Virus record (IMG/VR): IMGVR_UViG_3300025759_000081
Location: 1 to 64,000 of that record
Direction: 5' to 3' (one strand)
DNA length: 64,000 nt
Source of the DNA: a virus
This document shows positions 1 to 64,000 of this stretch, in pieces. The stretch's first letter is position 1, and the number at the start of each line of letters is the position of its first letter. The notes beneath the pieces were generated by a model. The model was not told where the DNA came from. It saw only the letters and a program-made list of their open reading frames with translations, and ran no database searches. A program made the position numbers and the translations under genes.

Positions 1-1
1 T

Positions 2-262
2 GCCGAAAACGTAGAATTTCTTAAAAACAGTGTTAGACACATGGCAGTTGAGTTTCATCTCAATTGTTTTAGAGAAGCACCATACGAATGGTTAGCTTTT
101 AGAGACCACTATATTCATAATTTCTATCGGCACGAAATTAAAGAATTACCTATGAGGTTTCTCAATGAAGATCATCGCAAAAGAGCGTGGGACACCCAGC
201 ACATTTTGAAAGAATGGCCAGTATGGAATGGTAACTTTATGGTTTACGTTACCAATTGGTAA
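2..262 (+). CDS. FkbM-type methyltransferase, C-terminal fragment (partial at left edge)
   Basis: The frame is open from the first bases of the window, so the start lies outside it. The visible 86 residues resemble the C-terminal part of the oppositely oriented gene that follows: NVEFLKNSVRHMAVEF here matches LEFFKTKVRHIAIMLY there, and both proteins end in a Y-V/I-T-N-W tail. The neighbour is a recognisable FkbM-family SAM methyltransferase, so this is inferred to be a paralogue. The family methylates sugars or other small groups; the substrate here is unknown. The two genes converge and overlap by 14 bases, inside a perfect palindrome. Confidence 0.6.
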   Translation, partial: AENVEFLKNSVRHMAVEFHLNCFREAPYEWLAFRDHYIHNFYRHEIKELPMRFLNEDHRKRAWDTQHILKEWPVWNGNFMVYVTNW

Positions 263-1013
263 TATAAATCGGTAATATTTTTGGGCCTTGAGGGTTTTGA
301 GTAATTGCCCTAATACCACCATTATACATTAATTCTTCAAAGATATTCCAGTTTTGTGTTCTTACTTTTTGATGCATCATATCTGTTTTGTTTTCTTCAT
401 TCGCTGGTAAAAAATGCTTTAAAAAAGTATTGACCATGTGTTCAGCGGCAAAGAGACGATTATCATTATCTAAATAAAGCATTATAGCAATGTGTCTTAC
501 TTTCGTTTTAAAAAACTCTAATCTCTCTTCTGTAAAAATATCATATTCTCCGCCTTGAATATTTACTTTTAAGAAATCAATGTGCTCAATTTTGTTTTCT
601 TCTATAAACTTGTCCCAAGAAATAACATCAATGTTTCTTCTAAAAGGAAACATGTTTGATTGAAAAACATGATCAGCGCGATCTTGGCTTTCACCTATAG
701 CTTTATTAATAAAATGAAGTTTTGGTTTATTTGGCGCATCTGTATACATGTATGGGCTAACATTGAAAATAGCGTTTTTCAATAGATCTACATTTGGTTC
801 TACTACGTAAACCTCGTCAGCACCTGAATCAAGAGCATAGCAAGAAAATGCTCCGACACTTGCTCCAAGATCAACAACAATATCACCGGGTAAAGGTTTA
901 TACCACCATTCATATGTTTTTAGCGCAATAAAATGGTTATGGATTTCCATTATATTATACGTATTCAAACCGTGCGTACGTATGTTGGTATTGAGAGTAT
1001 GCATATTTTTCAT
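249..1013 (-). CDS. FkbM family SAM-dependent methyltransferase
   Basis: Class I SAM methyltransferase of the FkbM type. The motif I region VVDLGASVGAFSCYAL is a clear SAM-binding loop, followed by VYVVEPN (acidic residue of motif II) and by the family hallmark HIDFLKVNIQGGEYDIF. The reading frame extends upstream to 1043, but ATG at 1013 has an AAGG ribosome binding site about 8 bases away and is the better start. It is the only minus-strand gene in this part of the window and sits back to back with the tail-tube-like gene, sharing a short divergent control region. FkbM proteins usually O-methylate sugars; here it may act on a surface glycan or a phage nucleotide or sugar, which is inference only. 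Confidence 0.8.
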   Translation of the reverse strand: MKNMHTLNTNIRTHGLNTYNIMEIHNHFIALKTYEWWYKPLPGDIVVDLGASVGAFSCYALDSGADEVYVVEPNVDLLKNAIFNVSPYMYTDAPNKPKLHFINKAIGESQDRADHVFQSNMFPFRRNIDVISWDKFIEENKIEHIDFLKVNIQGGEYDIFTEERLEFFKTKVRHIAIMLYLDNDNRLFAAEHMVNTFLKHFLPANEENKTDMMHQKVRTQNWNIFEELMYNGGIRAITQNPQGPKILPIYITNW

Positions 1014-1024
1014 TAACATCACCT

Positions 1025-1032
1025 TATAAATA
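1025..1032 (+). promoter_or_regulatory. T4-type late promoter (TATAAATA)
   Basis: An exact TATAAATA octamer lies 23 bases before the ATG of the tail-tube-like gene, followed by TTGGAG as ribosome binding site. This is the T4 late promoter consensus recognised by gp55, and gene 55 is present in this window. The start would fall near 1038. Confidence 0.75.
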
Positions 1033-1055
1033 GTAAATAACAAATTGGAGGCTAC

Positions 1056-1547
1056 ATGGCTACAACTAATTATTTATCACCGGCTTCGTTCGACATTTCT
1101 ATTGCGAAAATGCCAAACGTAGAATTCTATGCTCAGCAAGTGACTATTCCTAGTATCGACTCCCAAGGAGCTACTTTTGAGTCTCCTCTTAAAACTTTAT
1201 ATAACGTTACTGATAAATTAGTATATGGATATTTAGATGTTAACATTATTGTTGACGAAAATATGAATAACTATCGTGAAATTCTTGAGTGGCTCGAAGG
1301 AATGGGATCTCCAGAAACAAGAGGAGATCAATATAATCGAAAAATAGAAGAAGTGTCAAGCTACTATTCTGATATCACAGTGATTATACACAATAGTAAA
1401 AAGAATCCAAATAAGCGGTTTATTTTCAAAAACGCATTTCCTATTTCGATTGGACCAATTGATCTTGACATTAGACAAGAAACAATTACTTATGTTACTA
1501 GTAACGTAGTTTTTCGATACGACAATTTCATACTCGAAGATATTTAA
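1056..1547 (+). CDS. gp19-family tail tube-like protein
   Basis: The protein has 163 residues, the length of T4 tail tube protein gp19. It shows the general pattern of that family: an N-terminal segment ending in VTIPSID, a central helix YREILEWLEGM, a long beta strand SDITVIIHN, and a C-terminal ITYVTSNVVFRYDNF strand. It is expressed from a TATAAATA late promoter with a good ribosome binding site. It stands apart from the other baseplate genes and is followed by uvsY. A second gp19/gp54-like protein is encoded near 28 kb. Whether this is the main tube subunit or a tube-related baseplate protein cannot be told from the sequence alone; the canonical 18-19 gene pair is not in the window. Confidence 0.65.
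   Translation: MATTNYLSPASFDISIAKMPNVEFYAQQVTIPSIDSQGATFESPLKTLYNVTDKLVYGYLDVNIIVDENMNNYREILEWLEGMGSPETRGDQYNRKIEEVSSYYSDITVIIHNSKKNPNKRFIFKNAFPISIGPIDLDIRQETITYVTSNVVFRYDNFILEDI
1071..1078 (-). promoter_or_regulatory. Candidate minus-strand late promoter (GATAAATA)
   Basis: Read on the minus strand, GATAAATA lies about 58 bases before the methyltransferase start at 1013. It differs from the late consensus at the first base only. The same variant occurs before the minus-strand gene 4 operon. It overlaps the 5' end of the divergent coding sequence, so the match could be chance. Confidence 0.35.
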
Positions 1548-1556
1548 AAATAATTG

Positions 1557-1585
1557 TGTACTTTTGCATGCGTTTGTGATAGAAT
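1557..1585 (+). promoter_or_regulatory. Sigma70-like promoter upstream of uvsY
   Basis: TGTACT, a 17-base spacer, then TAGAAT (1580-1585), with TGA just before the -10 and AGCAC just after. It is one of seven near-identical promoters in the window. The predicted start is near 1592. Confidence 0.75.
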
Positions 1586-1613
1586 AGCACTGTCATAAAA
1601 CTAGAGATACATT

Positions 1614-2045
1614 ATGGAAGAAATAAGTGAAATGTGGGCAAAAGATGCGCCTATCGACGAAACCAATCTAGTTGGTGAAAGTAAAAAAATCCCGCTACTT
1701 CATAGCAAATACTATAACCTTTATTATAAAGAAGTATTGCGTGTTAAAAAGCTTAAAGCAGAATACAAAGAGCTTGAGCATCTTAAGCGAGAATATTATG
1801 ATGGATCTATCGACGAAGAGACTTTATCTGAAATGGGGTGGAAGCCTTTTCAGCTCAAAGTCTTGCGTGGTGATCTTGATAAATATATCCAAAGCGACAA
1901 AGATGTTATTAACTTGAGCTTAAAGATTGACTTTCATAGTGCAAACGCAAACTATTTAGAGGATATCATTAAGACAATACACTCAAGAAACTTTGTCATT
2001 AAATCAATAATTGACGTGTTAAAGTTCCAGGCTGGTGATTATTAA
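1614..2045 (+). CDS. uvsY: UvsY recombination mediator
   Basis: At 143 residues it is close to T4 UvsY (137). UvsY loads the UvsX recombinase onto gp32-coated single-stranded DNA during recombination-dependent replication. Family features seen are the N-terminal helical segment with HSKYYNLYYKEVLRVKKL, the patch REYYDGSIDEETL, the segment KVLRGDLDKYIQSDKDVI, and the C-terminal IKTIHSRNFVIKSIIDVLKF, matching the T4 pattern of IKSRGFAIKHIQDMRAF. It is followed with a TAATG overlap by a small membrane protein and then uvsW, the same neighbourhood as in T4. Confidence 0.9.
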   Translation: MEEISEMWAKDAPIDETNLVGESKKIPLLHSKYYNLYYKEVLRVKKLKAEYKELEHLKREYYDGSIDEETLSEMGWKPFQLKVLRGDLDKYIQSDKDVINLSLKIDFHSANANYLEDIIKTIHSRNFVIKSIIDVLKFQAGDY

Positions 2046-2257
2046 TGTTAGATAAAATCGTTAAATTTTTTGAAAGACCGCTTGATCAAAATCCTATCGA
2101 CAAAGCAATTGTCGAGCAGCTACCAGGTGACGAAAACCCTCATGTAAAAGAAGTGTATCAAGCCCGATGGGTGTGGTATCACACTATTCTTGCGATTGAG
2201 CTTTTGTGTACCAACATTCTTTTACTACTGATTCTTTTTGTTTTGGCTTTGAAATGA
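2045..2257 (+). CDS. Small single-pass membrane protein between uvsY and uvsW
   Basis: A 70-residue protein with an acidic soluble N-terminus and one predicted transmembrane helix at about residues 46-69 (ILAIELLCTNILLLLILFV), with almost no tail beyond it. It starts in the uvsY stop (TAATG) and its stop overlaps the uvsW start (ATGA), so the three genes are translationally coupled. T4 also has small ORFs (uvsY.-1, uvsY.-2) between these genes, but I cannot claim homology. Function unknown. Confidence 0.75.
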   Translation: MLDKIVKFFERPLDQNPIDKAIVEQLPGDENPHVKEVYQARWVWYHTILAIELLCTNILLLLILFVLALK

Positions 2258-3741
2258 CCGATGTTGTTAATGTTGAGTTTTTAAATTCAGTACACATGAG
2301 AATTAAAGCGGATTCTGGAGTTCTTCAAGAGCTTTCTGAACGCTTTTCTTTTCGGCCGCAAGGGTATCAATTCAACCCAAGATATAAGGCCCGATATTGG
2401 GATGGGATTATTCGCTTGTTTAATCCACACAAACCTATACTCTATGTTGGATTAGCTTCTCAACTTCAAGATTTTTGCGAGACTCGTGGATATCATCTCA
2501 ATTTGCCCGATGAAATAGCAGACGAAGAAATTGATAATGATTATGGATACGCGCTTGCAAAAGACATCGGTTGTAAGTTTGAACCAAGAGATTACCAAAA
2601 CGAATATATTGTTACAGCGTTGAAAAAGAAAAGATCTCTTTCACTCTCACCAACTTCTTCTGGTAAGTCTCTTATCATTTATTTGATTCAACAACATTAC
2701 TATCAATGCTTTGGGCATAGAGCATTAATTATTGTTCCGACGATTGGATTAGTTCACCAAATGGCAGGTGACTTTAAAGATTATGGTTGTGATCCGGATT
2801 TGATTTATACAATTCAGGGTGGTGTCGATAAAAATACGAAAGCCCCGATTGTAATTAGCACTTGGCAATCTCTTGTTAAACAACCAAAGGATTGGTTTGA
2901 CCAGTTTAGAGTTGTACTTGGTGACGAAGCACATCTATTTCAAGCTAAGTCTCTTACTACGATTATGGAAAAACTTACGCATTGTAACTATAGACATGGG
3001 TTTACCGGCACTCTAAAGTCAGACGAGTCTAAAACCCATCAGCTTGTACTTGAGGGTTGTTTTGGTGAAGTCAATCGCTTCGTATCGACAAAAGATTTAA
3101 TTGATCGTGGTACGATTGCAGACTTTAACGTAAAGGCTATTATATTAAGTCATGCACCCGAAGCAAGAAAACAATTTAAAGATGCACTGAAAGGCATTGA
3201 CACAAAAAAGAAATGGCCGGCTGAGAGACAATTCATTACTAATCACGAGAAGAGAAATCTTTTTATTCGAAATCTTGTTTGGTCTCTTGAAGGACAAAAT
3301 AATCTTATTCTTTTTGATCTCGTCGAAAAGCATGGTAAAGTATTAGAACCTTTGCTGCGCAAAGACGGACGTGAACTTCACTTTATCTATGGTGGAACAT
3401 CTGGCGAGGATCGTGAATACATAAGACAACTGGTTGAAAATGATCCTGAAAAAAAGCATGATATTCTTGCTTCTTATGGTGTCTTTTCTACTGGAGTCAA
3501 TTTAAAAAAACTTGATAACGCTATCTTTGCGTCTAGTTCTAAATCTGAAGTAAAGGTTCTCCAATCAATTGGTAGAACTTTGCGTAAAGGAAATGATGCT
3601 GATAAAGCTACACTTTATGATATCACTGATGATCTTTCTATTAATTCGTATGAAAATTACACTCTTAAACATTTTAGGAAAAGGATTGACATATATGGCA
3701 AGGAAGAATTTCCATACCGAATCTACACTGTGGAAATATAG
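2254..3741 (+). CDS. uvsW: UvsW ATP-dependent DNA/RNA-DNA helicase
   Basis: Superfamily 2 helicase that in T4 unwinds R-loops and branched DNA and switches replication from origin-dependent to recombination-dependent initiation. Seen in order: an N-terminal domain with FNPRYKARYWDGIIRLF, Walker A SPTSSGKS (Lys about 138), the DEAH box GDEAHLF (Asp about 224), motif III GFTGTL, and motif VI QSIGRTLRKG with its arginines. The open frame reaches back to 2206, but ATG at 2254 forms an ATGA overlap with the upstream stop and gives 495 residues, close to T4 UvsW. It is the last gene of the uvsY transcription unit; a 217-base gap follows. Confidence 0.93.
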   Translation: MTDVVNVEFLNSVHMRIKADSGVLQELSERFSFRPQGYQFNPRYKARYWDGIIRLFNPHKPILYVGLASQLQDFCETRGYHLNLPDEIADEEIDNDYGYALAKDIGCKFEPRDYQNEYIVTALKKKRSLSLSPTSSGKSLIIYLIQQHYYQCFGHRALIIVPTIGLVHQMAGDFKDYGCDPDLIYTIQGGVDKNTKAPIVISTWQSLVKQPKDWFDQFRVVLGDEAHLFQAKSLTTIMEKLTHCNYRHGFTGTLKSDESKTHQLVLEGCFGEVNRFVSTKDLIDRGTIADFNVKAIILSHAPEARKQFKDALKGIDTKKKWPAERQFITNHEKRNLFIRNLVWSLEGQNNLILFDLVEKHGKVLEPLLRKDGRELHFIYGGTSGEDREYIRQLVENDPEKKHDILASYGVFSTGVNLKKLDNAIFASSSKSEVKVLQSIGRTLRKGNDADKATLYDITDDLSINSYENYTLKHFRKRIDIYGKEEFPYRIYTVEI

Positions 3742-3902
3742 TATTACCTATAACTCCTTTATGGGAACATGAACATTACCTTTAACTTTTTGGTGGATAA
3801 GTAGATTCTACCACAACGCTCAGAAGATGTCAACTACTTTATGCATTAATGTATATCAATTACCATTATTACATACTTTTTTGCATATTAATAAAAAAAA
3901 GG

Positions 3903-3931
3903 TGTACAATTCTGCTCTATTATGGTAGAAT
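3903..3931 (+). promoter_or_regulatory. Sigma70-like promoter upstream of gene 55
   Basis: TGTACA (3903-3908), a 17-base spacer, TAGAAT (3926-3931), with TGG before the -10 and AGCA after it. It lies in the 217-base gap after uvsW. That gap is AT-rich, has an interrupted palindrome GTAGA-T-TCTAC at 3801-3811, and contains no gene that I can see. Confidence 0.8.
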
Positions 3932-3958
3932 AGCATAGTAATTTTGAGAGGTATTCTT

Positions 3959-4450
3959 ATGGCTAAAAAACGCAACTACGTTAATAACAAAGATCTTTTG
4001 CAAGCATTAATCGACTACAGAAATGAGTGTCGAGAAGCAGAAGAAATTGGCGATACAAAACCAAGAATTCCAGACTACATAGGCAAGTGTATTTTTATGA
4101 TGGCGAATCGTTTAGCTACACGTCCTAATTTTTCTGGTTACTCGTATAAGGAAGATATGATTTCAGATGGGATTGAAAATTGTATTCAATACATCCACAA
4201 CTTTAATCCAGATAAGTCAGAAAATCCTTTTGCTTATTTCACACAAATTATTTGGTACGCTTTCTTACGCCGTATTCAAAAAGAAAAAAAGCAAATGTAT
4301 ATTAAGTTCAAAGCTTCACAAAATATGTTTACAGACTTAGACGTTATTGACTCAGATGATCATGCTATGATAATGAATCAACAACCCGAATACATTAGCG
4401 AGTTTATTAGTGAGTTTGAAGAAAAAGTAATGAAAAAGAAGAAAGACTAG
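3959..4450 (+). CDS. 55: Late-transcription sigma factor gp55
   Basis: A 164-residue homologue of T4 gp55, the minimal sigma factor that binds host RNA polymerase and recognises TATAAATA late promoters. Matching elements are YVNNKDLLQALIDYR (T4: YNYVNNKELLQAIIDWK), NFSGYSYKEDMISDGIENCI, IHNFNPDKSENPFAYFTQI, and RRIQKEKKQM. The frame opens at a TTG at 3944, but ATG at 3959 is spaced correctly from GAGAGG and begins the conserved region. The C-terminal end is acidic, then lysine-rich. In T4 the gp55 C-terminus contacts the clamp gp45, which is also encoded here. It lies directly before gene 47. Confidence 0.93.
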   Translation: MAKKRNYVNNKDLLQALIDYRNECREAEEIGDTKPRIPDYIGKCIFMMANRLATRPNFSGYSYKEDMISDGIENCIQYIHNFNPDKSENPFAYFTQIIWYAFLRRIQKEKKQMYIKFKASQNMFTDLDVIDSDDHAMIMNQQPEYISEFISEFEEKVMKKKKD

Positions 4451-5515
4451 ATGAAAATTGCAATCGTAACAGACATCCACATTGGTGGTCGTGGTGATAG
4501 TCAAATCTTTTCTAAGTTTCAAGAAAAGTTCTTTATGGAAGTTTTCTTTCCCTATGTTGATGAGCACGATATAAAAGTTGTATTCGATCTTGGTGATACG
4601 TTTGATCGTAGAAAATACATTAACTATTTGAGCCTTAAAAGAAGTAAAGAGTTTCTTTTTGATCAGTTAGCAAATCGAAACATAGACTTTCATGCTTTGG
4701 TTGGTAATCATTGTACATTTTATACGAACACCAATGAAGTCAACTCAATGCAGCTTTTGCTAGACGACTATCCTACATTTAAAATTTATGAAAGTAAAGC
4801 CGAAGAGGTTACGTTTGGATCTACTACTTTCCTTATGCTCCCTTGGCTCTGCCGCGATAACGAACAAGAAAACTTTGAAATCATTGCCAAGAGTAAAGCA
4901 AATATAGTAATGGGTCATTTAGAAGTCAGAGGATTTGAAATGATGAAAGGCATGCCTTGTAATGATGGTATTGATATGAATGTGTTTAAAAATTTTGAGT
5001 CTGTTTATTCTGGTCACTTCCATCATCCCTCACGTCACCAGAACATTGAGTATCTCGGCGCTCCTTATGAAATGACATGGTCAGATTACCAAGGTAGTCG
5101 AGGCTTTCATGTGTTTGATACAGAGACTCGTGAAGTAACTAAAATTGAAAATCCATTTAGAATGTTTCATAAAATTGAGTACGATGATTCTAATATGACG
5201 ATCGATGACGTAGCTCATCTCGATACATCTAGTTATAAAGATACATATATTAAAGTCATTGTAAAAAATAGGTCTAACGCCTACATTTACGATATGTTTA
5301 TGAATAGGTTAAATGACGAAGGAGTTGCTGACATCAAAGCAATTGATGATGCACTTAACTTAGAATCTTCTGGTGTTGAAGAAATTTTAGACGAAACGAA
5401 AGACACTACAGAAATTCTACACAACTATATTGATTCATTGGAAACAACAGCAGATATAAACGCCGTTAAGAAAACGGTTGATGAATTATATCAAGAGGCT
5501 TTAAGTATAGCATGA
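4451..5515 (+). CDS. 47: gp47 recombination endonuclease, nuclease subunit (Mre11/SbcD type)
   Basis: Calcineurin-like metallophosphoesterase that with gp46 resects DNA ends for recombination-dependent replication. The metal-binding motifs are visible in order: VTDIHIGG, DLGDTFDRR, VGNHC (here GNHC rather than GNHD), MGHLEVRG and YSGHFHHP. At 354 residues it is close to T4 gp47 (339). It starts right after the gene 55 stop, and its own stop overlaps the gene 46 start (ATGA), so the two subunits are coupled. Confidence 0.93.
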   Translation: MKIAIVTDIHIGGRGDSQIFSKFQEKFFMEVFFPYVDEHDIKVVFDLGDTFDRRKYINYLSLKRSKEFLFDQLANRNIDFHALVGNHCTFYTNTNEVNSMQLLLDDYPTFKIYESKAEEVTFGSTTFLMLPWLCRDNEQENFEIIAKSKANIVMGHLEVRGFEMMKGMPCNDGIDMNVFKNFESVYSGHFHHPSRHQNIEYLGAPYEMTWSDYQGSRGFHVFDTETREVTKIENPFRMFHKIEYDDSNMTIDDVAHLDTSSYKDTYIKVIVKNRSNAYIYDMFMNRLNDEGVADIKAIDDALNLESSGVEEILDETKDTTEILHNYIDSLETTADINAVKKTVDELYQEALSIA

Positions 5516-7224
5516 GATTACATTTTAAAACCCTGCGTTATAAAAATATATTATCGACTGGAAACGCTTTTACTACAATAGATCTCGACAAAAAGAATTC
5601 AACACTTATTAGTGGCTCTAATGGCGCTGGTAAATCAACATTCTTAGATGCAGTCGTATTTGGTCTATATGGTAAACCTTTTCGTAAAATTAATAAACCA
5701 CAGCTTCTCAACTCTATCAACAACAAAGGATTGTTAGTTGAGTTAGAGTTTAATGTAGGAGGATCTAACTACATTGTAAGAAGAGGCATCAAACCTACAA
5801 TCTTTGAAATTATTAAAGATGGTGAGATTATAAATCAAGACGCTGCAAAGAAAGACTACCAAGCTTATCTCGAGCAAAATATTCTCGGTATTAACTATAA
5901 ATCTTTTAATCAAATTGTAGTTTTAGGTAGTGCAACCTATATTCCTTTTATGGAATTGCCAGCTCATACTCGACGGGATATCATCGAAGATCTTCTTGAC
6001 ATTCAAGTCTTTAGTACAATGAACCTTCTTGCTAAGGAAAGGCTCAGTGCAAATAAAGAAATGATTAATGATAACAAGTATCGTTCTGAAATTGTCGAGT
6101 CAAACATTCTTTTGACCGAAGAAAACAATGCTGAAATCACAAAGATTCGTCAGGTTGAAGTTGATAAGATTAAAGATAAAATGCAAGAGCATATCAATAA
6201 TATTGAAGATAAGCAAGCGTTGATTGAATCGATTGAAGATATTATCAATTTAATGATCTCGCAAATCGAAGATAAAAGGTCGAATAAAGAAAAATTAGAA
6301 AAGACTTTATCGGTTCAAAGAGAATTGATAGCAACTAAGAAAAGGCACGAAAAAGAGATATTATTCTACCACGATAATGATAATTGTCCTACGTGCAAAC
6401 AAGGTATAGATCACGAGTTTAAAGCAAGAACAACAATCGAAAAACAAAAAAAGACAGAAGAACTTACAGCAGGTATTAAAGAACTTGAAACCAAGATTCA
6501 AGAATATCAAACTAGAGCTGATAGGATCTCAGAAGTTGAAGATCAAATCAAAGCAAAGAATCTTGATATTAGTGAACAGCGAGGTGAGATTCGAATATCT
6601 AAGAATGCTCTTAATTCATATAAAAAGGATCTCGAGCAGGCAGAAGAAGAAGTAGAAAAGGTTGATAAGACAGGTCTAAAGAAACTAAAAAAAGAAATGT
6701 GCGAGCTTCAAGCAGAGCAGCAACAATTGTTTAATGATCAAACTACGTTGAATGTTGTTTCTACTATTCTTAAGGATGGGGGTATTAAAACTCGAATTAT
6801 TCGTCAATATATTCCAGTAATGAATAAGCTTATAAACAAATACCTTTCAGCTTTTGAACTTTTCGTTGACTTTCATCTTGACGAGAATTTCAATGAAGTT
6901 ATCCGCTCGCGCTTTAGAGATACGTTTTCTTATGGTTCATTTTCAGAAGGCGAAAAACTAAGGATATCACTTTCAATCATGCTTGCTTGGAGATCGGTCG
7001 CAAAACTTCGCAACTCAGTCTCAACAAATTTATTAGTACTCGACGAAACTCTTGACGGCGCACTCGATAGTGTTGGTATTGAGTCGCTCATTGAGACTCT
7101 ACATAATCTCAATACTAATGATAACATATTCGTTATATCACACAGAGGTGATCAGTTTGCTGAAAAATTTGCAAATCATATTCGTTTTCACAAAGTTAAA
7201 AACTTTAGTGAGATTGCTGCATAG
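5512..7224 (+). CDS. 46: gp46 recombination endonuclease, ATPase subunit (Rad50/SbcC type)
   Basis: SMC-like ATPase partner of gp47. Seen in order: Walker A GSNGAGKST (about residues 35-43), Q-loop region FNQIVVLGSA, a long coiled coil, the zinc hook CPTC (Cys about 292 and 295) at the tip, a returning coiled coil, the ABC signature FSEGEKLRIS, Walker B LLVLDETLDGALD and a switch histidine in FVISHR. At 570 residues it is close to T4 gp46 (560). It is translated from an ATG overlapping the gene 47 stop. The 102 bases that follow carry a direct repeat and the gene 43 promoter, not a clear terminator. Confidence 0.94.
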   Translation: MRLHFKTLRYKNILSTGNAFTTIDLDKKNSTLISGSNGAGKSTFLDAVVFGLYGKPFRKINKPQLLNSINNKGLLVELEFNVGGSNYIVRRGIKPTIFEIIKDGEIINQDAAKKDYQAYLEQNILGINYKSFNQIVVLGSATYIPFMELPAHTRRDIIEDLLDIQVFSTMNLLAKERLSANKEMINDNKYRSEIVESNILLTEENNAEITKIRQVEVDKIKDKMQEHINNIEDKQALIESIEDIINLMISQIEDKRSNKEKLEKTLSVQRELIATKKRHEKEILFYHDNDNCPTCKQGIDHEFKARTTIEKQKKTEELTAGIKELETKIQEYQTRADRISEVEDQIKAKNLDISEQRGEIRISKNALNSYKKDLEQAEEEVEKVDKTGLKKLKKEMCELQAEQQQLFNDQTTLNVVSTILKDGGIKTRIIRQYIPVMNKLINKYLSAFELFVDFHLDENFNEVIRSRFRDTFSYGSFSEGEKLRISLSIMLAWRSVAKLRNSVSTNLLVLDETLDGALDSVGIESLIETLHNLNTNDNIFVISHRGDQFAEKFANHIRFHKVKNFSEIAA

Positions 7225-7275
7225 TGCACTTTTACGTACATATAAGTGTCAACAAAGTGCACTTTTACGTACATA
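7223..7275 (+). repeat. 20-bp direct repeat upstream of the DNA polymerase promoter
   Basis: Two identical 20-base copies at 7223-7242 and 7256-7275, centre to centre 33 bases, separated by 13 bases. Each begins AGTGCAC and ends TTTACGTACATA, so each holds two small palindromes (GTGCAC and TACGTA). The pair ends 16 bases before the -35 box of the gene 43 promoter. A related TTACGTACATA also occurs at 10961-10971, in the terminator before the DUF262-HNH gene. The most likely role is a protein-binding site; an origin element is another option. Confidence 0.8.
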
Positions 7276-7291
7276 AAAATGTATATAGTGG

Positions 7292-7320
7292 TTGACATTT
7301 ACAATTGTTTGTGGTAGAAT
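7292..7320 (+). promoter_or_regulatory. Sigma70-like promoter of gene 43, placing the start at or near the ATG
   Basis: A perfect -35 TTGACA (7292-7297), a 17-base spacer and TAGAAT (7315-7320), with TGG before the -10. The gene 43 ATG begins only 7 bases after the -10, so the expected transcription start is at 7324-7327 and the message would have a leader of 0-3 bases. There is no ribosome binding site between the -10 and the ATG. Confidence 0.85.
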
Positions 7321-7326
7321 AGCACC

Positions 7327-9879
7327 ATGATTAAGAAATTTTATACAAATGTTGAACGTTGGGGTAATCAAATTCTCTGGCGTGGTTATGATGAAGAAGG
7401 TAGATTTCAGCGTAAAGTTACGTTTAAACCTACCATGTATACCACTGGTAATCCTAAGAAAGAGTCGAGCCTATACAGATCTCTGATTGGCAACAAGCAA
7501 CTCTTTCCCATGCAGTTCGATACTATGCGCGAGGCAAAGAACTTTATCGAAGAGTATAAAGATGTCGGTGGCATGGAAATCTATGGTAATACTAATTTTA
7601 TTTCTCAGTTCATTCAGCGAGCTTATCCTGGAGAAATTGAGTTTGATCAGGACCGAATCAACATTGTTTCTTTTGATATTGAGGTTGACATTAGCGATGG
7701 CTATCCTAACGTTGATGAAGCTGACAAGGAAATCACCTCAATCGCATATAAGTCTTCCCTCTCTGACAAGTATATCCTACTCGGTCGCAAAGACTATGAT
7801 AAGTATCAGACGACAACAGACATCGACCCCGATGATATCGAGTTCGTAAAGTTTGACACTGAGCTTGAATTACTTCGCTACTTTGTTAAAGTTTGGCGTA
7901 AGAATTTTCCGGATATTGTTACTGGTTGGAACGTCGAGTACTTCGATATCTCATATATCGTGACTCGAATCATTAGGCTCTGTGGAGAAGAGATGGCTCA
8001 ACAGCTCTCTCCCTGGGGCTCCATTCGAAAAACTGTGCGTGAGTTTTTTGGTAAACCTCAAAGCACTTATGAAATTAAAGGTCTCAGTGTTATTGATTAC
8101 ATGGATGCTTTTAAAAAGTTTGGGTATAAGTATGGTCCTCAAGAATCATACAAACTCGATCACATTGCTCATGTAGTTCTCGGTGAGAAAAAACTAGACT
8201 ACTCTGAGTATGGTAACTTGACTGCACTCTATGAGCAAAACCCTCAACTCTATCTCGATTATAACCTTAAAGACACTCAACTTATCCAACGAATGGAAGA
8301 CGAGACAGGCTTGCTTGCACTCGTAATGACCGTTGCTTATGGTGGTGGTGTAAACTATAACGACGCCTTTGGTACGGTTGGGATTTGGGAAACTACAATC
8401 TATCGTAGACTTATTAAAGATAAGATTGTTCCTCCTCTCAAACGAGGTCCTGGTCAAAGAGGCGGAGATTTAGTCGGTGGTTATGTTAAAGATCCCCAGG
8501 TTGGTCTACATCCGTGGGTTGTGTCTTTTGATTTAAACTCTCTGTATCCTCACCTAATGTTACAATATAACATGTCACCTGAAACTTACATTTCGGATGT
8601 TCGTGAGTATGTAACACAAGACATGGTGCTAAAAGGCGAGTATAGTAATCAAAATCCGAGCATGTCTGTTTGTGCCAATGGCGTATGCTTTACGAAAGAG
8701 AATGTTGGAATTATTCCTCAAATCATTGATGAGTATTACAACAATCGTTCTCTAATCAAAAAGAATATGTTAAAAGTCGAGCAACAACTTGAAAATGAAA
8801 AAGATCCTCGACAAAAAGCTCTATTGAAAAAGGAAGTGAATCAGCTACATAATTCTCAGATGGCTATCAAGATTTCCATGAACTCTCTTTATGGTGCTAC
8901 TGCTAACATCTACTTTCTTTACTATATTAATGAAATGGCTGAAGCAATCACTACATCTGGTCAGCTCAGCATTCGATACGCACAAAAGTCTGTCAATGAT
9001 TATCTCAATAAGATACTCAAGACGGATGGAAAAGACTACATCGTGTACATCGATACAGATTCGATCTATGTTAACTTTGGCCCTTTAGTCAAAGAAGTGT
9101 TTGGCACAACTGACATTGATCGAAGTCAAGGCGAAGAGTTTCTTGACAAAATTTGTTCCACAAAAATCGAAGAGGTAATTGAAAACGGCTATATTGATCT
9201 CGCTAAGAAAATGGGTGTTTATCGACAAGCAATGGTTATGAAAAGAGAAAAGATCACTGATAGATCAATCTTTATTGCTAAGAAACGCTATATTATGAAT
9301 ACACTTAATAGCGAAGGTGTACATTATGAAAAGCCTAAAATTTCAGTTACTGGTCTTGAGTCCGTGAGATCTTCGACACCTCAAATTTGCCGTGATAAGA
9401 TGAAAGAAATTTTCTCTGTCATTATGAATGAAGGTGAGACCGAGACTCAACACTTTATTGCAAACTTCAAACGTTTGTTTAAAACTTTACCAGCAGAAGA
9501 TATTGCTAAGACATCAGGTACTGATAACATTGATAAGTATCGTGATCGGAAAACTGGTGGATATAAGAAAGGTTGTCCTATGCATGTTCGAGGTTGTATT
9601 CTTTATAACAATCAACTCATACAAAAAAGAATCGACAAAAAGTTCGAAGCAATTCGCTCAGGTGACAAGATCAAGTTCTTATATCTCAAGGTTCCAAATC
9701 CTTTACGAGAAAATATGGTTTCATTCCCAGGCGTTCTTCCTAAAGAACTTGGCCTCGATGCATACATAGACTATGACAAGCAATTTGACAAAGTGTTTCT
9801 TTCTCCTATTGAAGCAATTCTTGAAGCTCTTAGCTGGTCGTCTGAAAAAGTCAATACGCTTGAAGATTTTTTTAGTTGA
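7327..9879 (+). CDS. 43: gp43 DNA polymerase (family B) with proofreading exonuclease
   Basis: Replicative polymerase of the T4 type, 850 residues (T4: 898). The exonuclease I site FDIEVD carries Asp117 and Glu119 (T4: 112 and 114). Polymerase motif A is SFDLNSLYPHLM (Asp402), motif B KISMNSLYGA and motif C YIDTDSIYV (Asp576, Asp578). The C-terminus ends in a short tail LEDFFS, a plausible clamp-binding peptide as in T4 gp43. The N-terminus matches T4 from the first residues, so the start is secure although no ribosome binding site is present. Unlike T4, the gene is not downstream of regA: it follows 46, and clamp and loader genes lie 12 kb away. The stop codon is inside the -35 box of the next promoter. 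Confidence 0.96.
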   Translation: MIKKFYTNVERWGNQILWRGYDEEGRFQRKVTFKPTMYTTGNPKKESSLYRSLIGNKQLFPMQFDTMREAKNFIEEYKDVGGMEIYGNTNFISQFIQRAYPGEIEFDQDRINIVSFDIEVDISDGYPNVDEADKEITSIAYKSSLSDKYILLGRKDYDKYQTTTDIDPDDIEFVKFDTELELLRYFVKVWRKNFPDIVTGWNVEYFDISYIVTRIIRLCGEEMAQQLSPWGSIRKTVREFFGKPQSTYEIKGLSVIDYMDAFKKFGYKYGPQESYKLDHIAHVVLGEKKLDYSEYGNLTALYEQNPQLYLDYNLKDTQLIQRMEDETGLLALVMTVAYGGGVNYNDAFGTVGIWETTIYRRLIKDKIVPPLKRGPGQRGGDLVGGYVKDPQVGLHPWVVSFDLNSLYPHLMLQYNMSPETYISDVREYVTQDMVLKGEYSNQNPSMSVCANGVCFTKENVGIIPQIIDEYYNNRSLIKKNMLKVEQQLENEKDPRQKALLKKEVNQLHNSQMAIKISMNSLYGATANIYFLYYINEMAEAITTSGQLSIRYAQKSVNDYLNKILKTDGKDYIVYIDTDSIYVNFGPLVKEVFGTTDIDRSQGEEFLDKICSTKIEEVIENGYIDLAKKMGVYRQAMVMKREKITDRSIFIAKKRYIMNTLNSEGVHYEKPKISVTGLESVRSSTPQICRDKMKEIFSVIMNEGETETQHFIANFKRLFKTLPAEDIAKTSGTDNIDKYRDRKTGGYKKGCPMHVRGCILYNNQLIQKRIDKKFEAIRSGDKIKFLYLKVPNPLRENMVSFPGVLPKELGLDAYIDYDKQFDKVFLSPIEAILEALSWSSEKVNTLEDFFS

Positions 9880-9904
9880 CATTAAATAATAACTATGATA
9901 GAAT
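9876..9904 (+). promoter_or_regulatory. Sigma70-like promoter for the small-gene cluster after gene 43
   Basis: TTGACA (9876-9881) overlaps the gene 43 stop codon; a 17-base spacer and TAGAAT (9899-9904) follow, with TGA before the -10. The ATG of the next gene is 12 bases beyond the -10, so this transcript too would have a very short leader, and the AGGAAG ribosome binding site at 9905-9910 would be largely upstream of the RNA start. Confidence 0.8.
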
Positions 9905-9916
9905 AGGAAGTGAAAA

Positions 9917-10132
9917 ATGACAATATCCTCATCGTTTGAAACAGTTGAAGAAAAAGTATTGAACTGGGTATCAATTATGAAAGACCCGTATTATGATGGG
10001 TTTACTGGCTGGGGTCAGAAACAGAAACTGTACTTACTAAAAAAATTAGTGGACGGTATTCTATCTGACCCCGACCTTCCTAGTTATACAGGTGAAAAAG
10101 AATGGTTAGAAGAAATGGAGATAACTCTATGA
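9917..10132 (+). CDS. Hypothetical protein, first gene of the post-43 cluster
   Basis: A 71-residue acidic protein that I do not recognise. It has an aromatic central part (DPYYDGFTGWGQKQKLYLLKKL) and no membrane helix or cysteine. It is immediately downstream of its own promoter and overlaps the MazG-like gene by ATGA, so it is translationally coupled to it. Confidence 0.65.
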   Translation: MTISSSFETVEEKVLNWVSIMKDPYYDGFTGWGQKQKLYLLKKLVDGILSDPDLPSYTGEKEWLEEMEITL

Positions 10133-10527
10133 GCAAGGATTGGGTGCAAGACATTAACGCAATGCACAAACACTATGGAATGACCGAAAAGTTCAGGGAT
10201 TTCAATGGAGAACAAAAACGACAGTTTCTTGAGTTCAGAGCTAACTTCTTGCAAGAAGAGCTTGACGAACTTAAGGCTAATATGGGAAATCCCGAAGAAA
10301 TAGTGGATGCACTCATTGATCTCTGTGTTGTTGCTATTGGTACACTCGACGCTTATGGCGTGGACGCTTATAAAGCTTGGGACGAAGTACTTTGGGCTAA
10401 TATGTCAAAAGAAGTTGGGATTAAGGAAGGTAGACCAAATCCATTAGGTTTACCAGATTTGGCAAAACCTGCTGGTTGGAAGGCGCCTAGCCACGTAGGT
10501 AATCACGGGGCGCTAAGGAGCTTATAA
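10129..10527 (+). CDS. MazG-like all-alpha NTP pyrophosphohydrolase
   Basis: A 132-residue protein with the metal-binding pattern of all-alpha NTP pyrophosphatases: QEELDEL in one helix and EEIVDALIDLCVVAIGT in the next (the EExxE and ExxD arrangement). The C-terminal part AWDEVLWANMSKEVG resembles the phosphoribosyl-ATP pyrophosphohydrolase-like branch. The family hydrolyses nucleoside triphosphates to monophosphates. T4 gp56, the dCTPase-dUTPase that keeps dCTP out of hydroxymethylated DNA, belongs to the same superfamily, and this phage needs such an activity, so a dCTPase role is possible but unproven. ATG at 10129 overlaps the upstream stop. Confidence 0.75.
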   Translation: MSKDWVQDINAMHKHYGMTEKFRDFNGEQKRQFLEFRANFLQEELDELKANMGNPEEIVDALIDLCVVAIGTLDAYGVDAYKAWDEVLWANMSKEVGIKEGRPNPLGLPDLAKPAGWKAPSHVGNHGALRSL

Positions 10528-10531
10528 TAAA

Positions 10532-10753
10532 ATGACTGTTTTTCGTAAATCAATGTTAGAGACTTCGCGGCAATATTACAAAGCTGCTATTTCAAAGCAT
10601 CGATTAAATCTTGAAGTTATGATGCAAAACGGAGTTGGTGTTGCTGAGCACCCAGATATCATGGAAACAATTGATGCTGAATTGGGTAGAATGGCAGAAT
10701 ACCACGATAAATTAGAAATGTTAGAAAAATATTTTCCTTTAGGAGATGATTAG
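10532..10753 (+). CDS. Hypothetical protein (73 aa)
   Basis: A small helical protein with a basic N-terminus (RKSMLETSRQYYKAAISKHRLNLE) and a charged C-terminal helix. It has an AAGGAG ribosome binding site at 10515-10520. I do not recognise it. It is co-directional with, and only 4 bases after, the MazG-like gene, so probably in the same transcript. Confidence 0.6.
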   Translation: MTVFRKSMLETSRQYYKAAISKHRLNLEVMMQNGVGVAEHPDIMETIDAELGRMAEYHDKLEMLEKYFPLGDD

Positions 10754-10754
10754 T

Positions 10755-10955
10755 ATGAATTCAAAATATAACCTACTCACTAAGCTCGATGTAATTACTG
10801 ACGTAATTAAAGAAATTGAAGACAACATTCCTTCTCAAGCCGGCGGTCATTATTACACTGCTCTTAATGTATTGGCAGAAATTGAAGACAAGACTCGGGC
10901 AGAATTGCAGTCAAGTCTCGTAAAAACTCCGGAACAAAAATCTCTTTTTAATTAA
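10755..10955 (+). CDS. Hypothetical protein (66 aa), last gene of the small cluster
   Basis: ATG at 10755 is 9 bases from AGGAG at 10741-10745. The in-frame ATG at 10746 touches that ribosome binding site and is less likely. The protein is helical (KLDVITDVIKEIEDNI, then LNVLAEIEDKTRAEL) with no recognisable domain. Its stop codon lies at the left arm of an inverted repeat followed by a T tract, so it probably ends the transcript. Confidence 0.6.
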   Translation: MNSKYNLLTKLDVITDVIKEIEDNIPSQAGGHYYTALNVLAEIEDKTRAELQSSLVKTPEQKSLFN

Positions 10956-10991
10956 TAACTTACGTACATAGATACATAAGTTATTGTTTTT
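10954..10991 (+). terminator. AT-rich intrinsic terminator after the small-gene cluster
   Basis: Inverted repeat AATAACTTA (10954-10962) and TAAGTTATT (10977-10985), with three further pairs inside after one mismatch, followed by GTTTTT. The stem has little GC, so termination is plausible but may be weak. Its left side contains TTACGTACATA, also found in the direct repeats before gene 43. Confidence 0.55.
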
Positions 10992-11017
10992 ATTTGGAAA
11001 AAAATACCAAATAATAG

Positions 11018-11046
11018 TGTACAATTGTGACATTTTATTGTAGAAT
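11018..11046 (+). promoter_or_regulatory. Sigma70-like promoter of the DUF262-HNH gene
   Basis: TGTACA (11018-11023), a 17-base spacer and TAGAAT (11041-11046). The expected leader of about 55 bases holds a small hairpin (GTCAG 11054-11058 with CTGAC 11070-11074) and a TTAGGAG ribosome binding site. Confidence 0.75.
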
Positions 11047-11108
11047 GGTTCTTGTCAGTGAATTGAAAGCTGACGCCGAAAAAACCACTTAATTAGGAGT
11101 AGAAACTA

Positions 11109-12443
11109 ATGAAGCAACTCGAATATAGAAAACTCAATGCAATGGAATTGTATTTGATGTTAGATTCCGGCGATCTGAATCCCGATCCTATCGGTCAGCG
11201 CCCACCTACATCATCTGGTCCAAAAAAATCTATTGGTATCATCAAGTCGCTAATTGAAGAATTTGGCATAGGTATGATTACTATTCGTGATATTTCCAAC
11301 GATCCTATTGCGCAGGCTATATACGGCTGTAAGTATCTTGTCATCGACGGCGGTCACCGTTGTCGTGCAATTATGCAATACTTTAAAGGTAAGATTACAG
11401 TCAACGGCGAAAGATATCTTGATTCAGATATTGATCTAAAAGATTATGACATCATTCTTGATATTCGTGAGTGTACGGCTGCTGAGTCGTGTATTTTGTT
11501 TCGTAACATTAATACGACTACTCCTACGAACTTCATGGAAATGATCATGTCTGATGAAGAATCATTGAATTGTAAGTTCATTCGAAGCCAGACCTCTTAT
11601 GTTAAAGAGTATGGTAACGAAGTTCATCCTCTTTTCAAGCACCATATTGATGGTCAAGGAAATCAGAAGATTGATCACTGGGACAACAACCATATCAATC
11701 CACGAAGAAAGTGGGATGAGTATGTAGCTATCGCTTGTATTCGAGCTGCTGCAAGGGGCAACGTTGATGCTGGTCAACCAGCGATTGAAGAGTTGTCTAC
11801 TGCTCCAGAAATTTCTTCACGAGTAAAAAAGGAAGTTGATAAATTCCTTAATGCTTGTGCAGACCTCCGTAAGTTTAGACAAAACGCTATGAATGCTGAT
11901 GTAATGGGTGCTTTCACACTCTTTTACTTTGGCATCATGGGTGAGTTCAAGTCTGGCTTCCGCATTAACAGCAAGCGATTCTATCAAGATTTTATGCAGG
12001 CTCACTTCATACTAACTGGCAAAAAAGATAAGACTCTTGAAGATGAGATTATCCAAACACCAGATGGAGATGCCTTTGTAAAAGAATATGTTCGTAAAAA
12101 CATTAAGAACTTTGCAAACGGTCTTGATCAAGATTTTACATATACATTGTATATGTCTCAGATTAGAAATCTAGATGTAACGAAGATTGATGAAAAGCGA
12201 ACAGAAACAAAAAACAACAAAGAAGAAATGCTTGCTCTTCAGGGTTATAAGGATGCACTCACAGGCAAAGAGTTAGACTTAAACAGTTCAGCGTATAGCC
12301 ATGATGTTGCGCATAGCCTTGGCGGCGAGTCGACTGACGAAAACTCTTACATTGCAGATCAAGAGATTAACAGATTGATTGGTCTACTTGATAAGGAAAA
12401 AGCAAAAGAGTTTTTGAAACTATTGGCTGAATCGGAGGCATAA
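11109..12443 (+). CDS. DUF262 (ParB/GmrS-like) protein with C-terminal HNH-like domain
   Basis: A 444-residue protein. The N-terminal part fits the DUF262 pattern: DPIGQRPP with the QR pair at 30-31, a helix IIKSLIEEFGIGMI, then LVIDGGHRCRAI at 77-88 in place of the usual DGQQR, and FRNINTTTPTNFME as the second conserved block. The C-terminal part reads like an HNH nuclease without its zinc cysteines: YKDALTGKELDL, His398 in SHDVAHSLGG, Asn412 in TDEN and Asn421 in INRLIG. DUF262 plus HNH (DUF1524) is the architecture of GmrSD-type enzymes, which cut glucosylated hydroxymethylcytosine DNA. Whether this protein cuts DNA, and which DNA, is unknown. It has its own promoter and starts the block leading into the modification operon. 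Confidence 0.65.
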   Translation: MKQLEYRKLNAMELYLMLDSGDLNPDPIGQRPPTSSGPKKSIGIIKSLIEEFGIGMITIRDISNDPIAQAIYGCKYLVIDGGHRCRAIMQYFKGKITVNGERYLDSDIDLKDYDIILDIRECTAAESCILFRNINTTTPTNFMEMIMSDEESLNCKFIRSQTSYVKEYGNEVHPLFKHHIDGQGNQKIDHWDNNHINPRRKWDEYVAIACIRAAARGNVDAGQPAIEELSTAPEISSRVKKEVDKFLNACADLRKFRQNAMNADVMGAFTLFYFGIMGEFKSGFRINSKRFYQDFMQAHFILTGKKDKTLEDEIIQTPDGDAFVKEYVRKNIKNFANGLDQDFTYTLYMSQIRNLDVTKIDEKRTETKNNKEEMLALQGYKDALTGKELDLNSSAYSHDVAHSLGGESTDENSYIADQEINRLIGLLDKEKAKEFLKLLAESEA

Positions 12444-12445
12444 AT

Positions 12446-12703
12446 ATGTTTAGATGTGTTACAATCGGTAAAGATCCACTCAAAAGTAGATGGACTAGAA
12501 AAAGCTGGCGTGGTAGTATTTGGATAAGACAAAATATTCATATGTATAATACAGTTACTGCAACTTGTAGAGAAGCTGAATTATTGCTAATGAATTGTTT
12601 TGGATTGTGGAAAGATCGCGATGATAAAAATTATCCACGTTGGTATGTTGATGATAAAGATTTACAAGAGTTTGTTTTGAGAGAAATGAGGCGTGTAATA
12701 TGA
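12446..12703 (+). CDS. Hypothetical basic protein (85 aa)
   Basis: A basic, tryptophan-rich small protein (SRWTRKSWRGSIWIRQN near the start, NYPRWYVDDKDLQEF near the end). It has a GGAGG ribosome binding site overlapping the end of the DUF262-HNH gene, and its stop overlaps the kinase ATG (ATGA). I do not recognise a family. The coupling makes it the first cistron of the modification operon. Confidence 0.6.
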   Translation: MFRCVTIGKDPLKSRWTRKSWRGSIWIRQNIHMYNTVTATCREAELLLMNCFGLWKDRDDKNYPRWYVDDKDLQEFVLREMRRVI

Positions 12704-13254
12704 TACTAATTGTTGAAGGTATGGATAATTGTGGTAAGTCTACGTTAATTAAAGATCTTCGTAAAGAATACTTCACTCGTCCTACCACCATTTGTCATCA
12801 CTCTACGAGTCCACCTAAGGATACTCAATTTCCTGACTTGTGGGAAGGTCGTCACTATGGCGACCTTTTCAGCTTGTTCACTAGTATTGTTACAGAAAAT
12901 CATTATGATATAGTCTTAGATAGATTTCACTTAGGTGCTATCGTCTATGGTGCTAAGTATAGAAGCTCAGATCCTCATATGATTAAAACTATTGATAAAC
13001 AATATCTTCAAAATAATTTTGAATCTGCTCTTTTATTATTGACAGACTCTAATGAAGGGATTATGTCACGTGATGACGGAATGACTATTGAACAAACGTC
13101 AGAAGAATATGATGATGTTAGGCGTAGGTTTATAGATGCTTTTAGTGAGTCTCATTGCCCAAACAAACTTCATATTGATATTACAAAAGACGTTAAAACT
13201 ATTGACAAAGTATTGCCAAATGTGTTAGAATGGCTTAACAAAATTGAGGAATGA
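12700..13254 (+). CDS. Thymidylate kinase-like deoxynucleoside monophosphate kinase
   Basis: A P-loop kinase of 184 residues with Walker A GMDNCGKST (residues 7-15) and the DRF motif VLDRFHLG (about 79-86), which in thymidylate kinases contacts the nucleoside monophosphate. A lid-like region with SRDDGM follows. In T4 the dNMP kinase gp1 phosphorylates hydroxymethyl-dCMP, dTMP and dGMP. This protein is more thymidylate kinase-like, but its position directly before gene 42 suggests it feeds dTTP or hydroxymethyl-dCTP synthesis. It overlaps both neighbours by a few bases. Confidence 0.75.
   Translation: MILIVEGMDNCGKSTLIKDLRKEYFTRPTTICHHSTSPPKDTQFPDLWEGRHYGDLFSLFTSIVTENHYDIVLDRFHLGAIVYGAKYRSSDPHMIKTIDKQYLQNNFESALLLLTDSNEGIMSRDDGMTIEQTSEEYDDVRRRFIDAFSESHCPNKLHIDITKDVKTIDKVLPNVLEWLNKIEE
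13202..13231 (+). promoter_or_regulatory. Internal sigma70-like promoter before gene 42
   Basis: TTGACA (13202-13207), an 18-base spacer and TAGAAT (13226-13231), with TGT before the -10. It lies inside the 3' end of the kinase gene and would give gene 42 and the downstream modification genes an additional start. The spacer is one base longer than in the other six sites and the AGCA tail is absent, so it is the weakest of the set. Confidence 0.55.
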
Positions 13255-13256
13255 AA

Positions 13257-13931
13257 ATGCAAACTGTAAGTGACATCCGCAAAAAGTTAATGATAAAACG
13301 CATTGAAAAAGATTACGTTATTGATAAGACCGGTGTCAAAACAATTGAACTCATCGGTGAATCATTTATTGCCGACGAAGATTGGATTATTCGCAAGCCT
13401 AACTTAGAATACGTTAAACGTGAACTTGATTGGTATCATAGTCAATCATTATATGTAAATGATATTCCAGGAGATACTCCACAAATTTGGAAACAAATTG
13501 CTTCTGACTTCGGCCAAATCAATTCAAATTATGGTCATCTTATTTGGTCAGAAGAAAATGGTCATCAATATAATCATGTCTTGCATGAATTGAGAAATAA
13601 TCCTGATAGTCGTAGAGCAACTATGATTTATAATCGGCCGAGCATGCATCTTGACTATAACCGAGAAGGTATGAATGATTTTGTTTGTACATATGGAAAT
13701 CAATTCATGATCCGTGATGATAAACTCGTATCACATTATATTATGCGATCTAACGACGCCGTGTTTGGTTATTGTAACGATGTTCATTGGGCAATGCATG
13801 TACATGACATGCTCGCTTATGACTTAAAAATTGAAAAAGGCGACTTAATTTGGACAGCTTCATCTTTTCATATCTATGAAAGACATTTTAAATTCTTAGA
13901 CAAAATGTTTGGATTAAAAGAAGATGAGTAA
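13257..13931 (+). CDS. 42: dCMP hydroxymethylase (gp42)
   Basis: Makes 5-hydroxymethyl-dCMP from dCMP and methylene-tetrahydrofolate. It aligns with T4 gp42 almost throughout: KDYVIDKTGVKTIELIGESF, RELDWYHSQSLYVNDIPG, INSNYGHLIWSE, NPDSRRATMIYNRPSM and MRSNDAVFGYCND. The catalytic cysteine is Cys144 (DFVCT; T4 Cys148). At the position where thymidylate synthase has the dUMP-selecting Asn there is Asp175 (T4 Asp179), the residue that makes the enzyme dCMP-specific. So it is a hydroxymethylase and not thymidylate synthase. ATG at 13257 is 6 bases from GAGGA; the ATG at 13251 touches it. No thymidylate synthase is visible in the window. Confidence 0.93.
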   Translation: MQTVSDIRKKLMIKRIEKDYVIDKTGVKTIELIGESFIADEDWIIRKPNLEYVKRELDWYHSQSLYVNDIPGDTPQIWKQIASDFGQINSNYGHLIWSEENGHQYNHVLHELRNNPDSRRATMIYNRPSMHLDYNREGMNDFVCTYGNQFMIRDDKLVSHYIMRSNDAVFGYCNDVHWAMHVHDMLAYDLKIEKGDLIWTASSFHIYERHFKFLDKMFGLKEDE

Positions 13932-14397
13932 TAATTGGGATACGAGATTTTTATATCTTGCAAAAGAAGTTAGTACGTGGTCTAAAGATCCAAGTACTCA
14001 AATAGGGGCCGTTATTGTAAATGAGAATCGAAGAATTCTTGCTACAGGATATAATGGGTTTCCTCGTGGTATTTTTGATAAAGATGAACGACTAAATAAT
14101 CGAGAAGAAAAATATAAACTCGTTGTCCACGCTGAAATGAACGCCATCTATAACGCTACATTCAATGGCGTTTCTCTTGATAAAGCAACTTTATATGTGT
14201 GGGGTTTACCTGCTTGTTCTGAATGTGCAAAAGGTATTATCCAAGTTGGCATTAAAAAGGTTGTAATGGCTGACATAAATAAAGTTGACAGGTGGCAAAA
14301 ATCGTTTGAGATTTCTAAAACTTTATTTGATGAAGCAAGTATTGAATATAAAATGGTAGAAGTGAATGGATTACAAAAGAATAGCGATAATAAGTAA
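13924..14397 (+). CDS. cd: dCMP deaminase
   Basis: A zinc-dependent deaminase of 157 residues that converts dCMP to dUMP. The motifs are VVHAEMNAIYNA (His zinc ligand and catalytic Glu) and PACSECAKGI (two Cys zinc ligands). The N-terminal WSKDPSTQIGAVIV and TGYNGFPRG are typical of phage dCMP deaminases. The start overlaps the gene 42 stop region by 8 bases. It competes with gp42 for dCMP and supplies dUMP for thymidylate synthesis, as in T4. Confidence 0.93.
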   Translation: MSNNWDTRFLYLAKEVSTWSKDPSTQIGAVIVNENRRILATGYNGFPRGIFDKDERLNNREEKYKLVVHAEMNAIYNATFNGVSLDKATLYVWGLPACSECAKGIIQVGIKKVVMADINKVDRWQKSFEISKTLFDEASIEYKMVEVNGLQKNSDNK

Positions 14398-15214
14398 CTG
14401 GCGAACTGGAAGTACTTATTTTACTATGAAAAAAGCACACGAACATGGTGTGCCTTTTATGGGTGAGTTATTTCATGTATCTAGACCATTTTCAATTGGA
14501 GAAGTTCCTCGTGGTTGGATCACCGAAGAGTCCATTCGAGAAGAATTAAGGCATCTTCCTGCAAAAGAAGCTTCAGACACAATGATTATTGAAGCTCTTG
14601 AAAATGGCCACCCAGGTTGTTTTAATTTACGTCCCGGTCAAATTGAAGACAAATATTGGCCTTACCTTTTTGAAAATCTTGATAAAGTCTATTACCTCTA
14701 TAGAAGAAATTGGGATGCCCAAGTTAGAAGTTTTGTATCGGTTGATCTTAGAGGAGACTGGGGTGTAACTGGTTGGTTTTTTCAAAGACCTGGAGATGAA
14801 CACACTCCACCAGACCATACAGACGAAGAAATGAGAAATCAAAAAATACTTGGGACTTGGTATAATCGTACTAAACCTTACATATCTAAAGTAAGACCAA
14901 CGTTTGATTTGCTTGAAGATAGAGCAGCCCTTCTTATTAGAGAATACATAAGAATGTATCGTTGTTATAAGCAACACCCAGGTGAATTAGTTGCTTATGA
15001 AGATTGGTACACCGGTGAACAATATAGACCAGACAATAAGCACGTTTATTATCTTGGTGAAGAAGAGTTAATGTATCCAAAGTTTGACACCGTAGGTCTT
15101 TTTGAACGAGACGAATATGGCGTAATTAAAAAGGAACATACTCCTCACCCAGATCCGTGGGGCCCTCGAAATATTGAACCATCTATAGATCCTTGGAGTA
15201 AAAATAAATTATGA
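14366..15214 (+). CDS. Sulfotransferase-like protein
   Basis: A 282-residue protein that starts with IAIISNWRTGSTYFT (about residues 6-20), the form of the 5'-phosphosulfate-binding loop of PAPS-dependent sulfotransferases (RxGSTxL). A second block KVYYLYRRNWDAQVRSFVS resembles the 3'-phosphate-binding region, which has an Arg and a Ser spaced this way. The remainder is aromatic and ends in a proline-rich tail. It overlaps the deaminase gene by 32 bases and the agt start by 4 bases, so it is embedded in the hydroxymethylcytosine glucosylation operon. A role in sulfating the DNA sugar is an inference from context; a surface glycan or small-molecule acceptor is the alternative. Confidence 0.6.
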   Translation: MDYKRIAIISNWRTGSTYFTMKKAHEHGVPFMGELFHVSRPFSIGEVPRGWITEESIREELRHLPAKEASDTMIIEALENGHPGCFNLRPGQIEDKYWPYLFENLDKVYYLYRRNWDAQVRSFVSVDLRGDWGVTGWFFQRPGDEHTPPDHTDEEMRNQKILGTWYNRTKPYISKVRPTFDLLEDRAALLIREYIRMYRCYKQHPGELVAYEDWYTGEQYRPDNKHVYYLGEEELMYPKFDTVGLFERDEYGVIKKEHTPHPDPWGPRNIEPSIDPWSKNKL

Positions 15215-16443
15215 AAAACATTTCTATTATTATGGCCCGCGGCATTGAAGGCTGTGGTGTTACTAAGTATACTGTCGAGCAAGTTAAATGGCTCAAAAAG
15301 AATGGGTACAACGTAAAAGTTTTTGCTTCAAAAGACAAATCTTTTTCTCGCAAGAATGCTCATGTACACGATTTTGAAGTGTTTAAATTTGCAGATGATA
15401 CCCTTCTTGATGATATGATCACTCGATGTAATGAGTCTGATCTTATCATTATTAATTCTCTACCAGCCAAGGGGAACGGTAGAGGTAAAGGTGTAGGAGA
15501 TAAAGCACTCGACAATTGGGTAAAGGCACTCAAGTCATTTAAGAAGCCCGTAGTGCTTATTCAACACGACCATACGGTTTACTCAATCAAAAGAAATGGT
15601 GCTCTAGAAGAAGCTATCGATGCTGCTAGCATTATCTTTGTTCATTCTACAAATAACGACTTTTCTCAGTATGTAAAAGAATACGTTGGTGATACTGGTC
15701 TTTCTTCATTTTTTGGTGAAAGCTCTGATAAAAAAATCTTAGCCTTTCAACCCGGCATTGACTTTGACGAACATCGAGAAAAGTATTGGAAAGATTGTAA
15801 AGAACAAGATCGATTACATCATAAGTGGATTGGTCGTACTACAAGCTGGAAAGGTTATCAACTTATGTTTGATTGGCATACCAACTGGCTTCAAGGCGCA
15901 GGGTATGCTACTACATTCGAAGGAATTGAAAAGTCGCCGGCTTGGTTATCGTTTAAAGAATGCGGTGAATTTTTTGATGAAATGAAAAACCATCCTAATG
16001 ATGTTAACATTACAGAAAGATATGGAGAAAAAGCATCTGTCTTTAGTACATTCATCCAAGACGAGCTAATGGAAAGAATGTCGAAGGTTGGATTTGGTTA
16101 TCAGCTCAGTGTACTCAAGCCAAAATATATTGAACGATCAATTGAATATACCCATCAAGAAATTGTTGCAGCTGGCGCTGTTCCAGTGTTTCGAAAAGAA
16201 TATGGTGAAGTATGCATACATAGAGTAACCGGCGATCCACTTATCCATTGTAAAAACAACGGTACGCTTTGGATAGGTAATGATGTTGAAAGTCGAGCCG
16301 GTGTACTTGATCACATTAAACAACTCAATGATGATGGTTATCGAGACGCATATCGAGAAGCAGCATTTGAATTTTATAAGCAACATCAAGACGCTTCAAA
16401 TACCTTTGAAGATTTGATGACAAACATTAAGGAAAACCTATGA
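15211..16443 (+). CDS. agt: DNA alpha-glucosyltransferase (hydroxymethylcytosine)
   Basis: Transfers glucose from UDP-glucose to 5-hydroxymethylcytosine in DNA with alpha linkage. At 410 residues it matches T4 AGT (400) along its length: IMARGIEGCGVTKYTVEQ at the N-terminus, VFASKDKSFSR, LIIINSLPA, VLIQHDHTVYS, KWIGRTTSWKGYQLMFD, RMSKVGFGYQLS, and EYTHQEIVAAGAVPVF near the C-terminus. It is a GT-B fold enzyme. It overlaps both neighbours by ATGA. Together with gp42 it implies that the phage DNA carries glucosyl-hydroxymethylcytosine. No beta-glucosyltransferase is seen in the window. Confidence 0.94.
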   Translation: MKNISIIMARGIEGCGVTKYTVEQVKWLKKNGYNVKVFASKDKSFSRKNAHVHDFEVFKFADDTLLDDMITRCNESDLIIINSLPAKGNGRGKGVGDKALDNWVKALKSFKKPVVLIQHDHTVYSIKRNGALEEAIDAASIIFVHSTNNDFSQYVKEYVGDTGLSSFFGESSDKKILAFQPGIDFDEHREKYWKDCKEQDRLHHKWIGRTTSWKGYQLMFDWHTNWLQGAGYATTFEGIEKSPAWLSFKECGEFFDEMKNHPNDVNITERYGEKASVFSTFIQDELMERMSKVGFGYQLSVLKPKYIERSIEYTHQEIVAAGAVPVFRKEYGEVCIHRVTGDPLIHCKNNGTLWIGNDVESRAGVLDHIKQLNDDGYRDAYREAAFEFYKQHQDASNTFEDLMTNIKENL

Positions 16444-17633
16444 TTAAACACGCATCCATTGTACCACTTATTGGAGGTGAAACAATAGGTTCTGAAATCG
16501 CTTTTGGCGAAGCACCTACCTATATGATGTCATACGAGGCGTTTGAAGGGAATGATGCTCATGCCCGTAACTATTACGGTGGTGTTCCATACTACGTTCT
16601 AGATAAAGGAGAGAGACCTACAGAGAGTGTTGATGTAGTATCTTCTGTATGCCCGTGTGCTGGACTATCTCAATTATCTCACGGATTTGGTGATGATAAT
16701 CCAAACAATCAATGGATGCCTAAGACAGCATCATACGTATTAGAACAAATTAAACCAAAAGTATTCTGGGGTGAAAATGCACCAGGATTTGCAGGTAAGA
16801 TTGGTGAAACGGTACGAAATCAGTTGAAGCAAATTGGAAAAGAAAATGGATATACAATGAGCGTATATCGTACAAAAACTCTTCTTCACGGTGGACCACA
16901 AATTCGAGAGAGATCATTCTATTTCTTTTGGCGAGATGATAAGGTACCTTTATTGAGTTGGTTCAATAAACCTCACAAAAAGATTGAAGACGTACTTATG
17001 AGTGTGAAAGGTAATAACTTTCAAACAGATGTTATTAATCCAAAGACTCCATCAAAAGATGATCTCTATTATAAGTTTGCACTTGAGCACATTCATGGAG
17101 GCATGGAGCATAAAGACTTTGCTCAAATTGTTGAACCTCAAAAGGTGAGGAACGCCGATATTTTTTCATATATAGAACGTATGGGTTATGATTATACTCA
17201 AGTTGGTGAATGGATGGCATCTCAAGGCTACGATAAAGAAGTTGAGAAATGTAAATATCGAGTTGAAAAGCTTAAGGCCGGTGGTAATATTATGAGAAGA
17301 GGTACAATTATTCCTAAGGATTACATCGGGGCTTTCGTTGGCCACTATCCTACAATGTTAACTCATCCAGAAGAAGATCGTTATATCAATTATCGAGAAG
17401 CAATGACGATCATGGGTTTGCCTGAAGACTTTGAATTATTGAATCCGAAGAAGAGCGCGAATCATATCTGTCAAAATGTACCTGTGCAGACTGCCGCAGA
17501 CATGGCGTCGGAAGTTAAAAAATATTTGAACAATGAGCTTCCACTAGTTGACACCGACTATGTTTTACAGTATAATAAAGGTCAAAAATCTGAATACATT
17601 GAAAAAAAGTCAACTCTTGAGGCGTTTATATGA
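16440..17633 (+). CDS. C5-cytosine DNA methyltransferase family protein
   Basis: A 397-residue protein with the ordered motifs of DNA C5-methyltransferases: motif I VPLIGGETIGSEIAFG, motif IV CPCAGLSQ with catalytic Cys73, motif VI WGENAPGF, motif VIII PQIRERSFYFFW, and motifs IX-X YREAMTIMGLPEDF with QNVPVQTAADMASEV. Motif I and motif VI deviate somewhat from the classic FxGxG and ENV. It overlaps agt and dexA by ATGA. It might act on unmodified cytosine or it might be a diverged enzyme that acts on a hypermodified base. The region between motifs VIII and IX is the likely target-recognition part. Confidence 0.75.
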   Translation: MIKHASIVPLIGGETIGSEIAFGEAPTYMMSYEAFEGNDAHARNYYGGVPYYVLDKGERPTESVDVVSSVCPCAGLSQLSHGFGDDNPNNQWMPKTASYVLEQIKPKVFWGENAPGFAGKIGETVRNQLKQIGKENGYTMSVYRTKTLLHGGPQIRERSFYFFWRDDKVPLLSWFNKPHKKIEDVLMSVKGNNFQTDVINPKTPSKDDLYYKFALEHIHGGMEHKDFAQIVEPQKVRNADIFSYIERMGYDYTQVGEWMASQGYDKEVEKCKYRVEKLKAGGNIMRRGTIIPKDYIGAFVGHYPTMLTHPEEDRYINYREAMTIMGLPEDFELLNPKKSANHICQNVPVQTAADMASEVKKYLNNELPLVDTDYVLQYNKGQKSEYIEKKSTLEAFI

Positions 17634-18241
17634 AACATTTAATATTTGATTTTGAAACAATGGGCTCAGACCCTAGTAATTGCGCAGTCGTTGACGTTTC
17701 TGCAATGGTGTTTGATTGGGATAGATTTGAAACAAATCCTTACACTTGCAAAGATATTAGTATGACTCGAAAATTTAAATTGTCTGTTAGCGATCAAGTA
17801 AAAAACTATGGATTTAAAATAGAACAAAGTGTACTTGATTTTTGGGAATCTCAACCTAAAGAAGTAAAGAAAAACATTGTTCCCAAGAAGACTGACTTGT
17901 CAGTTAAAGAATTCGTCCAAGAGTTTCATGATTTCTTAATTGACGCCGGCCAAATTGGTCATTGGTGGACTCGATCAAATACGTTTGATCCTGTTATATT
18001 AACTCGGCTCTTCGCTGCAGAAAATAAAAAGTCTCACATGGAAGAGTACCTTAAGTATTATCTCGTTCGTGATACACGTACATGGATTGATGCTAAACTT
18101 AATTTCCCTAAAAAGAATGGATTTATAATTGATGAGTGGCAAGAAAGTTTTAAAGCTCACGATAGTTCTTGGGATATTTTAATTGATGTGTTGCGATTAC
18201 AAAAATTACATCGGGTAGAATTTGATTTAGAGGATGAATAA
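17630..18241 (+). CDS. dexA: DexA-like 3'-5' exonuclease
   Basis: A DEDD-family exonuclease of 203 residues, similar to T4 exonuclease A (227). Seen are exo I HLIFDFETMGS with the Asp-Glu pair, exo II TRSNTFDPVILTRLF, and exo III KAHDSSWDILIDVLR with the His-x4-Asp. The block VKKNIVPKKTDLSVKEFV matches the T4 pattern RKNIAPSDEDVSTIDGI. In T4 it is a nonessential nuclease. It is coupled to the methyltransferase by ATGA and to the next gene by TAATG. Confidence 0.9.
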   Translation: MKHLIFDFETMGSDPSNCAVVDVSAMVFDWDRFETNPYTCKDISMTRKFKLSVSDQVKNYGFKIEQSVLDFWESQPKEVKKNIVPKKTDLSVKEFVQEFHDFLIDAGQIGHWWTRSNTFDPVILTRLFAAENKKSHMEEYLKYYLVRDTRTWIDAKLNFPKKNGFIIDEWQESFKAHDSSWDILIDVLRLQKLHRVEFDLEDE

Positions 18242-19194
18242 TGACAGAAGAAAATACTAAAATTACTATAGACCAGCTTCAACCTTATAGTCTTTTTCTT
18301 GCCACTCCAATGTATGGTGGGCAATGTACGGGAACTTATACAAAAGCTGTTACAGAATTATCAATGATGTGTGCGACAAACGGAATTAAAATTAAACATT
18401 ACTTTTTATTTAATGAGAGCTTAATACAACGTGCAAGAAACTATTGTGTAGACGAATTTATGAGATCTGATTGCACTCATTTATTGTTTATTGACGCAGA
18501 CGTATCTTTTAATCCAAAAGATGTTCTTACAATGTTAGCTATTCAGATTTCTAATCCAGAAAAATATGATATTGTAAGTGGCGCTTATCCAAAGAAAACG
18601 ATTGCTTGGGAAAAAGTAGTGACGGCTGTGCGCAATGGAAGGGCGGAAAACTCTCCTTTCGATCTTGATCAATACATTGGTGATTTTACGTTTAATCCTA
18701 TTCAAAATGGTGAGCAACAAAAATTTGCTGTAACAGATCCTATTGAAGTAGCAGAAGCTGCAACTGGGTTTATGCTCATACCTAGATATGCTCTTGAAAA
18801 ATACAGAGATGAATATCCAGAATTATCGTATAAACCAGATCATGCAAGAACAGAAAACTTTGATGGAACAAGAGAAATAACCGCTTTCTTTGATTGTGGC
18901 ATTGATCCGGAATCAAAAAGATATCTTTCAGAAGACTATTTCTTTAGTCATAAAGCAAGAGCAATTGGTCTTAATTTGTGGATGTGTCCTTGGATTAATC
19001 TTAACCACATGGGTTCGTATGTGTTTAAAGGTAATCTTCCAGCCGTTAGTTCATTACCTAATACGTCTGCGACTGCTTCAAAACAATCTATGAAAAGTTA
19101 TTATCAACAAAAAGACGATTTAACTGGGATAAAAGCAAGTCCCTTACCATCCACTTTAAGAAACCAAAAGAAAAGAAATCGTAAAAAGTCATGA
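18241..19194 (+). CDS. GT-A-type glycosyltransferase-like protein
   Basis: A 317-residue protein with the beginning of a nucleotide-sugar binding fold (YSLFLATPMYGG), a helix SLIQRARNYCVDEF and a metal-binding DxD strand HLLFIDADVSFNP. The middle has TGFMLIPRYALEKY and YLSEDYFFSHKARAIG, in which the Glu-Asp pair is in the position of the catalytic base of GT-A enzymes. The C-terminal about 45 residues are Ser/Lys-rich. It closes the agt-dexA operon through a TAATG overlap, so it could add a second sugar to the DNA or act on another acceptor. The acceptor cannot be read from the sequence. Confidence 0.7.
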   Translation: MTEENTKITIDQLQPYSLFLATPMYGGQCTGTYTKAVTELSMMCATNGIKIKHYFLFNESLIQRARNYCVDEFMRSDCTHLLFIDADVSFNPKDVLTMLAIQISNPEKYDIVSGAYPKKTIAWEKVVTAVRNGRAENSPFDLDQYIGDFTFNPIQNGEQQKFAVTDPIEVAEAATGFMLIPRYALEKYRDEYPELSYKPDHARTENFDGTREITAFFDCGIDPESKRYLSEDYFFSHKARAIGLNLWMCPWINLNHMGSYVFKGNLPAVSSLPNTSATASKQSMKSYYQQKDDLTGIKASPLPSTLRNQKKRNRKKS

Positions 19195-19203
19195 CTAGTA
19201 ATT

Positions 19204-19211
19204 TATAAATA
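19204..19211 (+). promoter_or_regulatory. T4-type late promoter (TATAAATA)
   Basis: An exact TATAAATA begins 10 bases after the glycosyltransferase stop and 16 bases before the ATG of the next gene. The transcription start would lie within a few bases of that ATG. Confidence 0.65.
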
Positions 19212-19219
19212 TTTAGAAA

Positions 19220-19708
19220 ATGACTTTAGACACTTACCCAATGAAAATGTTCAAAACATTTATTAATGAAGTATTAAATAAGCCCTATCCTTATTCTGCA
19301 ATAAAAAAGTGGAGTGATCCTACTGCAGACAAAGCGTATAGATCTTATTTTGAAACTGATGATGGTTCAGAGATTGATGTTTTATTTACAGGCAAGGAAC
19401 ATATGGATGACTATGATCATCTTGACTGGGAGATAGAATTCAAGCGAAATGGATCTCTTGAAGTCACAGGTGAAGGTGATGCTCTGCGTATTATTGCAAC
19501 TGTGATGAAGATAGTAAGAGATTTTATCAAGCTTGAAAATCCAAAATATATGAATCTAATGGCAGCAAAGCCTAAAGGCTCTAATAAAAAACTATCTGGT
19601 CGAGAGCGTCTTTATAGCCGATTGATACAAAAAGAAGTCGGTAGTAAATATAAGGTACGGGTTGATAATAGTTCGTCTGGAACTGCCTGGAATATAGAAA
19701 AAAAGTAA
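19220..19708 (+). CDS. Conserved-looking hypothetical protein under a late promoter
   Basis: A 162-residue protein with an acidic middle (ETDDGSEIDVLFTGKEHMDDYDHLDWEIEF in two adjacent pieces) and a basic C-terminal third (KPKGSNKKLSGRERLYSRLIQKE). No family was recognised. It lacks a ribosome binding site. The start could be 19220, or ATG 19241 or 19247 where MFKTFINEVL would begin the protein. The late promoter at 19204 would give a nearly leaderless message for the first choice. Late expression suggests a virion or assembly role. Confidence 0.6.
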   Translation: MTLDTYPMKMFKTFINEVLNKPYPYSAIKKWSDPTADKAYRSYFETDDGSEIDVLFTGKEHMDDYDHLDWEIEFKRNGSLEVTGEGDALRIIATVMKIVRDFIKLENPKYMNLMAAKPKGSNKKLSGRERLYSRLIQKEVGSKYKVRVDNSSSGTAWNIEKK

Positions 19709-19776
19709 CAAAATTATAATTGGCATCACAACAGTAGCTACATACTTAAAATTTTAGTAGTTAAACCAAAAAACAG

Positions 19777-19805
19777 TTGACATTTTGCCTACACTATGGT
19801 AGAAT
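19777..19805 (+). promoter_or_regulatory. Sigma70-like promoter of gene 45
   Basis: TTGACA (19777-19782), a 17-base spacer and TAGAAT (19800-19805), with TGG before the -10 and AGCAC after. It is followed by AGGAG at 19822-19826 as ribosome binding site. With the gene 43 promoter it is the best match to consensus in the window. Confidence 0.85.
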
Positions 19806-19837
19806 AGCACTTGATTATGACAGGAGAAACTTATATT

Positions 19838-20503
19838 ATGAAATTCAGTGATTCAACTCTTACTGTGCTTAAGAGTTTTTCGACAATCAATCGGTCGATA
19901 CAACTCCAGCCGGGTAACACACTTAAAACTATTACCCCCGAAAAGACATTAATTGCTACAGCTAAAATTGGAGATGAAATTCCCTCTGAAGCTTGCATTT
20001 ATGATCTTTCAAGATTTTTATCGATTTTATCTTTATATTCTAATCCAGACGTGGAATTTCATGATAAATACTTTACTATATCTGAGGGAAAGCGTAAGAC
20101 GAAATATGTTTACGCTGACATTTCAATGATTCATGTGCCTCCTCAAAAGGATATTCATATCCCTGAAGAAGATGTTGTTGTTGATGTCAAGTGGGATGAT
20201 CTTCAATCTGTAGTAAAAGCAGCTGGAGTCCTTCAGTTTAGTGAGATAGCATTCGTTGGTACCGACGGTAAATGTTATCTCAAAGCAATCTCATCTGAGC
20301 AAGAAGGTGCCGATGATTACGGTATCGAAATTGGTGAGACTGCTGATGAGTTTAAGATTATTATTAAAACTGATAATCTCAAGCTCTTGCCTCAAGATTA
20401 TAGAGTTGCCTTATGCTCAAAGGGTATTTCAGAATTTCGAGGCGAACAAGCTAGCTACTTTGTAGCTATTGATTCTAAGTCGACTTACACAAAAGGAAGT
20501 TAA
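19838..20503 (+). CDS. 45: gp45 sliding clamp
   Basis: A trimeric processivity clamp of 221 residues (T4: 228). Family features are MKFSDSTLTVLKSFSTIN at the start (T4: MKLSKDTTALLKNFATIN), CIYDLSRFLSILSLY, the central DLQSVVKAAGVLQFSEIAF and the C-terminal FRGEQASYFVAIDS (T4: FEGEHANYVVALEA). In T4 it tethers gp43 and also activates late transcription with gp55 and gp33. The frame opens at a TTG at 19811, but ATG at 19838 begins the conserved part. It has its own promoter and is followed by a small gene and a terminator before gene 44. Confidence 0.94.
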   Translation: MKFSDSTLTVLKSFSTINRSIQLQPGNTLKTITPEKTLIATAKIGDEIPSEACIYDLSRFLSILSLYSNPDVEFHDKYFTISEGKRKTKYVYADISMIHVPPQKDIHIPEEDVVVDVKWDDLQSVVKAAGVLQFSEIAFVGTDGKCYLKAISSEQEGADDYGIEIGETADEFKIIIKTDNLKLLPQDYRVALCSKGISEFRGEQASYFVAIDSKSTYTKGS

Positions 20504-20505
20504 TT

Positions 20506-20787
20506 ATGAGTGAAATGGAAATGGGCCAACAACAGGCCGAACCGGTAAGCGTTACTCTGAACGATATCGCATCAATTGTACAAATCATTGATGTTGTATC
20601 GCGTCGTGGTGGTATCCAAGGTAACGAAATGGCAGGAGTAGGTATGCTCCGTAACAAATTGGAAACTTTTCTTCAGCAGAATATGCCTGAAGGGATGGGC
20701 CAGCAAGCACAAGCAGACGCTGCTGCAACTCCAGTTGATGTTGAATCACCACTTGAAGGTGAACTTGCAGGTAGGGTTGTACAATAA
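20506..20787 (+). CDS. Small acidic protein between clamp and clamp loader
   Basis: A 93-residue protein, glutamine-rich at both ends, with a central predicted helical domain (SVTLNDIASIVQIIDVVSRR, then NEMAGVGMLRNKLETFL). A gene of this type between 45 and 44 is, as far as I recall, common in marine T4-like phages, but I know no function. It starts two bases after gene 45, shares its promoter and is followed by a strong terminator, so expression with the clamp may be much higher than that of gene 44. Confidence 0.7.
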   Translation: MSEMEMGQQQAEPVSVTLNDIASIVQIIDVVSRRGGIQGNEMAGVGMLRNKLETFLQQNMPEGMGQQAQADAAATPVDVESPLEGELAGRVVQ

Positions 20788-20800
20788 TTCTATCTCTGCA

Positions 20801-20827
20801 GAGGGGACTATGAGTCCCCTCTTTTTT
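20801..20827 (+). terminator. Strong intrinsic terminator after the clamp unit
   Basis: A perfect 9-bp stem GAGGGGACT (20801-20809) with AGTCCCCTC (20813-20821), a 3-base loop and six T residues at once after it. It separates the highly expressed clamp unit from the clamp-loader genes. Confidence 0.93.
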
Positions 20828-20852
20828 ATATTATGATTAAGGTGAATATATT

Positions 20853-21803
20853 ATGGTGGATGTTAAATCCAACGAAGTTCTGTGGGTCGAGAAATACCGA
20901 CCACAAAAAATTGATGATACGATCCTTCCCGAAAAAACAAAAGCAATGTTCAAAAAGTTTGTTGCTGATGACAGTGTTCCAAACCTTCTTTTAACCGGTG
21001 GTCCAGGTGTAGGTAAAACTACGATTGCAAAAGCAATGCTAGAAGAACTTGGTTGTGATTACATAGTCAAAAACGGCTCTCTTAACGTTAATATTGATTC
21101 AATCAGATATGATATTTCTACGTTTGCTTCTGCAGTATCTTTAACAGGCGGAAGAAAATATGTAATCTTTGATGAAGCAGATTATTTGAATGCTGCAAAC
21201 GTACAACCGGCTCTACGTAACTTTATCGAAGAATACTCTTCTAATTGTGGATTTATTTTTACGTGCAACTTTAAGAATAGAATCATTGAGCCTCTTCGTT
21301 CTCGTTTATCTGAGGTTGATTTTACGATTGAACAAACAGATAGACCTCAACTTGCAATGCAATTCTTCAAGCGAGTCAATCTCATTCTTCAAAACGAAAG
21401 TGTTGATTTCGATAAAAAAGTTGTTGCTAAAGTAATTGAAAAACATTTTCCTGATTTTCGTAGGGTATTGACTGAGTTACAATCGTACTCAGCAACCGGT
21501 ACAATCGATGAAGGTATCTTTATCAATTTACGAGAAGAATCTATCGATGAACTTTTTAATCATCTCAAAGGTAAAGACTTTACCAACATGAGAAAATGGG
21601 TTGCTAAAAACTCTGATCAAGATATGAATGAAATGTTTCGTCGTATCTATGACGCTGCTACAGATAAAATAGAGTTTAGAACCTTACCCGGTTTTTGTGT
21701 TACGCTTGCAGATTATATGTACAAATCAAGTTTTGTTGCTGATCCTGAAATTAACATGGTTGCGTTTTTGACTGAAGTAATGATTGAATCGGAGTACAAA
21801 TAA
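20853..21803 (+). CDS. 44: gp44 clamp-loader large subunit
   Basis: AAA+ ATPase that with gp62 opens and loads gp45. At 316 residues it is near T4 gp44 (319). Seen are VEKYRPQKIDDTILP at the N-terminus, Walker A GGPGVGKTT (Lys55), Walker B VIFDEADYLN (Asp107) and the arginine-finger region FKNRIIEPLRSRLSEVDF. No promoter of the TAGAAT type is present between it and the terminator at 20801, so it depends on read-through or on a promoter that I cannot see. Its stop overlaps the next ATG (TAATG). Confidence 0.95.
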   Translation: MVDVKSNEVLWVEKYRPQKIDDTILPEKTKAMFKKFVADDSVPNLLLTGGPGVGKTTIAKAMLEELGCDYIVKNGSLNVNIDSIRYDISTFASAVSLTGGRKYVIFDEADYLNAANVQPALRNFIEEYSSNCGFIFTCNFKNRIIEPLRSRLSEVDFTIEQTDRPQLAMQFFKRVNLILQNESVDFDKKVVAKVIEKHFPDFRRVLTELQSYSATGTIDEGIFINLREESIDELFNHLKGKDFTNMRKWVAKNSDQDMNEMFRRIYDAATDKIEFRTLPGFCVTLADYMYKSSFVADPEINMVAFLTEVMIESEYK

Positions 21804-21991
21804 TGATTTTAAATCTTAAATGTTTTAATTGTTCAAAGAAACTCAAAGGTGAACTCGATACTTATACGGTTACTATGAATACTTTAGAAGGAAAACATAA
21901 AGTAAAAATGTGTAGTAATTGCGCCATGCAACTTGATGACATCTTAAAAAATATCGAGGATATTCATAATGAAGGATCTGAGCCCATTTGA
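21803..21991 (+). CDS. Small zinc-ribbon-like protein
   Basis: A 62-residue protein with two CxxC pairs, CFNC near residue 8 and CSNC near residue 39, the pattern of a zinc ribbon. It starts in the gene 44 stop and overlaps gene 62 by 23 bases. Small proteins with this pattern between 44 and 62 fit marine T4-like phages as far as I recall. It may help transcription or clamp-loader function, but nothing in the sequence shows this. Confidence 0.65.
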   Translation: MILNLKCFNCSKKLKGELDTYTVTMNTLEGKHKVKMCSNCAMQLDDILKNIEDIHNEGSEPI

Positions 21992-22364
21992 TTTTATGAA
22001 TGCTGCTTCTTTTTCAAAAGAAGATCTCATACATGATAGCGAATATCCAGAACTAATTGAAAAGCAATATAACCCATACATTGTAAATCGTGGGTTTACT
22101 AATTTTGAAGATACGATACTACACGCAAATGAAATGAATCGGTGTCATCATCTTTTCCCAGCTGCTCAGTTTGATTATTATCGTTCTGTTTTGAGAAAAA
22201 GAAAAAGATTTAGTAAATGGCCAAAAGCAGATAAGGACCAAAAGCTCGACACTATACAACAAATCTATTCATGTAACCGTACAGTTGCTAAACTTTTAGC
22301 AAAAGCTCTTACAGAAAAAGATATGAAATGCCTATATAGTAAAATGGAAAAGGGTGGAAACTAA
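21969..22364 (+). CDS. 62: gp62 clamp-loader small subunit
   Basis: A 131-residue protein (T4 gp62 is 187, so it is short, as in other marine relatives). The recognisable core is PFDFMNAASFSKEDLI, NRGFTNFEDTILHANEMNR and LRKRKRFSKW. It has no ATPase motif and forms a complex with gp44. It is translated from an ATG inside the preceding small gene, with GAGGA as a distant ribosome binding site. Confidence 0.85.
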   Translation: MKDLSPFDFMNAASFSKEDLIHDSEYPELIEKQYNPYIVNRGFTNFEDTILHANEMNRCHHLFPAAQFDYYRSVLRKRKRFSKWPKADKDQKLDTIQQIYSCNRTVAKLLAKALTEKDMKCLYSKMEKGGN

Positions 22365-22403
22365 GATTTAAATAAATAAATCTATGTAACTTTGTCATGT
22401 TAC
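22364..22403 (+). promoter_or_regulatory. regA leader: AATAAATA element and two small hairpins
   Basis: A perfect inverted repeat AGATTTA (22364-22370) and TAAATCT (22377-22383) encloses AATAAA; the same stretch contains AATAAATA (22371-22378), one base off the late promoter consensus. A second inverted repeat, GTAAC (22386-22390) with GTTAC (22399-22403), follows. In T4, RegA represses its own translation by binding its leader, so these may be regulatory, but the assignment is tentative. Confidence 0.4.
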
Positions 22404-22432
22404 CCACTAAGAATTTATAATAAAGGCGTTTT

Positions 22433-22834
22433 ATGGAAGAGGATATTTTTAAAGGTGTGGGCGTTGAAATACGTTTACCTACCCAAGATAGTTTCTTAAA
22501 AATTAAAGAAACTCTTACCCGTATTGGGATTAGTTCAAGGAAAGAAAAAAAGCTCTATCAGTCTTGTCATATCTTACACAAAAAAGGTAGATATTCGATT
22601 TTACATTTTAAAGAGTTGTTTATTCTCGATGGCAAGAAGAATACGTTTACTGAAGAAGATAAGGCTCGTAGAAATACTATTGTGAATCTTTTAGAAGAAT
22701 GGGAGTTAATTGAAATTATTGATAAAAACCAAACAGAAGATCCAATAGCATCGTTAAATCAAATTAAAATCATTCCTTTTAAAGATAAAGAAAATTGGGA
22801 TCTAGCAGTAAAGTATAATATAGGGAAAAAGTGA
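22433..22834 (+). CDS. regA: RegA translational repressor
   Basis: An RNA-binding protein that in T4 blocks ribosome access to many early mRNAs. At 133 residues (T4: 122) it is longer at the N-terminus. Core matches are FLKIKETLTRIGISSRKEK, LYQSCHILHKKGRYSILHFKEL, TEEDKARRNTIVNLLEEWELIEI and WDLAVKYNIGKK, nearly the T4 sequence. In T4 regA is followed by gene 43; here gene 43 lies elsewhere and an unrelated methyltransferase follows with a GTGA overlap. Confidence 0.95.
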   Translation: MEEDIFKGVGVEIRLPTQDSFLKIKETLTRIGISSRKEKKLYQSCHILHKKGRYSILHFKELFILDGKKNTFTEEDKARRNTIVNLLEEWELIEIIDKNQTEDPIASLNQIKIIPFKDKENWDLAVKYNIGKK

Positions 22835-23454
22835 ATAAGTATATCATTCCGCCCGCGGAAAGAGATATGCTTCCCGATGATATTCATGGTTTAACAGTTT
22901 TAGATTTTGGTGCCAAAGCAAATCCGCGTGGCACTTATCGGGAAGAATATCTTAATTTATATAATGTGAGGGAATATCATTGTGTTGATATTCAAGCTAT
23001 ACATGGTTCTCATGTAGTAGATTTAAGATCAGAAACTGCTGCAAAGAGAATACAGGAATTGACAGGTCATAAAACTTTTGATTTATTATGTAACGTTGGC
23101 ACAAGTGAACACGTTTCGATTCAAAGAACATTCTATCAAGCTGTGCATAAACTTGCTCATCCTGGCAGTTACATTTTTCATTGGACTCCAATGGCTGAGA
23201 AAATGTTATGGCATGGTGCCCACGGTTCTCTATGGCACTGTCAACCAGAATTTTTTGAATGGTTGGCAAATAGAAACGGATATGAAATTGTTAAGAGAGC
23301 TTTTCCTCGAAATGAAGTTTCTGCTGTATTATATAAGGTAAAAGAAAAAAAAGATTTTCAATGGCATCCAGCTTGGACGGATACTTTTTGGAAGAATCCA
23401 AATTACGTTGATTTTGACAACATTAATGCACATAAACAAAAGGCTATACTATGA
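22831..23454 (+). CDS. Class I SAM-dependent methyltransferase-like protein
   Basis: A 207-residue protein with a Rossmann SAM-binding start LTVLDFGAKANPRGTY, an acidic motif II YHCVDIQAI, a motif IV-like strand DLLCNVGTSEHV and then a helix-strand pair KLAHPGSYIFHWTP. It starts at GTG inside the regA stop (GTGA). The substrate is unknown. It could modify a nucleotide, a lipid head group or a small metabolite. It is coupled to the dUTPase-fold gene that follows (ATGA). Confidence 0.7.
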   Translation: MNKYIIPPAERDMLPDDIHGLTVLDFGAKANPRGTYREEYLNLYNVREYHCVDIQAIHGSHVVDLRSETAAKRIQELTGHKTFDLLCNVGTSEHVSIQRTFYQAVHKLAHPGSYIFHWTPMAEKMLWHGAHGSLWHCQPEFFEWLANRNGYEIVKRAFPRNEVSAVLYKVKEKKDFQWHPAWTDTFWKNPNYVDFDNINAHKQKAIL

Positions 23455-23900
23455 AATTTATTATTGAATCAGAAAGAGCGGTCGATCCTAAATTAGATTC
23501 TTGGAATTTTATTGATTTTGCACCAGTGTTTGGAGCAGGCCAAAGAATGTCGGCCTACAACGCTTGGAACAAAGAATTTCCCATTGTTTCTAAAACGACT
23601 CGTAATGCTCCTAGCTTGCACTTACCACCAGAAACTCGGATGGCCTTGCCTACTGGCATTGTTGTTGAAGATTTACCAGAAGATCATATATTAGAAGTGT
23701 CAGTTATTTCATCGGCTACGATGCAAATGGGTATACATTGCCCTGCTCCTTTACGAGTAATGAATGGAGAGCCTATTTTTATTAATGTACATAATATATC
23801 AGATACTCTGGTACAAATCACTTCTGGGGCATATCTAGGCCTAGGAAGGTTAATTCATGTACCAAAAGATGAAGTACTTTCTGTAAAATCGTATAAATAA
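23451..23900 (+). CDS. dUTPase-fold protein with degenerate active site
   Basis: A 149-residue protein with the strand order of trimeric dUTPases: RMALPTGIVVEDLPEDHILEVSV, then GIHCPAPLRVMNGEPIFINVHNISD, ending in ITSGAYLGLGRLIHV, which parallels the I-x2-G-x-RIAQLI segment. The RSG phosphate-binding motif is replaced by VISSATMQ and the uridine-pocket sequence with its Tyr-Arg is not evident. It may therefore be a nucleotide-binding or structural derivative rather than an active dUTPase. It overlaps the preceding methyltransferase; its stop codon is inside a late promoter. Confidence 0.55.
   Translation: MKFIIESERAVDPKLDSWNFIDFAPVFGAGQRMSAYNAWNKEFPIVSKTTRNAPSLHLPPETRMALPTGIVVEDLPEDHILEVSVISSATMQMGIHCPAPLRVMNGEPIFINVHNISDTLVQITSGAYLGLGRLIHVPKDEVLSVKSYK
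23892..23899 (+). promoter_or_regulatory. T4-type late promoter upstream of hsp20
   Basis: TATAAATA overlaps the last codons of the dUTPase-fold gene. The expected transcription start near 23905 would give hsp20 a structured leader of about 75 bases. Confidence 0.7.
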
Positions 23901-23904
23901 AAAT

Positions 23905-23982
23905 TGAGATGCCGTAAGGGTCTCATTTAACCGCCGGGCTGTTGCCGGCATACTTAATCTTGCTTAAAAGGAGATGAAGCAA
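23905..23982 (+). promoter_or_regulatory. Structured hsp20 leader, candidate RNA thermometer
   Basis: Three consecutive hairpins. The first is TGAGA (23905-23909) with TCTCA (23921-23925), holding an inner CC-GTAA-GG with a GNRA loop. The second is GCCGG (23933-23937) with CCGGC (23945-23949). The third is TTGCTT (23960-23965) with AAGCAA (23977-23982), which ends at the first base of the start codon and holds the AAGGAG ribosome binding site in its loop. A competing pair ATCT/AGAT (23957-23960, 23972-23975) would cover part of the ribosome binding site. ROSE-type thermometers of heat-shock genes have this general build and a TTGCT element. Confidence 0.5.
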
Positions 23983-24464
23983 TGACTCGATTTAACCTTA
24001 ATACGTTAACCCCCTATTCCGTTGGTTTTGACCGCGTGTTCGACAGGCTTATGGAGCTTGAGCACGGGCCCAACGGCCATCCTAATAATCAAGGGTTTCC
24101 CCCTTATAACATACGCAGATCTGAAGATGAGTTCTTCATCGACATTGCGTTAGCAGGTGTAGCACCTGAAGATATCGACATTGAACACAAAGAAAACATT
24201 TTAACTGTCAAATCAAACTGGGCAGAAAATAATGATCATTTCTCTGATGCTGCTGGCGAATATCTGCATCGTGGTATTTCAAGAAAAAAATTCACACGTA
24301 AATTTACTCTCACAGATGATATTGAAGTAAGAGGTGCTGACTTTATAAATGGTCTTTTAACTATCTCATTGGAAAGAATTATTCCCGAAGAAAAAAGACC
24401 AAAGAAAATTGCTATTAATTCTACCCCAAAGAAAAAGGGGAAAAAAGAATTATTAATTGATTAA
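23982..24464 (+). CDS. Hsp20 small heat-shock protein
   Basis: An alpha-crystallin-type chaperone of 160 residues. The N-terminal arm begins with YSVGFDRVFDRLMELE, the alpha-crystallin domain runs from about PPYNIRRSEDEFFIDIALAGV to LTISLERIIPEE, and the C-terminal I-x-I motif is IAI in KKIAIN. The domain segment YLHRGISRKKFTRKFTL is typical of the bacterial class A group. Hsp20 is a frequent gene in marine T4-like phages and may assist virion assembly. Late promoter and leader as described above. Confidence 0.93.
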   Translation: MTRFNLNTLTPYSVGFDRVFDRLMELEHGPNGHPNNQGFPPYNIRRSEDEFFIDIALAGVAPEDIDIEHKENILTVKSNWAENNDHFSDAAGEYLHRGISRKKFTRKFTLTDDIEVRGADFINGLLTISLERIIPEEKRPKKIAINSTPKKKGKKELLID

Positions 24465-24481
24465 TTGAAGGAGATTATATT

Positions 24482-25063
24482 ATGTCAAGCATTAATGGTA
24501 AAATTTTACCAGACGTAGTTTTTAAAACTCGTGTACGTGATGAGTCAATTAGTGGTGACAACCCATATCGTTGGGAAGATGTAACAACAGAAGATCTTTT
24601 TGGAAAAAAAAGAATTGTTGTGTTTAGTCTTCCTGGCGCGTTTACTCCTACTTGCTCAACCTTTCAAGTACCTGGTTTCGAAGAAGCATACGAAGAAATT
24701 AAGTCAAATTTCGTAGATGATATCTATTGTGTCTCAGTTAACGACGCATTTGTCATGAACGCTTGGGCGAAAGCACAGGGCGTCAAAAACATTAAAATGG
24801 TACCTGACGGCTCTGGAAAATTCACCGAAGCACTTGGAATGCTCGTTGATAAAGACAATCTTGGATTTGGTAAAAGATCTTGGAGATACGCCGCTGTTAT
24901 TACAGACAGCGTTGTCGAAAAAGAATTCGTAGAGCCAGGATTTATGGATAATTGTCCAGAAGATCCTTATGGTGAAACAAGTCCAGAAACGGTGTTGACT
25001 TATTTAAAAGAAGTTGCTTTTCGTTTCGAAGCTAAAAGCAAAGAAGGTGAAAAAGCTGCGTGA
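24482..25063 (+). CDS. Peroxiredoxin (Prx5/AhpE-like thioredoxin fold)
   Basis: A 193-residue thiol peroxidase. The peroxidatic motif is SLPGAFTPTCSTFQVPGF with catalytic Cys58, and the segment CVSVNDAFVMNAWAKAQG is characteristic of the Prx5 group. It ends with an extended C-terminus rich in Glu and Lys. It has a GGAG ribosome binding site, follows hsp20 by 17 bases and shares its transcript, which ends at the terminator just downstream. It probably protects the infected cell or virion assembly from peroxide and looks like a host-derived auxiliary gene. Confidence 0.92.
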   Translation: MSSINGKILPDVVFKTRVRDESISGDNPYRWEDVTTEDLFGKKRIVVFSLPGAFTPTCSTFQVPGFEEAYEEIKSNFVDDIYCVSVNDAFVMNAWAKAQGVKNIKMVPDGSGKFTEALGMLVDKDNLGFGKRSWRYAAVITDSVVEKEFVEPGFMDNCPEDPYGETSPETVLTYLKEVAFRFEAKSKEGEKAA

Positions 25064-25064
25064 A

Positions 25065-25092
25065 CAAAAAGGGACCGAAAGGTCCCTTTTTT
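25065..25092. terminator. Bidirectional intrinsic terminator
   Basis: AAAAA-GGGACC (25070-25075), a GAAA tetraloop, GGTCCC (25080-25085) and TTTTTTT. The A tract on the left makes it work for the minus strand as well. It lies exactly between the convergent peroxiredoxin (stop 25063) and tape-measure (stop 25092) genes. Confidence 0.93.
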
Positions 25093-26999
25093 TAATCTGA
25101 GCCCGCAGTTAATATAAGAGTTTTAGATCTTCCACCACCGCCACCACCACCACCTACAACACTCGATGCTATACTAGTAGTTGAGCCTTTCGAAGCATTA
25201 ACATGTTGAACGCTTGTGCCACCAACCGCAGTTGAAGAATCAATGTAAGTAAATCCTTGACCTCGGCCGAGGTAAGCGGGGTGTTGCCTAGCCGTTTCGA
25301 TTCGTTCCAGCATTTCAAGTGCCTGATTCTCTCTGTCAGCCAAGCGATCCAAACTATTTTGGCCAAAAAGTGCTTTGACATTTTCAACAATACCTTTTGG
25401 CGATTCATAAATAAAATCACGTTCTGATAATTTACCTGCAGAATTGGCTATTCTGTCTTGGATAACTTGTCGAATAGTTTCAATCTCTGCTTCTAATTCT
25501 GTGTTCCTAGCAACAAATTCAGCTTCTATTTCAGCCATCTCTATTGCACTCAGATCTCTTTCATCTACAAACCCTCCACCGGGCATTGGAGTTCTAAAAC
25601 TAGGACCAGATTTTTGTCTATTTGCTAACGTCTGTTTAGCCTTTGCGTATTGTTCTCCTATTTCTTGATTTGTGTCAGATTCTAATTGACTGTTATCTAT
25701 TTCATCATGTTTATACGCAGCTCGTCTTTCAAGATTTGCTCGCATTTCCGGTGACATTTCTTTACCATTGCGCGCATAGTCATCTAACATTTTTTGCGCC
25801 GCGTCACGGTCGGCTTCTTTCCTAGCTCTAGCATCTGCTTGTTCTTGTAGTCTAGCTGCTTTTTCAGCGAGGGCTTGCAGAGCTGCTTCTTCGTTTGATC
25901 TACCAATTACTTCAGCAACTTTTCTTGTTATTCCAACTGCTCCACCAATAATAAGCCCAGCAAGAGCTCCTTTAGGACCAAATAAAGAACCAAACGTAAG
26001 TGCACCTCCTGCCGCAGCTGCAAGTATACCACCAGTATCTACTACTTCACTTGCTGCAATTTCTTCAGGAGACATGTTTGCAGCTTCTGCTGCAATAAAC
26101 TCTGCAATCTCATCACCATAAGCCATAACACCTACACCAGCAGCTGCTAATAATGCGCGGGCAATAGCGAATCCTTTCATTTTATTTTTGGTAGGGTTTC
26201 CATCTGGATCTGCGTCGGTTTGAGGCACTTGAGGCACAGTAGGTGGTAGACCTCCACGATCGAAAAGTCCTCGTACAGCGCCAGATGCAACGCCAGCTGC
26301 AGCGCCACGCGCAATACCACCTGAGAGGAGATCGGCGCCTAGTCCTGCAGCGCCAATCCCAAGTAATACTCCAGCTGGACTTTTTATGAATTCTGTAATT
26401 GCAGTAAGAGCTTCTGGAACCTTTTCAGCGAATTGAACAAAAGACGAACCAACCGCAGACCAATCAACTTTCTTAAAAGTTTCAATCATACTATCTTCAA
26501 ACTCAGTGAATGCTCCATTAGATTTTTCGTCGATAAAACCTTTCACAAAATTATAAGCTAAGAACATACCACCACCAGCCATTGCAAGATTTTTCATCAT
26601 ATTACCACTAGGTAAAATAGATTTAAGTAAGCTAGTTACTCCACCGCTTTCTGTTTTCTCTTTTCTTGTTTTTTGAGAGGTATCTTCTGAAACTGAATTC
26701 GTTGATTCTGAAGCGTCTGGCGCGACCTGTTTAAGCGCTTCTTCGTTTTTTTGTTGTTCTAATAGCTCTTTATTCATATTACCCATTTTGTCAAAATAAT
26801 CTTTTTGACCGTCAAGGGCTGTAGCTATTCGATTAAACACTCCGTCGAATTTTGCTAAATCTGCGCGAATGTTTTTTAAACTGTGGGTTCTGCCGTCGGT
26901 ACGAAGTAGCTTGCCTTCTTTTTCTAGCGTATCGATGATAGCTTGAGTTTGAGGAGACAATTGTGATTGCTCTTTTCGATCTTCTCGTTTAGATGGCAT
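25092..26999 (-). CDS. 29: Tape measure / baseplate hub protein, gp29-like
   Basis: A 635-residue protein (T4 gp29: 590). It starts with a helical, charged region (about 1-125). Several long hydrophobic Gly/Ala-rich segments follow (for example GVLLGIGAAGLGADLLSGG and GGILAAAAGGALTFGSLFG), then a long charged coiled coil, as in tail tape measures. The C-terminus has a run of eight glycines (VVGGGGGGGGRSK). Sequence similarity to T4 gp29 is not obvious to me; the call rests on size, segment order and position after gp26/gp51. It ends at the bidirectional terminator. Confidence 0.7.
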   Translation of the reverse strand: MPSKREDRKEQSQLSPQTQAIIDTLEKEGKLLRTDGRTHSLKNIRADLAKFDGVFNRIATALDGQKDYFDKMGNMNKELLEQQKNEEALKQVAPDASESTNSVSEDTSQKTRKEKTESGGVTSLLKSILPSGNMMKNLAMAGGGMFLAYNFVKGFIDEKSNGAFTEFEDSMIETFKKVDWSAVGSSFVQFAEKVPEALTAITEFIKSPAGVLLGIGAAGLGADLLSGGIARGAAAGVASGAVRGLFDRGGLPPTVPQVPQTDADPDGNPTKNKMKGFAIARALLAAAGVGVMAYGDEIAEFIAAEAANMSPEEIAASEVVDTGGILAAAAGGALTFGSLFGPKGALAGLIIGGAVGITRKVAEVIGRSNEEAALQALAEKAARLQEQADARARKEADRDAAQKMLDDYARNGKEMSPEMRANLERRAAYKHDEIDNSQLESDTNQEIGEQYAKAKQTLANRQKSGPSFRTPMPGGGFVDERDLSAIEMAEIEAEFVARNTELEAEIETIRQVIQDRIANSAGKLSERDFIYESPKGIVENVKALFGQNSLDRLADRENQALEMLERIETARQHPAYLGRGQGFTYIDSSTAVGGTSVQHVNASKGSTTSIASSVVGGGGGGGGRSKTLILTAGSD

Positions 27000-27001
27000 T
27001 T

Positions 27002-27169
27002 TTATTTGCTCTTTTCGTTTTGTTCTTCTATAAAGTTAATTAGCATTTTAAAATAAAGATCACGTTCATAAGGCATTAAACTTTCTATATCACTTATTGA
27101 GTATTTATGGTGCTGTGCCAATGCGAACACAATTTGATAGTAATCGCCGAGACTAAGATGGCACAGCAT
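27002..27169 (-). CDS. 51: gp51-like baseplate hub chaperone, -1 frame of gene 26
   Basis: A 55-residue reading frame not covered by longer genes. It begins with ATG in a TAATG overlap with the gene 26 stop and ends two bases before the gene 29-like start region. The sequence contains LGDYYQIVFALAQHHKYS and IESLMPYERDLYFKMLINF, the type of helix-YERD-helix that occurs in tail-assembly chaperone C-terminal parts. It can be made alone, or as a gp26 fusion if ribosomes shift at the T TTT TTT site that precedes it. T4 genes 26 and 51 are also neighbours, so I propose gene 51. Confidence 0.65.
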   Translation of the reverse strand: MLCHLSLGDYYQIVFALAQHHKYSISDIESLMPYERDLYFKMLINFIEEQNEKSK

Positions 27170-27870
27170 TACATAAAAAAACTGCGCATACCTTCTAGTA
27201 CAAACACTTGTTCTTTATTTTCCTTATTAGTATAATGCATTTCGTGTCGAAGTCTTGGCATTGTTTCAAAAAAATCTTGAATACCTTTAACTACTTCACC
27301 TGACATGCCATCCATAAAATTATGAATTTCATCTTCACTATAATCTTTAAAATCGTAAACGTCTTCATCAGACGCAAGTTTGTCTAAGCAAGAAACCATT
27401 ATGTAATAATTTGACAATGGGTCGTTTGAATCATAAGTAGCAACTTGAAGAAATTCATCAATTGATGGATACTTAAGAAACAAATAAAAATCATCGTTTA
27501 TTTTAACTTTATTTGTATGACTTGGATTTCGTGTTATAGTAATATTTTCAATATCAATTTCAAGATCTACTTTTTCGTCTGTATCAGGATCTCTTATAGA
27601 AAAATTGATTGCGTTATCTATAGACCTAGCTCTTAAACAAAGCATAATATATTCTAGATCAAACATTGGTAAATCACCAATGTCCTTTCCAACTAAGCAA
27701 TTATTTACGATTTGTTTCGCGGCAAGGATTTCTTGCTCAATATCATTTGATTCTTGAGCAATTAAAAGAATTTTTTCTTCTTTAACACTAAAGGGCCTGT
27801 ATTTAATCTTCTCTCCGGTTGATGGTAATTCCAACTCAAAAAGTGGAAGATCGATTTTTGGTAAAACCAT
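27169..27870 (-). CDS. 26: gp26-like baseplate hub assembly protein
   Basis: A 233-residue protein (T4 gp26: 208) of the T4 baseplate gp26 family. It starts MVLPKIDLPLFELELPSTGEKIKYRPF, with the RPF-VKEEK motif common in the family, followed by helical segments IVNNCLVGKDIGDLPMFDLEYI and LKYPSIDEFLQVATYD. It takes part in hub assembly. An AGGAG ribosome binding site precedes the ATG. The gene ends in the slippery T tract described separately. Confidence 0.85.
   Translation of the reverse strand: MVLPKIDLPLFELELPSTGEKIKYRPFSVKEEKILLIAQESNDIEQEILAAKQIVNNCLVGKDIGDLPMFDLEYIMLCLRARSIDNAINFSIRDPDTDEKVDLEIDIENITITRNPSHTNKVKINDDFYLFLKYPSIDEFLQVATYDSNDPLSNYYIMVSCLDKLASDEDVYDFKDYSEDEIHNFMDGMSGEVVKGIQDFFETMPRLRHEMHYTNKENKEQVFVLEGMRSFFM
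27175..27181 (-). promoter_or_regulatory. T TTT TTT slippery heptamer, candidate -1 frameshift site
   Basis: Near the 3' end of gene 26, in its reading frame, the minus strand reads AG T TTT TTT ATG TAA TG. The heptamer T TTT TTT is a classical -1 slippery sequence. A shift would bypass the TAA and continue as Y-V-M-L-C-H into the 55-codon frame, adding 57 residues. Confidence 0.55.
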
Positions 27871-27894
27871 AATATATTCTCCTAATCAATCGCT

Positions 27895-28662
27895 TTAAAT
27901 ACGATCTGAAATGTTGTCAAACGAGTTTCTTACTCGATTCAATCTATTAACTGCATCCTGAATGCTCGTTGGGCTGTTTCCTTGATTTATAGTTTGTCTT
28001 ACTACGTCTGTAAAACCAGCAACAGCACCAATTAACCCTAATAATCCATCACCTCTATTTAAACGTCCTCTTCCTCCTACTTTTTCTCCACTATAAGAAA
28101 TGCGGTCGTAAGAAAAACTGATTGGCATTTGAAGAAAAGAATCGTTTTCACTCCATGCTAATTGAACATCGCCAACTGCAATTGGAAACGCTTTTTCTAA
28201 TTTTGTTTCATAATATCTCGATTCAAAGCTATCAGTAGTATAGTGATGGATTGTAATATCCGTTGAATACTCGTCTTTATAACCTACTTCATAGGGTAAC
28301 TTTCCATCTACTTCAGAAAAATTGCCACCAGCTGTTCCATAGTTAATTATTTGCTGTGCCCATTGATGAAAAAACGAGATGATTTGATGACTCGAATCAC
28401 AAAGAAAAAGTCCACTCACTGGCTCTGTAGTAATTCCCATTGGATATACTTTTTGCCTTTGGCCTACATGAATTTGAGTTGCTTGTTCAAAATTAATTCC
28501 AGGAACCGAAATTTGCGAGCAAAAGAATCTAAAATCTCTTGGAGATACAAGAGCAGAAACTCCTCGAGGAAGTCGATTAATTCTTACTTCAAAAAGATTT
28601 GTTCGAGCGGGGCCGCCAAATCGATCGAAAGTAGATTTAAAATCACTTATGTTGAATGGCAT
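27895..28662 (-). CDS. 54: gp54-like baseplate tail-tube initiator
   Basis: A 255-residue protein of the gp19/gp54 fold. It has TNLFEVRINRLPRG near the start, SQISVPGINFEQATQ, a hydrophobic helix-rich segment with IISFFHQWAQQI, a strand pair DITIHHYTTD and the C-terminal strand LEKAFPIAVGDVQLAWSEND followed by PISFSYDRIS. In T4, gp54 together with gp48 begins tail-tube polymerisation. T4 gp54 is 320 residues. It follows the 203-residue gene directly with no gap. Confidence 0.75.
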   Translation of the reverse strand: MPFNISDFKSTFDRFGGPARTNLFEVRINRLPRGVSALVSPRDFRFFCSQISVPGINFEQATQIHVGQRQKVYPMGITTEPVSGLFLCDSSHQIISFFHQWAQQIINYGTAGGNFSEVDGKLPYEVGYKDEYSTDITIHHYTTDSFESRYYETKLEKAFPIAVGDVQLAWSENDSFLQMPISFSYDRISYSGEKVGGRGRLNRGDGLLGLIGAVAGFTDVVRQTINQGNSPTSIQDAVNRLNRVRNSFDNISDRI

Positions 28663-29274
28663 TTACTTAAATCTCCCTGCTATAATATTTTTAGATTCGC
28701 GCCAAACTTGTCTCTTATCTGCACCTTCAAATCTAGCAGTTGGTAAGAAGAGTGCAATGTCCCATTCTGCGGGTTCAACTAATATAAATCTAGTTCTAAT
28801 TTGTGAATCTAAATAATGTTTAAAAGTTGGTGCAAATTCTCTATATTTTCTTACGCTATTCAAAATGTCATAACTGATTTTAATTCGAGTTGTTTCATCA
28901 TATTTTTTATTAGTAACAGTAGTATAAAGTGCGTCCATTAATTTTGCACGTAAAAGAGGCGGAAGATAGTGCATATTTAAGCCCTGAAATCCACCTTCTG
29001 TTCTATTTATTGGAAACACGAGAGGGAATGTGTCATAGTATGGAAGAGTCTTTTTATGTTTTGGATCGTATCGAAACATATACATAGATCCGAGTCTAAT
29101 TTCGTAAGTAGCAGAAGCTCGTTTTTCACGAATAATTTTCTTAGGATCGGCTTCTGCAACTGTAAATCTTTTTGCTTGATTACGATACCAACTACGGGCG
29201 TCTTTTGTTCGACCCGGCGCTTTACCGGATTTTATTCCTTTCAATAAGATTTCATCGAATGTTGATGCTGCCAT
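28663..29274 (-). CDS. Virion protein next to gene 4 (possibly gp2-like DNA end protector)
   Basis: A 203-residue basic protein. Its N-terminus TFDEILLKGIKSGKAPGRTKDARSWYRNQA is positively charged; the middle contains MYMFRYDPKHKKTLPYYDTFPLVFPI and the well-kept block LNMHYLPPLLRAKLMDALY. I recognise the block as shared with other T4-like phages but do not know its biochemical role. In T4, genes 2 and 4 are neighbours and gp2 protects DNA ends, so gp2 is one possible identity; a tail or head completion protein is another. Start and stop abut both neighbouring genes. Confidence 0.5.
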   Translation of the reverse strand: MAASTFDEILLKGIKSGKAPGRTKDARSWYRNQAKRFTVAEADPKKIIREKRASATYEIRLGSMYMFRYDPKHKKTLPYYDTFPLVFPINRTEGGFQGLNMHYLPPLLRAKLMDALYTTVTNKKYDETTRIKISYDILNSVRKYREFAPTFKHYLDSQIRTRFILVEPAEWDIALFLPTARFEGADKRQVWRESKNIIAGRFK

Positions 29275-29736
29275 CTACTTAATCCCTAATTCGTGTTCTG
29301 TATATATTGCAAATTCCCAACCTTTACTTTCACAAAATTGTCTAGCTGCTTTCCACTTAGCTTCATTGACTCCCCACGTTTTAACCTCGTTCAAATATCT
29401 TCTCGATATTCTTCCAGATTTCGTAGCATTTTTTTTACTCACATCTGGCGGTTTAGTCTGAGCTTTAGGTTTAATTTCAATCATAATTGTTTTTGGGACA
29501 CTAGTTTTTTTATCTCTTACATGGACAATTACATCAGGAAAATATCTGTGTGACTTTCCATCGATTGGTGATCTATATGGAACGATCACTTCTTCAGATT
29601 GCCACCAAATAACATCCGGATGCTTGTCTACATGACGAAAAAATTTAAACTCCCAAAGGGACCTATAAATTATTTTTGTAGGATCTCCTTTGTACTTTCC
29701 AGGGTTTTCTGGTCGAAATCTACCTTTGTATGCCAT
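29275..29736 (-). CDS. 4: gp4 head completion nuclease-like protein
   Basis: A 153-residue protein (T4 gp4: 150) needed to finish filled heads. The pattern PENPGKYKGDPTKIIYRSLWEFKFF, WWQSEEVIVPY, DGKSHRYFPDVIV and TIMIEIKPK corresponds to a restriction-like nuclease fold with the PD-(D/E)XK elements FPD and EIKPK. The C-terminus WEFAIYTEHEL also fits. It is the first gene of the minus-strand operon that runs through 54, 26, 51 and 29. Confidence 0.9.
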   Translation of the reverse strand: MAYKGRFRPENPGKYKGDPTKIIYRSLWEFKFFRHVDKHPDVIWWQSEEVIVPYRSPIDGKSHRYFPDVIVHVRDKKTSVPKTIMIEIKPKAQTKPPDVSKKNATKSGRISRRYLNEVKTWGVNEAKWKAARQFCESKGWEFAIYTEHELGIK

Positions 29737-29748
29737 TTAAAAAATCAA

Positions 29749-29756
29749 TATAAATA
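29749..29756 (+). promoter_or_regulatory. T4-type late promoter of gene 48
   Basis: TATAAATA in the 68-base divergent gap between genes 4 and 48. The gene 48 ATG is at 29805, preceded by TTAGGA. Confidence 0.75.
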
Positions 29757-29779
29757 AGTGGATAGAGTTAGCTCAATAC

Positions 29780-29787
29780 TATTTATC
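29780..29787 (-). promoter_or_regulatory. Candidate late promoter of the gene 4 operon (GATAAATA)
   Basis: On the minus strand GATAAATA lies about 44 bases before the gene 4 ATG. It crosses over with the plus-strand late promoter, so the two late transcripts start back to back. Confidence 0.55.
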
Positions 29788-29804
29788 TTAGTTAGGAAAA
29801 ACAA

Positions 29805-30908
29805 ATGTCATCAACGCGACCAGAAATCGTTATTAATCGTGCAAAAGGTAATACGCGAATTGGTAGGTTTAGCTTTCCAGCTGTGCCATATCCGCACACG
29901 ATTTTGTTAAACTTTAAAAAATACGATTATAAAAATATTGATGAAAGATATAATCAACAAGTAGCACAAAATATTGGCAGTGTCAACGCAGAAGGAAGAT
30001 TTGAAGCTGCAACGTCCTTAAGAGAACAAACCACAATTGAACTTCCGTTTCCAAATCAAATATTAGATAGTCTCAGTATTAACATAGTAGGTATGGAAAG
30101 AGATGTTATTGTAGATACAATTGCTTCAGGCCTTGGAAGTTTGATAAACAGTGATGCTTCGCTAGCTTCTGTTCCAGGTCAACTTGGAGACGCAGCCCAG
30201 AAAATAGCCAAGCTTACCGAAGACGCGGGTAAAGCTTTTGCGAGAATGACATCAAATGAAAACGGAGGTATGGCTGCCGGACTTATGGACGGAATTACGT
30301 CAGCATTAGAAGATTTGAAAATTTCTTCTGCAGCTCAAGCAGCTACATATTTAGTAAGTAGTCTAAGCCCAGCAATCGGTCAATCAGTCAATAATATTAC
30401 TGGCACAGCAATGAATCCTCGTGAAACACTTACGTTTAGAGGAGTTAATTTGAGAAGCTTTACGTTTAACTGGGATATGTATCCTTCTAATGAAGCAGAC
30501 TCTGAACAAATTAGACAAATCATAGCTACACTAAAAAGAAACGCATTACCTAGTACAGAAACGTTAGGCGATGAAAATGGTGTTGGTATTTCAAGATTGT
30601 TTTTTAATTATCCAGCAACCGTTGAATTATCGCTTCTTGGCATAGATCCGTCATTTTTCCCAAGATTCAAACCGTGTATGATAAGTCAAGTAGATGTTAA
30701 CTACGGTGGAAATTCCGCTGCGCTTCCAATTATTAAAGGCGGTAAGCCTGGTGTAGTAAGTTTAACAGTAGCATTTACAGAACTTAACACTGAATCTGCT
30801 GAAGATTATCAGACTGTAGGTGCTGGAACACCGGCCGTATCAGAAACTGAATCACCAAATTTTGATGAACTAGGTAGTTTCGGGATACCCGGAACTGCCC
30901 AGGCCTAA
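29805..30908 (+). CDS. 48: gp48 baseplate tail-tube cap
   Basis: A 367-residue protein (T4 gp48: 364). It contains FSFPAVPYPHTILLNFKKYDY near the start, ATSLREQTTIELPFP, a hydrophobic Gly/Ala-rich centre, and the tube-fold strand block LTFRGVNLRSFTFNWDMYPSN. That pattern is shared by the gp19 fold. gp48 sits on the baseplate hub and nucleates the tube with gp54. Its reading frame ends before gene 53 with a 24-base gap. Confidence 0.87.
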   Translation: MSSTRPEIVINRAKGNTRIGRFSFPAVPYPHTILLNFKKYDYKNIDERYNQQVAQNIGSVNAEGRFEAATSLREQTTIELPFPNQILDSLSINIVGMERDVIVDTIASGLGSLINSDASLASVPGQLGDAAQKIAKLTEDAGKAFARMTSNENGGMAAGLMDGITSALEDLKISSAAQAATYLVSSLSPAIGQSVNNITGTAMNPRETLTFRGVNLRSFTFNWDMYPSNEADSEQIRQIIATLKRNALPSTETLGDENGVGISRLFFNYPATVELSLLGIDPSFFPRFKPCMISQVDVNYGGNSAALPIIKGGKPGVVSLTVAFTELNTESAEDYQTVGAGTPAVSETESPNFDELGSFGIPGTAQA

Positions 30909-30932
30909 AGAAGAGCGTAAAAGGAGTAAAAG

Positions 30933-31307
30933 TTGAAATATTTTGAACATTTTCCCGTTATAACATATCAAGGTGTACGTGTAAAAGATATTACTCGACG
31001 TGCTGAGTTTGTTAAAACTATTTCTAACAATCCATATTTGCACTTACCATATACTGTTAAAGAAAATGAAAGACCTCAAGATATTGCACTTGATTATTAT
31101 GGAAGTGTTGATTATGATTGGTTAGTTCTTTTAGCTAATAATATTATTGATCCTTATTACCAATGGCCTTTATCAGATAAAGATTTTAAAAACTATTTGA
31201 TTGAAAAATATACAGATCAATCTGGTGAAGAAGGTGAGGCAGTTATTGATTGGCTTAGAGATCAAACAATAGAAGACAACGTTGTCTATTATTATAAACC
31301 GTTATAA
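30933..31307 (+). CDS. 53: gp53 baseplate wedge protein
   Basis: A 124-residue protein starting from TTG at 30933, with AAGGAG at 30921-30926 as ribosome binding site. It shows the family's LysM-like part: YTVKENERPQDIALDYYGSVDYDWLVLLANNIIDPYYQWPLS, given in overlapping pieces NERPQDIALDYYGS and DWLVLLANNIIDPYYQWP. T4 gp53 is longer (196). It joins the wedges in baseplate assembly. Confidence 0.85.
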   Translation: MKYFEHFPVITYQGVRVKDITRRAEFVKTISNNPYLHLPYTVKENERPQDIALDYYGSVDYDWLVLLANNIIDPYYQWPLSDKDFKNYLIEKYTDQSGEEGEAVIDWLRDQTIEDNVVYYYKPL

Positions 31308-31318
31308 GGATATTGTAA

Positions 31319-31570
31319 ATGGCTCTTGAACAGCTTATCTTATCTCCGGATTCTTTCCAAACAATTTATCTTCGTAAAGAAGACCGAGTTATTATACGTA
31401 CTGAAAAAGGCGAAAAGATTATTATTAAAAGAATCATTCCAGATGATTGGGTTGCTTATCGCTTGTATGATTATGAAGTTGATTTAAACGATAATAAAAA
31501 AGAAATTCTTTTATTCGATAAGAAATATTTGAATCAAATTAACAGAGAATTCAAAGCAGCGGTAAGCTAA
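31319..31570 (+). CDS. Small conserved-position protein between 53 and hub genes
   Basis: An 83-residue protein with alternating charged and hydrophobic strands (EDRVIIRTEKGEKIIIKRII, then YDYEVDLNDNKKEILLFDK). I do not recognise it. It lies one base before the hub gene and is likely structural or an assembly factor of the baseplate. Confidence 0.6.
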   Translation: MALEQLILSPDSFQTIYLRKEDRVIIRTEKGEKIIIKRIIPDDWVAYRLYDYEVDLNDNKKEILLFDKKYLNQINREFKAAVS

Positions 31571-31571
31571 A

Positions 31572-32933
31572 ATGGCAGAAGAATTTGCACCTGCATCGAT
31601 ACGTATTACAAAAGCTGAGTTAATATCGTATACTGAAAAATCTCAAGATATTATTCCATTGATTGTATCGGTTCAAATATCTCAGTCAATGAGTTCTTCT
31701 CGTTGGGTGGGAACAATGCAGGTTTTAGACCACGTTGGTTTACTTGAAACATGGCCTTTAAGAGGAGAAGAAAAACTTAATTTAAGTTTAATTGGTGATG
31801 ACTTAGGTACCGAAGTTGATTTAGAGTGTCAAGTTTTAGTGGTTGACAACGTTCAGCCAGCAGAAAATGGTACTGGCCTTTTTTATAGAATAATGTTTGT
31901 TTCAAGATTAACTTACTTATCTGGATTGAAAAACGTTATAGAACCACACTCAAAAGTACTCGCTTCAGAAGCAGCTAAAAAAGTTTTTGATAAACATTAT
32001 GCTAATACTATTGATCCAGTAGAAACAGACACTCTAACAAAAAACGAGACGCTTGCCTTTGATACGAAAAAATTTAATATTAGCAATCATAAAAACAAAA
32101 AGCTTTACATACAAAAATCTGAAGGACAAATTAAAGCAATTATACCAAATTTAGATCCAGCTTCTTCGATGGATTTTTTAGCATCGCGGTGTTACAGTCC
32201 TAATTCACCATCGAGTTCATTTAGATTTTTTGAAACTCTAAGAAATTTTTATTTTGTAACAGATGAATTTTTAGTTAAAAGAGCAATAGATAATCCAACA
32301 CAAATTAAGCCCTTTAAATATGGTGCTTATACAACTCAACTTCCTAACGAACCTCTTGCTCAAATCGAAACACTATTTACTATGAATAACGATAGAAGAA
32401 TTGATACTGGTTCTGATATATTAAATGGCGGATATCGAAACAGCGCTTTTGAAATAGATATAGTAAGAAGAACGGCAAAGTATAGACACTTTAATTATTT
32501 AGAAAAAGGCGGTTATCTTGATATGGAAGGTAAAGTAAGAAAAGTTCAAGATGATCTTCACTCAGAAGAGTACCTTAAAGATAGCTCGGTTTTTTCTTCT
32601 GAGAATGGATTTGAGTTTTTAATTTTTAGAGACTATCAACAATCTGGTGCGATTCCAGGTTCATTGAGATCAGATCAATATTTTACTGAAATTACTTCTA
32701 ATAAAATTTCATATCGTCATCATTTAAATAAATTAATAGTAAGTGCTTCTTGCGCTGGTAGATTAGATATTGAACCAGGAATGGTTGTTAATGTTGAAGC
32801 AAGAGAAATGGGTGCACAAAGAGAATTAAAAGAAAATCAAAAGCTATCTGGTAATTATTTAGTTTTTGGAACGAGTCACGATATTCAAGCTGGAAATTGT
32901 AGTACTTCTTTATCATTGGTTAAATACGGGTAA
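31572..32933 (+). CDS. 27: gp27-like baseplate hub protein
   Basis: A 453-residue protein (T4 gp27: 391) directly before the gp5 spike gene, the partner of gp27. The N-terminus has SVQISQSMSSSRWVGTMQVLD and LLETWPLRGEEKLNLSL, typical of the hub fold shared with VgrG and phage tail hubs. The C-terminal part has LDIEPGMVVNVEA, then LSGNYLVFGTSHDI, typical of the second tube-like domain. The trimeric hub carries the spike. Confidence 0.75.
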   Translation: MAEEFAPASIRITKAELISYTEKSQDIIPLIVSVQISQSMSSSRWVGTMQVLDHVGLLETWPLRGEEKLNLSLIGDDLGTEVDLECQVLVVDNVQPAENGTGLFYRIMFVSRLTYLSGLKNVIEPHSKVLASEAAKKVFDKHYANTIDPVETDTLTKNETLAFDTKKFNISNHKNKKLYIQKSEGQIKAIIPNLDPASSMDFLASRCYSPNSPSSSFRFFETLRNFYFVTDEFLVKRAIDNPTQIKPFKYGAYTTQLPNEPLAQIETLFTMNNDRRIDTGSDILNGGYRNSAFEIDIVRRTAKYRHFNYLEKGGYLDMEGKVRKVQDDLHSEEYLKDSSVFSSENGFEFLIFRDYQQSGAIPGSLRSDQYFTEITSNKISYRHHLNKLIVSASCAGRLDIEPGMVVNVEAREMGAQRELKENQKLSGNYLVFGTSHDIQAGNCSTSLSLVKYG

Positions 32934-32936
32934 AAC

Positions 32937-34664
32937 ATGGCACTAGGTTTAGATCATCCACTATTTTTTATCGGCGTTGTCGAAAACAATGACGATCCGC
33001 AGCTCGAAGGAAGAGTGCAGGTCCGTGCGTTTGGCATTCATGGAACAAGAGATCAAGTACCCACGACCGAATTACCTTGGGCATTATGTTCTCGAGGAGA
33101 ATATGGATTAATTTTTAATCTTCCTGGGCTTAATTCATTTGTATGGGGTATGTTTGTAGACGGTGAAGAAGCTCAACAACCTATTATTCTTGGTCTATTG
33201 CCTTCTCAATTGGCCGAACCGATATCTCCTGCACAAAATGGCTGGGGTGTTATTCCTCATAGAGATGGAAATCTTTTAGCTCAAGGCTCGGCTCCAAGAG
33301 ATTTTGGACAGCCTCAAAACTCAAGACTCACGCGCGGCGAAGATCTTCAGGAAACATATGTTCTTGGCCAAGAAATGAATCGCTGCGAAGACATGAAAAT
33401 TGCAGGAACAGATGAAGTGTGGTCTGAACCTTCTTCAGCTTACGCTACTAATTATCCTCATAATAAAACTATTGAAACAACGCATCACTCGATTGAACTC
33501 GATGATACACCTGGTGCTGAACGTATCATGATTCGCCATAAAGAAGGCGGTTATATACAAATTGATTCAAAAGGTAATATGACTCAAAAAGCAACAGGTG
33601 ATCAATTTGATGTTAGCTGTGGAAATAAACACGAATATGTAGAATGCAAACACGTCGTCACGATTGGTGGGGATGCCCGTGTATATGTAAAAGGTAATAA
33701 GATAGAAGAAATCGAAGGAGATTATACACAAATTGTTCATGGAAACGCGCTATATTCTTCTGGTGGGCAGGTAACAATATTAGGAAGTGAACAGGTTCAA
33801 ATTGCAGCTGCTGATGTTAAGTTAGAAGCAAAAGTTGGTACACTTGGTATAAAGGCAGTTAAAAACATACAATTAGATTCTCTTTCTGCAATTAACATGA
33901 CATCATTAAGAGAAATGCATACAACAGCGTTTACTTATGAAGTTACCTCAGGCCAAGTGATTAATATGATCACTGGCACGGGTGGAGCCTTTGGTGATAT
34001 TAACATGACGAGTTCGAACATGTTTATTACCACGACTGGTGCTGCTCCTCCAGTAACTCCAAATCCTCTTATTGCAGTAGGTACACCATTAGGACTTACA
34101 CCAGAGCCAACTAAAACTGCTGCATATGCTCTACAACCTGGGTTTTTCATGACGGCCGCAAACGCAAACATTCAAACTCTAGGAATAACATCAATCAACT
34201 CTCTCGGTGTTTTAGAAATCGAAGCAGCAGGTTTAATTAATATTAACGCTTTAGCAGCTATGAATATTAAATCTACAAGTTTTGCAGTGGATGCTGGATC
34301 TATTCAATTAGAAGCAGATGCGTTTTTAAACTTAAGTTCATCGCTTGCAACGGAAATTAAAGGAACTACAACAGCATTAGAAGGCACAACATCAGTAGAT
34401 ATATTAGGTGCGGATGTAGCAATCGATACTTTAGTTAATATTGGTTCTGGAGTAGCTAGCTCAGCAAATATTACTCAAATAGTTCCTATACCGACGACAA
34501 TAGTTCCTTCTTGGATTCCGACTGTGCCATTCCCAATACTACCTACTGAAGGTACGAAAGTTCCAAATCCTCCGGCAAAAAGTACTAAAATTCAATTGAC
34601 TAATCCTTGTGGATCTGGTGGGTCAGGCGGGTTTGTTTCACCAGATCCAGACGTAGAGAGCTAA
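32937..34664 (+). CDS. 5: gp5-like baseplate spike protein without a lysozyme domain
   Basis: A 575-residue protein. Residues 1-110 form the OB-fold domain (HPLFFIGVVENNDDPQLEGRVQV, written here in part as VVENNDDPQLEGRVQVR, followed by LPWALCSRGEYGLIF and WGMFVDGEEAQQPIILG). From about residue 180 a repetitive beta-helix begins with GGYIQIDSKGNMTQKATG and continues as the spike needle. T4 gp5 has a lysozyme domain between OB fold and helix; that domain is not visible here. The C-terminus is Gly/Pro-rich and ends SGGSGGFVSPD. Cell-wall cutting may be delegated to the next gene. Confidence 0.85.
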   Translation: MALGLDHPLFFIGVVENNDDPQLEGRVQVRAFGIHGTRDQVPTTELPWALCSRGEYGLIFNLPGLNSFVWGMFVDGEEAQQPIILGLLPSQLAEPISPAQNGWGVIPHRDGNLLAQGSAPRDFGQPQNSRLTRGEDLQETYVLGQEMNRCEDMKIAGTDEVWSEPSSAYATNYPHNKTIETTHHSIELDDTPGAERIMIRHKEGGYIQIDSKGNMTQKATGDQFDVSCGNKHEYVECKHVVTIGGDARVYVKGNKIEEIEGDYTQIVHGNALYSSGGQVTILGSEQVQIAAADVKLEAKVGTLGIKAVKNIQLDSLSAINMTSLREMHTTAFTYEVTSGQVINMITGTGGAFGDINMTSSNMFITTTGAAPPVTPNPLIAVGTPLGLTPEPTKTAAYALQPGFFMTAANANIQTLGITSINSLGVLEIEAAGLININALAAMNIKSTSFAVDAGSIQLEADAFLNLSSSLATEIKGTTTALEGTTSVDILGADVAIDTLVNIGSGVASSANITQIVPIPTTIVPSWIPTVPFPILPTEGTKVPNPPAKSTKIQLTNPCGSGGSGGFVSPDPDVES

Positions 34665-34675
34665 GGAGAATTTAA

Positions 34676-36238
34676 ATGATTGACGATTGCGATACTTCAC
34701 AAACAGCACAAAGCAATTTAAATCGGGCCCGCGGCCCTTTTACTAATGTAAATGGCGAATTTAATCTCGACCAAGTGGATAAATTTGCAGAAGAGCTTGC
34801 TCAAAGTATCCTAGAAGAAAGACAAACTAATCCAGAAGTCATTCTTTTTAATAGATATGGTGACTCCTTTTATGATTCAAATAAAGCCTTAAATGGCAGT
34901 ATTAAGAATAGATTGATTGGTTCTGGTGCTTTAGCTCAATATCCCGATCTTGCATCTCGGTGGGATAAAGGAAACATAAGCACACTTGAAACTGCTTTAT
35001 TTTTAGAAAATGCGAATCTTACGCCGCAAGGTTTGATCGATAAATCTAATGATGGCGGTATTGATAATTTAGCTTTTCAATTAGACGCTTATTATAAGAA
35101 TTCTTTTACTCAAAGTATTATGGGAGGTTTTTGTTCTTCTTTACCAGGATTGTTTGGCGCGATTGACGCGTTCTTTGATATTATTGATAAAATAGATGGA
35201 TTGATTGACGATGCTATTAGTTTCTTAAATAAAATTAAAAATTATGAAGATCCTCTTAAAGCAGCGATAGAAGGTATAACGGTTCAAGCTTTACTTAAAA
35301 AAATTAAAGAATTAGTTACAGAATCAATAACTAAAATTTTTGATAAAATTATGAGCGCTATTGAAAACTTCAATATTGAAAATATTATTGGAGATATCAA
35401 TACATTTGTTAGAGAAGATGTAATTAAAAGAATCGTTACAGCAAAAGAGCGGATGTGTCTTTTCTTTAATGATGAGAATAAGAAAAAAATTCAAAATAAA
35501 GTAAAGGGCTTAATTGATTACATCACTGGAATATTTGATAGTCCAGGAATTCAAGAGATTCAATTTATGCTTACTAAGTTTTGTTCTTTGATTGGACAAA
35601 TCGAAGGACTAATGAATGACATTAAAAAACCACTCGACACTTTTGGTGGAAAATATAGTCGAATATCAAATAGACTTCAAAGAATTTCAAATATCAATAC
35701 CTCATCTGCCGTAAGAGCAGGTGCGATTCGTTTTTCTAATGAAAAGAAAAAAGAGGTAATAAATACTATAGAAGAAGATTGGGAAAGCGAAGCTTCCGAA
35801 GTTTTTACACCAACTGGAGAAAAACCAGTTAATGCAAAGCCACCGACCCTCGCTGAGTATGGAAAGCTACCAAAGTGTAAAGCTGTAAAAAATGGAAGCG
35901 AGCCACGAGTTAAAATCTCTGGCGATTGGGTTGATGATGAAGATTGTGGATTAGAAGGATGGGTAAATATTGATGTTGATTTAAAAGTCTATCTTATGAG
36001 AGTACAATCAGAGGTAGGTGGACAACTTAATGTTATTTCTGGGTATAGAAGTCAACAATATAACGCAAAAATAGGTGGAGCTGCAGAATCAAGTCATATG
36101 ACCGGATTAGTAATAGATATTGAACCGGTTAAAGATTCAGAAGCTTTTGCAAAAATAGCACTTACAAAAGGTTTTAAAACAGTTAAAGTTTATTCAGATA
36201 GAATCCACTTAAGTATACAACCAAGGCCAGCGGCATGA
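34676..36238 (+). CDS. Baseplate-associated protein with C-terminal M15-type peptidase domain
   Basis: A 520-residue protein. The first 340 residues are helical with repeated amphipathic stretches (IDAFFDIIDKIDGLIDDAIS and KIFDKIMSAIENFNIENI). The last about 120 residues resemble a zinc D-Ala-D-Ala carboxypeptidase or endopeptidase of family M15: LNVISGYRSQQYN, SSHMTGLVIDIE and YSDRIHLSI, with the zinc triad His474, Asp481 and His511. It is next to gp5, which has lost its lysozyme, so it may be the virion's peptidoglycan-cutting enzyme. It has a good AAGGAG ribosome binding site and its stop overlaps gene 25. Confidence 0.75.
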   Translation: MIDDCDTSQTAQSNLNRARGPFTNVNGEFNLDQVDKFAEELAQSILEERQTNPEVILFNRYGDSFYDSNKALNGSIKNRLIGSGALAQYPDLASRWDKGNISTLETALFLENANLTPQGLIDKSNDGGIDNLAFQLDAYYKNSFTQSIMGGFCSSLPGLFGAIDAFFDIIDKIDGLIDDAISFLNKIKNYEDPLKAAIEGITVQALLKKIKELVTESITKIFDKIMSAIENFNIENIIGDINTFVREDVIKRIVTAKERMCLFFNDENKKKIQNKVKGLIDYITGIFDSPGIQEIQFMLTKFCSLIGQIEGLMNDIKKPLDTFGGKYSRISNRLQRISNINTSSAVRAGAIRFSNEKKKEVINTIEEDWESEASEVFTPTGEKPVNAKPPTLAEYGKLPKCKAVKNGSEPRVKISGDWVDDEDCGLEGWVNIDVDLKVYLMRVQSEVGGQLNVISGYRSQQYNAKIGGAAESSHMTGLVIDIEPVKDSEAFAKIALTKGFKTVKVYSDRIHLSIQPRPAA

Positions 36239-36651
36239 CGATAGATGTTTTTACACCTACGACTAAAAAAGTCTCAATTTATTCTGACTTTCGTAAAGAT
36301 TTGTCGCGCAGCCCATTGTCTGAAGATATAATTATTCTTAAAGACGAAGATGCAGTTAAAGAATCTATTAAAAATCTTTTGTTAACAGATCCAAGAGAAA
36401 GACCAATGCAACCGTTTCTCGGTGCCGGCCTTAGACAACTTCTCTTTGAAAATATTACACCATCTACAATTAAGATTATAGAAGATAAAGTAAAAACGAC
36501 AATTGAACTATATGAACCTCGTGCAGAATTAATAGATGTTCAAGTCACCTCTGCAATAGATGATAACACGGTCAGAATTTTAGTGAAATTCTATATAATT
36601 AATGTTTCTCAGCCAATTACTCTAGACCTTATTTTAGAAAGGATAAGATAA
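36235..36651 (+). CDS. 25: gp25 baseplate wedge protein
   Basis: A 138-residue protein (T4 gp25: 132) of the gp25/lysozyme-like superfamily. It has YSDFRKDLSRSPLSEDIIIL, LLLTDPRERPMQPFLGAGL and the EPR motif ELYEPRAELIDV, which is a conserved core of contractile baseplates. It overlaps the preceding peptidase gene (ATGA) and is directly followed by gene 6. Confidence 0.94.
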   Translation: MTIDVFTPTTKKVSIYSDFRKDLSRSPLSEDIIILKDEDAVKESIKNLLLTDPRERPMQPFLGAGLRQLLFENITPSTIKIIEDKVKTTIELYEPRAELIDVQVTSAIDDNTVRILVKFYIINVSQPITLDLILERIR

Positions 36652-38481
36652 ATGACAACCCCGAACGCTTCAATCACAGACTTAGATTTTGCTTCGATTA
36701 AAAATAGTTTAAAGAACTATCTCAAGTCTCAAACGCAGTTCAAAGATTACAATTTTGAGGGATCAAATTTGAATGCTTTGCTCGACGTCCTTGCGTTTAA
36801 TACATACCAAAACAATTTTTACACTAATATGGCTATCAACGAAATGTTTCTTGATACTGCAGTGTTAAAGAACTCAATTGTTTCACACGCAAAAGAATTA
36901 AATTACTTACCTCGGTCAAGAAAATCTCCAAAAGCTGTTATTAATGTAAACATTTTTTCAGAAACTCTTGATACAGAAACTTATACTATACCGCAATATA
37001 GTGTTTTTAGTAGTACTTACCTAGGACAAAACTTTACTTTCATTACAAATAAATCGTATATTGCTCGTAGAATTGCTACTAACACTTATCAAGCAGATAA
37101 TGTCGAAATTTTTGAAGGACAAATTCTGACAAGCTTTCAAAGAGAAGGCTTTATTGTAGATGACGAAGGAAAATTAAGAGTTTATTTGAGTAACGATAAC
37201 GCAGATATAGATACTCTCGAAGTTTTCGTTAACGCTGAAGCAACCGATGACTTAAACATTTTTACTTATGCTAAAGATATATTTGGAGTAGAAGCAGATA
37301 GCAAAGTTTTTTATGTAGAACCTTATTTTGATGATCGTTATTCTATTTACTTTGGTAATGATGTTTATGGGATTCAACCTAAAGATTTTGAAGATGTTCG
37401 TGTAAGATATAGAATTACGAGTGGTGAAGAAGCAAATGGTGCTAGTGCATTTACTGCTACGTTTTTAGAAAATGGAACTATCACATGTACTACAGTCGCT
37501 GCTGCGGCCGGTGGTGCTGAAAGGGAATCACTCGAATCAATTCGATTCAATGCACCTAAATCATTGCAAATTCAAGAAAGAGCTATTACAAGTACAGACT
37601 ATGAAATCTTGTTAAAGCAAAAGTTTCCAACAATTAAAGCAGTGGCTGCTTATAGTGGTGACCAACTTGATCCTCCACAATTCGGTAAAGTTGCGGTTTC
37701 GGTTTTCTTAAACGATAGGACACAATTAATATCATCTACTCTAGCAAACAGTTATATTGAATATTTAGAGGGAAGAAGTCCAATTGGTATTGAACCCATT
37801 TTTGTTCAAACTAAATATGTGTATGCCGATTTAGAAATTCAAGCCTATTATACTAATAAGTTTTTGGATAAGTCAATAGATGAACTTGAAACTTTAATCA
37901 GGGCTCAAGTTCAAACATATTCTGATTTATATCTCGAAGATTTCAATAAAACTTTTAGAGCTTCAAATTTATCTACTCAAATAGATTCAATTGATACTGC
38001 TATTTTAAGTAATGACGTTATTGCAATGCCAATTATTGAATACGCGCCTATTCTTAATATTGCAACAAATCCAGTATTTAAATTTGAATCAGAATTGATT
38101 AAGCCATATCCTTTTGATCAATCAACCGGATTTAAAGACTATAAACCTGCAATTCAAAGTAACGAATTTGATATAGAAGGCGCGTGTGTTTATATTCAAG
38201 ACGATGGCTTAGGTAATATTCAAATCATTACTTCTGATATAACAAATCCACAAATTGTAAGAAAAGATGCCGGTACAGTAAATTACAACACCGGTGAAGT
38301 AAAACTTACTAAGTTTGTTGTAGAAAGTTATACAGGAACGGGTATTAAAATTAAAGCTCGCGTTAAGTCAAGTGATATTGAAGCTCCGCAAGGTAGAGTG
38401 TTCATCCTAAGAGATCAAGACGTAAAAGTAACTTTAAATTTAAGTGACAAAACAGGAACAAAAACAAGCGCAGGAAGCTAA
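36652..38481 (+). CDS. 6: gp6 baseplate wedge protein
   Basis: A 609-residue protein (T4 gp6: 660) of the Baseplate_J-like kind. It has FDFASIKNSLKNYLKSQTQFKDYNFEGSN in pieces (ASIKNSLKNYLKSQTQFKDY), LDVLAFNTYQNNFYTNMA, and LKNSIVSHAKELNYLPRS, all typical of gp6. C-terminal EAPQGRVFILRDQDVKVTL. It starts directly after gene 25 with AAGGATAAG as ribosome binding site. Confidence 0.93.
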   Translation: MTTPNASITDLDFASIKNSLKNYLKSQTQFKDYNFEGSNLNALLDVLAFNTYQNNFYTNMAINEMFLDTAVLKNSIVSHAKELNYLPRSRKSPKAVINVNIFSETLDTETYTIPQYSVFSSTYLGQNFTFITNKSYIARRIATNTYQADNVEIFEGQILTSFQREGFIVDDEGKLRVYLSNDNADIDTLEVFVNAEATDDLNIFTYAKDIFGVEADSKVFYVEPYFDDRYSIYFGNDVYGIQPKDFEDVRVRYRITSGEEANGASAFTATFLENGTITCTTVAAAAGGAERESLESIRFNAPKSLQIQERAITSTDYEILLKQKFPTIKAVAAYSGDQLDPPQFGKVAVSVFLNDRTQLISSTLANSYIEYLEGRSPIGIEPIFVQTKYVYADLEIQAYYTNKFLDKSIDELETLIRAQVQTYSDLYLEDFNKTFRASNLSTQIDSIDTAILSNDVIAMPIIEYAPILNIATNPVFKFESELIKPYPFDQSTGFKDYKPAIQSNEFDIEGACVYIQDDGLGNIQIITSDITNPQIVRKDAGTVNYNTGEVKLTKFVVESYTGTGIKIKARVKSSDIEAPQGRVFILRDQDVKVTLNLSDKTGTKTSAGS

Positions 38482-38484
38482 CCA

Positions 38485-40788
38485 ATGGCTGATGAAGAAC
38501 TCATAGTCAAAAATATATCGCTCTTTACTGAGAACCATTTTCCAAACATATACTTAGAAGATGGCAGTGAATTGGTCGACCTTGCGCGACAGTATTATAA
38601 ATGGCTTGAAACAGATCAAAGCCAATCAATTTATAATGCAAGAAGAATGTTTGAGTATCGAGATATTTCTACAACTCTCGAAAAAATGCTTGTTTTTTAT
38701 AAGAAAAAATTCTTAGCAGATCTTCCTTATAATAAAGATACTATTTCATTTGTTGTTAGAAATATTCTTGATCTTTATCAAAGAAAAGGAACGAGTGACG
38801 GTATAGAGTTATTTTTTAAACTCTTTTATGATGAAACTGCGCTCATTACTTATCCAGCAACACAAATGCTCAAGCCTTCTAATTCTCAATGGAATACTGG
38901 AAATTATTTACAGCTGTTTGCAAATAGTAACGAATTCTTTTCTGAATCCGGACAAAAATATACTTACGCAGATCTTATTGCTCGTAATGTTCAAGGATCA
39001 TTATCAGAAGCAAAAGCGGCAGTAAGGGCTGTTAACTTAGTTGTTTTAAATGGTGGCTTAATACCAATCATTTATATTGATCAAGTGCAAGGAATATTTC
39101 AGAGATACGATCAACTATCTACGTATATTAACGGGGAATTTGTAGTTTTCGGACAAATGAATGGTTCTTTAACTAATATTAATATGGATTTAGATTATAA
39201 TCAAGCTACAACCGGAAATAAAGTTGGAGATATACTTAACGTTGTAACTTCAGATACTGCTGTCGGTGGAAAGGTTATTGTGACCGGTATAACGACAAAA
39301 ATTACTGGAGAAATTAAATACAGAATCGAAAATGGCGGATGGGGCTATACACTTGAAAATACCGCGCTTGAAGTTTCAAATCAAGTAGTATTTCCAGTTT
39401 TTGGTGGCTCATATGCAACTATGGATGATATTGCACCAGTTCCTCTTGAAAGAGTTACTAATGGATCATTAACTGGAGAAATCATAGGTTATTCCGACGA
39501 AGTTATTGCTATTAAAGTAAATGATCCTGGAGGTATTGGGTATCTTACCGCCGATACAATTACAACACTTGACCGTGTAGACGATCAAGGAAATCCAAAT
39601 AATATTTCTTTCACAGTTTTACAAGCTTCTGAATTTAACAATACTTCACCTGGTGACTTATTTCCAGACACTGGCGATCCATTAGACGTAGCTGTTAATA
39701 CCCTTACAAACGTAGAAGCAATTAATGTTATAACAGACCCAATAGCCCCATATCTTTCTATTACAGTCGATGCTGCAGATTATGGAGCAGCCACTCCGAT
39801 GTCAGGTTCTGCGTCTCCAGTTAACTATACTACTGTTTTATCAGACGCTTTTGATCTTACATCAATTAATGTTGGAACAATTGACACATTTAAAAACGTT
39901 GTTCCAGGGTCTGGATATAAGTTTGATGTTTGGGCAATTGCACGAGATCCTGTTATATCATCTTTATCAAGATATGATCAAGAAATATCATTTCCAAATC
40001 CGGCTACTGCTGGTGCATTTAATATTAATGAAATCATAACTGAACAAAGCACTGGTGTACAAGGTATAATTAGAAAAACAAATTCTTCATTAGGTTATAT
40101 TACTGTTACTCCTTATTCATATTATGGATTTTCAGGTGGACCAATTGTTAGAGGCGGAGGAGTCGGTGACGTATATGTCGTTTTAGATGTTAACAGAGAT
40201 TATTCTTCAACTGTTGCAGGCTTAAATGCAGATATTGAAACTGTAACATCTTTTGCCGCCGGTAAGATTGAAACTGTAGCGGTAAGAGGATCTGGATTCG
40301 GTTATTTAAATGATGAAGTAGCAACACTTACAAACGATCTAGGTGAACCACAAGCACAAGGTCTTGTTGATGCAACACGAATGGGTGTAACTGCTGGTTA
40401 TTGGGCCGAGTATTCATCACACTTAAACGGATTTACAAAAACGTTAGCCGAAGATGGAGAAGATGAATATTACGAAGGAAATATGAGAATACAAGATAGT
40501 GATTATTTCCAAGAATATTCTTATGTTATTAAATCTAAAATTGATCCGGGCAAATATCAAAAGCTTTTACGAGAAAGTGTCCACCTAGCTGGAACAAAGC
40601 CATTTAGTCAATTTTTATTAAGATCAAAAACTGGCACGGTTTCAAGTGGCAATTTTATCAGATACTTTAATGACGATGGTCAAGGTAGTCCATTTGATCA
40701 AGCTGAGTTAAATGAAATTACTTCAGATATCATTAACTTTACTGTAGATTCAGATACTCTGACCTCAGATAACGAACCAACACCATAA
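38485..40788 (+). CDS. 7: gp7-like baseplate wedge / structural protein
   Basis: A 767-residue protein (T4 gp7: 1,032). N-terminus EELIVKNISLFTENHFPNIY and DGSELVDLARQYYKWLET are the form of the gene that follows 6 in marine T4-like phages. The central part is beta-rich with many Gly/Thr/Asn residues and the C-terminus contains WAEYSSHLNGFTKTLAEDGE and KIDPGKYQKLLRESVHLAGTK. Assignment to gp7 rests on position more than on sequence identity to T4. Confidence 0.65.
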   Translation: MADEELIVKNISLFTENHFPNIYLEDGSELVDLARQYYKWLETDQSQSIYNARRMFEYRDISTTLEKMLVFYKKKFLADLPYNKDTISFVVRNILDLYQRKGTSDGIELFFKLFYDETALITYPATQMLKPSNSQWNTGNYLQLFANSNEFFSESGQKYTYADLIARNVQGSLSEAKAAVRAVNLVVLNGGLIPIIYIDQVQGIFQRYDQLSTYINGEFVVFGQMNGSLTNINMDLDYNQATTGNKVGDILNVVTSDTAVGGKVIVTGITTKITGEIKYRIENGGWGYTLENTALEVSNQVVFPVFGGSYATMDDIAPVPLERVTNGSLTGEIIGYSDEVIAIKVNDPGGIGYLTADTITTLDRVDDQGNPNNISFTVLQASEFNNTSPGDLFPDTGDPLDVAVNTLTNVEAINVITDPIAPYLSITVDAADYGAATPMSGSASPVNYTTVLSDAFDLTSINVGTIDTFKNVVPGSGYKFDVWAIARDPVISSLSRYDQEISFPNPATAGAFNINEIITEQSTGVQGIIRKTNSSLGYITVTPYSYYGFSGGPIVRGGGVGDVYVVLDVNRDYSSTVAGLNADIETVTSFAAGKIETVAVRGSGFGYLNDEVATLTNDLGEPQAQGLVDATRMGVTAGYWAEYSSHLNGFTKTLAEDGEDEYYEGNMRIQDSDYFQEYSYVIKSKIDPGKYQKLLRESVHLAGTKPFSQFLLRSKTGTVSSGNFIRYFNDDGQGSPFDQAELNEITSDIINFTVDSDTLTSDNEPTP

Positions 40789-40794
40789 TAAATA
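40787..40794 (+). promoter_or_regulatory. Late promoter variant (AATAAATA)
   Basis: AATAAATA overlaps the stop of the gp7-like gene and lies 27 bases before the ATG of the cupredoxin-domain gene, which has CGGAG as ribosome binding site. One mismatch to TATAAATA. Confidence 0.55.
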
Positions 40795-40820
40795 GTAAAT
40801 AAAATAATTTCGGAGAAATC

Positions 40821-42461
40821 ATGGCAAAGCAACTAGTTGACACAGGTTTAGTAGCCAACGACGGGACAGGCGATCCTATACGCACTGCGATGACGAAAGT
40901 CAACGAAAATACTACTGAAATCTATAACGCTCTTGGAGGTAATACTCTTACCAACCTTGTAAATGGTAGTGGTGAAATTGAATTACTTCTTACAGCCAAC
41001 AAGATTTCATTTCTTTATAATACAGAAGCTCAAGTATTAGCATTAGATACAACTGCACATCATGGCGTTATAGCTCATGCACACGACACCGGGGCGCTGT
41101 ATTATTGCCACGGCGAATGGAGAAAATTACTTACAGATAATTCTGCTATGGATGTTACAAGCTATACCGATCCATTAGACCTTCATTCATATATCGATAA
41201 CGTTACTAATGTTGGTGCAGCAACTCAAGTGCTTGTATCAAACGGCGATGGAACATTTACTTGGTCTAATCAATCGGGTGGTGGCGGTGGTGTTACAGTT
41301 GAAGATGAAGGTGTTGCTTTATCTACAGATGCTAGTACTCTTAACTTCACAGGTTCTGGTGTCACGGTTACCGGCAACGGTGCAACTAAAACAATCACAA
41401 TCGCCGGTGGATCCGGTGTAGCAACTTCTCTCGATTTAACAGATACTCCAAGTTCTTATGGTACTGCCGGACAGTCTCTTGTAGTTAACTCAGGTGCTAA
41501 TGGTTTAGAATTTGCAACAGTCTCAACCGCCTCAGTTTCTATGACTAGCCTTACTGATACAGATATATCAAATGTTCAAACCAATCAGGTATTAAAATGG
41601 AATGGTAATGATTGGCAAAATTTTGATCTCAATCCAACTTTTGCCGGTCTCACAGATCAACCTGCTGCTCAATCAGATCAACAATCATTTGAAAATATTT
41701 GGAAAAATGCTTCAACTGTATTGACTGTTTCTGCAAATGGATCAACTGCATATCGATTCGATCAATACGGAACAACAGATAACCCAACAATTTATGTTAA
41801 AGCAGGTACTACGATTGGATTTGATTTATCTTATGATCCAAGCGGCACACACCCATTTAAAATTCAGACTACTGGCGGTTCAGATATTGCAGATGGAATC
41901 TTTGAACTGACAAGCGGTAACGCATATAATGACTTCACACAAGGTGGTGCATACGGTGGAACATTATTTTGGAAAGTTCCTGCGTCTTTCTCAGGAAACT
42001 ACCAATATATCTGTACAGCCCACGGGGGAATGATTGGTACCATTGTTGTTGAAGCTGCTGCAGGTGGTGGCGGTAGTACTCCTTCTCGTTCAACATCTAA
42101 TGGAGCAACTTCTGGTACTCATGCAAATAATACTGATGAAAACTTAGATATTACCGGGTTTAAATCTTACTCTCTTCTTAAAATTGCTACAGACAGAGCA
42201 GCATGGGTAAGACTTTACATTACAAGCGCTAAAAGAACTTCAGACGCAAGTAGATTACAAACACAAGATCCAGCCCCAACCGCCGGCGTAATTGCAGAAG
42301 TTGTCACAACTGGTGCTGAAACAGTTGACTTTACACCAGCGGCTCTCGGTTGGAATGGAGATGCGACACCTGGTACAACAATTTATGCGGCAGTACGAAA
42401 TCTATCGGGATCAACTTCTGCGGTTGATGTAACATTAACACTTCTTCAATTAGAAGCTTAA
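40821..42461 (+). CDS. Structural protein with a cupredoxin-like domain
   Basis: A 546-residue protein. The N-terminus (MAKQLVDTGLVANDGTGDPI, then TAMTKVNENTTEIYNAL) is the usual start of marine T4-like tail and fibre proteins. Residues about 290-415 form a cupredoxin-like domain: VKAGTTIGFDLSYDPSGTHPFKI, ending in NYQYICTAHGGMIGTIVVE. All four type 1 copper ligands are present at His344, Cys398, His401 and Met404, with the C-x2-H-x2-M spacing of amicyanin. A Gly/Ser linker and a C-terminal beta domain follow. Copper binding, adhesion or a purely structural use are all possible. Neighbours are the gp7-like gene and the subtilisin-like gene. Confidence 0.75.
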   Translation: MAKQLVDTGLVANDGTGDPIRTAMTKVNENTTEIYNALGGNTLTNLVNGSGEIELLLTANKISFLYNTEAQVLALDTTAHHGVIAHAHDTGALYYCHGEWRKLLTDNSAMDVTSYTDPLDLHSYIDNVTNVGAATQVLVSNGDGTFTWSNQSGGGGGVTVEDEGVALSTDASTLNFTGSGVTVTGNGATKTITIAGGSGVATSLDLTDTPSSYGTAGQSLVVNSGANGLEFATVSTASVSMTSLTDTDISNVQTNQVLKWNGNDWQNFDLNPTFAGLTDQPAAQSDQQSFENIWKNASTVLTVSANGSTAYRFDQYGTTDNPTIYVKAGTTIGFDLSYDPSGTHPFKIQTTGGSDIADGIFELTSGNAYNDFTQGGAYGGTLFWKVPASFSGNYQYICTAHGGMIGTIVVEAAAGGGGSTPSRSTSNGATSGTHANNTDENLDITGFKSYSLLKIATDRAAWVRLYITSAKRTSDASRLQTQDPAPTAGVIAEVVTTGAETVDFTPAALGWNGDATPGTTIYAAVRNLSGSTSAVDVTLTLLQLEA

Positions 42462-42462
42462 T

Positions 42463-44175
42463 ATGGCACTTAAAGAATATATTGTCACTCTTCACAATAG
42501 AGAAGACCTAGAAGATTTCTATGATGACATGGAAACGCCGGGCGGTAGTCTTTATATTCCTGATAGATCAGTTGGTTTACATTTAAGAAGAACAATCAGT
42601 CGTAACACGCATTATATGTTAACTACTGAAGAAGCAAAAGAAATACGTAAAGACGAAAGAGTAAGAGCAGTAACTTTAGCAGAGTTTATTAACAATTTAA
42701 AACAAGTTGATTATGGTTATAGCGCGGATGGTACATATGAAAGAACTTCTGGAAATGCTACCGCTAATCTTCAATGGGGTATTTTAAGACATACGATCAG
42801 AGATAACGTAGTAAATTGGGGATGGGATGGAACAACCACAGCCTCTAGTAATTTTAATATAACAGCTTCCGGAAAAAACGTAGATGTTTTAGTGTTTGAC
42901 GGATTTGTTGAAATAAATCATCCAGAATTTGCAGTAAACGCAGACGGAACTGGAGGAACCCGCGTTACTCAATTTAATTGGTTTTCTTTAACTGCACAAC
43001 TCGGTTATGGAACTAATGGAACATATGATTATACACATAGACCAGAAGATTCCAGTAGTAGTAATCACGGAACAAGTGTAGCATCAGTTATAGCCGGGAA
43101 TCGCTTAGGTTGGGCAAGAGACGCAAACATATTTAATTTTAGATCTTATACAGGTGCCACACCAAATTATAACGCAGATGGAGGAAACAGATTAACGCAA
43201 GCAAATTCTTGGGATTATATAAGAGAATGGCATAATACAAAAGCAGTTAATTCTGAAACGGGTAGAAGAAATCCAACTGTAGTTAATGCAAGTTTCGGGC
43301 CATCGACCACCGAGGCTGACATAACATCGTCATATGATGGAATTGCAGCTATAAGTTATAGAGGGGCTTATTTTGCCCCAGGAAGAGTATTAACTGATGG
43401 TGAACTTACTGCTAGAGGTGTTGCAGTATATAATGGAAATTGGTATATGCAACCCGGCATTAACGAAGAAGATAATGACGCATACTTCGACGCAATAGAA
43501 GCTGATATTGAAGATGCTTTTGACGATGGAATCATATTGATCTGTGCCACCGGAAACGAGTTTACCAGACTGGTCAAGCCCACAAATCAAGACTACAATA
43601 ACGTTGCGTTTTTGCAAGACTTGGGTGGAGGAGCTATAAGTGATGGAATATATCCAAATAGAGCTGGAGGTAGTGCCAACGGTCAAACAGTTCCAGAAAC
43701 AATTAGTGTAGGTAATTCTTCTTATCACGTAAATGACAGAAGAAGACTTGATAGCAATCAAGGAGATAGAATTGATCTCTGGGCTGCTGGTACCGCTATT
43801 CAAGCAGCGGTTAGAACAAGTGGAACTTTTAATGATCCTAGAAACGCATCTTATGAGATTCAAAAAAGATACGGAACAAGTTTTGCCTCGCCACAAGTTG
43901 CAGGCGTAATAGCGCTTTTATTAGAAAGTAATCAAGGATTAACTCAAACTGAAGCTAAGGAATGGTTAATTTCTAATGCGTCTACAAATAAAATGTTTGA
44001 TTCTGGCGCTTCAGACATGTCAGATTTTACTAGCTTACATGGCGCCCCTAACTTATTATTATATTGGGAAAATCAAAGACCGGAATCTGGAACAATAGTA
44101 CCAAAATTAAATAGTAAAGCAAGACCCACTTCGGGTCGAGCGTGGCCCCGTCCTAGGATACGCGCGAAAGGGTAA
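42463..44175 (+). CDS. Subtilisin-like serine protease (S8), virion-cluster
   Basis: A 570-residue protein. The N-terminal about 75 residues (YIVTLHNREDLEDFYDDM, then DERVRAVTLAEF) resemble an I9 propeptide. The catalytic triad is complete: Asp146 in VLVFDGFVEINHPEF, His202 in SSNHGTSVASVIAG, Ser473 in YGTSFASPQVAGVIA; the oxyanion Asn is in LICATGNEF. The C-terminus is basic and Pro/Arg-rich. No signal peptide is seen. It starts one base after the preceding stop. Between structural genes and without export signal it is likely a virion or assembly protease, which is inference. Confidence 0.9.
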   Translation: MALKEYIVTLHNREDLEDFYDDMETPGGSLYIPDRSVGLHLRRTISRNTHYMLTTEEAKEIRKDERVRAVTLAEFINNLKQVDYGYSADGTYERTSGNATANLQWGILRHTIRDNVVNWGWDGTTTASSNFNITASGKNVDVLVFDGFVEINHPEFAVNADGTGGTRVTQFNWFSLTAQLGYGTNGTYDYTHRPEDSSSSNHGTSVASVIAGNRLGWARDANIFNFRSYTGATPNYNADGGNRLTQANSWDYIREWHNTKAVNSETGRRNPTVVNASFGPSTTEADITSSYDGIAAISYRGAYFAPGRVLTDGELTARGVAVYNGNWYMQPGINEEDNDAYFDAIEADIEDAFDDGIILICATGNEFTRLVKPTNQDYNNVAFLQDLGGGAISDGIYPNRAGGSANGQTVPETISVGNSSYHVNDRRRLDSNQGDRIDLWAAGTAIQAAVRTSGTFNDPRNASYEIQKRYGTSFASPQVAGVIALLLESNQGLTQTEAKEWLISNASTNKMFDSGASDMSDFTSLHGAPNLLLYWENQRPESGTIVPKLNSKARPTSGRAWPRPRIRAKG

Positions 44176-44181
44176 TAAATA
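44174..44181 (+). promoter_or_regulatory. Late promoter variant (AATAAATA) of gene 8
   Basis: AATAAATA at the stop of the protease gene, 31 bases before the gene 8 ATG. It is the same variant as before the cupredoxin-domain gene. Confidence 0.55.
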
Positions 44182-44204
44182 ACCAAAGGATAATAGGTTG
44201 AATC

Positions 44205-45860
44205 ATGCCAGAAATATTAACAACAGAATTTAAAACAGATACGACAAGAAAGGTCGTAGTTGATGCTTTAGCGAGTGACTATTTTGTTTTTGTTTCTGCT
44301 ATTGAAAATATTACACCAGAAAATTCTATTAAATCACAAAACGAATTTTTAGCTAAAACTCTTTTTGGAAAAATAGTGAATAATATTGATACAAAATATA
44401 TGATCAAATATTATCCGTGGCAAGCCGGAGAAACATATGTTCAATATGACGACTCTGTTGATCTTGAAGGTGAAAAATTTTATGCTGTCGTAGGACCTAC
44501 GAATAACGATACAGGTGATTATAGAGTTTATAAGTGTTTGTTTAATAACTTTGAAAGTCCAACAATTGCTCCTCCGGTTTGGGATACAAACCAACCAGAC
44601 CAAACATATGGAACTGGTGACGGATACGTTTGGAAATTCATGTATTCTTTAAGTTTAATTGAATTTGAAGCTTATAACGCGCTGGGCTATATTCCTATAA
44701 CAGGTACTTTTGATGCAGATCCGGTTCCAACTTCTGGAGGATCTCAAATTAATATTATTCAGGTAGAAAATCCCGATGCAAACTTTGGATATTCTAAAAA
44801 GACGGGGACACTAAGTCAAACACCAGATTTAGACGGAACTGTTAATACTCGAGAAGATCCTACTCTTGCATTAGGTGAAGATTATTACGCAGGACAATCA
44901 ATTTATTTTGTTAAGTCAAACGGCTCTTTTGAATTATACGAAATCGATACTTATGATTTTGATACACAAACAAACCGTGCATCAATTAGAGTTAAAGACA
45001 ACATTGACTTAATCACTTATCCTGGAGGACGAGCAGCAAATCCTACCGCACCCGGATTACCTGCACAAGACGGTGTTGGAGTTAATAATGCTTTTTCAAT
45101 TTTTCCAAGAGTATTAATAGAAGGAGATGGTACTGGAGCACGAGCAATTCCTAATGTTGACTCTGAAGGTAGAATTCGTACTATTACAATTCTTAGCGCT
45201 GGTGACGGATATAATACAGTTCAAGCTAGCGTTGTAGATCCTCTTTATGATTTTGATCCATCTGCTACTAATTCTACTGATGTGAGAGCAACTGTTCGTC
45301 CGATACTTTCTCCAACGGACGGGCACGGTACAGATTTAGTAGACGAACTTAAGTGTCACCATTATCTTTTATATGGTTATATTTTATCTGATGATAATGA
45401 ATCAATTGGTGATACAAATACATATACCGGCGTAGGTATAGTTAAAGATCCTGATTTTACTGGTGTTACACCAAGCGTATTTGATAATAGAATTGCAGTC
45501 AATTCTCCAGATTACAATAAAGTCACTGTAAATAGTATTATAACTCAGGTAAACCAGCAAAATGAAACTACCTTTTCAGGTATAGTACACGAAATAGATT
45601 CAGCAAATGAAATTATTTACATTGCTGAATATAATAACATCTATCCTAATCAAGTTGGTCAAGATACAGCCTTTGATCTTACAAAAGACTTATTCAACGA
45701 AACAGGTCAGATCGTAGTAATAAATACTCCAATAGTAGATAACGTTACTTTTTCAGAGTATGTTCAACGTACGGGTAAAGTATATTATATGGAAGATTTT
45801 TTCCCGTTAGCAAGAAATGAACTTTCGAGAGAAGAATTCAAAATTGTCTTTGAATTTTAA
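44205..45860 (+). CDS. 8: gp8 baseplate wedge protein
   Basis: A 551-residue protein, larger than T4 gp8 (334). The N-terminal part has the family pattern: TEFKTDTTRKVVVDALASDYFVFVSA, LAKTLFGKIVNNIDTKYMI, and GTGDGYVWKFMYSLSLIEF. The central region from about 170 to 380 is an insertion rich in Asp, Gly and Thr. C-terminal FPLARNELSREEFKIVFEF. gp8 dimers join the wedge to the short-fibre part of the baseplate. Confidence 0.85.
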   Translation: MPEILTTEFKTDTTRKVVVDALASDYFVFVSAIENITPENSIKSQNEFLAKTLFGKIVNNIDTKYMIKYYPWQAGETYVQYDDSVDLEGEKFYAVVGPTNNDTGDYRVYKCLFNNFESPTIAPPVWDTNQPDQTYGTGDGYVWKFMYSLSLIEFEAYNALGYIPITGTFDADPVPTSGGSQINIIQVENPDANFGYSKKTGTLSQTPDLDGTVNTREDPTLALGEDYYAGQSIYFVKSNGSFELYEIDTYDFDTQTNRASIRVKDNIDLITYPGGRAANPTAPGLPAQDGVGVNNAFSIFPRVLIEGDGTGARAIPNVDSEGRIRTITILSAGDGYNTVQASVVDPLYDFDPSATNSTDVRATVRPILSPTDGHGTDLVDELKCHHYLLYGYILSDDNESIGDTNTYTGVGIVKDPDFTGVTPSVFDNRIAVNSPDYNKVTVNSIITQVNQQNETTFSGIVHEIDSANEIIYIAEYNNIYPNQVGQDTAFDLTKDLFNETGQIVVINTPIVDNVTFSEYVQRTGKVYYMEDFFPLARNELSREEFKIVFEF

Positions 45861-45873
45861 AGGAACAAAATAA

Positions 45874-48800
45874 ATGCCAATCAATACTAATCTTAATACA
45901 GCACCATATTTTGATGATTTTGATCTAGAAAATCAATATTATAGAGTTTTATTTAAACCAGGGTATGCGCTGCAAGCAAGAGAATTAACACAACTTCAAT
46001 CTGTATTGCAATCGCAGATTGAACAATTTGGTGATAATATCTTTCAAGAAGGCAGTATTGTTAAAGGCTGCAACTTTACAAACTTAAATGATCTAAAATT
46101 CGTAAGATTGCAAGATGATTCTGTTAACGAAGGAACAGAATTTAACCCAACAGAATTTATTAGTAGAAGAGTATCGACTATCGAACTTCCTGGTGGAGGC
46201 GTCGGCGCAGAAGAAATTGAATATGATTGGGTTTTTCAAATTGTTGGTGCAACCACCGGCCTTATAGCAAACGTTGTTTCTGCAGCCCAAGGTTTTGAAT
46301 CTAGACCACCAGATCTCAATACGTTCTTTATTAATTATTTAAATTCTAACGAAAGCGCTGGATATAAAGAATTCCAAGATGGTGAATTACTTACAATCAA
46401 TAAGTATTGGTATAAGACCGGTGTTCTTGAGCCTACTGAAACAAATCCGGTTTATTCAGAATCTGGTGTTGATCAAATTGCATGCTCACAATTAGCACCA
46501 GCGCTTTTAGCAACAGGAAATTCTTTTGGTGTTCAAGCAGCGCCAGGTGTTATTTTCCAAAAAGGACATTTTCTTTTTGCCGATGCACAAACACTTGTTG
46601 TTTCTAAATACGATGGCGCACCAGATGGAAAGGCTGTTGGCTATCAAGTTACTGAAAATCTTGTTACTGCTTTACAAGATGCTAGTCTTTACGATAACGC
46701 GAATGGCTCAACTAATGAAAACGCGCCAGGCGCAGATAGATTAAGACTAACTCCTCAGCTAGTAGTTCTTAATCAAACCGTTGCAGATAATGATCCTACA
46801 TTTTTTAGTTTAATTAAATACAGAAACGGTAATGCCGTTACTATTCGAGACGTCTCTCAATATAATGTTATTGGTACTGAGATGGCTAGAAGAACATACG
46901 AAGAATCTGGCAATTATATTCTTCAGGATTTTAATATTAAAACAGATAGAAGAAATGGCGACTTAAAGGCTCTCGTGGGTGCTGGTACAGCGTACGTTAA
47001 AGGTTACAGAGTAGAATCTACTTCTCCACAAGAATTTACTATCGATCCAATTTCTGGCACTGACACAATAGAACAAGTTCCAATTGGTGTTGATTATGGA
47101 AGCTTTATTAAATTAGATCCTGTTTCAGCGCACAATGGTGCATTAGAGCTCGATTTTATCGCTGTAGATTTAATGAATAGCGGGACGCCAATTGGTACTG
47201 GATTTGTTGCAAACGTAACACCTACTAAGGTATACATTTTTGGCGCTCGAATGGATAACGGACAATCATTTAGTAGCGTAAATAGAATTCGTAGAACATC
47301 TACTGGAACATATGTAGAGTTTTCTGCAGGCGCAACTCTTGAAGAATCACGGCGTGCTCCTAAAGTTTTTACATCAGGTATGACTAATGTTTCTGCAACT
47401 TCTAACGTCACAATACCAGAACGTAAAGTAGTTACTGGCGCAACTCCTACAGGAAACGATTTTGTATTAACACCAGCGGGTGGAAATAACTTTGCACTTA
47501 ATCAAAGTGATGTTTTAGTTATTGATGGAAGTGGTGTTTATCACGCAGTATCTAATATTTCATACAATGTTGGCTTCACACAAATGACAATTACTTGTGC
47601 CACAACGCCGGCTTCAGGCGCTACTATTTTCTATAATGAAAATAATGTAGGTGTCACACCTTATGGTAAAGTTAGCGCAACCACTACCGTAAGGCCAACA
47701 TATCAGTCAAATAAGAAAAGATATTCTCTCGGTGCACCTGACGTTTATAGGTTAGTAAGTGTAACAGACGTGAATGGTCGTGATGTTACGCCAAGTTTCA
47801 GATTAATTAATAACCAAAAAGATCATTACTACGATTGGTCTTATATTGAATATGTATCAGGTTCAGGAGAACCACCAGCAGGAACAGTCATTGAAGTAGA
47901 AATTGAAGTATTCCAAATTAATTCAACAACAGGTGAATATTATTTCACTGTTGACAGTTATCCTAACGGATTAAATCCAAGCGATATTCCAATTTATGTC
48001 GCAGAAAATGGTAACAGATACAACTTAAGAGAGTGTTTTGACTTCAGACCTTACATTAGTCCACATCCAAGCTTTGGCTATGTAGATGTTGGTGCTAATT
48101 TTATTAACGATAACGTTGATACTCTCGATAGAGACTTTACTACTTGGGGAGCACCATTAGTTCCAGCACAAGGATCATACGGACAAGCAGATATTGATTA
48201 TTATTTGTCAAGATATGATCTTATTGTATTAAGCTCTTATGGCAACATGGAACTTATCAAAGGTGAAGAAGAATTAACGGCTGCACCGCCAAAAGTTGAA
48301 TCCGATAAACTGGCAATTGCAGAAATTTTTATTCCCGGAAATCCTGCGTTAAGTCAAGCTGAAGCTGCAAATCAAGGTAAAAGGGAATACGGAGTAAAAG
48401 CGAAACCTTTGGGCGCTCGAAATTATACGATGAAAGATCTTCAAAAAATTGAAAGAAAAATTGAAGGCTTAGAATATTATATTTCATTAAATCAATTAGA
48501 ATCAGAAACTTCTAATTTAGTAGTTACTGACGAAAATGGTTTAAACAGATTTAAAAATGGATTTGTTGTAGAGCCATTTAACGATTTGAATTTAGCCGAT
48601 ATTCGAAATCCTCGATATAGCGCAGCAGTCAAATTTAATCAAAAGATTCTTACTCCAGCAGTTATAACGTTCCCAATTGATTTGAAATATGCTAGCTCAA
48701 CTAATTCATCTATTTTCCCTGCGCTTGGAGATACTCAAGTAGTTACACTTGAAAGAAATTCTCACGTAGATATTATCAATCAACCATTCGCTACAAACTC

Positions 48801-51243
48801 AAGAAATTGCGTAAGTAATTTTTATAAGTACGTAGGTTTAGGATACGTATCTCCTCCTTATGATGGGGCTTACGACACTACAGTTAATCCTGTTAATATC
48901 GATATAGATTTAACTGAGCCTTTAACTGAGCTTATTGATAACATTCAAGAAATTTCGCCATTAACAGACACTACAGTTACTACTACTGGCGCAAATGTAT
49001 GGACCGGTGGTGGTACACAGACTACAGTAACTTCAAGCTTAGAAATTTCTGGCGGGGCATCTATTACACAAGAAGTTGGAGAGTTCGTTACAGACTTTTC
49101 AATGAATCCTTACATGGCTGCACGAGATATTAAAATCTTTATGTCGGGTTTGAGACCAGATACAAGACATTATTTTTGGTTTGATAAAGTAGACATTAAT
49201 AATAGAGTCCATCCTGGCTCAGCAGCAAATAAAGTAGAACTTGTATCACGACAAGGTGCTAGAGGTGCTGCAGTTACTTCAGATTCAAATGGAGTATTAA
49301 GAGCAGTCTTTGCATTGCCTGCAAATACGTTCTTTGTTGGTGAAAGAATATTAGAAATTTATGATGTTAGTCAATATACAAATATCGAATCTGCTTCTAC
49401 TTCTGGAGGTTTTTGCTCTTATAACGCATATAATTTTTCAATCGAAAAAGCTTCATTAACTGCAACAACGAGATTCCCAACTTATGATGTTTCTCAGGTT
49501 ACTACAGTAAGGAACTTACCACAAAGACCAATAGTAACTAACGATCCATTAGCACAAACATTCTTTATTAAAGAAGGAATGGGTGCAGGATCTAAAACAG
49601 TTTATGTTTCTAAAATTGATTTGTACTTTAAGAGAAAGAGTGCGATCAACGGCGTTACGGTTCAATTAAGAGAAGTCTTAAATGGATATCCTACAAGCAA
49701 GATTATTCCTTTCTCATCTATTCATCTTACGGCTGGGGAAGTAGCAACATCAGATGATGCATCTGCAGTAACAACTGTTGAATTCCAAGCACCTGTAAGA
49801 CTTGATACTGAAAAAGAATATTGTTTTGTTGTTCAGCCAGATGCTAACGATCCAGATTATTTGATCTTTACATCTAAGGTTGGTAATTTAGACTTAACGC
49901 CTGGACCAACTAACGGACTTCCGGTAGTACAAGATTGGGGTGACGGTGTTCTCTTTACTTCGACTAATAACAGAGCCTGGAAATCTTATCAAGACGAAGA
50001 TGTTAAATTTACTCTATATCGTCATAATTTTAATCAGTCTAGTGGTTCTGTTACCCTTACGAATAATGACAATGAGTTTTTAACAGTATCTAATCCAACT
50101 GGTAGATTCGACAAAGGTGAAATGATTTATGCTCTTAAGCCTTTACAAGGTTCTACGCAGTCTAACATTAGTATGGTTCTTGGAACAAACATTATTACTG
50201 GTGTAGACTTAGATGATACTTATCAAGTTGGTGAATACATTTTCGTTGAAAACGCAGGACAAACTGAAAAAGATCTTTTTGAAATTGAATTAGTAACTGC
50301 CACACAAATTACCACAGTTAAACCATCATCGTTCACAACTAACATTACGGGTGGAACTGGTACTCCGGCGGTTGTCGGCAATTTATCTTATTATAATTTT
50401 AGAAATCCAACTACAATGTACTTAGAAGCTTCCTCTGCATCTACAAAAGTTTTCGCAGCTAGCGATACTATTGTTGGTCTTGATAGTGACTCTCAAGCTA
50501 CTATCGTTTCAGTAGATGATATTTCTATTAGTTATTTTCAGCCGCTTATTAACAAATCAAATGATGCAGCTACAAAAACTACTCTTACAGGAGAGTTTAT
50601 TGATCCAGCCGCGCCATTATCTTCTTATACAACACCGCTTAAATTTGCTGACGATAATGTGTTTAATACGAAAGGTGCACTTATCTATAGTCATTCAAAT
50701 GATCCAACAAACTTAAAAGCATTCAATATAATAGTAAACGCCCAAAACGGTGGAAATAATACTAGTACTCCAATTATTGACGTTGAAACTTCTAAGCTTT
50801 TATGTTATCAATATAAAATTACTAATAGCCCAGATACTACTGCAGCTTACATTGGTAAAAGAATTGAGCTTGCTGCAGATTTAGATGCAGAAGACATTCA
50901 AGTTATATTGACTGCCTATAAGCCAATTGATACCGATATTAAAGTTTATGCTCGACCACAAAATATTCACGATAGTGATAGTTTTGATTCGATTCCTTGG
51001 ATTGAATTAGAATTAATAGAAGGAGTTGGAGTTTTTTCTTCTTCTACAAATATAAGAGACTGGAGAGAATTTACGTATAAAATTCCAGATTCATCTAAGG
51101 TTGGCGGGGTTACTAGTTATGTAACACCTACAGGTGGAACGTTTGAAGGATTTAGGAGGTTTGCAATTAAAATTGAATTGTTGTCTGAAAACAATTATGT
51201 CGTTCCAAGATGTAAAGACTTTAGAGCATTGGCACTATCATGA
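45874..51243 (+). CDS. DUF4815 virion protein, gp10-like position
   Basis: A 1,789-residue protein. It starts with APYFDDFDLENQYYRVLFKPGYALQARELTQLQSVLQ, the DUF4815 signature (given here as QYYRVLFKPGYALQARELTQ), and contains TQTVTSSLEI, FMSGLRPDTRHYFWFDKVDI and LAQTFFIKEGMGAGSK, which are shared by large baseplate or fibre proteins of marine T4-like phages. Position after gp8 suggests the wedge or fibre-attachment role of T4 gp10. Ribosome binding site AAAGGA. Confidence 0.75.
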   Translation: MPINTNLNTAPYFDDFDLENQYYRVLFKPGYALQARELTQLQSVLQSQIEQFGDNIFQEGSIVKGCNFTNLNDLKFVRLQDDSVNEGTEFNPTEFISRRVSTIELPGGGVGAEEIEYDWVFQIVGATTGLIANVVSAAQGFESRPPDLNTFFINYLNSNESAGYKEFQDGELLTINKYWYKTGVLEPTETNPVYSESGVDQIACSQLAPALLATGNSFGVQAAPGVIFQKGHFLFADAQTLVVSKYDGAPDGKAVGYQVTENLVTALQDASLYDNANGSTNENAPGADRLRLTPQLVVLNQTVADNDPTFFSLIKYRNGNAVTIRDVSQYNVIGTEMARRTYEESGNYILQDFNIKTDRRNGDLKALVGAGTAYVKGYRVESTSPQEFTIDPISGTDTIEQVPIGVDYGSFIKLDPVSAHNGALELDFIAVDLMNSGTPIGTGFVANVTPTKVYIFGARMDNGQSFSSVNRIRRTSTGTYVEFSAGATLEESRRAPKVFTSGMTNVSATSNVTIPERKVVTGATPTGNDFVLTPAGGNNFALNQSDVLVIDGSGVYHAVSNISYNVGFTQMTITCATTPASGATIFYNENNVGVTPYGKVSATTTVRPTYQSNKKRYSLGAPDVYRLVSVTDVNGRDVTPSFRLINNQKDHYYDWSYIEYVSGSGEPPAGTVIEVEIEVFQINSTTGEYYFTVDSYPNGLNPSDIPIYVAENGNRYNLRECFDFRPYISPHPSFGYVDVGANFINDNVDTLDRDFTTWGAPLVPAQGSYGQADIDYYLSRYDLIVLSSYGNMELIKGEEELTAAPPKVESDKLAIAEIFIPGNPALSQAEAANQGKREYGVKAKPLGARNYTMKDLQKIERKIEGLEYYISLNQLESETSNLVVTDENGLNRFKNGFVVEPFNDLNLADIRNPRYSAAVKFNQKILTPAVITFPIDLKYASSTNSSIFPALGDTQVVTLERNSHVDIINQPFATNSRNCVSNFYKYVGLGYVSPPYDGAYDTTVNPVNIDIDLTEPLTELIDNIQEISPLTDTTVTTTGANVWTGGGTQTTVTSSLEISGGASITQEVGEFVTDFSMNPYMAARDIKIFMSGLRPDTRHYFWFDKVDINNRVHPGSAANKVELVSRQGARGAAVTSDSNGVLRAVFALPANTFFVGERILEIYDVSQYTNIESASTSGGFCSYNAYNFSIEKASLTATTRFPTYDVSQVTTVRNLPQRPIVTNDPLAQTFFIKEGMGAGSKTVYVSKIDLYFKRKSAINGVTVQLREVLNGYPTSKIIPFSSIHLTAGEVATSDDASAVTTVEFQAPVRLDTEKEYCFVVQPDANDPDYLIFTSKVGNLDLTPGPTNGLPVVQDWGDGVLFTSTNNRAWKSYQDEDVKFTLYRHNFNQSSGSVTLTNNDNEFLTVSNPTGRFDKGEMIYALKPLQGSTQSNISMVLGTNIITGVDLDDTYQVGEYIFVENAGQTEKDLFEIELVTATQITTVKPSSFTTNITGGTGTPAVVGNLSYYNFRNPTTMYLEASSASTKVFAASDTIVGLDSDSQATIVSVDDISISYFQPLINKSNDAATKTTLTGEFIDPAAPLSSYTTPLKFADDNVFNTKGALIYSHSNDPTNLKAFNIIVNAQNGGNNTSTPIIDVETSKLLCYQYKITNSPDTTAAYIGKRIELAADLDAEDIQVILTAYKPIDTDIKVYARPQNIHDSDSFDSIPWIELELIEGVGVFSSSTNIRDWREFTYKIPDSSKVGGVTSYVTPTGGTFEGFRRFAIKIELLSENNYVVPRCKDFRALALS

Positions 51244-51434
51244 GCGATTTTAAAAAAGATCCTAGTAGCGGTGCAGTTTTAAATACTGATCGTGAAGCCT
51301 TAAATAAATACAAATTAGAAAGAGCGTATTATAGAAAAATAGATACGCTCTATCATGACGTAGTTGAAATTAAAAAGACTATCCTTGCTATAAGCGAAAG
51401 AATAGAAAAATTGGAATCAAAAGAAAATGTCTAA
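51240..51434 (+). CDS. Small coiled-coil protein in the fibre operon
   Basis: A 64-residue, highly charged protein with a coiled-coil C-terminus (VVEIKKTILAISERIEKLES). It overlaps the upstream stop by ATGA and the next gene by 8 bases. No function known to me; translational coupling points to a role in fibre assembly or as a small virion part. Confidence 0.65.
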   Translation: MSDFKKDPSSGAVLNTDREALNKYKLERAYYRKIDTLYHDVVEIKKTILAISERIEKLESKENV

Positions 51435-52854
51435 AGCTATAACAAATATTACAACTAGCCAAACGTTTCAAGCTTGGTTTGAAAAAACCAATGAAATGGT
51501 AGATATTTTTGCATCTGACGCAGTAACCGCATCTGCTAGTGGTGATACAACAACCGGAAGTGCTACTTTAACAGGTAATTTTACAGCTGATACGTTGATC
51601 GGTAATGTTTCGACAGATCAAATATCAGCGGCTACACCTGGACAAACGATTACATCATCAGCACCAATTTCGATTACAAATGGGTCGGGAGCAACATGCG
51701 CAACTTTTAATTATGGCTCTGGTGGTGGAAGAACGAGTTATACAAATGGGTCGTTAACTTGGGAAACTGGTTTAGAAAGCAATTCCCCAGGTAATTTTAT
51801 TATCGATACAGGATCCGGTACTCGAAAGTTTTTATTATCAACAACGGGCGCGCTTACTGTTCCCTATCTAACAACAACTGACACTATTACATGTGGCACA
51901 GATATGGATGTGAGTGGAACACTTACAGTTGATGGTTTGGCAACGTTTAGTGGCGGAATCGATGGATTAGATACTACGGGTGTAACAGAAGACCCTAGTG
52001 GAACATACTCATCTGGCACTTTATATTTTACAAGAGCAAGGGCTGGAGAAGCACTCAGTTCTGGCACAAACATTTCTTTAACTGATGTTGCCGATGATAA
52101 AAAACAAATTAGTGTATCAAATACGCCAGCTTTTACAACTATTAGAGTAGCTGAGGGAGTTGCAACGAACGGATTCGACGCATCTGGTCTAGGTGCTCAA
52201 TTAACTACGATTTCAACCGGCACTGGTGGGTTTGATGAAACCCGTGCGGTGATTAATGTTGGACACGGTCCAAATGCACTTGGTAATGGTCCAAGCCAAT
52301 ATCTGAAAGCAATGGAGATTGGTTTTATACAATCGTCAGTTCCAAACAAATTTTATGTAGGATCAGACCTTTACGTTGGCGGTGATATTAGCCACGGATC
52401 CGGAGCTGAGCCTGCGTACATTTTGGTTAGGAATCAGATAAGAATAAACAGCTCGGATAGTGCAGGTCTCGGAGAAACAATTCGATTAAATGGTGAAGAC
52501 GGATCTATCGTTGCCGAAGGCGATATCACAGCGTTTGGTTCAGTATCTGATATTAATTTAAAAGAAAACATTGAGGTTATTCCCAACGCACTCGATAAAG
52601 TAGCACAAATTAGAGGTGTTACGTTTAACTACAAAGATAAGCCTAAAGAAAAAATGACTGGCTTGATCGCTCAAGAAGTAGAACAAATACTTCCAGGAGT
52701 TGTTTATAATGTTGAAAATGACAATAAGACAAATTTCAAAGCTCTTCGTTATGGACAGGTTGTTGGACTTCTCGTAGAAGCAATTAAAGAACTTCAAACA
52801 AAAGTGGACGAACTGGAGAAAAAATGCTCGTGTAATAACGATCAGAATTCTTAG
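51427..52854 (+). CDS. Tail fibre protein with C-terminal intramolecular chaperone (S74)
   Basis: A 475-residue fibre-like protein. N-terminus ITNITTSQTFQAWFEKTNEM, then beta-rich repeats. The C-terminal about 105 residues form the S74 intramolecular chaperone: VSDINLKENIEVIPNALDKV, then GLIAQEVEQILPGVV and the terminal coiled coil AIKELQTKVDELEKKCSC. The autocleavage serine would be Ser374 before Asp375. Such domains trimerise the fibre and are then cut off. Confidence 0.88.
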   Translation: MSKAITNITTSQTFQAWFEKTNEMVDIFASDAVTASASGDTTTGSATLTGNFTADTLIGNVSTDQISAATPGQTITSSAPISITNGSGATCATFNYGSGGGRTSYTNGSLTWETGLESNSPGNFIIDTGSGTRKFLLSTTGALTVPYLTTTDTITCGTDMDVSGTLTVDGLATFSGGIDGLDTTGVTEDPSGTYSSGTLYFTRARAGEALSSGTNISLTDVADDKKQISVSNTPAFTTIRVAEGVATNGFDASGLGAQLTTISTGTGGFDETRAVINVGHGPNALGNGPSQYLKAMEIGFIQSSVPNKFYVGSDLYVGGDISHGSGAEPAYILVRNQIRINSSDSAGLGETIRLNGEDGSIVAEGDITAFGSVSDINLKENIEVIPNALDKVAQIRGVTFNYKDKPKEKMTGLIAQEVEQILPGVVYNVENDNKTNFKALRYGQVVGLLVEAIKELQTKVDELEKKCSCNNDQNS

Positions 52855-52873
52855 TAAATTGATTATTTGGTCT

Positions 52874-52881
52874 TATAAATA
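52874..52881 (+). promoter_or_regulatory. T4-type late promoter of the giant fibre gene
   Basis: An exact TATAAATA lies 31 bases before the ATG at 52912, in the 57-base gap after the S74 fibre gene. AAGG at 52894-52897 and again near 52902 gives a possible ribosome binding site. Confidence 0.75.
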
Positions 52882-52911
52882 AGAAATAACGATAAGGTAC
52901 AAGGCTAAAGC

Positions 52912-55900
52912 ATGGCTAAGATTTCAGAATTACCTCCTATTACTGGTGCCAATACCAGAACAGAAGACCTGTTCGTTATCGTCAATCTTGTTCAAGGTGA
53001 CGATGGTACTAGTAATATTACTAGAAAGGAATTAGTCGAAGCAATTCAGTACGAGATATTCTCTCGCATTACAATCACTGGAGGTACTATCTCTGGTGTA
53101 ACCATGTTTAATTCTCTTATTCGTAACGTCGTCATTGACGATTCGAATATAGAAGACTCTTTCATAACTCGCACAGATTTTAATGAAGGTACTTTAAGAA
53201 ATTCTGATGGTGACAATTTAGATATTATTAATTCAACGTTTAATGAAGGTACATTAGACGATAACGATCAAACAAATCAACGAATTTCGGATTCTTCATT
53301 TACCCTTGGCTCGATTACAGATAGCACAGCAGCTAATGTAACAATCACAGATTCTTCATATAGTGATGGCGTAATTTTTGACGTTGTTGCTAATACGATG
53401 ACGATTACTGATTCATCTTTTGATGACGGTACTGCAAATAATATTGTTATCACCAACTCTGAGTTTAATGATGGCACTGGTAACAATGTCGTACTAACAA
53501 ACTCTACTATCGATGATTCGACAATCACTGATTCAACTGCCAACAATGTTTCGATTACTCAATCGACATTTACTGATGGTGCAATCTTCGATAGCACAGC
53601 AAACAACGTTACAATTACACAATCAGTATTTGATCTTGGTGACGTTACTAATTCAAATGGTGATAATTTAACTATCATTAACTCTTCGTTTGCTGATGGT
53701 ACAATTACTACAACTGATATTACTAGTAGCAATTTTTCGAATGGTGATATTTTTGATTCTAATGCCAACAACGTAACAATTACACAATCATTGTTTACTG
53801 ATGGTAATATCACCGATTCTAATGCCAACAACGTAACAATTACACAATCATTGTTTACTGATGGTAATATCACCGATTCTAATGCTAATAATGTAACGAT
53901 TACGCAATCATTATTTACTGATGGCACTATTACAGATTCAACCGCTAATAATGTAACGATTACTCAGTCAGATTTTAGCGATGGAACTGGAAACAACAAT
54001 TTATTTACTAGCACCACACTCGATAATTCTATTATCATTAACTCCGATTTTAGTGATGGTACTGGTAATAATAACGTATTTACTAATACAACGTTAGATC
54101 AATCAACTATTCAAAACTCTATTGGTCTCGATCTTAATATTAGCGAATCAAAGTTTGATGAAGGTACTTTATCTCAATCTACCTTCTCAGGCGGTCAAAT
54201 TATTGACTCGGAACTTGCTAACTTCGAAATGGAGTTGGAAGAAATCTTTGATCCTAATATAGACGAAGAGTCTTGGTTTGCATTAAAGAACGTGCAAACC
54301 GGTGAAACTGAAAAAATTACTTATAGACAGTTCTTTGATGAGATTTCTAAAACAGTTTCTCAAGCTCTTAAAATTCACGTAGATGCATCATCTGGTAGAG
54401 ATGAGTGGCCGGGTAGTTCACTTCAGCCCGTTAAAACATTGGAAAGAGCTTGTGAATTAGCCCTTGAAAAGGCCGGCGGTGTATTTGATAGAAACGATGT
54501 TAATAATGCTGTACATATTTCTGTTGGCCCAGGGACTTATTACACTAAGGGTAATCTTGCAATTCCAGATGATTGTTCTGCAACATCTACATCTGGACAA
54601 TACGCCACAGTAATCGAGGCTTTGCCTGGTTACGAAAACAGCAACTGTTGGCTAGTAGGTTCAGGTTGTTATTTACAGGGTTTCTCATATACGAATTGGA
54701 AAGTTGACAACTTCGATTATCCAGAAGGTGGATTTGCTGTAGCTTATCGACCCGGCGCAAAACTAAGACGTTCACCATATTTGAGGGACTCATCTCAGCT
54801 ATCTAACTTCTTACGTGCTGATGTAGAACCACCTCTCAACCCCTTCAATTCTAAGGGAACTATTGCTGACTTAGGTTTTGAATTCATTTTAGAAGTTGGA
54901 CATACAGGACAATTTATTGAAGGTGATTGGATTAAATTCTCAAGCGGCGCTGAAGCCTATATTTCTTGGGACGATTCAATGGACGCCGCATTAGGTTTGC
55001 CTGGTGACTTAGCCACTTTGAGAAAAATCAGAGTTCGCAACCTTAAAAATGGTCAAGGCTACTCGATAGGAGATACTGTTTTAAGTCAATCTGGCGGCAT
55101 TGGTACTATTGAATCTATTGGTATTGATGACTTTCCAAATAGAGAAGTTGGACGTGGTGGAGGTTGTTTCTTAGGAGATCGCCGTGTACTCGATCCAGAT
55201 TCACTTTATACTTATTGTTTGTGTTTTGGTTTTACACCGCGTACTCAAAACGGCATCGGATATGTTGCTCGAGATGGTGCTGGTGTTAACGGTATTGGTT
55301 CATTGTCAATCTTCACACGTTGTGCATTTTATGCATTGAACGGCGGTCAGGTCACGTTGAACAACTCGGGTTCTCAGTTTGGTGACATTTCAATGAGAGC
55401 TAAAGGATCTACACGAGTCTTCCAACCAAAAGGGATGAACGAAGCATTACTTCTTAAGAACGAAGCTTTTGCTGATACAATTCAAGAAAATGCAAACACT
55501 ATCATTGATGACGTCGTTGATTTCTTAACTGCAAACACCGCAGACGGTGGATTAGGTTATACCGGATATAATGCAGGAAAATGTGAAAGAGACGCTGGAA
55601 TTATTATTGATGGTGTTGGATTAGACGTACAATTAAATTCAAACTATTGGGGTAGACTTGCAGGTATTACATATCGAAGCCCAATTTCATATACAGTTAT
55701 TAATGACCAATTAGAACCAACCATAGGTGCTAATCAATATCTTCAAGAAAGAATTCAAAACATATTTTCTACTAACTCGGAAATTATATCTCGAGCAAAT
55801 ACGAGTTTCCAAGAACTTTATAATATTACTGAATACGGTGAAGAATATGATAATGGATTAATTTTAACGCCTACCGGCAATACTCAAATGACTGCCGCTG

Positions 55901-58900
55901 CAGAGTTAATCCAAGACAACAAAGAATTTATTCAAAACGAATTTATCGATTGGATTGATAATAACGATTTATATTTTACTTATGATAGTGCTAAGTGTCG
56001 TAGAGATACCGAGGATTATATTATTCCTGCTGTTTATTACGATACATTATTAGACACTAACTATAATTCAATCACAGCTGGTGGCGCATACTATATGTCA
56101 ACGGCTGCTAAAGTTATTGACAAACAAAAAGAAGAAACAATATCAGCTTATAAGAGGCTTAAAGATCAAATTAACTTGGTCGTAGAAAATATTTCTCCTG
56201 AAGCTACAATTAAAACTGATAAATCAATGGACTATATCATTGATATTTTAGCTAATGCTGGAATTAAGTTTAGTCCTACCAATGCAACATATGATCCTAT
56301 TACTGGATATATGATGTTAAAAATTGGAACTCATAGTTTACAAGTTGGACAAAAGATTTTAATTGCTCCAAATAGCATTACATTCACTTGTTTGAGCGAT
56401 AATAATGTTGTACAAATTTCTCATCCTCGAGTAACAGATCCAATTTATAATAAGCCAGTTTATATTGAAGCTGTAACTGGAACAACTATTACAGTTAACG
56501 TTGGTAATGCAAACGGTTATACTGGTGTTCATACGTTTGTAAGTGCTCAAGAAAATTCAATTTCAATCGTCGGCGAGGAAATTACTTTTAGTGATAACCC
56601 TGCTATTGACGTATCGAGAAGAAACGCTCGTAAACAACTTCAGTCAAATCGTGGTTATATTGAAGATAATTTAGTTGGTTGGATCAATAATAACTATTAT
56701 GTTTATGATCAAAACAAATGTAAGAGAGACACCAGCGAATATATTTTACCTGCTGTTCAAAGAGATCTTATATTAGGAACTAACTATAACTCTGTTCAGG
56801 CTGGAAAAACTTATTATACGGGCATTGCTTCTAAAGTAATTAATGATCAAAAAGTTGAAACATCATCTGCGTTCAGTGATCTTAAGTCTAATGTTCTTGC
56901 TCTAGTTTCTGATACTTCAAAAGATAGAGCTAATACAGCGTTTAATGAAATTATCGATATTCTTGATAATGGATTAGGAAACGCAGATACGATTACATGG
57001 TCTGATCCAGCTTCTTATAGAGCAAGGTATACACCAACCTTTGCAACTTATAATCCTACAAATGGCCAGGCAGTTATTACTCTCGGTAATCACAGCGTTG
57101 CTGTTGGAGAATATATTGAAATTCTTCCATACGGATTAACGTTTACTTGTTCGCAAGACGGAGATGCAACGGAGCATTCTTATCCTAGAATTGGTGATGG
57201 AAACTACTTAGTACCAGTTGTCGTAACAGCAAATACTGCAACATCAATTACTTGTAATGTAGGTGTAGGTGCTGGTGGAGTTCATACTTTTGTAAGCGCG
57301 CTTGAACAATCTGTTTCTTCTAGAAGTTATAACTCTAATGGACAATATGCAAGAGAGCAATTACAAGCAAATAGAAGTTTCTTGCAAGAAGAAGTAATTG
57401 CTTATCTTGACGCCAATTACTTTACATTCGATGGCGATAAGTGTTCTCGAGATACTGGTCTTATTTTAGATGCGGTTCGTAGAGATGTTGCAACTGGATC
57501 TAACTATAATTCGGTTTTTGCTGGATTAGCGTATCGATCAGGTAACGCTTCAACAGAAGTCGTGATTAATGAACAGCTTACAGAAACTGTAGCAGCAATT
57601 ACTTATGTCAAGCTTCAAATTGCTCAAGAATTATCAGGTGCTTCTTTAACAAGATCTAACGCTGCGTTTGATGAAATTATTGATATTCTTAATAACGGCA
57701 CAGGTAACGCCGATCCTATTACATTCGGCACTGCATCAGTTAGCGCTAACGAAGGGCAAGCTCAAGCTACACTTCAGGCAAACAAAACATTTTTACAGGC
57801 TGAAATTACCGCTTGGTTAGCTATCAACCATCCTAATCTAGTTTATGATCAAGCTAAATGCGAAAGAGATGTTGGATATATTGTAGACTCAGCCTCTTGG
57901 GATATTTACAATGGTTCTAATGCAGCGTCAATTAATAATGCTAGACTTTATTTTGATAACGCTGTAGCAATTTTACCAGAAGATCAAAGAGTTCCAACTT
58001 CAGAAGCGTTTAAGCATTTGGCCTACGTTGCTGGAGAGATTGTTCGAAATAACAGTGTTGTTCCTAGCGAGGGTAATGCACAATCTCAAACTCTTACGTC
58101 AGACGCTGGTATTACAGTTTCAGGAAAAGTACGATCATTAATTAGAATCGTAAGTGATGCTATCGAAAGTGAAAGATTCGAGTTCCCGGCTTATGTAGAA
58201 CCAACAACAGAAGCTGGTTTTGAAAATGCAGTAAGAGATATTTTTGGCCAGACTTTACGTCTTCAAGATGACGTTATTGAGTATTTACAAAGAGATCAAA
58301 ACGGTCTTGCTTATAACGAATCTAAGTGTAAAAGAGACATTGGTCTTATAGTTGACGCAATATGTAAAGATGTCGAATACGGTGGTAATGAATCTTCTAT
58401 TGAAGCTGCTTTATATTATTTTGAAGCAAGATCTTCTTTTGATATTGCTGATAGCACACCTATCATTGAAAAGTTCAATATTCTTCCTCCTGAACAAAGA
58501 GCTCCAACACAGGCTGCGTTTACACATTTAGCAAGTGTTGCGAGTGATATTGTACAAGAAATTTCTGTTACACCAACTGCTGGTAATCTTATAACACAAG
58601 ACACTACTGGAACCCCAGCAAACGCTGCAACTGGCGCAATTGTTTCTGATCTTATTACAATTATTGTTGATAATATTGGAATTGGATCACCAGATAATAT
58701 TCCTAGTATCATTGAACCTAACTTTGATCCTAATAGAACTGTAGCTAGACAAGCAATTCAAGCCAATAAAGAATTCTTAACAAATGAAGTTATTAATTTC
58801 ATCAACGACAAATACTTTGTTTATGATGATGCTAAGTGTTCAAGAGATGTTGGTTATTTGCTCGACGCTGTTAAAAGAGACGTTCTTACTGGGTCTAACT

Positions 58901-61900
58901 TTAATTCAGTATTCAACGGTTTATCATATCGTTCCGGCACACTTGGAACAGATAAAGTTGTAGATTTTCAATTGTCTGAAACAATTGCAGCCCTCGAGTA
59001 TGTTAAGACTCAAGCAGCAGCGCAAATTACTTCAGTTAATGCCCAAGCAAGATTTAATGCGGGTTTCGACGAAATCATTGATATTATGAAAAACGGTCAA
59101 GCCTCTGCTGACGTGATTAGCTTTGGTACACAAGGCCTTGCAAACAATAGATTGTTTGCAGCAAGCAACCTTCAAGACAACGTTGAATTCTTAAAGAAAG
59201 AAATGACTGCATATTTGCAGGATAATTATTTCACATACGATGACGCTAAGTGCAGAAGAGATGTTGGTTTAATTTTAGACGCGGTTCAAATAGATTTGTT
59301 AACCGGATCTAATTTTGCTTCAGTATACGCCGGTCAAGCATATGTAAATGGTGCAGCTGCACAAACTCTTGCAAACGAAAAAGTACAAACGATTGCATCT
59401 TTCTCAAGATTAAAAGAAGAAGTAGCAAACGACATTAATGCTACTGCTGCTATTAGAACAGATGCAGCCTTTGATGAAATCATTGATATCATTGATAATG
59501 GCTCAGGTAACGCCGATCCTCTCGTCTTTACAGACCCAGGACTTGTTACTGAAAGACTATATGCTCGCCAGCAACTTCAAGCAAACCGAGCATTTATCAT
59601 TCAAGAAATTACTGCTTGGATTGCAGAAAACTTACCGGAATATGATGCAGTTAAGTGTGAAAGAGATATTGGTTACATTATCGACGCAGTAAGAAGAGAT
59701 TTAATTCTTGGCACTAATCATAATACTATTACAGCTGGTGACGCGTATTTGAGATCTAATTCTGCATACGTACTCAGTGATCAAAGTGTGTATACGATTG
59801 CGGGTGTAGAATACGCAAGGGACCAAGTTAAAGCTCTTGCAAATGTTACTCAAGATGCTCTTATTGATACTCTTTTCCAAAGGGTAATCGATGTTTTGAA
59901 TGGAACAGTTACTACATATACAGTTCCTTCTTATCCAACAACATCTGGAGCAACTTATCAAGATGCAACTAGGATAGCTGCAGTAACAGCCATTAGAACA
60001 AATAGATCTGTAATCGTTAGTGACGTGATTGCAGGAATCGCAACATTCTACCCAGAACTTGAATACGATCAAGCCAAATGTCAGAGAGATGTTGGTTATA
60101 TTATTGATGCAATTTCACATGACGTTAAGTATGGTGGTAACTCTGCTACGATTAGAGCAGCGGATGCTTATTTTGCCGGCACAGTATCTCAATTAGGCGC
60201 AGAAGAAGTTATTCCAACAATTTATGCTTACACTAATTTGAAGAGCTTAATCAACGGGTATGTTACTACACAAACTGAGCAAGATAACGTCAATGATCTT
60301 ATTGATATTATTATAAACGTTATTGATGCTGGAACTGTAGCAGGATTACCCGTAGTGGTTGAACCAACACTTGCAGGTTTAACTACTACAGAGCACGACG
60401 ATATTCTTGCTAACCAATCAACGATTGCTACTAATACACCAACATACATTAACACAAATTATCCGGTGTATGATGTAGCTAAGTGTGAAAGAGATGTCGG
60501 TTTTATTGTAGACGCTATATCGCATGACGTTCAATACGGAACAAATAGAGGCACTCGTTCAACGGCTCTTATGTATTTTAATAATGAAGAAACCAATGTA
60601 TTACCGATTCTTCAGAGATCTGAAACAAATAGTGCTTATGAACGCTTAGCATCTATTATGAGTGACATTGTTACTGAGACTTTAATAACCCCTTCAACCG
60701 GCGTAATATTGACTCAGGACACTTCAGGAACACCTGCAACCGCTACTGAAGCAGCTACTGTTTTAGAATTAGCAACTGCAATTGCTAACGCTGTTGCTGC
60801 TGAAACTCCAGATAATATTCCGGCGGCTATTGAGCCAGATCAATCTTGGGTTGCTGCAGATTATCAATCTGCTAGTGATCTTATCGTTGCTACTAAGTCA
60901 ACTTATCAAGATTACATTGTTCAAGAATTCTTGGCAATTAATTACTCAAATGAAGTTTGTGAAAGAGATCTTAACTATGTAATTGATGCAGTAAGAAGAG
61001 ACCTAGTTATTAATAGTAATCATCATACAGCAACAGCTGCTAATGCATTCTTAAGAGCTTCTTATGTTGATAGTGCTCTTGGCCGAGAAGCCGAGCTTGT
61101 AGTTATTAACTTTGCAAGAGAACAAATTAAAGCTTTACCTAATATAACAAGTGATGCGACAGTTGATGTACTCTTTAATACTATCACCGACGTTTTAGAT
61201 GGAAGTACTACTAGCATTATACCTTCTGTGTTTAATAATACGGCTGGATCAACTTACGAAACAGCAGATAGAATAGCTGCAGCTACAGCCCTCGTTAATA
61301 ACAGATCTACAATACTCAGCGATCTTACGACTTGGATTCAAGCTAATCGTCCAGAAATTTATTATGATAACGCCAAATGTACACGAGACATGGGTTACAT
61401 TATTGACGCTGTACGTAGGGATCTTATTTTAGGTGGTGATTATAATACAATTACCGCAGGTAACGCATACCTTAGACCTACTAGTGGTTATCCAGATAAT
61501 GAACAGGTTGAAGCAACACTTGCTGCGATTAATTACACTAGAGACTTAATAACTCAACTACCTGGTGTTCAAAGTGTTGGTGAAATATTTGATCTCTTTA
61601 GAACTGTTACTCAGTGTGTTGATGGTACGGTAACGTCTATTCAATTCCCAACATTCCCAGCAACACCTGGTGCAACTTATCAAACAGATGATAGGCAACA
61701 AACAGTAGGTTTGTTGCAAGGTGCAAAAGAAAATATAGTTGAACAAGTAATAGAATATGTTGCTGCGACTTATCCTGCATTAGTTTATGATCAAGCTAAG
61801 TGTGAAAGAGATACTAGGTTTGTCATTGATGGATTGTGTCATGATGTTTTATACGGCGGTAACACAGCAAGTAGGCTTGTAGCAGATTCATATTTCGAAG

Positions 61901-64000
61901 GAACTAATATTCTCCTAGGTTCTAGTCAAGAACAGACTGCGACTGCAGACGTCTACGGTCAATTGAAAACCTTCATAGGTGCTTATACTAGTATTGTTGC
62001 TGCACAAATTCAAACAGATATTGAAGCTTTGCTCGATATTACTATTGATGCAATCACAGCTGGTTCTACTGCTGGCATCCCTGCAGAAATAGAAATTGAT
62101 ACATCTGGTTTAGATATTACTGAGTTTGATGAAATGTCTAATAATCAAGCTTCAGTCATCTCTGATGTAGTTGCTTGGGTTAATACCAATTTCCCAACTT
62201 ATGATGTTGCTAAGTGTGAAAGAGATGCAGGATTTGTAATTGACGCAGCAGCTTATGATACTAAGTACGGTGGTAACACGGCAAGTAGGTTGGCTGCTAT
62301 TGCGTATTTTGACGGAACAGTAAGTCAGCTTGGAGATGCTGCCGAGGTTGCTGCATCTATTGCGGCTTACACAGAATTAAAATCTCTTGCAACCGCATAT
62401 GTTGTAACGGGAGTAGAACAAACAAGAGTTGAAGATTCTATCGATATTGTAATAGATGCACTTGTTGCTGGAAATACAGACTCAATACCGGCGGCAGTTG
62501 AACCAACTACAACAGGATTGTCAATTGTCGAATGGGATGAAATTCTTTCTAATCAAGCAACTGTTATAACAGATTCTATTACTTTTGCTAATGAAACTTA
62601 TCCTAGAAGTTTAGGATATAATGTTGCTAAGTGCGAAAGAGATCTTGGTTACTTAATCGACTCTGTGACTTGGGATATACAACACGATTCAAATACTGCT
62701 TCTATTAATAACGCGCAAATCTATTTTGAAAATGCAACAAGTGTGTTGCCAGTTGGTCAAAGACCGGCAACGGCTGATGCATTCAATCACATTGCTTCGG
62801 TTGCAAGCTTAATTGCTCAGGATATTGCAGTAACACCTACAACTGGTAATCCTGAATCACAAGTGTTTGGTATAACTAGTGGACCTGCTGCAGGTGCGCT
62901 TGTTGAAGATTTATTCCAAATTGTTGCTAATGCTATTACAGCCGGAAATTTAGATTCTTTACCGGCTGCTGATGAGCCAACACAAACACCTTATGATCAA
63001 GAATATATTGATGCGGTTGCTGAAATTGACGCAATTAAGCCAGAACTTCAAGCAAAAGTTATTAGCTTTATTCAAGAAGAGTTTAATGGTTTGGGCTATG
63101 ATCAGGCTAAGTGTGAAAGAGATACGGGTTATATCCTTGATGGTATTTCACACGATATTCAATATGCAGGTAATGCTGCTACTTACATTAACGCTCAAGT
63201 TTACTTTGAAAATGCAATCAATGTATTGCCAACAACGCAAAGAGAGCCTACTCAAGCAGCATGGACTTACTTAGGTGATATGCTTGAAAAAGTTGTACAA
63301 AGACAAGAAGTTAGTGCTCACGTTCTCAATACTACTAAGCAAGATACATCATTCGTTGGTGGTAACCCAAACATTGCTTTAGAAGCTAAGGGACTTGCTC
63401 GAATGATTGCAGACCAAGCATATGAAAGTACTTCTGCTAGACTCCCAGAAAGAATAGATCCGGATACTTCTTGGCAAGCACCACAATATGTAATAGACAA
63501 AGAAGCAATTGAAGATGCATCTATAACTTTAACTAATGGAATCGTTACTTATATTGCGGAAAACTTAAACGGATTAGGTTACGATGAATTAAGATGTCGT
63601 AGAGATGTTCAGTTTATTGTAAACGGATTATCACATGATATTCAGTACGGCGGAAACCATGCAACACGAATTAATGCGCAAATTTACTTTGAAAATGCAT
63701 TAAGTGTATTGTCACTTGGAACAAGAAGACAAACAGCAGATGCTTATGAATATCTAGGTGAATTAGTAAGAGATATTGTTCAAGGCGTTGATACTCAGAC
63801 TAACGCTTATACTACAACATTACAAGACTTTACTAATACACCTTCTAATTCTACTGAAGGTGCGCGAGTTCAAAACCTTGTTCAAATAATTGAAGACACG
63901 ATTAGGAATGATGATGTTAACACAATTCCAGAACTTGTACAACCTGATTTCTCTTGGGTAGATGCAACAACTAAACAAGCTGCTGACTTAATGGTAGAAA
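52912..64000 (+). CDS. Giant repeat-containing fibre-like protein (partial, at least 3,696 aa)
   Basis: Reading every codon from ATG 52912 to the window edge I find no stop, so the protein has at least 3,696 residues and continues. The N-terminus AKISELPPITGANTRTEDLF is the tail-fibre type. About residues 80-430 are degenerate 20-residue repeats (consensus NANNVTITQSLFTDGNITDS), expected to form a beta-helix. About 480-860 resemble a pectin-lyase-like domain (HISVGPGTYYTKG). From about residue 890 there are 18 modules marked by KCxRDxGxIxDAxxxD, usually 135-170 residues long. Two modules carry an inserted domain beginning YDPITGYMMLKIGTHSL and YNPTNGQAVITLGNHSV. It is transcribed from its own late promoter. 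A host-contact or long-fibre role is inferred. Confidence 0.85.
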   Translation, partial: MAKISELPPITGANTRTEDLFVIVNLVQGDDGTSNITRKELVEAIQYEIFSRITITGGTISGVTMFNSLIRNVVIDDSNIEDSFITRTDFNEGTLRNSDGDNLDIINSTFNEGTLDDNDQTNQRISDSSFTLGSITDSTAANVTITDSSYSDGVIFDVVANTMTITDSSFDDGTANNIVITNSEFNDGTGNNVVLTNSTIDDSTITDSTANNVSITQSTFTDGAIFDSTANNVTITQSVFDLGDVTNSNGDNLTIINSSFADGTITTTDITSSNFSNGDIFDSNANNVTITQSLFTDGNITDSNANNVTITQSLFTDGNITDSNANNVTITQSLFTDGTITDSTANNVTITQSDFSDGTGNNNLFTSTTLDNSIIINSDFSDGTGNNNVFTNTTLDQSTIQNSIGLDLNISESKFDEGTLSQSTFSGGQIIDSELANFEMELEEIFDPNIDEESWFALKNVQTGETEKITYRQFFDEISKTVSQALKIHVDASSGRDEWPGSSLQPVKTLERACELALEKAGGVFDRNDVNNAVHISVGPGTYYTKGNLAIPDDCSATSTSGQYATVIEALPGYENSNCWLVGSGCYLQGFSYTNWKVDNFDYPEGGFAVAYRPGAKLRRSPYLRDSSQLSNFLRADVEPPLNPFNSKGTIADLGFEFILEVGHTGQFIEGDWIKFSSGAEAYISWDDSMDAALGLPGDLATLRKIRVRNLKNGQGYSIGDTVLSQSGGIGTIESIGIDDFPNREVGRGGGCFLGDRRVLDPDSLYTYCLCFGFTPRTQNGIGYVARDGAGVNGIGSLSIFTRCAFYALNGGQVTLNNSGSQFGDISMRAKGSTRVFQPKGMNEALLLKNEAFADTIQENANTIIDDVVDFLTANTADGGLGYTGYNAGKCERDAGIIIDGVGLDVQLNSNYWGRLAGITYRSPISYTVINDQLEPTIGANQYLQERIQNIFSTNSEIISRANTSFQELYNITEYGEEYDNGLILTPTGNTQMTAAAELIQDNKEFIQNEFIDWIDNNDLYFTYDSAKCRRDTEDYIIPAVYYDTLLDTNYNSITAGGAYYMSTAAKVIDKQKEETISAYKRLKDQINLVVENISPEATIKTDKSMDYIIDILANAGIKFSPTNATYDPITGYMMLKIGTHSLQVGQKILIAPNSITFTCLSDNNVVQISHPRVTDPIYNKPVYIEAVTGTTITVNVGNANGYTGVHTFVSAQENSISIVGEEITFSDNPAIDVSRRNARKQLQSNRGYIEDNLVGWINNNYYVYDQNKCKRDTSEYILPAVQRDLILGTNYNSVQAGKTYYTGIASKVINDQKVETSSAFSDLKSNVLALVSDTSKDRANTAFNEIIDILDNGLGNADTITWSDPASYRARYTPTFATYNPTNGQAVITLGNHSVAVGEYIEILPYGLTFTCSQDGDATEHSYPRIGDGNYLVPVVVTANTATSITCNVGVGAGGVHTFVSALEQSVSSRSYNSNGQYAREQLQANRSFLQEEVIAYLDANYFTFDGDKCSRDTGLILDAVRRDVATGSNYNSVFAGLAYRSGNASTEVVINEQLTETVAAITYVKLQIAQELSGASLTRSNAAFDEIIDILNNGTGNADPITFGTASVSANEGQAQATLQANKTFLQAEITAWLAINHPNLVYDQAKCERDVGYIVDSASWDIYNGSNAASINNARLYFDNAVAILPEDQRVPTSEAFKHLAYVAGEIVRNNSVVPSEGNAQSQTLTSDAGITVSGKVRSLIRIVSDAIESERFEFPAYVEPTTEAGFENAVRDIFGQTLRLQDDVIEYLQRDQNGLAYNESKCKRDIGLIVDAICKDVEYGGNESSIEAALYYFEARSSFDIADSTPIIEKFNILPPEQRAPTQAAFTHLASVASDIVQEISVTPTAGNLITQDTTGTPANAATGAIVSDLITIIVDNIGIGSPDNIPSIIEPNFDPNRTVARQAIQANKEFLTNEVINFINDKYFVYDDAKCSRDVGYLLDAVKRDVLTGSNFNSVFNGLSYRSGTLGTDKVVDFQLSETIAALEYVKTQAAAQITSVNAQARFNAGFDEIIDIMKNGQASADVISFGTQGLANNRLFAASNLQDNVEFLKKEMTAYLQDNYFTYDDAKCRRDVGLILDAVQIDLLTGSNFASVYAGQAYVNGAAAQTLANEKVQTIASFSRLKEEVANDINATAAIRTDAAFDEIIDIIDNGSGNADPLVFTDPGLVTERLYARQQLQANRAFIIQEITAWIAENLPEYDAVKCERDIGYIIDAVRRDLILGTNHNTITAGDAYLRSNSAYVLSDQSVYTIAGVEYARDQVKALANVTQDALIDTLFQRVIDVLNGTVTTYTVPSYPTTSGATYQDATRIAAVTAIRTNRSVIVSDVIAGIATFYPELEYDQAKCQRDVGYIIDAISHDVKYGGNSATIRAADAYFAGTVSQLGAEEVIPTIYAYTNLKSLINGYVTTQTEQDNVNDLIDIIINVIDAGTVAGLPVVVEPTLAGLTTTEHDDILANQSTIATNTPTYINTNYPVYDVAKCERDVGFIVDAISHDVQYGTNRGTRSTALMYFNNEETNVLPILQRSETNSAYERLASIMSDIVTETLITPSTGVILTQDTSGTPATATEAATVLELATAIANAVAAETPDNIPAAIEPDQSWVAADYQSASDLIVATKSTYQDYIVQEFLAINYSNEVCERDLNYVIDAVRRDLVINSNHHTATAANAFLRASYVDSALGREAELVVINFAREQIKALPNITSDATVDVLFNTITDVLDGSTTSIIPSVFNNTAGSTYETADRIAAATALVNNRSTILSDLTTWIQANRPEIYYDNAKCTRDMGYIIDAVRRDLILGGDYNTITAGNAYLRPTSGYPDNEQVEATLAAINYTRDLITQLPGVQSVGEIFDLFRTVTQCVDGTVTSIQFPTFPATPGATYQTDDRQQTVGLLQGAKENIVEQVIEYVAATYPALVYDQAKCERDTRFVIDGLCHDVLYGGNTASRLVADSYFEGTNILLGSSQEQTATADVYGQLKTFIGAYTSIVAAQIQTDIEALLDITIDAITAGSTAGIPAEIEIDTSGLDITEFDEMSNNQASVISDVVAWVNTNFPTYDVAKCERDAGFVIDAAAYDTKYGGNTASRLAAIAYFDGTVSQLGDAAEVAASIAAYTELKSLATAYVVTGVEQTRVEDSIDIVIDALVAGNTDSIPAAVEPTTTGLSIVEWDEILSNQATVITDSITFANETYPRSLGYNVAKCERDLGYLIDSVTWDIQHDSNTASINNAQIYFENATSVLPVGQRPATADAFNHIASVASLIAQDIAVTPTTGNPESQVFGITSGPAAGALVEDLFQIVANAITAGNLDSLPAADEPTQTPYDQEYIDAVAEIDAIKPELQAKVISFIQEEFNGLGYDQAKCERDTGYILDGISHDIQYAGNAATYINAQVYFENAINVLPTTQREPTQAAWTYLGDMLEKVVQRQEVSAHVLNTTKQDTSFVGGNPNIALEAKGLARMIADQAYESTSARLPERIDPDTSWQAPQYVIDKEAIEDASITLTNGIVTYIAENLNGLGYDELRCRRDVQFIVNGLSHDIQYGGNHATRINAQIYFENALSVLSLGTRRQTADAYEYLGELVRDIVQGVDTQTNAYTTTLQDFTNTPSNSTEGARVQNLVQIIEDTIRNDDVNTIPELVQPDFSWVDATTKQAADLMVE
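53761..53880 (+). repeat. Exact 60-bp tandem duplication inside the giant gene
   Basis: Positions 53761-53820 and 53821-53880 are identical base for base, encoding one 20-residue repeat unit twice. Adjacent units (for example 53881-53940) encode nearly the same residues with many silent differences, so this copy is recent. Confidence 0.97.
55579..64000 (+). repeat. Array of 18 KCxRD modules in the giant fibre-like protein
   Basis: The Cys-containing motif starts at 55579, 55993, 56716, 57439, 57856, 58324, 58834, 59248, 59653, 60076, 60481, 60955, 61375, 61798, 62212, 62629, 63109 and 63592. Spacing is mostly 405-423 bases, with longer modules of 468-510 and two of 723 bases that hold an extra domain. 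The Lys is replaced by Val at 60955 and by Arg at 63592; the Cys is present in all. The array continues beyond the window. Confidence 0.9.

Follow-up and report, generated by a model that had tools for sequence, protein, structure and literature searches.

A probable programmed −1 ribosomal frameshift site for the long tail assembly chaperone of a T4-superfamily phage

The window analysed here comprises 64,000 nucleotides of a 68,301-base IMG/VR record (IMGVR_UViG_3300025759_000081) of a marine T4-like virus. It contains a T4-type tail module in which tube-like, gp2-like and gp4-like genes lie upstream of a junction between a gp26-like gene and a short gp51-like frame, with gp48-like and gp53-like genes on the opposite strand; all features of the junction itself are on the minus strand. 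The gp26-like gene ends CTA GAA GGT ATG CGC AGT TTT TTT ATG TAA, and a single sense codon separates the heptamer T TTT TTT from the stop TAA (27171-27169). The final A of this stop is the A of the ATG that opens a 55-codon frame (a TAATG overlap). The stop of that frame is followed, after two bases, by the start of a 635-codon gene at 26999. The features are as follows.

27169..27870, minus strand: gp26-like gene of 233 codons, short chaperone form (TAC-N, the 'G' role), assigned from PF12322 and phrog_150
27191..27196, minus strand: SD-like AGAAGG, 9 nt 5′ of the heptamer, a possible stimulator judged from anti-SD pairing
27175..27181, minus strand: slippery heptamer T TTT TTT (U UUU UUU), in frame, identified from sequence, conservation and the codon test
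27169..27174, minus strand: spacer ATGTAA, six bases made up of the last gp26 codon and the stop, read from the sequence
27159..27168, minus strand: 5′ arm of a stem-loop, TGCTGTGCCA, from folding energy and covariation
27111..27120, minus strand: 3′ arm of the stem-loop, TGGCACAGCA, from folding energy and covariation; its 10 bases pair with the 5′ arm without a mismatch
27002..27169, minus strand: gp51-like frame of 55 codons, −1 relative to gene 26 (the 'T' role), assigned from phrog_634
25092..26999, minus strand: gene of 635 codons, presumed tape-measure protein, from position and annotation in relatives

The gp26-like protein matches PF12322 over residues 11-232 (E 1.6e-52; 178.8 bits against a gathering cut-off of 24.5) and, in the profile search, phrog_150 (E 4.5e-57). 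Its AlphaFold model has a pLDDT of 87. Foldseek matches in the viral library are mainly annotated gp26-like baseplate hub proteins; the top PDB matches include the HK97 chaperone 2ob9, at a non-significant E of about 1.8, and a chaperone fold is weakly suggested by the model. Sequence searches against solved structures gave chance matches only. The short frame matches phrog_634, 'baseplate hub assembly catalyst', over residues 1-55 (E 1.2e-21), and our own profile shows its domain and the C-terminus of T4 gp51 to be homologues; no match was found for the structure model of this domain. Tape measures are annotated behind the gene pair in HTVC008M, Cr30 and Rhizobium phage I1_18. The original prediction that a tape measure comes next agrees with the position of the gene and with the annotation of these relatives; similarity searches with the 635-codon gene revealed no significant similarity to any known tape measure. 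In HTVC008M and other clades (loci L063, L067, L072, L078 and L083, the last at 3903-4235) about 200-350 bases lie between the extension and a large tape-measure ORF; a small uncharacterised gene fills this gap in Pelagibacter phage HTVC008M. We note two further genes of the window. A peroxiredoxin-like gene (24482-25063, plus strand; phrog_2281, E 1.4e-66) adjoins the tail module and is a possible host-derived metabolic gene. For the head-closure (gp4-like) protein (29275-29736, minus strand) there is also a match to the N-terminal domain of the TnsA endonuclease (PF08722, E 6e-24): a head-completion protein with a nuclease-like fold.

The in-frame heptamer that the original prediction had placed at the end of gene 26 is confirmed at 27181-27175, and a shift of −1 does pass the stop and enter the 55-codon frame (27169-27002). 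The junction peptide had been given correctly as MRSFF-YVMLC; the predicted fusion is 289 residues long and consists of gp26 residues 1-232, Tyr-Val and the 55 residues of the second frame. As read from the sequence, the junction combines heptamer, six-base spacer and stem-loop in the way of a canonical bacterial −1 site.

The original prediction was staked on conservation of the T run, and the run is kept. Among 133 distinct junctions, obtained after removal of duplicates from IMG/VR gp26 relatives and 15 named phage records, T TTT TT(C/T/A) occurs in frame at the gp26 end in 130 (T TTT TTC in 84, T TTT TTT in 37 and T TTT TTA in nine), and in 126 of the 130 it stands exactly two codons before the stop. 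The three others comprise L007, with G TTT TTT, and L052 and L181, which were set aside for broken reading frames that are probable sequence errors. The slippery run of L181, a Stenotrophomonas phage, is one T shorter (at about position 3247) than that of its near-identical sister L180, shifting the frame; the missing T is probably a sequencing error in the homopolymer, failing which the site varies naturally here. Behind every one of the 130 heptamers the −1 frame stays open for 53-86 codons (53-66 in 129 cases); these extensions align as a single protein family with invariant residues (alignment A3).

One alternative is that the 55-residue protein is a separate gp51 translated by coupling at the TAATG, the T run being a by-product of Phe-Phe in AT-rich DNA. 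The ATG does overlap the gp26 stop here, Phe-Phe is conserved even in T4 gp26, and the domain is annotated as a free-standing 'gp51/baseplate hub assembly catalyst' in S-PM2, HTVC008M, phiM7 and others. The frame had been called overlooked; given these annotations the description fits it as part of a fusion and does not fit it alone. The start codon is not conserved, however: the position of the ATG is occupied by ACG, GCG or GGC in 7 of 31 aligned rows of the window clade and by ATG or GTG in the other 24 (alignment A1). Moreover, in 43 of the 130 extensions (roughly 60 codons each) the first ATG, GTG or TTG is at least 12 codons in or is absent, so that a complete free-standing protein is impossible there by ordinary initiation. 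Separate translation at the TAATG, which the original prediction had also allowed, is possible in this phage and is not the general mechanism, many relatives having no start codon there.

Codon choice bears on the T run itself. When the proteins are clustered at 80% identity, all 82 clusters have TTT as the first Phe codon of the heptamer, whereas the remaining Phe codons of the gene are 639 TTT to 267 TTC (P about 1e-17, a nominal value, as related clusters were treated as independent); the codon before Phe-Phe ends in T in 81 of the 82. GC-rich phages (gp26 of 51-59% GC) keep GAT TTT TT(C/T) even though Phe is mostly TTC elsewhere in the gene, with TTT to TTC ratios of 0:12 in ACP17 and 1:13 in pf16. 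The sampled T4-type gp26 genes, which have no −1 domain behind them, encode Phe-Phe as TTC TTT after GAG or GAA, or as GAG TTT TTT, with no T7 run; this control set is small, consisting of T4, records almost identical to it and a single one at 58% identity. A chance T run in AT-rich DNA is ruled out by the codon tests and the GC-rich phages, and conserved Phe-Phe as sole cause by the T4-type genes, where Phe-Phe occurs without the run. With the selected RNA stem described below also counting against it, we regard a separate gp51 with an incidental T run as very unlikely.

The original prediction did not include the stem-loop that begins six bases 3′ of the heptamer. Its 10-bp stem (27168-27159 with 27120-27111) closes a 38-base loop and has a folding energy of −25.4 kcal/mol (z −4.4), a stability reached by none of 200 shuffles. 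In 29 distinct relatives of the window clade an 11-pair stem, the ten pairs plus one outer pair, is 88.4% paired, and pairing is only 22-51% when the partner is slid by one to three bases. Both-sided (compensatory) changes at three stem pairs number 22 cells, compared with 11.0 ± 2.1 in shuffles, and the covariation score of the stem was reached by none of 500 shuffles. In one telling case, a 5′ codon switches between TGC (Cys) and AGC (Ser) in step with a synonymous third-base change (GCA or GCT) in an Ala codon on the 3′ side. Judged by these sequence comparisons, the RNA stem is under selection. No claim is made for an inner helix, where pairing is much weaker than in the outer one.

Across the junctions the RNA 3′ of the heptamer is more stable than its shuffles (mean z −2.96; controls about −0.3). 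Relative to random synonymous recodings of the extension, the region from +5 to +70 has a mean z of −2.56, with 66% below −2 (controls about −0.2; p 5e-12). Hairpins of other sequence occupy the same place in S-PM2 (GTTCTATAATAAT...ATTATTATAGAAC) and in another cyanophage-like group (ATGGCTCA...TGAGTCAT). A strong downstream hairpin was not found in some clades, for example L062, L071, L073 and L091; the structure is present here and weak or absent in such clades. Downstream stimulatory RNA structures are common, not universal, at frameshift sites of this kind. On the 5′ side, mean anti-SD pairing in the 82 clusters peaks about 15 nt before the heptamer. The AGAAGG of the window is a possible frameshift stimulator by its sequence. 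It overlaps a conserved Gly codon at which codon choice has no clear bias, and a selected SD-like stimulator is not claimed, being inseparable from the conserved glycine; T4 gp26 also has AGAGG there.

A fusion could also arise if transcriptional slippage on the T7 run altered the length of the mRNA. The run is a homopolymer, and the L181 run lacks one T relative to its sister, possibly through sequencing error. At most loci, however, the site is TTTTTTC, a six-T run only, and runs of seven bases or fewer are short for transcriptional slippage. Ribosomal −1 sites, moreover, typically use a stem like this one, covarying and set at a fixed short distance, and we consider slippage of the polymerase extremely improbable.

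T4 itself offers a natural comparison. Profiles of the N domain and of the −1 domain were built solely from frameshift loci. The N-domain (gp26) profile matches both T4 gp26 (E 4.9e-24) and T4 gp51 (E 1.6e-8); the −1-domain profile matches T4 gp51 (E 3.2e-7) and not T4 gp26. T4 gp51 thus has both domains and gp26 the first only, making gp51 the fused equivalent of the frameshift product and gp26 that of the short product. Genes 26 and 51 are divergently transcribed in T4, and 44RR has the same gene plan. From these sequence matches, T4 seems to have two genes where the present phage would use a frameshift. In Enterobacter phage EC-F2 (L190, 3001-4294) a fused gp51-type gene and a short gp26-type gene stand in tandem, which is intermediate between the frameshift arrangement and T4's divergent pair.

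Taken together, we consider it highly probable that the junction is a programmed −1 ribosomal frameshift site making the long tail assembly chaperone of a T4-superfamily phage. The sequence basis is heptamer conservation, the frame, the extension, the covarying RNA structure and the natural fusion in T4 gp51; these, with the missing start codons, support the shift between gp26-like and gp51-like frames that had originally been proposed. That ribosomes shift here, how often they do so and what both products do, we infer. Most ribosomes would end at the gp26 stop and release the 233-residue short form. A minority, on U UUU UUU, would pause at the stem-loop six bases 3′ and slip back by one base with both phenylalanine tRNAs, each of which could re-pair perfectly. 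The UAA would then be bypassed and a 57-residue C-terminal extension added, giving the gp26-51 fusion of 289 residues. If the pair works as gpG/gpGT do in lambda, the tape measure would be coated by numerous short copies and a few long ones, with the tube protein recruited through the C-terminal domain of the long form. The frameshift could be accompanied by coupled re-initiation at the TAATG, yielding some free C-terminal domain; this adds to the fusion, and our confidences in the two overlap. The ATG or GTG retained at the overlap in 24 clade rows would permit it, but the start lies inside the spacer and stem, and a distance of 21 bases between it and the SD-like AGAAGG is too great for ordinary initiation. 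We also know of no free T product in lambda-type systems, and such a second product is rather unlikely.

The same arrangement may account for oddities in other T4 relatives. In Sullivan et al. 2010 (PMC3037559), Aeh1 is reported as the only phage that lacks gp51, and cyanophage gp51 as lacking its first ~200 residues, with about 20% of the usual length. Aeromonas phage Aeh1 has GAT TTT TTC GAC TGA followed by an unannotated 57-codon −1 extension (L188, 2283-2456), and both the shortness of cyanophage gp51 and the apparent absence from Aeh1 are explained by the frameshift. In Aeromonas phage AS-szw (L094) the extension region is likewise unannotated. A joined CDS was not found at the gp26/gp51 junction in the named phages whose annotation was examined, and the annotation of hundreds of genomes could therefore be corrected. 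As a tentative wider reading, to which we give rather less than even credence, the frameshift would be widespread and possibly ancestral in the T4 superfamily and obligatory where no start codon exists, driven by stem-loops that were exchanged for others from clade to clade around a fixed heptamer; it would have been lost in the subgroup of T4 itself, where duplication gave gene 26 and a fused gene 51. On this reading neither the RNA element nor its turnover would have been reported before.

The frameshift principle in T4-like phages is already published and is not new. Vladimirov, Gautam and Davidson (Virology 2022, 566:9-15) identified T4-like tail assembly chaperones, as cited in the PRFect paper (PMC10885494) and that on phage Adele (PMC12846349). 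On the account of those two texts the pair is the same one, gp26/gp51 as TAC-N/TAC-NC, and the unification of G/GT with T4 was already proposed there; the unification put forward in the original prediction is not a new idea. The PRFect paper credits that work with the finding that some T4-like phages encode the short and the fused long form in two genes and do not frameshift, and the Adele paper cites it for poly-T slippery sequences in T4-like TAC-N genes. The clade of the present phage differs from the phages described in these citations in being known here only from metagenomic contigs. In what the two texts say of that work no covarying downstream stem-loop is mentioned; the covarying RNA element may be unreported, and the present analysis may add to that work in the breadth of its survey, in the argument from missing start codons and in the covarying stem-loop with its turnover. 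Poly-T GTTTTT at the TAC-N end with a −1 extension in all genomes is also described for Vandenendeviridae and Andersonviridae (phage Adele, PMC12846349), which are other phage families than that of the present phage. In lambda, gpG/gpGT are made by a −1 frameshift near the end of the first gene (reviewed in PMC5009743). Both systems would encode a short and a frameshift-extended chaperone, in lambda directly before the tape measure and here directly before the presumed one, a likeness of layout; here the heptamer is U UUU UUN and not that of lambda, and the stop comes one codon later. The same 2016 review (PMC5009743) lists T4 as an exception to the chaperone frameshift. T4 gp26 is the N domain and T4 gp51 the N domain and −1 domain in one chain, encoded by two separate divergent genes without a slippery run. 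Marine, cyanobacterial, vibrio and aeromonas relatives of T4 bear all the sequence marks of the chaperone frameshift, and T4 has the same two products from separate genes.
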